The notes under the pieces are model-generated. The model did not search any database. It saw only the letters and a list, made by a program, of their open reading frames with translations, and was not told the DNA's origin. From the NCBI GenBank assembly GCA_021793835.1, contig JAJYRZ010000002.1:1-39176 (forward strand): a stretch of 39,176 bases of DNA. Direction: 5' to 3'. Origin of the DNA: Actinomycetes bacterium. GTDB taxonomy: Bacteria; Actinomycetota; Actinomycetes; Mycobacteriales; Mycobacteriaceae. Made by a program: the position numbers and the translations under genes. Below, piece by piece: positions 1 through 39,176 of this stretch. Within the stretch, counting starts at the first letter, position 1. Every line of letters begins with the position of its first letter.

Positions 1-943
1 CCTTGATGAAGCCCTTCTCGAAGTCGGTGTGGATCACCCCGGCCGCCTTCGGCGCGGTGTCGCCGATGCGGATGGTCCAGGCGCGGGCCTCCTTCGGCCC
101 GGCCGTGAGGTAGGTCTGCAGGCCCAGGGTCTTAAAGCCGGCGCGGGCCAGCGCGTGCAGGCCCGGCTCGGACTGGCCCACCGACTCGAGCAGCTCGAGC
201 GCGTCGTCCTCGTCGAGTTCGAGCAGCTCGTACTCGACCTTGGCATCGAGGAACACCGCATCGGCCGGGGCCACCGCGGCGCGCAGCTCGGCCTTGCGGT
301 CCTCGTCGGTGAGCACCTCTTCGTCGGCGTTGAACACGTACAGGAACGGCTTGGCCGTCATCAGGTGCAGCTCGCGCAGCGCCTCCTGGTCGAGCTCGGC
401 GGCCGCCGAGAACAGGGTGCGCCCGTCCTCGAGCACCGTCATCGCCTTCTCCGCCGCGGCGACGGTGGCGGCGAGCTCCTTGTTCTTGCGCGCCTCCTTC
501 TCCAGTCGCGGCAGCGCCCGCTCCAGGGTCTGGACGTCGGCCAGGATCAGCTCGGTCTCGATGACCTCGATGTCGGCCAGCGGATCGACCTGACCGTCGA
601 CGTGGTGGACGTCGGAGTCGGCGAACACGCGCACGACCTGACAGATCGCGTCGGCCTCACGGATGTTGGCCAGGAACTGGTTGCCCATCCCCTCGCCCTC
701 GGAGGCGCCCTTGACGATGCCGGCGATGTCGACGAACGACACCACGGCGGGCAGGATCCGCTCGGAGCCGAAGATCTCGGCCAGCCGGGCCAGGCGCGGG
801 TCGGGCAGTTCGACCACACCGATGTTCGGCTCGATGGTCGCGAACGGGTAGTTCGCGGCCAGCACGTCGTTACGGGTCAGGGCATTGAACAGGGTCGACT
901 TGCCGACATTGGGCAGTCCCACGATTCCAAGGGTCAGGCTCAC
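1..943 (-). CDS. ychF: Redox-regulated ATPase/GTPase YchF, C-terminus cut by the window edge
   Basis: Minus strand from GTG at 943 reads VSLTLGIVGLPNVGKSTLFNALTRNDVLAANYPFATIEPNIGVVELPDP (P-loop, YchF N-terminus). Not in the ORF track because its stop lies outside the window. Confidence 0.95.
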   Translation of the reverse strand, partial: MSLTLGIVGLPNVGKSTLFNALTRNDVLAANYPFATIEPNIGVVELPDPRLARLAEIFGSERILPAVVSFVDIAGIVKGASEGEGMGNQFLANIREADAICQVVRVFADSDVHHVDGQVDPLADIEVIETELILADVQTLERALPRLEKEARKNKELAATVAAAEKAMTVLEDGRTLFSAAAELDQEALRELHLMTAKPFLYVFNADEEVLTDEDRKAELRAAVAPADAVFLDAKVEYELLELDEDDALELLESVGQSEPGLHALARAGFKTLGLQTYLTAGPKEARAWTIRIGDTAPKAAGVIHTDFEKGFIK

Positions 944-955
944 GAGTTCAGTAGT

Positions 956-3052
956 CTACGCGCCCGCCACCGAGGCGGGCTCCCCGCCGAGCAGGGCGCG
1001 CAGCCCGGCCACGTCCTCCGGTGCGCTGAGCACGGTCACGGTGTCGCCGGCGGCCATCACCAGTTCGTCGTCGGCAGGCAGCACCGCGGGCCCGCGCATC
1101 ACCGACAGCACCAGGGCCCCGGCGGGCAGATCCAGGGCGGTGGCCGCGGTGCCGATCGCCGCGGACCCGGCGCCGACGGTCATCTCGGTGAACTCGGCGC
1201 CCTCGGCGATGCGGCCGAAACGGCGGGCGTCCTCGTCGACCGCGCGGCGGTAGCCGCCGACGATGTCGGCGACGGTGACGATCCCGCACACCTTCCGCTC
1301 GTCGTCGACCACGGTCAGCCACCGGTGCCCGGCCGGCAGGGCCTGCACCGCGGTCTCCAGGGTCGCCGAATCGCGCACGCTGCCCGCGTCCCGACGCACG
1401 GCCGAGCGGATCGACTCCTCGCCCGGGTCGGCCTGCTCGGCCGCGGCGGTGTCGAGCACCCCGACCATCCGGCCGTCGGCGTCGATCACCGGCAGCCCGT
1501 CGATCGGTGCCGCGGCCAGCGCGGTGCGCGCCTGCGCCCAATGATCGGTCTCGCTCAGCGCGGTGACGCTCCGGCGCACTTCAAAGACCTGGATCCGGTC
1601 GAGCAGCGGCAGACCGTCGCTCACCCGGTTGGCGTATTCCGATTCGCGGCTGTCGAGCTGTTCGCTGTAGATGGTGTCGCCGGTCTGACGCACCAGCAGG
1701 TAGGCCAGTCCCACGGCGAGCATGCCCGGCACCATGATGTTGTAGCTGCCGGTCATCTCGGCGACCATCAGCATCACCGCCAGCGGCACGTGGGCGATCG
1801 AACCGAAGCAGGCCATCATCCCGACCACGGCGAAGGGGGCGGGCCCGTCGGGCAGCCAGGGCGCGTCGAGTTCGTGCAGCACCCGCCACACCGCGGCGCC
1901 GACGAAGGCGCCGATGACCACACCGGGGCCGAAGATGCCGCCGGATCCGCCGGTGCCGATCGACAGCGAGGTGGCCGCGATCTTGGCCAGCGGCAGCACG
2001 ATCACCAGCCACAGCGGCAGCATCAGCAGAGCTTCGGCCTCCAGCGCCTTCTGCGCCCAGCCGTAGCCGGTGCCGAGCACCTGCGGCATGGCCAGGCCCA
2101 TGAGCCCGACCAGCACCCCGCCCACGGTGGCCTTGGCGATCTTCGACCAGCGCCCCGCACCCGGGATGGCCGCGTTGAGCCGCACCGTGCCGTAGAAGCC
2201 GCGGCTGTAGGCGATGCCGATGACCCCGGCGATGATCCCGATCACCGCGAACCACAGCAGCTGCGCCGGATCGGTGAACCGGTAGGAGGTCGCCGCGTCG
2301 CCGAACAGCGGGGCGTAGCCCTCCACCGAACCGAAGACGGCGAAGGCGACGATCGAGGTGATGAACCCGGGGATCAGCACCCGGTTGTCGAAGTCCTCCT
2401 TGTAGGCGATCGAGGCGGCGAGCACCGCGCCGCCGAGCGGGGCGCCGAAGATCGCGCCGATGCCCGACCCGATGCCCACGCCCACCGCGATGCGCCCGTC
2501 TCCCGGGCGCAGATCGAACCAGCGGGCCAGCACCGACCCGAAACCGGCCGAGATCTGTGCGGTCGGCCCTTCCCGGCCGCCCGAGCCGCCCGAACCGATG
2601 GTCAGCGCGGAGGCGATCAGTTTGATCGCCACGGTCACCGGCCGGATACCGCGCGGGTTCTGGTGGATGGCTTTGATCGCGGCATCGGTGCCGTGCCCTT
2701 CGGCCTCGGGCGCGAAGGTGAACACCAGCAGCGCCGACAGCAGCGCTCCCCCGCCGACGGTCAGCGGGATCGCCCACGGCCGGGTGAAGGCGGAGAATCC
2801 GGTGCCGCTGCCGGAGTGCCCGCCGTCGCCGGCAGCGGTCGGCGGGGTGTAGCCGCCGATGTCGCGCAGCAACCAGCCGGTGGACGATTCGAGCAGCCAG
2901 TAGAACCCGATCGCACCCAGCCCGGCCACCACCCCGATCAGGGCACCGAGGAAGAGCCACTTCTTCAGATAATCGGTGCGGTGCAGCCACCGACCGGTCA
3001 CGGCACCGGCCGCCCGCACACCACGGACCAGTCCCGAAGAGTTTTCCGCCAT
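956..3052 (-). CDS. ClC-family chloride channel/antiporter with C-terminal CBS pair and RCK_C/TrkA-C-like domain
   Basis: 698 aa; GSGGSGGREGPTAQ selectivity/gating motif, multiple TM segments, CBS-like region, C-terminal GALVLSVMRG...GDTVTVLSAPEDV typical of TrkA_C. Confidence 0.92.
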   Translation of the reverse strand: MAENSSGLVRGVRAAGAVTGRWLHRTDYLKKWLFLGALIGVVAGLGAIGFYWLLESSTGWLLRDIGGYTPPTAAGDGGHSGSGTGFSAFTRPWAIPLTVGGGALLSALLVFTFAPEAEGHGTDAAIKAIHQNPRGIRPVTVAIKLIASALTIGSGGSGGREGPTAQISAGFGSVLARWFDLRPGDGRIAVGVGIGSGIGAIFGAPLGGAVLAASIAYKEDFDNRVLIPGFITSIVAFAVFGSVEGYAPLFGDAATSYRFTDPAQLLWFAVIGIIAGVIGIAYSRGFYGTVRLNAAIPGAGRWSKIAKATVGGVLVGLMGLAMPQVLGTGYGWAQKALEAEALLMLPLWLVIVLPLAKIAATSLSIGTGGSGGIFGPGVVIGAFVGAAVWRVLHELDAPWLPDGPAPFAVVGMMACFGSIAHVPLAVMLMVAEMTGSYNIMVPGMLAVGLAYLLVRQTGDTIYSEQLDSRESEYANRVSDGLPLLDRIQVFEVRRSVTALSETDHWAQARTALAAAPIDGLPVIDADGRMVGVLDTAAAEQADPGEESIRSAVRRDAGSVRDSATLETAVQALPAGHRWLTVVDDERKVCGIVTVADIVGGYRRAVDEDARRFGRIAEGAEFTEMTVGAGSAAIGTAATALDLPAGALVLSVMRGPAVLPADDELVMAAGDTVTVLSAPEDVAGLRALLGGEPASVAGA

Positions 3053-3212
3053 GTCCCGAATCCTAGAGCGCCCGTCTCATCCCGGGTGACGCTCAGACCG
3101 TTCGGCCCCACCCACCGGCTCACCCCCGTCCTGTCGTCGACACGATTTCGCACCGCCCGGGGGTGCGTCTTCCGCGCACCGGGCCCGACCGGGTGCGATC
3201 ATGGGGTCGGTC

Positions 3213-3232
3213 GGGGCCACCGCCGTGGCCCC
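3213..3232 (+). other. Perfect hairpin GGGGCCAC-CGCC-GTGGCCCC in the 5' region of the AI-2E transporter gene
   Basis: 8-bp perfect inverted repeat with 4-nt loop, 33 nt upstream of the ATG. Confidence 0.5.
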
Positions 3233-3265
3233 ACACGTGTCCGGGACCGATCCGCAGGAGGCTCG

Positions 3266-4612
3266 ATGTCCGATCCCGCCCCGCAGGCCCGCCGCCGCAT
3301 GCGTGGTCATGTCATCGGCCAGGGCGGTCGCTGGCTCGCCGAGTGGAGCCTGCGGCTGATCCTGATCGTCGGCGCACTGTGGATCATCGATCTGTTGGTC
3401 AGCCGGCTGTGGGTGATGGTGCTGCCGGTCCTGCTGTCCCTGCTGCTGGTCTCGGTGCTCTGGCCGGTCACCGATTGGCTGCGCCGCCATAAGGTGCCGC
3501 CGGCCGCCGCGTCCGGGTTGACCCTGCTGCTGCTGGCCGGTGTCGGCGCGGGCATGGTCACCATGGTCGCGACCTCGGTGATCGATCAGTCGGGCGAACT
3601 GGCCGACAAGGCCACCCAGGGGCTGCGGCAGGTGCAGGACTGGTTGACCGGTCCGCCGGTGAACCTGCAGCCCGATCAGATCAGCGGGGCCATCGATTCT
3701 CTGGTCGGGCGGGTGCAGTCCAGTGCCGACCGGCTGGCGGTCGGTGTGTTCAGCGGGGTCTCCACGGCCGCGTCGATGCTGTTCACCCTGATGCTCGTGG
3801 TGATGCTGTCGTTCCTGTTCCTCAAGGACGGGCCGAAGTTCCTGCCGTGGCTCAAGCGCACCTCCGGGTCGCCGGCCGCGGTGCACATCGGCGAGGTCTC
3901 GAGCCGGATGTGGAACACCCTCGGCGGGTTCATCCGCACGCAAGCGCTGGTGTCGTTCATCGACGCGTTCTTCATCGGCCTGGGTCTGGTGATCATGGGT
4001 GTGCCGCTCGCCCTGGCGCTGGCCCTGATCACCTTCTTCGCCGGGTTCATCCCGATCCTCGGTGCCTTCGTCGCCGGCGGGCTCGCGGTATTGGTCGCAC
4101 TGGTGGCCAACGGGCCGACCACGGCGCTGATCGTGTTCATCATCATCCTGGTGGTCCAGCAGCTCGAAGGGAACGTGCTCAGCCCGATCCTGCAGGGCAA
4201 GTCGATGGAGCTGCATCCGGCCGTGGTGCTGTTGGCGGTCGCCACCGGCGGCGGCCTGTGGGGCATCATGGGCGCCTTCCTCGCCGTTCCGGTCGCCGCG
4301 ATGTTCGCCGTGGTCCTGCGCTACCTCAACGAGCAGATATCACTGCGCGCCGAGGAGGCCTATCTCGACGAGCAGCTCGACGAGGAGGAACAGATAGCCG
4401 CCTCGATCGCCCGGTCCCGCACCGGCACCCGAGGGCTGGCCGATCGATTGACCTTCCGGCGCCGCGGTCAGGACGCCGAGAAGGCCGAAACCACCGACAG
4501 CGGCACCGCGCCGTATCGGCACGCCGATCCCGCACCGGAGTCCGATCCGGGTCCGGATGCCGCGCCGACCGATACGACTACCGAGGACGGACCGGAGCCG
4601 GGCGGCAGCTAG
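3266..4612 (+). CDS. AI-2E family transporter (PerM/YdiK-like membrane protein)
   Basis: MSDPAPQARRRMRGHVIGQGGRW...; multi-TM protein with AI-2E_transport-like core (FIPILGAFVAGGLAVLVAL; VVQQLEGNVLSPILQGKSMELHP); RBS aggag upstream. It is the true 3' part of the 29..4612 ORF. Confidence 0.9.
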   Translation: MSDPAPQARRRMRGHVIGQGGRWLAEWSLRLILIVGALWIIDLLVSRLWVMVLPVLLSLLLVSVLWPVTDWLRRHKVPPAAASGLTLLLLAGVGAGMVTMVATSVIDQSGELADKATQGLRQVQDWLTGPPVNLQPDQISGAIDSLVGRVQSSADRLAVGVFSGVSTAASMLFTLMLVVMLSFLFLKDGPKFLPWLKRTSGSPAAVHIGEVSSRMWNTLGGFIRTQALVSFIDAFFIGLGLVIMGVPLALALALITFFAGFIPILGAFVAGGLAVLVALVANGPTTALIVFIIILVVQQLEGNVLSPILQGKSMELHPAVVLLAVATGGGLWGIMGAFLAVPVAAMFAVVLRYLNEQISLRAEEAYLDEQLDEEEQIAASIARSRTGTRGLADRLTFRRRGQDAEKAETTDSGTAPYRHADPAPESDPGPDAAPTDTTTEDGPEPGGS

Positions 4613-4640
4613 TCCGCTGGGTGTCGGTGTACCCCGGTTC

Positions 4641-7640
4641 TCACGGCAGGGTCACCTGCACCTGAGATCCCGCCCCGGTCTTGTCGACGAACAGCCGGCT
4701 CGGGATCCGGTGGCGCATCTCGGCGACGTGGCTGACGATGCCCACCGCTCGCCCGCCGGCACGTAGTTCGTCGAGCACGCCCATCACCTGGTCGAGGGTC
4801 TCGGAGTCGAGCGTGCCGAATCCTTCGTCGATGAACAGGGTGTCGATCCGGATGCCGCCGGCCTCCGCCGAGACCACGTCGGCCAGCCCCAATGCCAGCG
4901 ACAGCGAGGCCATGAAGGTCTCCCCGCCCGAAAGGGTCTCGGTCGGTCGTACCCGTCCGGTGTCACCGTCGAGTACGTCCAGGGCCAGGCCGCCGCTGCG
5001 TTCGCCGCCGATCCGGCCGTCGGAGTGGATGAACTCGTACCGTCCGCCGGACATGATCCGCAGCCGCTGGGACGCTACCGCCACCACTTCCTCCAGCCGT
5101 GCCGCCAGCACGTAGCTGCGCAGCGATATCTGCCGCGCGTTGCCGCCGAGGCCGCGGACCACCTGGGTGAGCTCGTACAGTTCGCGATACCGCGCCAGCA
5201 CCGGTGCCAGGTCCGTCAGTTCGGCGGACAGTTCCGCTCTGCGCGCACTGACCCGTTCGAACCGATGCCGGGCCTCGTCGTAGGCGCGGCGACCGACGAC
5301 CAGGGCCTCTTCGGCCTCGGCGGCCGCCTGTTCCGTCCCGGCCGTGTCCACCGGTTCGTCGATGTCGCCGGCCGCCGTCACGGCGGGTTCGGCGAGCACC
5401 GCACGCGCGGCCGCCTCCACCCGTGCCGCCTCGGCGAGCTGTTCGTCGATCCGGCTGCGCCGGGTCGGGTCGCGACGTGCGGCCAGGGCCTGGGCCGCGG
5501 TGTCGAACCCGTTGTCCGCCAGGGCAGCGGCCAGACCGGTCTCGGCCTTGGTCGCCCGATCCCGCGCATCGGCCACCCGCGTGAGCTGCTCGAGCAGGGC
5601 CGTGACGGTGTCTCGCAGCCGCTCGACCCGCTGGGCGCGGGCGGCGACGGTGCCGTCCTCTCCGGCGGCGGCGGTGATGCGCTCGTCCAGGGTGCGGATC
5701 CGCGCATCGAGGTCGTCGATCCGTTTGGTCGCCGTCTCCCGTTCGGTGCGCAGCGATGTGCTGCGGGTCTGCGCAGAGGTCTGCGCGCCGATGAGGTCTT
5801 CGAGCTCCGCCTTGGCCTTCGGCAGTTCCTCGGCCGCAGACCGTGCCGCGGCCGCGGCCTCCTGGGCCTCGGTGTGCCGGCGGTCCGCTTCTGCGGCGTC
5901 GAGGCCGGCCGCCTTCTCGACCAGCAGCGCGACCTCGGTGCCCAGGTCGTGTGCTGCGGCACGCGCGACCTCGGCCTCTGCCGCGGCGGCGTCCAGAGCG
6001 TTCTGCGCCGCCGACTCGTCCTCTTCGGTGACGGGGCTGGCGGCGGTGCGGGCCGGCTGCGGGTGTTCGGTGGCGCCGCAGACCCCGCAGGGCTCGCCGG
6101 AGACCAGTTCGGCCGCCAGCTCCGCCGCCATTCCGGCCAGACGTCTCTCCCGTAGGTCCAGGCTGTGCGCCCGGGCGCTCAGGTGAGCCTGGGCCGCAGT
6201 TTCGGCGCGCTCCTTCGCCGCTGCCAGTCGCTGCTGTGCCGCCTCGACGGCGGTGGCGGCGTCGGCCACAGCCCGCGCTGCCGTCACCGCCTCGTCTGCG
6301 CCCGCGGCGGTGGCCGCGAGTCGGTCGAGCGGCTCCAGGCGGGCACGGGCGCTGTCGATCAGGGCGGGGGCGGCGGCGATCTTCTCGGTCAGTTCCGCCG
6401 ACTCCGCATCGGCGCGCGCCAGTGCCGCGGTCACCTCGTCACGTTCGGTCACCGCCTCGTCACGGGCACGCTCCTGCTCCGCGGCCGCCGCCAGGGCACG
6501 GGCTTCGGTGTGCCACCGATCGATCGCGTCGCGCAAGCGGTCGGCCGCTATCGCATCGTCTGCGTCACCGGTCCGCGCCTGCTGCACCACCGCGGCGCCT
6601 TCCGGGTCTGTGTCTGCGGCATCGATGTGCCCGCGCAGCCGTCGCAGCGCCTGCTCGACCGCGGTCACCGATTCGTCCCGGTGGGTGATCGCCCAGGCCA
6701 CCTTCTCCGCCCGGTCGGCATCCGCCGCCTCGGCGGTGAGCTGGGCACGCAGTTCGGCCTCGGCGGCGTGTGCGGCCAGACGATCACGGGCCTGCACCGC
6801 GCGGGCCCGGTCCTTGGCCAGTTCAGCGGCCCTTCGCGCCTCGGCGCGAGCCTGTTCGGCCCGACTGCGCAGCAGCTCGAACTCCGGATATCTGGCCTCG
6901 ACGGCCGCGTGACAGCGGTCGACCTGCAGGTCGGCCCATTCCTGTTCGTCGCCGTCGACATCGGGCTCGTAATCGCTGCATCCGGCGGCCTCGGCGACCG
7001 TGGCCACGGTGCCGAGCACCCTGTTGCGTGCCGTCGCGATCCGCGCCGACTCCGCCTTCTCCCGGTCGACGAACCACTGCTCGATCGAGGCGAACCGGGA
7101 GGTGTCGAACAGTCGCTCGAGGAGGATGCCGCGGTCTTTGGTGTTGGAGTTCAAGAACTTCGCGAACTGGCCCTGCGGCAGCATCACGACCTGTTCGAAC
7201 TGGCTGCTCTTCAGTCCCAGGAGCCGCACGACCGCCTCCCCGATGTCGGGCAGCCGGCTCAGGTTGTCCCCGCCCTGTGCGTCCAGCCATTCGAGCACAC
7301 CGCGAGGCTGCTGGGTGACGGTGCCGGTTCCGCGCTTGCGGGGTCGTTCGAACCCCGGGCTGCGGGTGATGCGCAGCGTCCGGCCGCCGATGGTCGCTTC
7401 CAGAACCACGGTCGGGGTGACCTGGGCGTCGGAGTGGTCGGACTTGAGCCGCTTGTGTCCGCGGCTGCCCGGCACCGTGCCGTAGAGCGCGAAGCTGACC
7501 GCGTCGAGAATGGTGGTCTTGCCCGACCCGGTCGGGCCGTGCAGCAGGAACAGGCCATCGGCCGACAGCGCATCGAAGTCGATGCGTTCGGTACCGCCGA
7601 ATGCCCCGAAGGCCGTGATCTCCAGTGAGTGCAGTCGCAT
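4641..7640 (-). CDS. sbcC: SMC-family exonuclease subunit SbcC
   Basis: MRLHSLEITAFGAFGGTERIDFDAL...LLHGPTGSGKTTILDAVSFALYG; zinc-hook CGVC; C-terminal LSGGETFMASLSLALGLADVV and FIDEGFGTLD. Confidence 0.93.
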   Translation of the reverse strand: MRLHSLEITAFGAFGGTERIDFDALSADGLFLLHGPTGSGKTTILDAVSFALYGTVPGSRGHKRLKSDHSDAQVTPTVVLEATIGGRTLRITRSPGFERPRKRGTGTVTQQPRGVLEWLDAQGGDNLSRLPDIGEAVVRLLGLKSSQFEQVVMLPQGQFAKFLNSNTKDRGILLERLFDTSRFASIEQWFVDREKAESARIATARNRVLGTVATVAEAAGCSDYEPDVDGDEQEWADLQVDRCHAAVEARYPEFELLRSRAEQARAEARRAAELAKDRARAVQARDRLAAHAAEAELRAQLTAEAADADRAEKVAWAITHRDESVTAVEQALRRLRGHIDAADTDPEGAAVVQQARTGDADDAIAADRLRDAIDRWHTEARALAAAAEQERARDEAVTERDEVTAALARADAESAELTEKIAAAPALIDSARARLEPLDRLAATAAGADEAVTAARAVADAATAVEAAQQRLAAAKERAETAAQAHLSARAHSLDLRERRLAGMAAELAAELVSGEPCGVCGATEHPQPARTAASPVTEEDESAAQNALDAAAAEAEVARAAAHDLGTEVALLVEKAAGLDAAEADRRHTEAQEAAAAARSAAEELPKAKAELEDLIGAQTSAQTRSTSLRTERETATKRIDDLDARIRTLDERITAAAGEDGTVAARAQRVERLRDTVTALLEQLTRVADARDRATKAETGLAAALADNGFDTAAQALAARRDPTRRSRIDEQLAEAARVEAAARAVLAEPAVTAAGDIDEPVDTAGTEQAAAEAEEALVVGRRAYDEARHRFERVSARRAELSAELTDLAPVLARYRELYELTQVVRGLGGNARQISLRSYVLAARLEEVVAVASQRLRIMSGGRYEFIHSDGRIGGERSGGLALDVLDGDTGRVRPTETLSGGETFMASLSLALGLADVVSAEAGGIRIDTLFIDEGFGTLDSETLDQVMGVLDELRAGGRAVGIVSHVAEMRHRIPSRLFVDKTGAGSQVQVTLP

Positions 7641-7643
7641 CGA

Positions 7644-8783
7644 TCAGCCCTCCACAACCCGTGCCGCGGACAGTGCGGCGGTGATCAGCTCGGCCTGTTC
7701 CTCGGTCGGGCCGCGATAGACGTCGTCGAGGAAGGAGGTGAATACCTCCCGGTCGTCCTTGCCGCGCACCCGCTCCCGGTAGTGCAGCGCGTCGTCGCCG
7801 CCGGGTCGCTGCCACTCCACGTGCACCGCATGCGGAAACCTGCTCTGCAGCCGGCTCATCGCATCGAGCGGACGCACCGTGTCGGTGAGCACGGCCGACA
7901 CGTAGTGATCCTCGGCCTCCTCCCACGCCGGGTCGGTCAGCAGCGTCTCCAGTTCCCCGGTCAGCCTGCTCAATCCGCGCACCTCGGGAAGGTCGACCCG
8001 GGCGACCGGGCCGAGCCCGTCGGCACCGAGCTCGACCAGCCACACCGCCTTGCGGTGGCTGCGCTCGCCGAACGAGTAGGGCAAAGGACTGCCCGAGTAG
8101 CGCACCTCGGCAGAGATCTCCTGCGGGGAGTGCAGGTGCCCGAGCGCCACATAGTCCACCCCGGAGAACTCCTCGGCCGAGACCGTCTCCACCCCGCCCA
8201 CCGAGATCGACCGCTCCGAACCAGTGGCCTCTCCCCCGACCACGAACGCGTGCGCGGCCACGACGGCGCGAGTGCCCGCCGGTGCCGTGGCCAGGTCTGC
8301 GCGCACCCGGGACATCGCCGCGCGGACCACATCGGTGTGGCTGCGCGCCTCGGGGATGCCCATGGCGCGGCGCACCACCTCCGGTTCCAGATAGGGGATG
8401 CCGTAGAACCGCACCTCGCCGTGCGCATCGGTGCGCACCAGCGGGTGGCCGATGCGGTGGATATCGGTGAACAGGTGCAGACCGCCCGCGGAGCTGAACT
8501 CGGCGCCCGCGCCCACCCGCGCCGGCGAATCGTGGTTGCCGGAGATCACCACCAGCTCGGCACCGGCCTGTCGGATCGCGACGAAGGCCTCGTTGCACAC
8601 CTGCACCGCATCGGCGCTCGGCATCGAGCGGTCGTAGAGGTCCCCGGCCATGACGACCACGTCGACCTTCTCCCGCTCGACGATCTGCGCGATGGCAGCC
8701 AACGCCGCCTCCTGGTCGGCGCGCAGGTCGACGCCGTGAAACGTCCGGCCGATATGCCAATCGGAGGTGTGCAGGATCTTCAT
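7644..8783 (-). CDS. sbcD: Exonuclease subunit SbcD (metallophosphoesterase)
   Basis: MKILHTSDWHIGRTFHGVDLRADQEAALAAI...VMAGDLYDR...ISGNHDSPAR; directly upstream of sbcC (3-nt gap). Confidence 0.93.
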   Translation of the reverse strand: MKILHTSDWHIGRTFHGVDLRADQEAALAAIAQIVEREKVDVVVMAGDLYDRSMPSADAVQVCNEAFVAIRQAGAELVVISGNHDSPARVGAGAEFSSAGGLHLFTDIHRIGHPLVRTDAHGEVRFYGIPYLEPEVVRRAMGIPEARSHTDVVRAAMSRVRADLATAPAGTRAVVAAHAFVVGGEATGSERSISVGGVETVSAEEFSGVDYVALGHLHSPQEISAEVRYSGSPLPYSFGERSHRKAVWLVELGADGLGPVARVDLPEVRGLSRLTGELETLLTDPAWEEAEDHYVSAVLTDTVRPLDAMSRLQSRFPHAVHVEWQRPGGDDALHYRERVRGKDDREVFTSFLDDVYRGPTEEQAELITAALSAARVVEG

Positions 8784-8790
8784 GCGACCG

Positions 8791-8796
8791 ACGGTA
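8791..8796 (-). promoter_or_regulatory. -10-like TACCGT, 7 nt before the sbcD ATG (leaderless-type promoter)
   Basis: Minus strand TACCGT-cggtcgc-ATG. Confidence 0.45.
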
Positions 8797-8869
8797 GACC
8801 ACTGCACCGACAGTCCCCGGACCGTGCAGCGACACCGGATTGTCGGTGCCGACGGGCATCATCGGGACC

Positions 8870-10072
8870 ATGACACCGACCGTCGCGCTGTCCCTGCTGG
8901 CCGCACTCGTCCTCGGTGGCGTGATCGGCTGGCTCGCCCACGCCGCCCGCTCCGGTGCCCGGTTGGCTCGCGCCGAGGCCGGGCTGGCCGCCCGCATCGA
9001 CGCCGAGGAACAGGAACGCCGGGTCACTGTGCATGCCGAAGACGAGTCGGCCCGGCGTCAGGCCGGGGCGGTCGGTGCGCAGGTGCAGCAGATCATCGCG
9101 CCGCTCCACGAGGTGGTGGGCACGCTCTCCGAGCGCCTGCACCACATCGAGACCGACCGCGCACGCGCCTTCGCCGGCCTGACCGAGCAGGTCGCCGGGA
9201 TGCATCGCACCTCGCGGGAACTCGCCGACCAGACCGGTCGGCTGGCCGGTGCCCTGCAGTCCCCGCAGGTGCGCGGCCGCTGGGGTGAGGTGCAGCTCGA
9301 GCGGGTCGTCGAGCTGGCGGGCATGGCCCGGCACTGTGACTTCGACACCCAGGTCAGCGCACCCGGCCCCGACGGGACCACGGTGCGTCCGGACATGATC
9401 ATCCGCCTGGCCGGCGGTCGCCAGATCGTCGTCGACGCCAAGGTGCCGCTGACCGCTTATCTCCAGGCCGTCGAGCAGACCCGGCCGCAGGACCGGGAGG
9501 CGGCGATGTTCCGGCATGCGGCCCAGGTACGTACACACGTCGATCAGCTCGCGGCGAAGTCGTACTGGCGGGCCTTCGACCCGACCCCGGAGTTCGTGGT
9601 GCTGTTCGTCCCCGGCGACTCGTTCCTCGATGCGGCGCTGACCACCGATCCGGCGCTGCTCGAATACGCCTTCCACCGCAACGTGGTCCTGACCACCCCC
9701 ACGACCCTGATCGCTCTGCTGCGCACCGTCGCCCTGACCTGGCGGCAGGAGGAGTTCGGACGTCAGGCCACCGAGGTCCACGCCCTGGGCCGCGAACTGT
9801 TGCACCGCATCGACGTATTCGCCCGGCACCTCGACCGGACCGGCACGCAGTTGGGCAAGGCCGTCGAATCGTTCAACGCCACGGCCGCCTCGATGCAGTC
9901 CCGGGTGATGGTCACCGCCCGGCGCCTGTCGGAACTGTCGGGCACCGACGAGCCCACCCCGATCCGGTCGGTCGACGACATGCCGCGACCGGTCGCCGGC
10001 GTCCCCGCGGCCCGCCACTCGGCGGTGTCGTCCACAGGATCGTCCCGAGATCCGGTTACCCTCGATGAGTGA
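8870..10072 (+). CDS. rmuC: DNA recombination protein RmuC
   Basis: Single N-terminal TM (MTPTVALSLLAALVLGGVIGWLAH), coiled coil, RmuC core RGRWGEVQLERVVELAGM...QIVVDAKVPLTAYLQAV. Confidence 0.92.
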   Translation: MTPTVALSLLAALVLGGVIGWLAHAARSGARLARAEAGLAARIDAEEQERRVTVHAEDESARRQAGAVGAQVQQIIAPLHEVVGTLSERLHHIETDRARAFAGLTEQVAGMHRTSRELADQTGRLAGALQSPQVRGRWGEVQLERVVELAGMARHCDFDTQVSAPGPDGTTVRPDMIIRLAGGRQIVVDAKVPLTAYLQAVEQTRPQDREAAMFRHAAQVRTHVDQLAAKSYWRAFDPTPEFVVLFVPGDSFLDAALTTDPALLEYAFHRNVVLTTPTTLIALLRTVALTWRQEEFGRQATEVHALGRELLHRIDVFARHLDRTGTQLGKAVESFNATAASMQSRVMVTARRLSELSGTDEPTPIRSVDDMPRPVAGVPAARHSAVSSTGSSRDPVTLDE

Positions 10073-11016
10073 CCGTTCTTCAGCGCTCCCGCGGCCGGGT
10101 CGAGACCGACCGGCGCTCAGTCGTGCCCACGGTGGGTGGACTGCCGTGGTGGGCGGTGATCGCCACCGCCCTGGCACCGATCCTGCTCGGTGTGCTGATC
10201 GACTCGGCCCGCGGTACCGAACTGACCCGCGTCTACGGGGTCCTCTACACGCTCGGATGCCTGGCCGCCGTGCTGGTCGCCCAGAACCGCGCCCTGTTCA
10301 CCGCGATGGTCCAGCCACCACTGCTGATGGTGGTGGTCGTGCCGTTGACGTACTGGGGCTACACCGACGGGCCGCTCGGCGGTTTCAAAGGCGCGGTGCT
10401 CGACCTGGGGCTGCCGCTGATCAACAGGTTCCCCACCATGGCGATCACGGCCGTGGTGGTGTGGGTGATCGGCGCGATCCGACTGGTGAACTATCTGCAG
10501 GACCGCCGGGCGGTCCGTGCACCCCGACCGGCCATGCCCGCCACCCGGCGCCCCGGCGCCCGTGACTCCGTAGACGCCACCGGCACCGCTGGCCGGGCCA
10601 AGGACGCACCGCGGCGTGAACGCCCCGCCCGCCCGCGCCGGCCCCGCCCCGCGCCCACGGCCGACGACGGCCCGCAGACCGTCGATCGGCCCGCGGGTGA
10701 ACGCAGCCGCGATAAGCGCGCGGCATCGTCGCGCGCCCGCCGTGAAGACGTCTCCCCCGAGCGCCGCTCCGACCAGGCTTCGGCGCAGCCGAGCCGTCGT
10801 CCCGCCCGGCCCACCGCAGGCGAAGCCGGTGCGACACCGCGCAGGCCCCGCCCCGAGTCTTCGGGAGCCGGCGGCCAGACCGCTCCGCAGCGCCCCTCCG
10901 CGCCGCGGGAACCGGCCGCCGATCCGCGCCCGGCCACGCCACCCCGGCCGCGCCCGAGCAGCGCGCCCGACAGCGCAGCGATGCCGCACCTGCCGAACGT
11001 GCGCTACCGGGACTGA
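10069..11016 (+). CDS. DUF6542-type membrane protein with long Arg/Pro-rich C-terminal tail
   Basis: N-terminal TM block GLPWWAVIATALAPILLGVLIDSARGTELTRVYGVLYTLGCLAAVLVAQ...; C-terminal ~170 aa low-complexity R/P/A-rich; GTG start overlaps the rmuC stop. Confidence 0.75.
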   Translation: MTVLQRSRGRVETDRRSVVPTVGGLPWWAVIATALAPILLGVLIDSARGTELTRVYGVLYTLGCLAAVLVAQNRALFTAMVQPPLLMVVVVPLTYWGYTDGPLGGFKGAVLDLGLPLINRFPTMAITAVVVWVIGAIRLVNYLQDRRAVRAPRPAMPATRRPGARDSVDATGTAGRAKDAPRRERPARPRRPRPAPTADDGPQTVDRPAGERSRDKRAASSRARREDVSPERRSDQASAQPSRRPARPTAGEAGATPRRPRPESSGAGGQTAPQRPSAPREPAADPRPATPPRPRPSSAPDSAAMPHLPNVRYRD

Positions 11017-11112
11017 CCGGCACCGACCGGCCCCTCCAGAGGTCTTCCAACCGCTTCCGGCAGAGGTCGCTTCCGGGGCGATCTGTCGGCCCGTCTTGCC
11101 CACCTTCTCTCC

Positions 11113-11130
11113 GCCGGGCTGCAGCCCGGC
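11113..11130. terminator. 18-bp perfect palindrome GCCGGGCTGCAGCCCGGC between convergent genes; candidate terminator
   Basis: Perfect self-complementarity in the DUF6542/ispH convergent gap. Confidence 0.45.
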
Positions 11131-11237
11131 ACGACTGCGGCGACCGTGCCGACCGGTACGACAGCGGCGGCCGTGCCGGGGGCCGGCCGGCCCACGCCCG
11201 CGCCGTGAAAGTTCAGCAGCCGTAGGGCCGGTGCCGA

Positions 11238-12221
11238 TCAGGACTCGGTGATGGTCAGCTTCCGGCTCGGCCGCAGCTCACGCGGCAGCGAGAAGATCAG
11301 CGTCTCCTCCGCGGTCTTGACCGTCTCCACGGTGCCGAAGCCGTGCTCGGCGAGCAGTTCGATCACCCCGCGCACCAGGATCTCGGGCACCGAAGCACCC
11401 GAGCTCACGCCCACGGTGTTGACACCTTCGAACCAGGCGGGGTCGACCTGGTCGGCGTAGTCGACCAGGTGCCCGGCCTTGGCGCCGGCCTGCATCGCGA
11501 CCTCGACCAGACGGACCGAGTTCGACGAGTTCTGCGAACCGACGACGATGAACAGATCGCACTCGGGCGCCATCTGCTTGACGGCCACCTGACGGTTCTG
11601 GGTGGCGTAGCAGATGTCGTCGCTCGGCGGATCCTGCAGCTTCGGGAAACGCTCCCGCAGCTTGCGCACCGTCTCCATGGTCTCGTCGACGCTCAAGGTG
11701 GTCTGCGACAGCCACACCACCTTGTCCTCGTCGCGGACGGTGACCTTGTCGACCTCCCACGGGCCGTTGACCACCTGCACGTGCGAGGGAGCCTCACCGG
11801 CCGTGCCCTCGACCTCCTCGTGACCGTCGTGACCGATCAGCAGGATGTCGTAGTCGTCGCGGGCGAAACGCTTGGCCTCGTTGTGCACCTTGGTCACCAG
11901 CGGGCAGGTCGCATCGATGGTGCGCAGCTTGCGGTCCTCGGCCGACTGACGCACCGCCGGCGAGATGCCGTGGGCGGAGAAGATCACCAGTTCGCCCTCG
12001 GGCACCTCGTCGGTCTCGTCGACGAAGATCACGCCCTGTTTGGTCAGGGTGTCGACCACATGACGGTTGTGCACGATCTCTTTTCGCACATAGATCGGCG
12101 CACCCTGTTGCTCGAGCGCGCGTTCGACCGTTTCCACGGCCCGATCCACACCGGCGCAGTAACCCCGCGGCTCGGCGAGCAGGACACGCTTTTCCACGAC
12201 ACCATCGGCAGAGGCAGACAT
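11238..12221 (-). CDS. ispH: 4-hydroxy-3-methylbut-2-enyl diphosphate reductase
   Basis: [26 protein letters not shown]...[13 protein letters not shown]...FSAHGISP...TCPLVTKVH: canonical IspH/LytB. Confidence 0.96.
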
Positions 12222-12298
12222 GGCTCCAGGGTACTGGTCCGCGACACTCGTGCCACCCCAGCGGTGTTCCGTCGGTGTGATAGGGCACTCTAGAGGGC

Positions 12299-12835
12299 AT
12301 GAAACGACCCCCGTATCTGGCCCGGGTGGCCGCCGGTCTGGCTGCCACCATGGTCGAAGAGACGCGCCGCCTGCCCACCCATGCGCTGACCCTGCCGATG
12401 ACCTCGGTGAGCAAGGTGCTGCAGACCTCCATGCGTGTGCAGCAGACCATGACCCAGCTCGCCATCAAGGGCGATCATGCGCTGTCGTTTCTGTATCCGC
12501 TGCCCGAGCAGCCCGAATGGGCGGTGTTCGACGAGGACCTGGCCGGTGAGACCGAGGCCGACGCCGCCGGCCCGGGGCGCTTCGCCCTGTACTCCACCCC
12601 GCCGGAGGCCACCCTGGTGGAGGCCGAGCCGGTGGCCGACGCCGATCCGGGTGCACCCGAGGTGGTCACCACGCTCGGCTACGACTCGCTGACCCTTGCC
12701 CAGTTGCGGCCGCGCCTGGCCTCGCTGCCGCAGGACCAGGTCGAGGCGCTGCTGGCCTATGAGCGCGGCCACGGCGCGCGTTCGCCGTTCCTGACCATGC
12801 TGGAGAACCGGCTGGCCGCACTGGCCGCGAAGTGA
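12299..12835 (+). CDS. Lipid droplet-associated protein (Rv1109c-like)
   Basis: [49 protein letters not shown]...; position between ispH and xseA matches the conserved neighbourhood. Confidence 0.75.
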
Positions 12836-14070
12836 CCGCACCGGCCGGGCCGTCCACCCCGGATCAGCCGTGGCCGGTACGGGTGGTGGCGAGCAAGATC
12901 GCCGACTGGATCCACCGCCTGGGCGCGGTGTGGGTCGAGGGCGAGATCACGCAGATGTCGCTGCGTCCGGGCACCCGCACCGCCTTCGTGGTGCTGCGTG
13001 ACCCGTCGGCGAACATGTCGCTGCAGCTGACCTGCCCGCCGTCGCTGATCCAGTCCTCACCGGTCCCGCTGACCGAGGGCAGCCGGGTGGTCGTGCACGG
13101 CAAGCCGTCGTTCTACACCGGTCGGGGCACCCTGTCGCTGCGGGTGACCGAGATCCGCGCTGTCGGCATCGGCGAACTGCTCGCCCGGATCGAACGGTTG
13201 CGTAAGGCGCTCGACGCCGAGGGGCTGTTCGACCCACGCCTCAAGCGCCCTCTGCCGTTCCTGCCGGCCACGGTCGGCCTGATCACCGGCCGGGCCTCGG
13301 CCGCCGAGCGCGATGTGCTCTCGGTCGCCCAGCGGCGCTGGCCGGAGGTGCGTTTCGAGGTGCGCAACACCGCGGTGCAGGGCCCGACGGCCGTGGCCCA
13401 GGTGGTCGAGGCGCTCGCCGAACTCGACGCCGATCCGCGGATCGACGTGATCATCGTCGCCCGCGGCGGCGGCAGCGTCGAAGACCTGCTGCCGTTCTCC
13501 GACGAACAGCTGTGCCGGGCGGTGCACCGGGCCACCACCCCGGTGGTCAGCGCGATCGGGCACGAGCCCGACAATCCGCTGCTCGACCTGGTGGCCGACG
13601 TGCGCGCGGCCACCCCCACCGATGCGGCCAAGACGGTCGTGCCCGACGTCGTGGCCGAGCGCGCCCTGATCACCGATCTGCGCACCCGTTCCGCAGGCGC
13701 CCTGCGCGCCTGGGTGCGCCGCGAACAGCACGGGCTGGCACAGATGCGTTCGCGTCCGGTGCTCGCCGATCCGGCGCGTTCCCTGGCCGAGCGGGCCGAA
13801 CACGTGGACCGGATGCGCGAGTCGGCCCGGCGGGAGATCCGCCGGCTGGCCGAGGCCGAGTCCACCCGGATCGAGCACCTGTCGGCCCGGCTGACCACGC
13901 TCGGCCCGGCCGCGACGCTCGCCCGCGGCTACGCGGTGGTCCAGGCGATGCTGCCCGAGGGCGGCTATCAGGTGGTGCGCAGCGTCGAGGACGCCCCGCC
14001 GGGTACCCAGTTGCGGGTGCGGGTGGCCGACGGCGCCGTGCGCGCCGCGGTGATCGCCCGCGACAGCTGA
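12832..14070 (+). CDS. xseA: Exodeoxyribonuclease VII large subunit
   Basis: OB-fold N-terminus ([24 protein letters not shown]), [46 protein letters not shown] overlap with the upstream gene. Confidence 0.95.
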
Positions 14071-14105
14071 CCGGGCCCGGATCTGAAGACGAAGTGGAGA
14101 CCGAC

Positions 14106-14369
14106 ATGGAACAGACCGAAGATCGCCCCGTCGACCAGCTCGGCTACGAGGAGGCCCGCGACGAGTTGATCGACGTGGTGCGCGTGCTCGAGCAGGGCGG
14201 GCTGGATCTGGACGCCTCGCTGGCCCTGTGGGAGCGCGGCGAACAGCTGGCCAAGCGCTGCGAGGAGCACCTGGACGGGGCGCACCGTCGCATCGAGAAG
14301 GCGCTCGCCCAGGGCCAGGACGCCGAGTCCGATGCCGACTCCGCCCCGGCCGGTGAGGCACCGTTCTGA
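14106..14369 (+). CDS. xseB: Exodeoxyribonuclease VII small subunit
   Basis: 87 aa; [47 protein letters not shown]. Confidence 0.94.
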
Positions 14370-14388
14370 CCGTCGCGGCCGCAGCGGC

Positions 14389-14408
14389 TGACGGCTCCAG
14401 CGCCGTCA
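14389..14408. terminator. Hairpin TGACGGC-TCCAGC-GCCGTCA between convergent xseB and the DUF4245 gene
   Basis: 7-bp perfect stem, 6-nt loop. Confidence 0.45.
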
Positions 14409-14421
14409 CCGCGCGCCCGGG

Positions 14422-15033
14422 TCAGTCCAGCGCGTCCGTCTCGGCCTGCGCCTCGGTGCGCCGGGCGGGCAGCGGCTCGGCCTCCTGCACCGCCTCGGCC
14501 AGCACCGTGAACTCGGCCTCGTCACCCGATCCGGTGATCGACACGTTCACCCCCGGCAGCGAGGTCACCCACAGCGCCTCACCGTTGTCGGCGGTGTAGA
14601 CCTGCCAGTCGGTGCCGGCCACCTCGGTCTCCTCCTCGAACGCCGGCGGGCCGTCGGACTGCGACTCCAGCAGCACCTCGATGTCCGCATCGGTCTGAGC
14701 CAGACGCAGATACGACTTCGGGTCGTCGACGTCGGTGATGTAACCGACCTCGACCACCTTCTGGTCGTCCTCCAGCAGCTGTGCCCCACCGGAGTTGGAC
14801 TGCCAGGCGTCCGGCAGTGCGGGGTTGCGTACCGGGAACGATTCGGTGTTCGCGCGCATCTGCAGCGCGGAGTCCACGTCGTACTCCGGTACCTCCCCGA
14901 CGGTCGGTCCGTCCGGGCTGAAGTCGCACTGTCTGGCGCCGCCCGCGATCAGCAGGATGATCAGCACCAGCGGGATCATGGACAGGAACATGTCCCGGTT
15001 GCTCTGCAGCAGGCGAGATTTCTGTGAGGCCAC
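14422..15033 (-). CDS. DUF4245 domain-containing membrane-anchored protein
   Basis: From GTG 15033: (V)ASQKSRLLQSNRDMFLSMIPLVLIILLIAGGARQCDFSPDGPTVGEVPEYD; single TM plus extracytoplasmic domain; upstream of glpX as in mycobacteria. Confidence 0.8.
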   Translation of the reverse strand: MASQKSRLLQSNRDMFLSMIPLVLIILLIAGGARQCDFSPDGPTVGEVPEYDVDSALQMRANTESFPVRNPALPDAWQSNSGGAQLLEDDQKVVEVGYITDVDDPKSYLRLAQTDADIEVLLESQSDGPPAFEEETEVAGTDWQVYTADNGEALWVTSLPGVNVSITGSGDEAEFTVLAEAVQEAEPLPARRTEAQAETDALD

Positions 15034-15179
15034 GCCGCACAGTATCTCAGGGGCCTGTCGCGGCTCGCCACGCCGGTGCACCGTGTGCCCGGCTGCTCTG
15101 CGAGAATCGACCGCGGTACCCGCTTTTCCACAACGGCTGCGTCGGATGAGCCGCGCGCAGCACTCCCGGGAGGAGACCC

Positions 15180-16190
15180 ATGACCACCTCGTCCACCCCG
15201 CAGCGTCAAGCGCCCGACCGCAACCTGGCGATGGAACTGGTCCGCGTGACCGAGGCCGCCGCGATGGCCTCCGGCCGGTGGGTCGGCCGCGGCGACAAGG
15301 AGGGCGGCGACGGCGCGGCGGTCGACGCGATGCGCCACATGGTCTCCTCGGTGTCGATGCGCGGCGTCGTGGTCATCGGCGAGGGTGAGAAGGACGAGGC
15401 GCCGATGCTCTACAACGGCGAAGAGGTCGGCAACGGCGACGGCCCGCTGTGCGACGTGGCGGTCGACCCGATCGACGGCACCACCTTGATGGCCAAGGGC
15501 ATGCCCGGTTCGATCTCGGTGCTGGCCGTGGCCGAGCGCGGCGCGATGTTCGACCCCTCGGCCGTGTTCTACATGGAGAAGCTCGCGGTCGGCCCGGCCG
15601 CCGCCGGCAAGGTGGACATCACCGCCCCGATCGCCGAGAACGTCCGTCGGGTGGCCAAGGCCAAGAACGGGGACGTCTCCGACGTTGCGGTGTGCATCCT
15701 CGACCGGCCCCGACACGCGGAGCTGATCGACGAGGTCCGTCAGACCGGCGCGCGCATCAAGCTGATCTCCGACGGCGACGTGGCCGGGGCGATCGCCGCG
15801 GCCCGGCCCGAGTCCGGGGTCGACATGCTGCTGGGCATCGGCGGCACCCCGGAGGGCATCATCACCGCGGCCGCGCTGACCTGCATGGGCGGCGAACTGC
15901 AGGGGCGCCTGGCCCCGATCGACGACGCCGAGCGGCAGCAGGCGATCGACGCCGGTCACGACATCGACCGGGTGCTGACCACCGGTGACCTGGTCACCGG
16001 CGAGAACATCTTCTTCTGCGCCACCGGCATCACCGACGGCGACCTGCTGCGCGGGGTGCGCTACGGCGGCGGCGGGGCCACCACCCAGTCGATCGTCATG
16101 CGGTCGAAGTCCGGCACGGTGCGCATCGTCGAGGCCCAGCACCGGCTGACCAAGCTGCGCGAGTTCACCACCCCCGAATTCGACTCCTGA
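15180..16190 (+). CDS. glpX: Class II fructose-1,6-bisphosphatase
   Basis: [39 protein letters not shown]...[24 protein letters not shown] ggaggag. Confidence 0.96.
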
Positions 16191-16251
16191 TCGCCGTTCC
16201 CCCTCCGGCCCCGCCCGGTCCGCTCATCGACCTCGGGGCCGGGCGGGAGCG

Positions 16252-16267
16252 GTGAACACCGGTTCAC
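16252..16267. repeat. Inverted repeat GTGAAC-ACCG-GTTCAC upstream of fumC
   Basis: 6-bp perfect arms in the 234-bp glpX-fumC gap. Confidence 0.4.
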
Positions 16268-16424
16268 GGCCGTCGGCGGGACCCAGCCGGCCCACACCGG
16301 CGTCGGCACCGCGGGACCCGGCACCTCCCACCGCCGCCCACCCCTGGGCCCGCCCGGCTCCGGTTCCACGGCCGCAACGGCCGGTCACGGTGTGTTCGCC
16401 GCATCGCAGTGGCACAGTGGAGCC

Positions 16425-17932
<1,508 letters not shown>

Positions 17933-17936
<4 letters not shown>

Positions 17937-18694
17937 ACGCCCCGGCCGACACCGCCCGCGCCGATGCGGCCGCGGCCGCACAGATCGCGGCCGAGGCCGG
18001 ACAGGTGCTGCTGGACCTGCGCGACGCGCAGGGCCCGGGCACCGATGCCGACGCGCTGCGGGACCGGGCCGACCGGCGCGCCGAGGCGGTGATCGCGGCC
18101 GCGCTGGCCGAGCGGTTCCCGGCCGATGCGGTGCTGTCGGAGGAACGCGAGGACGATCGCGGTCGGCTCACCGCGGCCCGCACCTGGATCGTCGATCCAC
18201 TCGACGGGACCTTCGAGTACGGGCTGCCCGGCCGGGCCGACTGGGCGGTGCACATCGCCCTGGCCGTCGGGCACGTCGCGGTCGCCGGCGCGGTGGCCCT
18301 GCCCGCACGCGGGGTGGTCTACGACTCGGCCACCGTCGCCGCCCCGGACTTCGGTGCGCCCGGCCGGCTGCGCATCGCGGTCAGCCGCTCACGCACGGCA
18401 CCGCCGGTCACCCACATGCTCGCCCGCCTGGACGCGGTGGAGGTGCGCATGGGGTCGGCCGGGGCCAAGGCGATGGCGGTGGTGCGCGGCGAGGTGGACG
18501 GCTATGTGCACGCCGGCGGGATGTACCAGTGGGATTCGGCGGCCCCCGCGGCCGTCGCGGCCGCCGCCGGGCTGCACGTCAGCCGCATCGACGGCACGCC
18601 GCTGCGCTACAACGACCCCGACCCGTGGCTGCCGGATCTGGTGATCTGCCGCCCCGATGCGGCCGCGCAGATCCTCACCGCCCTCGGCGACTGA
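17933..18694 (+). CDS. Inositol monophosphatase-family phosphatase, probably 3'(2'),5'-bisphosphate nucleotidase CysQ-like
   Basis: [35 protein letters not shown] motifs; GTGA overlap with fumC. Confidence 0.82.
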
Positions 18695-18716
18695 CCCCGG
18701 GCCCGCCGCCCTGCGC

Positions 18717-19988
18717 TCAGCTGCCGGGCGCGAAGTCGGCCAGCATCTCGGTGACCAGTTCGGCGATCGCCGAGCGTTCACTGCGGGTCAGGGTCACGTG
18801 TGCGAACAGCGGATGGCCGGTGAGCTTGTCGACCACCGCGGCCACCCCGTCGTGCCGGCCGACCAGCAGATTGTCGCGCTGGTCGACGTCGTGGGTGAGC
18901 ACCACCCGCGATCCTGCGCCCATCCGGGAGAGCACGGTGAGCAGCACGTTGCGTTCGAGCGACTGCGCCTCGTCGACGATGACGAACGACTCGTGCAGCG
19001 ACCGGCCCCGGATGTGGGTCAGCGGCAGGACTTCGAGCAGTTCCCGATCGACGATCTCCTGCACGGTGTGCGGCTCGGCCAGGCCCTCGAGGGTGTCGAA
19101 CACCGCCTGGGCCCACGGGTTCATCTTCTCGCCCTCGCTGCCGGGCAGGAAGCCGAGTTCTTGACCGCCGACGGCGTACATCGGTCGGAAGATCACCACC
19201 CGGCGGTGGTCGCCGCGTTCGAGCACCGATTCCAGTCCCGCGCACAGCGCCAGCGCCGACTTGCCGGTGCCGGCCCGCCCGCCGAGCGAGACGATGCCGA
19301 CCTCGTCGTCGAGCAGGATGTCGAGGGCGACCTTCTGCTCCGCCGAGCGCGCGGTGAGCCCGAAGGCCGAGACCTCCCCCGGCACCGGACGCACCAGCCC
19401 GCCCGCGCGCACCCGGCCGAGCACCGGCCCGTCGGGGCCGGGAAGCGTGAGCCCGGTATGCCAGGGCAGCGCGGCGGCCGCGGCCACCGTGGTCTCCTGG
19501 CCGGCGGCCAGGGCGCGCACCTCGGCCTCGTCGGCCGCCACGGTCGCCATGCCGGTCCAGCCGGTGTCGACCACCTCCTGGGCGTGATAGTCCTGCGCCG
19601 ACAGGCCCAGCCCGGCGGCCAGCACGCGCCGCCCGGCGTCCCGGCTGACCACGATCACCTCGGCCCCGGAATCGCGCAGGCGCCGGGCGCACCGCAGCAC
19701 CGGATCGCCGCCCTCGTCCGCCCCGTCCGGCGCGGTGTCGACGACCAGGGTGCCGCCCGCCTCGCCCACCGGCACGGGCCGGTCCAGCCGGCCGTGGGCG
19801 GCGCGCAACCCGTCGAGGGTGTCCAGGGCCGCGGCGGCGAATCCGCCCTGCTCCAGGTCCTCGCGCATGGCGGCGAGCGCTGCGACCACCGCGGCCGGCA
19901 CCACCACCGCGTGCTCGTCGAATCGCGACGGCGCCCACGGGTCCGACAGCAGCACCGAGGTGTCGAGGACATGGGTTCGGGTGGACAC
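18717..19988 (-). CDS. PIN domain-PhoH ATPase fusion (PhoH2 family)
   Basis: (V)[34 protein letters not shown] (PIN) then [19 protein letters not shown] (Walker A) and [15 protein letters not shown] (Walker B). Confidence 0.92.
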
Positions 19989-20122
19989 GGGCGGCTCCTC
20001 ACCGGCTCGTCGACAGGCGGCGGTCCCGCCGATCCGCCCTCCACGGTACGTCGGGTGCGGCCGCGGCCCGGCCCGTCGCACACACCAGGAGACGCCGGGT
20101 GCGGACGCTGCTCGGCACTGGC

Positions 20123-20128
20123 TAGTCT
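20123..20128 (+). promoter_or_regulatory. -10-like TAGTCT, 7 nt before the helicase ATG (leaderless-type promoter)
   Basis: TAGTCT-ggagggc-ATG. Confidence 0.45.
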
Positions 20129-20135
20129 GGAGGGC

Positions 20136-23100
20136 ATGCCTGCGCCGGTCATCCCCTGGGGTCCCAATCGCGCCCTGCTCCTGCGCGAACTGGGTGCACC
20201 CACGGTGGCCCGTGGCGAGCGCTACGCCGAGACCGGCATGGTCGTACAACTCTCCTTCGACGTCTCAGGCCTGCTGATCGAGGCCATCGTGCGCGGATCG
20301 GGGTCGAAGACCTACCAGACGACCGTCTATCTCGACATCAAGCGCGGGCGTCATGCGATGTTCGAGATGAGTTCGTGCTCCTGCCCCGTCGGGGTGAACT
20401 GCAAGCACGGGGTGGCCGCACTGCGCACCGCGATCGACAAGCGCGAACGCGGCGAGCTGTCGGAGTCCACCGGCACCTCCTGGCAGGCGGTGCTCGCCCT
20501 GGCCCTGCCCGACGAGCCGGTGGTGGAGAAGCTGCCGCTGGCCGTGCAACTGTCCACCGGCGGCGGGGAGGACACCGGGGTGCGCTACCTGCACGCCCGC
20601 ATCGTCCGGCCCGGGGTGCGCGGCTGGGTCAACGACGGACTGACCTGGTCGGCGATCGGCACCACCTCCACCCCGATCATCGACGACCACCGCGACCTGC
20701 TCGCCGAGATCTACGCCCTGTACGAGTCCGGAGCCCGGCGCGCCCGCTACGGCCACGGGCCCGGCTCGGTCAAGGACATCGACCTGACCACGGTGCACAG
20801 TCCGCGGCTGTGGCATCTGCTGGCGCGTGCCGACCAGGCCGGGGTGGAGCTGGTGCACACCTCGCGCCGGCTCGGCCGGCTCGAAGCCCCCGCACCGGCG
20901 CGGCTGAGCACCGCCATCGAGCGCACCGATGCGGGCCTGTCGATCGTGCCGCAGCTGGTCTTGGACGGAGTACAGGTCGACCCGGCCGATCTGGGCTATC
21001 TGGGCAGCCCGGTGCACGGGGTGTTCGCCGTCGACGGCAAGACCGGGCGGATCCGCCTCGGCGAGCTCGATCGGCCGTTCCCGCGCTCGATGCTGCCGCT
21101 GCTCCAGCACGTCGACCCGGTCGTGGTGCCCGAGGGCGACGAGCAGACCTTCACCGAGACCTATCTGCCGCGGCTGCACCGGGCCGCCGACATCGAATCC
21201 CCCGACGGTTCCTACACCCCGCCGGAGGTCAGCGGTCCGGTGCTGCGGCTGACGGCCGATTACGGCCGGGCGCACCGGCTCGACCTGTCGTGGTCGTGGA
21301 TCTACCGGATCGGCGAGCACGAGCGGGTCCATCCGCTGCACACGAGCGAGGCCGTGCCCGGCGGGCACCGCGACGTCGCCGGGGAGGCCGCGGTGCTCGA
21401 GCAGCTGGATCTGCCGCTGACCGACTTCGGGCTCACCGGCGCCGACGGCACGCTCGCCCCGCACGTCCGACTCGACGGGCTGGACACCATGCGCGCCACG
21501 GTCGAGCTGCTGCCGCTGCTGCGTGGCCGCGAGGACGTCGAACTGCTGGTGCGCGGCACGGTCGCCGACTACCGGGAGGCCGGCGATCAGGTGCGCATCG
21601 GGGTGGGCACCTCGGGCGGCGACGACGAGGCCGAGCGCACCGACTGGTTCGAGCTGCAGATCTCCGTCTCGGTCGGCGAGCAGGAGGTGCCGCTGCCGAC
21701 GATCCTGTCGGCGATGGCGCGCGACGCCGGCCATCTGCTGCTCGACGACGGCGCCTATCTCTCGCTGGACAAGCCCGAACTGGTGACCCTGCGCCGGCTG
21801 GTCGACGAGGCGCGCGCGATGGCCGACTCTGCCGACACCGCCGGGGCCGGGCTGCAGATCAGCCGCTTCCAGGCCGGGCTGTGGGAGGAGCTGGCCGCGC
21901 TCGGGGTGGTCGAACATCAGGCGGCGGCCTGGCAGGCGCAGGTGCGCGGGCTGCTCGGCGCCCAGCCGCTCGAGGACGTGCCGGTGCCGCGCGGGATGCA
22001 GGCCGCGCTGCGCCCCTATCAGGTCGAGGGTTTCCACTGGCTGGCGTTTCTGTGGCGCCACCGGCTCGGCGGCATCCTCGCCGACGACATGGGCCTGGGC
22101 AAGACGCTGCAGACCCTGGCGCTGATCGCGCACACCCGCGAATCGGAGGTCGACGCCAGTACCGATCCGTTCCTGATCCTCGCCCCGACCTCGGTGGTGT
22201 CGAACTGGGCGGTCGAGGCGGCCCGGTTCACCCCGGGGCTGAAGGTCGTGGTGATCACCGAGACCTCCGCCAAGTCGGGCCGTTCGCTGGCCGGCCAGTG
22301 CGCCGGCGCCGACCTGGTGATCACCTCCTACACCCTGTTCCGCCTGGACTACGACGCCTACGAGCAGGTCCCGTGGGCGGGGCTGGTGCTCGACGAGGCG
22401 CAGTTCGCCAAGAACCACGAGTCGAAGCTCTACCACTACGCCCGGCGCCTGCCGGCCCGGTTCACGCTCGCCATCACCGGCACCCCGCTGGAGAACAACC
22501 TGATGGAGCTGTGGGCGCTGCTGTCGATCACCGCGCCGGGGCTGTTCCCGCAGCCGGTGGGGTTCACCGAGCTGTATCAGCGCCCCATCGAGCGGGACGG
22601 CGACACCGAGGCGCTGATGCGGCTGCGCCGCCGCATCCGTCCGCTGGTGCTGCGCCGGACCAAGGAGCAGGTGGTCTCCGATCTGCCGGAGAAGACCGAG
22701 CAGGTGCTCGAGGTGACCCTGCACCCGGAGCATCGGGCGCTGTACGACACCCGGCTCAAGCGCGAGCAGCAGAAGATCCTGGGGCTGATCGACGATCTGG
22801 GCCGCAACCGGTTCACCATCTTGCAGTCGCTGACCACCCTGCGGCAGATGTCGCTGCATCCGGGCCTTATCGATCCGGCGCACCACGATGTGGCGGCCGC
22901 GAAGATCGACGCGCTGATCGAGCATCTGGCCGAGGTGATCGCCGGCGGCCACCGGGCACTGGTGTTCAGCCAGTTCACCGGTTTCCTGTCGCTGGTGCGC
23001 GAGCGGCTGATCGCCGAGGGCATCGAATTCGCCTACCTGGACGGTTCGACCCGTGACCGCGGCACCGTGATCGAGGGATTCAAGTCGGGCACCGCACCGG

Positions 23101-23405
23101 TGTTCCTGATCAGCCTGAAGTCCGGCGGGTTCGGGCTGAACCTGACCGAGGCCGATTACGCGTTCATCCTCGACCCGTGGTGGAACCCGGCCACCGAGGC
23201 CCAGGCGATCGACCGGGCGCACCGGATCGGTCAGACCCGGCCGGTGATGGTCTACCGGCTCATCGCCGCCGACACCATCGAGGACAAGGTGATGGCGCTG
23301 AAGGAACGCAAGTTCGCGCTGTTCTCCTCGGTGTTCGACGACGACGGCGGGGCCCTGTCGGCGGCGCTGGACGCCGAGGACATCCGCGCCCTGCTCGACG
23401 GGTAG
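20136..23405 (+). CDS. SWIM zinc-finger SNF2-family DEAD/DEAH helicase
   Basis: SWIM motif [12 protein letters not shown]; helicase motifs [68 protein letters not shown]. Confidence 0.94.
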
Positions 23406-23495
23406 CCACGCCCGCAGGAAACCGGTCCCGGGCCGGGCCGCACCCCCCGTGCGCGGCGCCCGTATCCGGCGCTCGGCACGTACCCCCTGAAGACA

Positions 23496-23534
23496 CCGCA
23501 CCCCCGGCCGGTGCGTACCGGTCCGGGGGTGCGG
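23496..23534. terminator. Very strong bidirectional hairpin between convergent helicase gene and glyA
   Basis: CCGCACCCCCGG-CCGGT-gcgt-ACCGG-t-CCGGGGGTGCGG: 12 bp + 5 bp, single unpaired T. Confidence 0.75.
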
Positions 23535-23556
23535 GAGAGATCTGCCCGTGCGCAGG

Positions 23557-24864
<1,308 letters not shown>

Positions 24865-24929
24865 CTGGCGTTCTCCCTGGTCGAGATGGTTGGGCGGACT
24901 CGAAGCCCGATTCTACGAGGCGCGCGCGG

Positions 24930-26189
24930 TCACCGCGCCCCCGGTGTCCCCGCGCCGCCCGCATCGGCGGTGGCCAGTTCGGCGCGCAGCGCCGCGGGGA
25001 TGAGCGGTTCGTCGAGCAACCGGCCGAACCGGCCGATCGTGTCGCCACCCGGGACGTCGGCGGTGAGCCAGGTGCCCAGCAGCCGGTAGCCCTCGACATA
25101 GGTGGAGATGTAGGCCCGCCACAGCGGGGAGGTGAGGAAGCGCAGCGAATGGCGCGCCCGCTCCGGACTCATCAGCGCCCACCGCTGCAGATGCGCGGCC
25201 GCGGTGTCGGCGCCGGAGCCCCGGTCGTGCAGCAGCAGGGCCGCGTCCTGGCGCACCGCGGCCAGCCCGGCCCGGGCGGCGGCGACCTGCTCGGCCACCG
25301 CCCCGTCGAACCGCAACCCCAGATCGGCGTAGATCTCCTGCGCCCAGGCGCCCCAGCCCGGCCCGACGATCGTCTCCAGCGCCAGATCGGCCAGCCCCTC
25401 GGCCATCAGGCACTGCGGGGTGTTGACCAGAAACAGGGTGTGTTCGATCTGCCCGGCGGCGACGATGCCCGCCTCCTTGCGGCAGTGCTCGGTGTGGTGG
25501 CCGGGATAGGACTCGTGGGCGATCAGGTGTGGCAGATCGTCGGCCGAGGTGGGCAGATCGGCGTTGATCGCCACCCGAGACCGGTAGTCGCCCTCGTAGT
25601 AGTTGAAGCCCGACCAGGGCTTGTCGGTGACGATCTAGTAGGTCACCGTCTCGGCCGCCGGCAGCGGAAACCGATCGCGCACCCGGTCGCGCAGCGCCGA
25701 GGAGAACGCCTCGACCGCCGCGGGCAGCTTCTCGGCCGGGATCACGGTGGCGCGTCGGTGCGCCTCGAGCCGCTCGGCCAGCGGGCCGCGCCCGGGCAGC
25801 GCCTCGGCCAGGCGCCGGTGCGCCTGTGCGTAGACCTGCGTGTCGCCCATGGCGATCTCGACGTCGAAGTAGGCGCGCACCTCGTCGACGAAACCGATGT
25901 CCTCGCCGGCGAAACGGCGGGCCGAACACTCCAGGGCCCGCAGGTGGGCGGCGAGGAACTCGCTGCGCGCCGCGGTCAGTGCGCCCGCGGTCGCCCCGCC
26001 GGCCCCGGCCAGCTCGGCGCGGAGCAGACGCGCCTCTTCGGCCAGGTCGGCCGGTACCGGCGCCGGTTCGTCATCGACCTGTCGGCGCAGGGCCGGATCC
26101 CCGGTGAACGCGTCGACGAATCCGGGTTCGATCCGGTCGAAGCGCAACCCGAGAAGCTGATAGCGGCGCAGCATGTCGGTAGGGTCCAC
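24930..26189 (-). pseudogene. DUF885 domain-containing protein interrupted by one in-frame TAG at 25635-25637
   Basis: Continuous minus-strand frame: ...[62 protein letters not shown]...; both halves align to one protein, no frameshift. Confidence 0.8.
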
Positions 26190-26336
26190 AAGCACCGACC
26201 CTATCGCCCGGCGACCCGCGCCGACCCCGGTGCTCCGCCGATGATCCGGAAGGTGTTGACTGGCCCCCATGTACGGCGACCAATCCAGCCACCGTCGATG
26301 CGGCATGCCGCCCCACGGTGCCCGGCGGAGGCGACC

Positions 26337-27269
26337 GTGTCACGGATGAACGAACCGAGTCCGTACATCGAATTCGATCGCAAGAGCTGGCGGGCGCTGC
26401 GCATGTCGACCCCGCAGGTGCTCACCGAGGGCGATCTGGCCCGGCTGCGCGGCCTGGGCGAGCAGATCGACCTGAAAGAGGTCGCCGAGGTCTACCTGCC
26501 GCTGTCGCGTCTGATCCACCTGCAGGTCGCCGCCCGGCAGCGCCTGTTCGCCGCGACCGCGACCTTCCTGGGCGAGAAGCATCCCGAGCGGCAGGTGCCG
26601 TTCATCATCGGGGTCGCCGGCTCGGTGGCGGTGGGCAAGTCGACCACCGCGCGCGTGCTCCAGGCGCTGCTGTCGCGCTGGGACTCCCACCCGCGGGTGG
26701 ACCTGGTGACCACCGACGGCTTCCTGTATCCGTCGAAGGAGCTGCTGCGCCGCGGCATCATGCACCGCAAGGGCTTCCCCGAGAGCTACGACCGGCGCGC
26801 CCTGCTGCGCTTCGTCACCGAGGTCAAGTCCGGGGCCCGCGAGGTGCCGGCGCCGGTGTATTCGCACACCCTGTACGACATCGTGCCGAACGAGAAGCAG
26901 ATCGTGCGCCAGCCCGACATCCTGATCCTCGAGGGGCTCAACGTGCTGCAGACCGGTCCGCGGCTGATGGTCTCGGACCTGTTCGACTTCTCCATCTACG
27001 TCGACGCGCGCATCGAGACGATCGAGCGCTGGTACGTCAACCGGTTCCTGGCGCTGCGCTCGACCGCGTTCGCCGATCCCAAGGCGCACTTCCACCACTA
27101 CGCCGCGCTGTCCGACGAGCACGCCACGATCGCCGCCCAGGAGATCTGGCACAACACCAACCGGCCGAACCTGGTGGAGAACATCCTGCCCACCCGTCCG
27201 CGGGCGACCCTGGTGCTGCGCAAGGACGCCGACCACTCGATCAACCGGGTGCGGCTGCGCAAGCTCTGA
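26337..27269 (+). CDS. coaA: Type I pantothenate kinase
   Basis: [66 protein letters not shown] 26337 (ggagg upstream) or ATG 26346. Confidence 0.96.
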
Positions 27270-27308
27270 CCGGCCCGGGAGGTCGGCCTCGGCGGCCGGG
27301 CTCCGGGG

Positions 27309-27950
27309 TCAGTGCTCGGCGGTCGCGGGTGGAAGCAGCGCCGGGTACCAGATGTCGGTGAGCACCTCAGCGGCCAGGTCGTCCGGGGTCTGGATCGAGG
27401 ACTGGACAGCCCACCGGGTGAAGAACCTTTCGAGCTGGCTGACCAGAAGTTCGATGCGCAGCCGTGCCTCGTCCTCCCGTTCCGGGCCCCAGGAGGCCAG
27501 GTAAGCGGGCATCGCCGCGGGAAGTTCGCCGATCGCGCTGCGGGCGATGCGCCGGAACTCCGGCTCGAGCACCGAGGCCTCGTCCCAGGCCGGCAGCAGT
27601 GTCCGGTTGTCGGAGAACCACGCCAGTGCCCGCCGCACCCAGGCGACGAAGGCCTCGCGTTCACCGGTCTGCAGCACCCGGTCCAGATCGGCATAGACGG
27701 TCATGGCGCGCTGGTCCACGGTCTCCGCACCGATCTTGGCCAGCACCTCCATCTTGTTCGGGAAGTGCAGGTAGAACGTCGCGCGGCTGCAGCCGACCGT
27801 CGAAGTGATGTCGTCGATGGTCACCGCCGCGTAACCGTGCTCGACGAACAGGGAATGCGCGGTCTTCAAGATCCGGCGCCGGGTGGTCGCTTTCTGCTCC
27901 TCCCGCAGGGTCCTACGCACGCTCTCGGTGCCTGCGGCGTTGTCGTTCAC
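27309..27950 (-). CDS. TetR/AcrR-family transcriptional regulator
   Basis: From GTG 27950: VNDNAAGTESVRRTLREEQKATTRRRILKTAHSLFVEHGYAAVTIDDITSTVGCSRATFYLHFPNKMEVLAKI (TetR HTH). Confidence 0.9.
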   Translation of the reverse strand: MNDNAAGTESVRRTLREEQKATTRRRILKTAHSLFVEHGYAAVTIDDITSTVGCSRATFYLHFPNKMEVLAKIGAETVDQRAMTVYADLDRVLQTGEREAFVAWVRRALAWFSDNRTLLPAWDEASVLEPEFRRIARSAIGELPAAMPAYLASWGPEREDEARLRIELLVSQLERFFTRWAVQSSIQTPDDLAAEVLTDIWYPALLPPATAEH

Positions 27951-28005
27951 CGTCTGTCCCTCCCCGTCATCGCCGGCCCGCGTTCTACCCACCGGAGACG
28001 AGACC

Positions 28006-28045
28006 GGTGGCCGGGGAGCTTCGTCACCGCTGCTCCCCGGCCACC
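28006..28045. terminator. 14-bp perfect hairpin downstream of the SBP gene; 5' arm shared with a second hairpin
   Basis: GGTGGCCGGGGAGC-N12-GCTCCCCGGCCACC, 24 nt past the SBP stop on the minus strand. Confidence 0.65.
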
Positions 28046-28068
28046 CGAGCTCTACCGAACGCCGGATC

Positions 28069-29703
28069 TCACCGACCACTCTTCCATGCCTCGCCGAACA
28101 GCAGGATCCCGTCAGAACTCGGGACGACACCGTGGACGTCCTGTGCCCACGGAATGAAGTACCGGCCGGCATCGACGACAGCCATCGGGGCGGTCTCGTC
28201 GACCACCTGTTGGATCTCATCGATGACTTCCTGCCGCTCGCCGGAATCGGACGCGGTCTGCAGACGGACGAGCAGATCGTCCATCTGCGGGTCTTCATAC
28301 CCGAGGACATTGGCTGTCGATTCCGAATGCAGGTTGCCGTACAGCCTGGTGAACGGCGATTCGTCGAGCACATTGAAGCCCGAGTAGGCCAGGTCGTAGT
28401 CGTGCTTGACGTACAGCGCATCGATCAGCGCATTGATGGTCGGCACATAGTCGATCTCCACGTCGAAGCCCACGGCATCGAGCATGGTCTGGAAGGCCAG
28501 TGCGTCATTCTGCACATCACCGAGTCCGACGAAGGTGAGCCGACCGTCGTAGCCGTCGGCTTTGGCCTCTTCGAGCAGTTCGCGCGCCCGGTCCGGGTCG
28601 TAACCGTCGGCGGCCACATCGCCGTGCCAGCGCGACCAGTCCTGGAACATCTCTGCCCCGGGCAGTCCGAGTCCCTCAGCGAACCGTTCGACGAAGTACT
28701 CCGGATCCGTGGCGGCGACGATCGCCTGGCGTACCCGCAGGTCCTCGCCGGGATGGCCGTCGCGATTGTTGATTATCCCTATTCCGCCCATCGACGCGCT
28801 GTAGACCAGGCCGGGCAATCCGTCATCGAGGGCCTCTCGCACGGTGTCCGGGTAGCGCAGATAGGCCACGTCCACCCCGCCGGTGCGCAGTGTGTCGAGT
28901 TTGGCGTGCTCGTTGACCATCGCGGGGAAGACCAGCCGGTCCAGGTGCGGCGAGCCGTTCCAGTAATCGGATCGGCCGGTGAGCACCAACTCCTCCTGTG
29001 GAGCGAAGGATTCGACGACGAACGGCCCCGCCCCGATCGGGGTGAACTCCCCGCCGGCGTCGGCCGTCGGGGCCACGATCATCCCCGGCCCGGTGGTCAG
29101 CAGGTTCGGGAACTCGTTCCACGACCGCTCCAGGGTGAACCGCACGGTTTGGTCATCGACCGCTTCGGTCTCGGCCACGCTCGCGGTCCACACCTGCGCG
29201 TGAGTACCGGACCGCTGGACGTATCGGTCGATGCTGGCCACCACAGCGTCCGCGTCGACCGCCGTACCGTCGGAGAACATCGCGTCCGGACGGAGCTCCA
29301 TCGTCCACACCGTGTCGTCGTCCGTGGAAGACAGGCCTTGGGCGAGTTGCGGGACGTACTCCTTGCTCTCGAGGTCGTAACGCATCAGCACGTCGTAGAT
29401 CGCGGCCATCTCCGAACCGCCGGTCGCTCCGCCGTCCTGCCCGTCCGCCGGATCGAGGGTGCCGACACCGTTGTAGGTGACGTAGGAGATCTCCCCGCCG
29501 GAGACCGGCTCACCAGGCTCCGACTGCTCCCCCACCACCTGGGTCGACAGGTCCGCGTACTCCGCCGCACCGCCACCTGTCCGTGAATCCGGTCCGCCCG
29601 ACCCACAGGCCGCCGCCGTCATCGCCGCCGCCGCGCCCAGCGCGACCAACGCCGCAGCCCTGCCTGCGCGTCTCCTCCTGTGTCTGTCGACCGTTCCACT
29701 CAT
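28069..29703 (-). CDS. ABC transporter substrate-binding lipoprotein, family 5 (peptide/nickel type), orphan
   Basis: Signal peptide RRRRAGRAAALVALGAAAAMTAAACGSGG; SBP_bac_5-like body (GTLDPADGQD...AIYDVLMRYDLESKEYVPQLAQGLSSTDDDTVWTMELRPDAMFSDGTAVDADAVVASI). No permease/ATPase genes nearby. Confidence 0.88.
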   Translation of the reverse strand: MSGTVDRHRRRRAGRAAALVALGAAAAMTAAACGSGGPDSRTGGGAAEYADLSTQVVGEQSEPGEPVSGGEISYVTYNGVGTLDPADGQDGGATGGSEMAAIYDVLMRYDLESKEYVPQLAQGLSSTDDDTVWTMELRPDAMFSDGTAVDADAVVASIDRYVQRSGTHAQVWTASVAETEAVDDQTVRFTLERSWNEFPNLLTTGPGMIVAPTADAGGEFTPIGAGPFVVESFAPQEELVLTGRSDYWNGSPHLDRLVFPAMVNEHAKLDTLRTGGVDVAYLRYPDTVREALDDGLPGLVYSASMGGIGIINNRDGHPGEDLRVRQAIVAATDPEYFVERFAEGLGLPGAEMFQDWSRWHGDVAADGYDPDRARELLEEAKADGYDGRLTFVGLGDVQNDALAFQTMLDAVGFDVEIDYVPTINALIDALYVKHDYDLAYSGFNVLDESPFTRLYGNLHSESTANVLGYEDPQMDDLLVRLQTASDSGERQEVIDEIQQVVDETAPMAVVDAGRYFIPWAQDVHGVVPSSDGILLFGEAWKSGR

Positions 29704-29742
29704 CTCGATCTCCGCCTTCCCTGTCGGCTGGCCGTCCTCGGT

Positions 29743-29761
29743 ACGGCGACCGATTCGCCGT
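29743..29761. promoter_or_regulatory. Inverted repeat ACGGCGA-N5-TCGCCGT; candidate TetR-type operator
   Basis: 7-bp perfect arms in the SBP/FMO divergent intergenic region. Confidence 0.4.
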
Positions 29762-29804
29762 CCGTGGACACCCGCCACTTCGATTGGCCTGCCCGACTAC
29801 TCAC

Positions 29805-29834
29805 TTGACAGTGCGTCACCGAGCGGTTCAATAT
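29805..29834 (+). promoter_or_regulatory. Sigma70-like promoter TTGACA-N18-CAATAT for the FMO operon, overlapped by small inverted repeats
   Basis: TTGACA at 29805-29810, CAATAT at 29829-29834; CACT-N4-AGTG (29802-29813) and TGAC-N5-GTCA (29806-29818) overlap the -35. Confidence 0.5.
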
Positions 29835-29877
29835 GACCTGCAACACACCGCAACTGCCAAGAGAGGTGGACCACTCC

Positions 29878-31209
29878 ATGTCCTCCAGCCCCACCGTGTG
29901 CATCATCGGCGCCGGATGCTCCGGCTTCACCACTGCAAAGCGCCTGAAGGACCACGGCATCACCTACGACTGCTTCGAGCTGTCCGACGATGTCGGCGGC
30001 AACTGGTACTTCGACAACCCCAACGGGATGTCGGCCTGCTACGAATCGCTGCACATCGATACCTCGACCACCCGGCTGCAGTTCGAGGAGTTCCCGGCCG
30101 GCGAGGACTGGCCGCACTTTCCCCATCACACGGTGATCCACCAGTACTTCCGCGACTACGTCGATCATTTCGGCCTGCGCGAGACCATCACCTTCAACAC
30201 CGGAGTGGACAAGGCGACACGGACGGCCGACGGCCGCTGGCGGGTGACCCTGTCAACCGGCGAGGTACGCGAGTACGACGCGCTCGTGGTCGCCAACGGC
30301 CACCACTGGGATCCGCGCTACCCGGATTACCCCGGCACCTTCGACGGCGACGAACTGCACAGCCACCAGTACCGCAGCCCCTTCTCCCCGGTGGACATGC
30401 GCGGAAAGCGGGTCGTGGTGGTCGGCATGGGCAACTCCGCGCTCGACATCGCCTCGGAGGTCTCACACCGGTCGATCGCCGAGCATGTGTGGGTCGCGGC
30501 CCGGCGCGGAGTGTGGGTGCTGTCGAAATACCGCAACGGTAAACCGGCCGACAAGATGATGATGCCGCCGTGGATGCCCAAGAAGTTGGGTCTGGCCATC
30601 TCCCGGCGCGCGATCAAGAAGGGAATCGGCAGGATGTCGGACTACGGGCTGCCCGAGCCCGATCACGAGCCGCTGGCGGCGCATCCGTCGGTGAGCATCG
30701 ATTTCCTGGCCAAGTCCGCTTCCGGGGACCTGACGTGCGTGCCGAACATCGCCCGGCTCGACGGCGACGCGGTGGTGCTCACCGATGGTCGGCGGATCGA
30801 GGCCGATGCGATCGTCTACGCCACCGGATACAACATGAGCTTCCCGTTCTTCGACGACCCGGAACTGCTGCCCGACGCCGATCACCGGCTGCCGCTGTTC
30901 AAGCGGATGATCCGGCCCGGGATCGACAACCTGTACTTCGCCGGGCTGGCGCAGTCCTCTCCGACCATCGTCAATCTGGCCGAGCAACAGTCGAAGCTCA
31001 TCGCCGCGCACCTGACCGGCGAGTATGCACTACCGGCACCCGCGCAGATGGAGCAGATCATCACTGCCGACGAACGTAAACACCTCGGCCAGTACTACGA
31101 CGCGCCCCGGCACACCATCCAACTCGACCTGGCCCGGTACACCCGCGATCTGCACGCCGAGATCGAAGCCGGCAGTAAGCGTGCCTCCGTGCCGGCCGGT
31201 GCACGGTGA
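29878..31209 (+). CDS. Flavin-containing monooxygenase (class B, FMO-type fingerprint)
   Basis: FAD motif CIIGAGCSGFTTAKRL; FDGDELHSHQY matches FxGxxxHxxxY; NADP motif VVGMGNSALDIA. Confidence 0.92.
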   Translation: MSSSPTVCIIGAGCSGFTTAKRLKDHGITYDCFELSDDVGGNWYFDNPNGMSACYESLHIDTSTTRLQFEEFPAGEDWPHFPHHTVIHQYFRDYVDHFGLRETITFNTGVDKATRTADGRWRVTLSTGEVREYDALVVANGHHWDPRYPDYPGTFDGDELHSHQYRSPFSPVDMRGKRVVVVGMGNSALDIASEVSHRSIAEHVWVAARRGVWVLSKYRNGKPADKMMMPPWMPKKLGLAISRRAIKKGIGRMSDYGLPEPDHEPLAAHPSVSIDFLAKSASGDLTCVPNIARLDGDAVVLTDGRRIEADAIVYATGYNMSFPFFDDPELLPDADHRLPLFKRMIRPGIDNLYFAGLAQSSPTIVNLAEQQSKLIAAHLTGEYALPAPAQMEQIITADERKHLGQYYDAPRHTIQLDLARYTRDLHAEIEAGSKRASVPAGAR

Positions 31210-32348
31210 CCGGGCTACACGGCCACTGCGATCCCGCGTTCGCCCCGCTGCGCGACGAGCTCGACACGGCGCTCGGATCCGATGCGGAAACCGGGGTGTC
31301 GCTATCGGTCATCGTCGATGACACGGTGGTGGTGGACCTGTGGGGCGGGGTGGCCGACCCGGACTCCGGACGTGCGTGGACCGAGGACACCCTGGTCAAC
31401 ACCTATTCGCTGACCAAGACGATCACCGCGACCGCGGCCCTGATGCTGGTCGACCGCGGACTGCTCGACCTAGAGGCGCCGGTGGCCCGCTACTGGCCGG
31501 AATTCGCCGCAGCAGGCAAGGAGTTCGTGCTGGTCCGACATGTGCTCGGCCACACCTCCGGGGTGGCCGGTTGGCAGGACCGGATGACGATCGACGAGTT
31601 GCTCGACGTGCCCGCCGCGACCGCACGGCTGGCCACGCAGGCGCCGTGGTGGCCCCCGGGTGACGGATCGGGCTATCACGCGATCTGCTTCGGCAACCTG
31701 ATCGGCGAACTGATCCGCCGGATCGACGGGCGCACTCTCGGCGCCTTCATCGCCGAGGAGCTCGCCGCTCCGCTCGGCGCGGACTTCCATCTCGGCAGTG
31801 GCCCGGAGATCGACGAGCGCGTCGCCCCGATGATCCCGCCGCCGCCGTCGGGGGTGGACTATGCGGCTCTGGAGCCGGACAGCGCGCTGGTCAAGGCGCT
31901 GGCCAATCCGGTGATCCCACCCACGCTGTGCACCGAGCGCCGCTATCTGGCGGCCGAGCTGGGCGGGATGAACGGCCAGTCGAACGCCCGCGGCATCGCT
32001 CGGCTGGGCCGTCTGATCTCCCATGGCGGCACAGCCGACGGGCACCGCGTGCTGTCCCCGGCCACGATCGAGAAGATCTTCGACGTCCAGGCCGACGGGG
32101 TGGACCGGGTGCTCGGCGCACCACTGCGGTTCGGGCTGGGCTTCGCACTACCGAGTCCGCAGGCGATGCCGGCCGTGCCCGGTGGGCGTGTGTGCTGGTG
32201 GACCGGGTTCGGCGGATCGTTGGTGGTCAACGATCTGGATCGGCGGATGACCTTCGCCTACGTGATGAACCGCATGGACGCGCGCCTGGTCGGCGCCCCG
32301 CGGTCGGCCGGCTACCTCGCCACCGCCTACCGGTGCGTGAACCGATGA
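31206..32348 (+). CDS. Beta-lactamase-fold serine hydrolase / esterase (class C-like)
   Basis: SxxK motif in NTYSLTKTITATAALMLVDRGLLDLEAPVARYWPEF; GTGA overlap with the FMO stop. Confidence 0.88.
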   Translation: MTGLHGHCDPAFAPLRDELDTALGSDAETGVSLSVIVDDTVVVDLWGGVADPDSGRAWTEDTLVNTYSLTKTITATAALMLVDRGLLDLEAPVARYWPEFAAAGKEFVLVRHVLGHTSGVAGWQDRMTIDELLDVPAATARLATQAPWWPPGDGSGYHAICFGNLIGELIRRIDGRTLGAFIAEELAAPLGADFHLGSGPEIDERVAPMIPPPPSGVDYAALEPDSALVKALANPVIPPTLCTERRYLAAELGGMNGQSNARGIARLGRLISHGGTADGHRVLSPATIEKIFDVQADGVDRVLGAPLRFGLGFALPSPQAMPAVPGGRVCWWTGFGGSLVVNDLDRRMTFAYVMNRMDARLVGAPRSAGYLATAYRCVNR

Positions 32349-33388
32349 CGCCGCCGGGGACGATGCGCGCCGTACAGGTCACGGCGCCGGGGCGGGTCGA
32401 GCTGCGCCGGGTGCCGGTACCCGAGCCCGGGCCGGGCGAGGTGCTGGTGGAAGTCGCCGCGGCCGGGGTGTGCCATTCGGATCTGCACCTATGGCATTCC
32501 CCGCGCATCCGGTCAGAACCGTTGACACTCGGCCACGAGATCGCCGGCACGATCGTCGGCGGCGACGGTGCGCCGGGCACGGCGGGCGTGGTGTATCTGT
32601 GCTTCTCCTGCGGGCGATGCGGGCGCTGCGCGCAGGGCCGTGAGAACCTCTGCCGGGAGGCCGGGCGTGCGGCGATGCCGCCGGCTCCCGGGCTCGGTCC
32701 GGCCGGCGGGATGGCGGACTACGTCACCGTGCCGGGCCGCGCCTTCGTGTCCACCGATATCGATCCGGTGCGCGCCGCCCCGCTGGCCGATGCCGGGCTG
32801 ACAAGTCAGCACGCGATCGACACCGCGCGCGAACATCTGGTGCCCGGCGCCACCGCCGTGGTGCTGGGGGTCGGCGGGCTCGGCCATGTCGGACTGCAGA
32901 TCCTGCGCGCCCTGGCCCCGGTCCGTGTGGTCGCGGTCGACACCGATCCCGATGCGCGCGCACTGGCCGCCCGGCTCGGCGCGGACCAGGTGCTCGACGG
33001 TCGCGACGTCGAGGCGGTAGTCGCGCGGATCCTCGCGGCCACCGACGGGCTGGGTGCCGAGGCGGTATTCGATTTCGTCGGCCTCCAGCAGACCGCTGAG
33101 ATCGCGGTGCGCACGGTCGCCCCGGGCGGAGCGTACCGGATGGTCGGTCTCGGTGGCGGCGATCCCGGTCTGGCTGCGGACGGCGCGCTGGGCGACCGGT
33201 GGCCGTGGGGCGCCTCGGTGCTCAAGACCTACGCCGGCACCCGCGCCGACCTGCACACGGTGCTCACCTTGGCCCGGCAGGACCTGCTGGCCGTACACAC
33301 CGAGACCTTCCCACTCGGTGAAGGCCCCGAGGTGCTCTCCCACCTGGCGGACGGCAACATCACCGGTCGGGCGGTGCTACTTCCGTGA
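32345..33388 (+). CDS. Zinc-dependent alcohol dehydrogenase (MDR superfamily)
   Basis: LTLGHEIAGTIVGGDG; structural Zn cysteines CFSCGRCGRCAQGRENLC; Rossmann GVGGLGHVGLQ; ATGA overlap. Confidence 0.9.
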   Translation: MTPPGTMRAVQVTAPGRVELRRVPVPEPGPGEVLVEVAAAGVCHSDLHLWHSPRIRSEPLTLGHEIAGTIVGGDGAPGTAGVVYLCFSCGRCGRCAQGRENLCREAGRAAMPPAPGLGPAGGMADYVTVPGRAFVSTDIDPVRAAPLADAGLTSQHAIDTAREHLVPGATAVVLGVGGLGHVGLQILRALAPVRVVAVDTDPDARALAARLGADQVLDGRDVEAVVARILAATDGLGAEAVFDFVGLQQTAEIAVRTVAPGGAYRMVGLGGGDPGLAADGALGDRWPWGASVLKTYAGTRADLHTVLTLARQDLLAVHTETFPLGEGPEVLSHLADGNITGRAVLLP

Positions 33389-34164
33389 CCGCACACGATT
33401 TCACCGATCGCACCGCAGTGGTCACCGGCGCGGCCTCCGGCATCGGAGCGGCGGTCACCGCCCGGCTGCTCGCCGCGGGAGCTCAGGTCGTCGGCATCGA
33501 CCGTGACGGCGACGGACTGTCGGCGCTGGCCACGACCCTCGGGCCGCACGCGGCACGGCTGCGCACCGCGATCGCCGACGTCACCGATGACGAACAGCTC
33601 GGGTCGGTGATCGCCGAGGCGTTCGAGGTTCAAGGCCGGATCGACGCCGGTTTCCTCGTCGCCGGCGGTGCCCGCAACGCTCCGCTCGATGCGTTGACCC
33701 GGGCCGACTGGGAGTACACGATCAGCACGAGCCTGACCTCGGTGTTCCTCGGTACCCGGCATCTGGCGACGGTGATGGGCGATCGCGGCGGTGCGATCGT
33801 CGCCGTGGCCTCGCTCAACGCCCGGATGCCGATGTCCACCGGGGCTGCATACGCCACGGCCAAGGCCGGGGTGGAGATGTTCACCCGCAACGCGGCCCTC
33901 GAGCTTGCGCCCGCGGGCATCCGGGTCAACGCGGTGCTCCCCGGACTCATCGACACCCCGCTGGTCACCGCGATCACCGACGATCCGGCACGTCGCCGCG
34001 CCTTCACCGATCGGATCCCGCTCGGTGAAGTCGGCGCGGCCGATCAGGTGGCCGGTCCGTGCCTGTATCTGGCCTCCGATGACGCCGCCTACATCACGGG
34101 CGCCTCGCTACTCGTCGACGGCGGGTGGTCGACCGCCGGCTATCCGGATCTACGCACGATCTGA
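33385..34164 (+). CDS. SDR-family oxidoreductase
   Basis: VTGAASGIGAAVT; catalytic YATAK; GIRVNAVLPGLIDTPLV; GTGA overlap. Confidence 0.92.
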   Translation: MTAHDFTDRTAVVTGAASGIGAAVTARLLAAGAQVVGIDRDGDGLSALATTLGPHAARLRTAIADVTDDEQLGSVIAEAFEVQGRIDAGFLVAGGARNAPLDALTRADWEYTISTSLTSVFLGTRHLATVMGDRGGAIVAVASLNARMPMSTGAAYATAKAGVEMFTRNAALELAPAGIRVNAVLPGLIDTPLVTAITDDPARRRAFTDRIPLGEVGAADQVAGPCLYLASDDAAYITGASLLVDGGWSTAGYPDLRTI

Positions 34165-34182
34165 CCGTTCGACCGGTCTGGT

Positions 34183-34890
34183 TCACTGCTCAGCCGGCGA
34201 GTCCAGTGCGGTGTCCAGCAGCCGGGTGAGCGTCTCGCCCGCCTGGGCGCCGGAGACGGCCAGGCGCCGGTCGGCGACGAAGAACGGCACCCCGCGCACC
34301 CCGATGCGCGCGGCCAGTGCCTCATCGGAGGTCACCGCCGCACCTTCCGGCCCGTCTTTCGGGGCGGCCAGCAGTGCGCGCACCGCCTCCTCCCCGATCC
34401 CGGCCTCGGCGCCGACGCCCACCAACACCTCCGGATCGTCGACGGCCAGTCCGCGGGTGAACCGGGCGTGGAACAGCGCGGTGAGCACCGCGGCGCCGCG
34501 GGCGGTGTCGGGCCCGGCCAGCTGCACCAGCCGGTGGGCATCGAAGGTGTTGGCCGAGATCGTCCGGCCGAAGTCCAGGGTCAGCCCGTCTTCGGCGCCG
34601 ACCGCGGACACCTGGTCGAACATCTGGCGCACCCGGTCCTTCGGCATGTCCTTCGACTCGGCGAGCGCCTCGAGTTCACTGCGTCCGGCCCCGACCGGGG
34701 TGTGCGGGTCGAGTTCGTAGGCGCGCCAGTGCACGGTGACCTGTCCGGCCCGGTCGTAGTCGGCCAGCGCGCGGTGCAGGCGGGTGGCGCCGATGTAGCA
34801 CCAGGGGCAGGCGATGTCGGTCCACACGTCGAGCACCGTGTGACGGTCACCGGTCTGCGCCGGCCCGGTGGGGTCCTGGTCTGCGGTCAC
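34183..34890 (-). CDS. DsbA-family oxidoreductase (FrnE-like)
   Basis: LDVWTDIACPWCYIGATRLHRAL (CxxC), DSBA-like C-terminus GVRGVPFFVADRRLAVSGAQ. Confidence 0.88.
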   Translation of the reverse strand: MTADQDPTGPAQTGDRHTVLDVWTDIACPWCYIGATRLHRALADYDRAGQVTVHWRAYELDPHTPVGAGRSELEALAESKDMPKDRVRQMFDQVSAVGAEDGLTLDFGRTISANTFDAHRLVQLAGPDTARGAAVLTALFHARFTRGLAVDDPEVLVGVGAEAGIGEEAVRALLAAPKDGPEGAAVTSDEALAARIGVRGVPFFVADRRLAVSGAQAGETLTRLLDTALDSPAEQ

Positions 34891-34951
34891 CGTCTTCTCG
34901 CCTCCTGGAAGGAAATGCTGCTCCGCCCGGGCGTCGGCCGGGCGGGATCGA

Positions 34952-35713
34952 TCACCGGCCGAAGCGTCGGCGCCGGGTGCCGTAGTCGCGCAGGGCGCGC
35001 AGCAGGTCCACCCGCCGGAACTCCGGCCAGTACGTCTCGGCGAACCAGATCTCCGAGTAGGCCGACTGCCACAGCAGGAAGCCCGACAGGCGCTGTTCGC
35101 CGGAGGTGCGGATCACCAGGTCCGGATCGGGCTGGCCCGAGGTGTACAGGTGGGCGCCGATCCCCTCGGCGGTGACCGCCTCGATCAGCTCGGCGGGCGA
35201 GTCGCCGGCCGCGACGCGTTCGGTGAGCAGGTCGCGCACCGCGAAGGTGATCTCCTGACGGCCCCCGTAACCGACGGCCACGTTGACCTGAGTGCCGCCG
35301 CAGCCGTGGGTGCGTGCGGAGGCCGCGCGCAGCCGGTCGGCGTTGGCCTCGGGCAGCAGTTCCAGGGCGCCGACGATCTTCACCCGCCAGTCCTTCTCGG
35401 GCGCGGACAGCTCGTCGACCACGTCGGTGATGATCTCCAGCAGCACGTCCAGTTCGCTGGCGTCGCGCGAGAGGTTCTCGGTCGACAGCAGGTAGACGGT
35501 GACCATCTCCACCCCGGCCTCGTCGCACCACTGCACCAGCTCGGCGATCTTGCGCGCCCCGACCCGGTGACCGTGGGTGACGTCGGTGAAACCGTTCTCC
35601 CGCGCCCACCGCCGGTTGCCGTCGCACACCACCGCCACGTGGCGGGGCCGGCGGCCCGCATCGATCGCCCGGGTCAGACGACGCTCGTAGAGCCGATACA
35701 GCGGATTGCGCAC
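34952..35713 (-). CDS. cis-isoprenyl transferase (short-chain Z-farnesyl diphosphate synthase/UppS family)
   Basis: VAVVCDGNRRWARENGFTDVTHGHRVGARKI...VTVYLLSTENLSR; DLVIRTSGEQRLSGFLLWQSAYSEIWF. Confidence 0.93.
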   Translation of the reverse strand: MRNPLYRLYERRLTRAIDAGRRPRHVAVVCDGNRRWARENGFTDVTHGHRVGARKIAELVQWCDEAGVEMVTVYLLSTENLSRDASELDVLLEIITDVVDELSAPEKDWRVKIVGALELLPEANADRLRAASARTHGCGGTQVNVAVGYGGRQEITFAVRDLLTERVAAGDSPAELIEAVTAEGIGAHLYTSGQPDPDLVIRTSGEQRLSGFLLWQSAYSEIWFAETYWPEFRRVDLLRALRDYGTRRRRFGR

Positions 35714-35822
35714 GACGTCCCCGTCCCTCTCCCCGCTTGCGTCGCGGCCCGGTCTTCTCTCCGGTGATCCTACGCCCGCGCCCGCGCGTCGCCCCGATCA
35801 GACGTCCACTGCCGGGCGGTGC

Positions 35823-35828
35823 TATCGT
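35823..35828 (+). promoter_or_regulatory. -10-like hexamer TATCGT, 7 nt before the leader ORF start
   Basis: TATCGT-ggctccc-GTGATG; same geometry as other leaderless-type starts in this window. Confidence 0.5.
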
Positions 35829-35835
35829 GGCTCCC

Positions 35836-35904
35836 GTGATGCAGATCCGCGCGTATTGGCGTTTTACCACGGCTCCGGATGGGGCCGTCGGTAGCTTGCG
35901 CTGA
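35836..35904 (+). CDS. Putative leader peptide VMQIRAYWRFTTAPDGAVGSLR* upstream of aroG
   Basis: Short ORF GTG/ATG...TGA with TAT TGG CGT TTT (Tyr-Trp-Arg-Phe), followed by a hairpin chain and aroG. Absent from the ORF track because of its size. Confidence 0.65.
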   Translation: MMQIRAYWRFTTAPDGAVGSLR

Positions 35905-35927
35905 TCGACGATTCATCCGGAGCCTGG
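35867..35927 (+). promoter_or_regulatory. Leader hairpin H1 overlapping the leader ORF
   Basis: CCA-c-GGCTCCGGATG (35867-35881) pairs with CATCCGGAGCC-TGG (35914-35927); inner CGTCG (35886-35890)/CGACG (35906-35910) and AGC/GCT around TTGC. Confidence 0.65.
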
Positions 35928-35951
35928 GGCAGAGACCATTCGTCTCTGCCC
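35927..35951 (+). terminator. Attenuator terminator-like hairpin H2
   Basis: GGGCAGAGAC-CATTC-GTCTCTGCCC, perfect 10 bp, followed by ttcgtcgtt (weak T-tract). Confidence 0.65.
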
Positions 35952-36026
35952 TTCGTCGTTACCGACGGGCTTCACGAATCGCACAGGCCGGGCCCGTCAC
36001 CGACAACACTCGGAAAGGGACACCCC

Positions 36027-37109
36027 GTGTCGAACACCTCCACCGTGACCGCCTCTTCGACGGTCGACCGCAACGTCGCACAGATCTCCGCACTGCCCAC
36101 CCCGGCCGAGATGCTGGCCGAGCTGCCGCTGGGCGACCGGCGCGCAGCCCTGGTCGAGCGCAGCCGCGAGGAGGTCGCCCGCATCCTCGACGGCACCGAC
36201 GACCGCATGCTGGTCGTGGTCGGGCCCTGCTCGGTGCACGACACCGAGGCCGCCATGGACTACGCCCGGCGGCTGGCGAAGGTCGCCGAGGCCGTGCGCG
36301 AGGACGTGCTGGTGGTCATGCGCGTGTACTTCGAGAAGCCCCGCACCACCGTCGGTTGGAAGGGTCTGATCAACGATCCGGACCTCGATGAGAGCTTCGA
36401 CGTCCCGCGCGGGCTGCGACTGGCGCGCCGGCTGCTGCTCGACGTACTCGACCTCGGGCTGCCGGTGGGCTGCGAGTTCCTCGAGCCGATCAGCCCGCAG
36501 TACATCGCCGACACCGTCTCCTGGGGCGCGATCGGCGCCCGGACGACCGAGTCGCAGGTGCACCGTCAGCTCGCCTCGGGCCTGTCGATGCCGATCGGTT
36601 TCAAGAACGCCACCGACGGCAACGTGCAGGTCGCGATCGACGGGTGTGGCGCCGCGGCCGCCCCGCACGTGTTCTTCGGCTCCGACGTCGACGGCAACAC
36701 CGCGGTGGTGCGCACCCGCGGCAACGCCGATGCGCACCTGATCCTGCGCGGCGGCCGGGCCGGGTCGAACTACGCGGCCGACGACATCGCGGCGGCCCGC
36801 GAGAAGCTGGCCGAGGCCGGTCTGCCGGATCTGCTGATGGTCGACGCCAGCCACGCCAACTCGGGCAAGAGCCATGTGCGTCAGGCCGAGGTCGCCCACG
36901 AGATCGCCGACCGGGTCGCCGCCGGTGAGGCCGGGATCGCCGCGCTGATGGTCGAGAGTTTCCTCGAGGCCGGCAACCAGTCCCTGGATGCCGAGCCGCT
37001 GGTGTACGGCAAGTCGGTCACCGATGCGTGCATCGACTGGACCACCACCGATGCGCTGCTCACCCGCCTGGCCGAGGCGGTGCGCGCCGGCCGCGCGGTG
37101 CGCAACTAG
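36027..37109 (+). CDS. aroG: 3-deoxy-7-phosphoheptulonate (DAHP) synthase, AroG class I
   Basis: RMLVVVGPCSVHDTEAAMDYARRL...MRVYFEKPRTTVGWKGLINDPDLDESFDVPRGLRLARRLLLDV; GTG start, upstream ggaaaggg. Confidence 0.95.
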   Translation: MSNTSTVTASSTVDRNVAQISALPTPAEMLAELPLGDRRAALVERSREEVARILDGTDDRMLVVVGPCSVHDTEAAMDYARRLAKVAEAVREDVLVVMRVYFEKPRTTVGWKGLINDPDLDESFDVPRGLRLARRLLLDVLDLGLPVGCEFLEPISPQYIADTVSWGAIGARTTESQVHRQLASGLSMPIGFKNATDGNVQVAIDGCGAAAAPHVFFGSDVDGNTAVVRTRGNADAHLILRGGRAGSNYAADDIAAAREKLAEAGLPDLLMVDASHANSGKSHVRQAEVAHEIADRVAAGEAGIAALMVESFLEAGNQSLDAEPLVYGKSVTDACIDWTTTDALLTRLAEAVRAGRAVRN

Positions 37110-37126
37110 GCAGGCCCTGCACAGCG

Positions 37127-37163
37127 CTGCGCCCCGTCGACCCATCCGGTCGGCGGGGCGCAG
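37127..37163. terminator. Strong 16-bp hairpin after aroG
   Basis: CTGCGCCCCGTCGACC-CATCC-GGTCGGCGGGGCGCAG, one T.G wobble. Confidence 0.75.
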
Positions 37164-37224
37164 TCCTCGTCACCGTAGGTGCCTCGGCAGTGCCCACGGC
37201 TCCCGGGCCCGGCCGGGACTCGGA

Positions 37225-39176
37225 TCAGTCCTTCCCCTGGCCCTGCAGGCGGGCCGTGAGCTCGCCCACGGTGGTGACCGGCATCGTGCACACGAAGCCG
37301 CGGCACACGTATGCGGTCGCGGCCCCGGCGGTCAGCGGGCGATCGGCCAGCAGCGGCGCGGCATCGGGGGCTCCTGCGACCACCACCGCCCCGCCGGGCA
37401 CGGCGCCGCGGGCGAAGCGTTCCAGGTCGGTGCCGGGCCCGTCGGCGGCGATGGCGACCTGGAGCGGTCCGTGCAGGGCCGCCTCGGCGACCGCCAACCA
37501 GTTGCCGGCCGAGCGCGACGCCTTCTCCAGCAGCAGGGCGCCGCGGGCCAGCGCCTGTTCGGCCAGGTCCCGGTAGCGGCCCGAGTCTTCCGGGTCGGTG
37601 AGCGCGGAGGCGGTCAGCAGCGCATCGGCGATCGACGACGCACCCGACGGGGTGGCCCCGTCGACCGGGTCGCGGGGACGCTGGACGAGGGCCTCGGCGT
37701 CGTGCGCGGTGTCGAACCAGGTGCCCGGGGCGGTGTCGTCGTGGAAGGCGGCGATCGCGGTGTCGAGCAGGTCGCGCGCGGCCGCCAGGCGATCGGGGTC
37801 GGCGTCGACCTGGTGCAGCGCCAGCAGTCCGGAGGCGAGCTGGGCGTAGTCCTCGAGCACCGCGTCGGCGTCACCGACCCTCCCGCCGAGCGAGGACCGG
37901 CGCAGCCGCCCGTCGATCAGGTGACGGTCCAGCAGCAGGTCGGCGCAGCGCCGGGCCGCATCGATCCAGTCGGTCCGGCCCAGCGCCAGGCCCGCCTCGG
38001 TCAGCGCCACGATCGCCATGCCGTTCCAGGCGGTGACGACCTTGTCGTCGCGGTCGGGCTGGACGCGTTCGTCGCGCGCCGTCAGCAGCGCGGCGCGCAC
38101 CCGCTCCCACCGGTGCGCATCGTCCGGCTCGGTGCGCAGCTGCAGCACCGAGGCGCCGGCTTCGAAGGTGCCGGCGTCGGTGACGGTGAGCAGGTCCGCC
38201 GCCCAGGCTCCGTCGTCCGAGCCGAGCACCTCGGTCAGCTGGGCGGGGGTCCACACATACGTCTCGCCCTCCACCTGTCCGGTGTCGGCGTCCAGGCCCG
38301 AGGCGAATCCGCCCTCGGCGGTGCCGAGCCGGTCGATCAGGAACTCGGCGGTCTGCACGGCGACCCGGGTGGCCAGCCGGTCCCCGGTGGCCCGGGCCAG
38401 GTGCGCGTAGACGCGCAGCAGCAGGGCGTTGTCGTAGGCCATCTTCTCGAAGTGCGGCACCGTCCAGGTCGCGTCGACGGTGTAGCGGGCGAAGCCGCCG
38501 GCGAGCTGGTCGTGCATGCCGCCGCCCGCCATCGCCTCGGCCGCACGCAGCACCGTGGCCAGCGCGGCCGGGTCCCCGGTGCGTTCGACGTGTCGCAGCA
38601 GCCCTTCCAGCAGCGAGGTCGGCGGGAACTTCGGTGCCCCGCCGAACCCGCCGTGGGCGGTGTCCTCACCGGCCAGGATCGCCGCGACCGCCTCGGCCAG
38701 CAGGTCCGCGTCCGGTGCGCGCTCACCGGCCGGCAGTGCGGCCGAGGTGCGCTGGAGTTCGGCGGTGATCGCGTCGGCCGCCCGGTCGACGTCGCCCGGG
38801 CGCTGCGCCCAGGTGTCGGAGATCGCGCGCAGCAACTGGGTGAAGCCGGGCATCCCGCCGCGCGGGGTCGGCGGATAGTAGGTGCCGCAGTGGAAGGGCC
38901 GGCCGTCCGGGGTCAGGAAGCAGGTCATCGGCCAGCCGCCCTGACCGGTCATGGCGACGGTGGCGTTCATGTACACCGCGTCGACGTCGGGACGTTCCTC
39001 CCGGTCGACCTTGATGCACACGAACAGCTCGTTCATCACCTCGGCGGTGGCGGCGTCGGAGAACGATTCGCGCGCCATCACGTGGCACCAGTGGCAGGTC
39101 GCGTAGCCGACCGACAGCAGCACCGGCACCCCGCGACGGCGCGCTTCGGCGAACGCCTCGTCGCACCACGGCCACC
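37225..39176 (-). CDS. Thioredoxin domain-containing protein (DUF255 / YyaL-SSP411 family), N-terminus cut by the window edge
   Basis: PVLLSVGYATCHWCHVMARESFSDAATAEVMNELFVCIKVDREERPDVDAVYM...GGWPMTCFLTPDGRPFHCGTYYPP; the frame stays open to the window end. Confidence 0.92.
   Translation of the reverse strand, partial: WPWCDEAFAEARRRGVPVLLSVGYATCHWCHVMARESFSDAATAEVMNELFVCIKVDREERPDVDAVYMNATVAMTGQGGWPMTCFLTPDGRPFHCGTYYPPTPRGGMPGFTQLLRAISDTWAQRPGDVDRAADAITAELQRTSAALPAGERAPDADLLAEAVAAILAGEDTAHGGFGGAPKFPPTSLLEGLLRHVERTGDPAALATVLRAAEAMAGGGMHDQLAGGFARYTVDATWTVPHFEKMAYDNALLLRVYAHLARATGDRLATRVAVQTAEFLIDRLGTAEGGFASGLDADTGQVEGETYVWTPAQLTEVLGSDDGAWAADLLTVTDAGTFEAGASVLQLRTEPDDAHRWERVRAALLTARDERVQPDRDDKVVTAWNGMAIVALTEAGLALGRTDWIDAARRCADLLLDRHLIDGRLRRSSLGGRVGDADAVLEDYAQLASGLLALHQVDADPDRLAAARDLLDTAIAAFHDDTAPGTWFDTAHDAEALVQRPRDPVDGATPSGASSIADALLTASALTDPEDSGRYRDLAEQALARGALLLEKASRSAGNWLAVAEAALHGPLQVAIAADGPGTDLERFARGAVPGGAVVVAGAPDAAPLLADRPLTAGAATAYVCRGFVCTMPVTTVGELTARLQGQGKD

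Follow-up and report, generated by a model that had tools for sequence, protein, structure and literature searches.

An aromatic leader-peptide element upstream of type I DAHP synthase genes in the actinobacteria, a probable attenuator carrying Tyr, Trp and Phe codons

Background

The aroF gene (cg1129) of Corynebacterium glutamicum is preceded by the aroR leader, which contains Phe-Tyr-Phe (PMC4046766; Neshat 2014, as cited in PMC11802643). According to the account in PMC11802643, transcription of aroF increases under Phe limitation, with Tyr reported to be without effect. The ilvBNC attenuator of the same species has a leader ORF at or adjoining the 5' end and an anti-antiterminator within this ORF (PMC11857589; ilvB-II motif, PMC10272879), and in its three-hairpin model the antiterminator and terminator stand base to base and share a GCC trinucleotide (PMC11857589).

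The trp, phe and trpL-type attenuators of E. coli and the Actinobacteria have codons for the pathway product in a short leader ORF before a terminator, as a rule for one amino acid per leader (PMC1262725, PMC8079986). In a 2005 survey of the Actinobacteria, no conserved structure was reported upstream of the operons for Phe or Tyr (PMC1262725). Leaderless regulatory short ORFs are described from the order to which the present locus belongs, where the Cys-rich mycobacterial short ORFs (Canestrari 2020, as cited in PMC13236596) carry cysteine codons, unlike the aromatic leader reported here, and act by translation attenuation according to the account in PMC13236596.

The locus considered here lies in a 39,176 bp stretch of DNA (contig JAJYRZ010000002.1, Actinomycetes bacterium, Mycobacteriaceae), which is referred to as the window. 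The genome that holds it is 3.0 Mb and 81% complete.

Results and Discussion

The leader and the gene that it precedes

The features of the locus are given in Table 1. The original prediction described the hexamer TATCGT followed after 7 nt by a short ORF with Tyr, Trp and Phe codons, then strong hairpins, then aroG, and each of these parts is present on reading of the sequence. The computed folding energy of the leader RNA is -94.9 kcal/mol (z = -5.1), a stability reached by none of 200 shuffles, and the gene downstream matches TIGR00034. The window has a single match to the pattern of TANNNT, 6–7 nt, [AG]TG and a short ORF in which Y, W and F fall inside 4 codons, against a mean of 0.0 in 200 block shuffles of all 39 kb. 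From the spacing of the -10 hexamer, the transcript is predicted to start at or adjoining the GTG at 35836. Leader peptides of other members of the genus read VMQTRVYWRFTTAPDGAVGRAR and VIS.LSARAYWRFTTAPDGAVGRAR.

Table 1. Features of the leader locus and its neighbourhood (window coordinates)
Feature	Position	Strand	Details
-10 promoter hexamer	35823–35828	+	TATCGT; 7 nt upstream of leader start codon; leaderless transcript predicted
Leader ORF	35836–35904	+	VMQIRAYWRFTTAPDGAVGSLR; 22 codons; GTG start, reading GTGATG at 35836; predicted transcript 5' end; TGA stop at 35902–35904 (direct sequence reading and ORF listing)
Sensor codons (Tyr, Trp, Arg, Phe)	35854–35865	+	TAT 35854, TGG 35857, CGT, TTT 35863; Y, W and F inside four codons
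P1 upper hairpin	35871–35886	+	GGCTCC GGAT GGGGCC; within ORF; anti-antiterminator-like; upper stem 96.7% paired (66 sequences)
S1	35871–35881	+	GGCTCCGGATG; pairs locally (P1) or with S2; 5 nt past Phe codon
S2	35914–35924	+	CATCCGGAGCC; pairs with S1 or S4; about 9–10 nt past leader stop
T, terminator-like hairpin	35926–35952	+	GGGGCAGAGAC CATTC GTCTCTGCCCT; changes on both sides in 8 of 10 pairs; 1 nt past S2 here
U-rich tail after T	35952–35960	+	TTCGTCGTT
S4	35967–35981	+	GGGCTTCACGAATCG; able to pair with S2 around T; S2:S4 weak in window sequence (0.09)
Shine-Dalgarno-like sequence of aroG	36012–36019	+	GGAAAGGG; read from sequence
Type I DAHP synthase gene (aroG/aroF)	36027–37109	+	360 aa; TIGR00034 505 bits, 6.5e-152; PF00793 3.2e-87
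Isoprenyl transferase (uppS type)	34952–35713	-	Divergent from leader
DsbA/FrnE-like oxidoreductase	34183–34890	-	Weak DsbC match only
Long thioredoxin-domain-like protein	37225–39129	-	Judged by eye

The three aromatic amino acids share DAHP synthase as their committed step. The name aroG spans two families, and the window gene is of type I, the kind of C. glutamicum aroF. Its product is 79–80% identical to those of a member of the genus and of Tomitella biformata, so that the organism is probably related to Tomitella and is not a Gordonia or Williamsia. A second DAHP synthase, of type II and with a likely leaderless start, is encoded elsewhere in the same genome (G000:C5:6744-8027, L194), and an aromatic leader looked for upstream of it is absent.

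Like aroR, the window leader precedes a type I DAHP synthase gene and has a leaderless start, with TANNNT 7 nt before the GTG; unlike aroR, with its Phe-Tyr-Phe, it reads Tyr-Trp-Arg-Phe, and most of the leaders described here likewise add Trp. A search of 201 Corynebacterium genomes with the start pattern of C. glutamicum aroF did not find that gene. In the Corynebacterium loci L013, L018 and L118, S1, S2 and T are arranged as in the present element.

Distribution of the leader

The comparison of relatives that had been proposed as a check was carried out on 145 distinct leaders preceding actinobacterial type I DAHP synthases and, for the RNA, on a 66-sequence alignment, and the short ORF, its aromatic codons and the hairpins were found to be conserved and to covary. 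Y, W and F are all present in 133 of the 145 leaders, and a TANNNT lies 6–7 nt before the start codon at 157 of 160 leader loci. Close type I DAHP synthases are encoded in 248 of 398 genomes of the order; every order locus of the series L081–L150 has a short ORF 130–260 nt upstream that starts 6–8 nt past TANNNT and contains an aromatic cluster, which is YWRF, YFWF, YRWF, WYAYF or WRFYF.

The leader is present also in Jiangellaceae (Jiangella), Catellatospora, Glycomyces, Sanguibacter, Cellulosimicrobium, Isoptericola, Microbacterium, Subtercola and others. It is absent from Bifidobacterium and from the non-actinobacterial loci examined, and was not found at a more distant group of type I DAHP synthases (42–48% identical). 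Judged from this conservation, it is a real regulatory element, widespread in the actinobacteria.

An exact match to the 13-mer TATTGGCGYTTTA is present, at one site per genome, in 80 of 250 genomes of the family, compared with about 10 for the reversed control, and at 40 of these sites that were examined its position upstream of aroG was confirmed for all except L170. An RNA model, R1, which scores the window at 109 bits, finds essentially a single site per genome in 46 of 296 genomes of the class; in a few genomes this site is also matched weakly on its other strand.

A tRNA- or metabolite-binding riboswitch, T-box or other, with the ORF there by coincidence, would also place a strong conserved RNA structure before an amino acid gene. 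Rfam, however, returns nothing at gathering score and chance-level matches only at a relaxed threshold, and many families have preserved the open frame together with its start and its aromatic codons, which makes this explanation extremely unlikely. No family in Rfam, Pfam or NCBIfam matches the element. The combined Y/W/F leader had been described as not being a standard annotation, but the arrangement has a precedent in the aroR leader. Among the papers searched, none was found on the element outside Corynebacterium.

Some exceptional loci were seen in the course of the comparison. At L217 and L218, which are of the Pseudonocardiaceae type, the leader frame and aromatic codons have been lost, with S2-like and RBS-proximal segments kept. 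The type I DAHP synthase at L234 is a paralogue that lacks the leader and has upstream of it TTAGGTTAGGCTAACC, which resembles an iron-regulator site; this paralogue perhaps serves metallophore synthesis. The contig with L016, labelled as the Acidobacteriaceae isolate BOG_194, has a Tsukamurella-like aroG with its leader, and the label is probably a binning error.

Covariation in the RNA

In the 66 aligned sequences, P1 and T together have 92.4% paired cells and 94 double-change cells, against 24 in shuffles that ignore shared ancestry, and their pairing score of 0.258 falls to 0.087 or less when the pairing is slid. The lower stem of P1 is 84% paired, with a U-A/C-G exchange at one pair. The U fraction is 0.53 in the 8 nt 3' of T compared with 0.13 in the rest of the region. 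On sequence and covariation, T and this tail form a putative intrinsic terminator between the leader ORF and the gene.

The pairing of S1 with S2 is 95.9% complete in the same sequences, dropping to 26–59% when slid, and has 10 double-change cells against 1.0 in shuffles, which again ignore shared ancestry. More distant families keep this pairing although the bases differ, as in GCUCUGGGUGGA with UCCACCCAGAGC, and in an alignment of 24 sequences of the YFWF type it is 92.1% paired, with 6 double-change cells compared with 2.0 shuffled, ancestry ignored. S2:S4 is 91.9% paired, against 27–69% when slid, but has no double changes, because S2 hardly varies. Simple duplex z-scores for S1 against downstream sequence were uninformative in DNA so rich in G+C.

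The spacing between the Phe codon and S1 is 5 nt in all 66 sequences, that between the leader stop codon and S2 is mostly 10–14 nt, and that between S2 and T is 1–5 nt. As in the ilvBNC attenuator, the leader ORF is at or adjoining the 5' end, the anti-antiterminator is in the ORF, and antiterminator and terminator are placed base to base. The ilvBNC helices, however, overlap by their shared trinucleotide (PMC11857589), whereas the helices here are separated by 1–5 nt and show no conflict in equilibrium folding.

Ribosome position and pairing

The ribosome was modelled by removing the RNA that it would cover, up to 12 nt past the start of the A-site, and then computing the pairing. For a ribosome stalled at the Tyr or Trp codon S1:S2 is 0.97, and for one at the Phe codon, where it overlaps part of S1, 0.50; once the stop codon has been reached, S1:S2 is 0.0 and S2:S4 averages 0.55. 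In these folding models the antiterminator pairing thus depends upon ribosome position. In the window sequence itself S2:S4 reaches only 0.09, and S1:S2 forms also without a ribosome.

T is formed at about 0.96 in every modelled ribosome state and at 1.0 throughout in the window, so that antiterminator and terminator are not mutually exclusive in the window or in the YWRF-type set (T 0.96–1.0 in all states). Since T is constant and the partner of S2 changes, the part that switches is S2 and not T. Whether S1:S2 might reach into the base of T was considered as well, and rejected; for a Tyr stall, none of the base pairs of T falls below 0.91 except the outermost, an A-U pair.

The arrangement is different in the Rhodococcus/Nocardia/Pseudonocardiaceae type (YFWF-type set), which has no T and in which S2 is the 5' arm of the next hairpin. 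As S2 is common to S1:S2 and to this hairpin, the two exclude each other, and this textbook exclusion speaks for a common logic throughout the family. Of the attenuator that was originally predicted, the leader, its codons and the hairpins are thus retained, while the classical picture of a mutually exclusive antiterminator does not hold in equilibrium folding of the window, where T forms in every modelled state.

We consider it likely, from the sequence comparisons and the folding models, that the element controls the type I DAHP synthase gene by leader-peptide attenuation and senses when charged tRNA for any of Tyr, Trp and Phe runs short. As in the trp, phe and trpL-type attenuators, codons for the products of the pathway are present in a short leader ORF before a terminator, but for three amino acids rather than one. 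Ribosomes would load on an mRNA that starts at or adjoining the GTG, without a leader, and a shortage of any one of the three charged tRNAs would stall them at codons 7–10. The stalled ribosome would cover the foot of P1 and free S1 to pair with S2 beyond the ORF, a pairing borne out by covariation and whose switching by ribosome position is seen in folding models only. With all three tRNAs plentiful, the ribosome would reach the stop codon, S1:S2 would be blocked and S2 would be left free for S4, and hairpin T with its U-rich tail would then end transcription before aroG.

Since S1:S2 does not compete with T at equilibrium here, a short overlap at the base of T or the adjacent stalled ribosome must act, and it is presumably in such a way that S1:S2 would lower termination. 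It is possible, although we think it doubtful, that S1:S2 docks the stalled ribosome beside T instead of displacing T, with the ribosome itself blocking the terminator; the invariant 5 nt between the Phe codon and S1 would put the leading edge of the ribosome a few nt from the base of T. If this were true, one leader would report the scarcest of the three amino acids.

In ermC leaders, a stalled ribosome exposes the RBS, which is translational attenuation. An arrangement of this kind here would relay the stall from S1:S2 through S2:S4 and S4:S5 to the RBS of aroG, exposed on starvation, with T as a background terminator, and was suggested by consensus folds of the Mycobacterium-, Tsukamurella- and g93-type sets, in which S5 pairs with the Shine-Dalgarno region when the ribosome is not stalled; the S4, S5 and RBS segments do recur. 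Over 174 loci, however, modelled accessibility of the RBS does not differ between the stalled and stop states (0.410 and 0.417, p = 0.18; 0.42 in both for the window), and on the family alignment S4:S5 has 71% and S5:S6 64% paired cells, with double changes not clearly above shuffles. Accessibility does not support the relay through S4:S5 and S5:RBS, nor do pair counts clearly do so, and we regard control of aroG at translation as improbable.

Codon choice

It had been remarked from the window that Tyr and Phe are encoded by TAT and TTT in the leader of a genome that appears to be strongly C-ending, and this holds, with TAT at 33 of 173 and TTT at 9 of 261 in the coding sequence of the window. 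Across the leaders, TAT accounts for 152 of 160 Tyr codons and TTT for 143 of 181 Phe codons; in 82 aroG genes from the same loci, TAT is used 11 times in 405 (2.7%) and TTT 5 times in 642 (0.8%). TTT sits in the lower stem of P1, which may explain its conservation, an explanation that does not apply to TAT, which is outside all of the helices. The natural reading would be that the rarer, wobble-read codon is preferred at the sensing position.

The motif YWRFxxAPGGA is conserved as a peptide, as would be expected if the product of the short ORF acted in trans and the RNA hairpins were incidental, and the Sinorhizobium peptide peTrpL does work in trans, to go by the account in PMC7298713. Past the F, however, the conservation is at the nucleotide level, with the Ala codon being GCT in 103 of 103 cases, and the peptides vary (APGGA, ALGGA, ALEEP, APGEP, PARGG) yet the S2 pairing is kept. 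A trans-acting peptide is therefore very unlikely to account for the element.

A second gene preceded by the element

The RNA model also matches, with E down to 1e-7, upstream of another gene, which is the case in one genome of family f34 (L205) and in nine of family f31 (7–11 Mb; loci L195–L199 and L206–L209). The leaders at these loci are leaderless and contain Phe, some also Tyr, for example MNRCFAFIEPAPGSRS, and there are strong U runs after T. In L197 and L205, the two loci scanned, the gene encodes a divergent DAHP synthase domain (PF00793, partial) fused to chorismate mutase (PF01817). Thus a further branch of the DAHP synthase superfamily seems to be served by this switch, there with Phe codons and in some cases also Tyr codons.

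Conclusions

The three-amino-acid version of this leader is widespread, and what was previously known is the Phe/Tyr version in C. glutamicum only. One leader with a codon for each of the three aromatic amino acids would provide a minimal sensor with three inputs at the head of the pathway, where E. coli relies on separate enzymes and repressors. The element raises the question of how an antiterminator helix could act on a terminator with which it has no overlap. The degenerate leaders at L217 and L218 are a natural test case for the loss of the regulation. The finding is relevant to the engineering of aromatic overproduction in actinobacteria.
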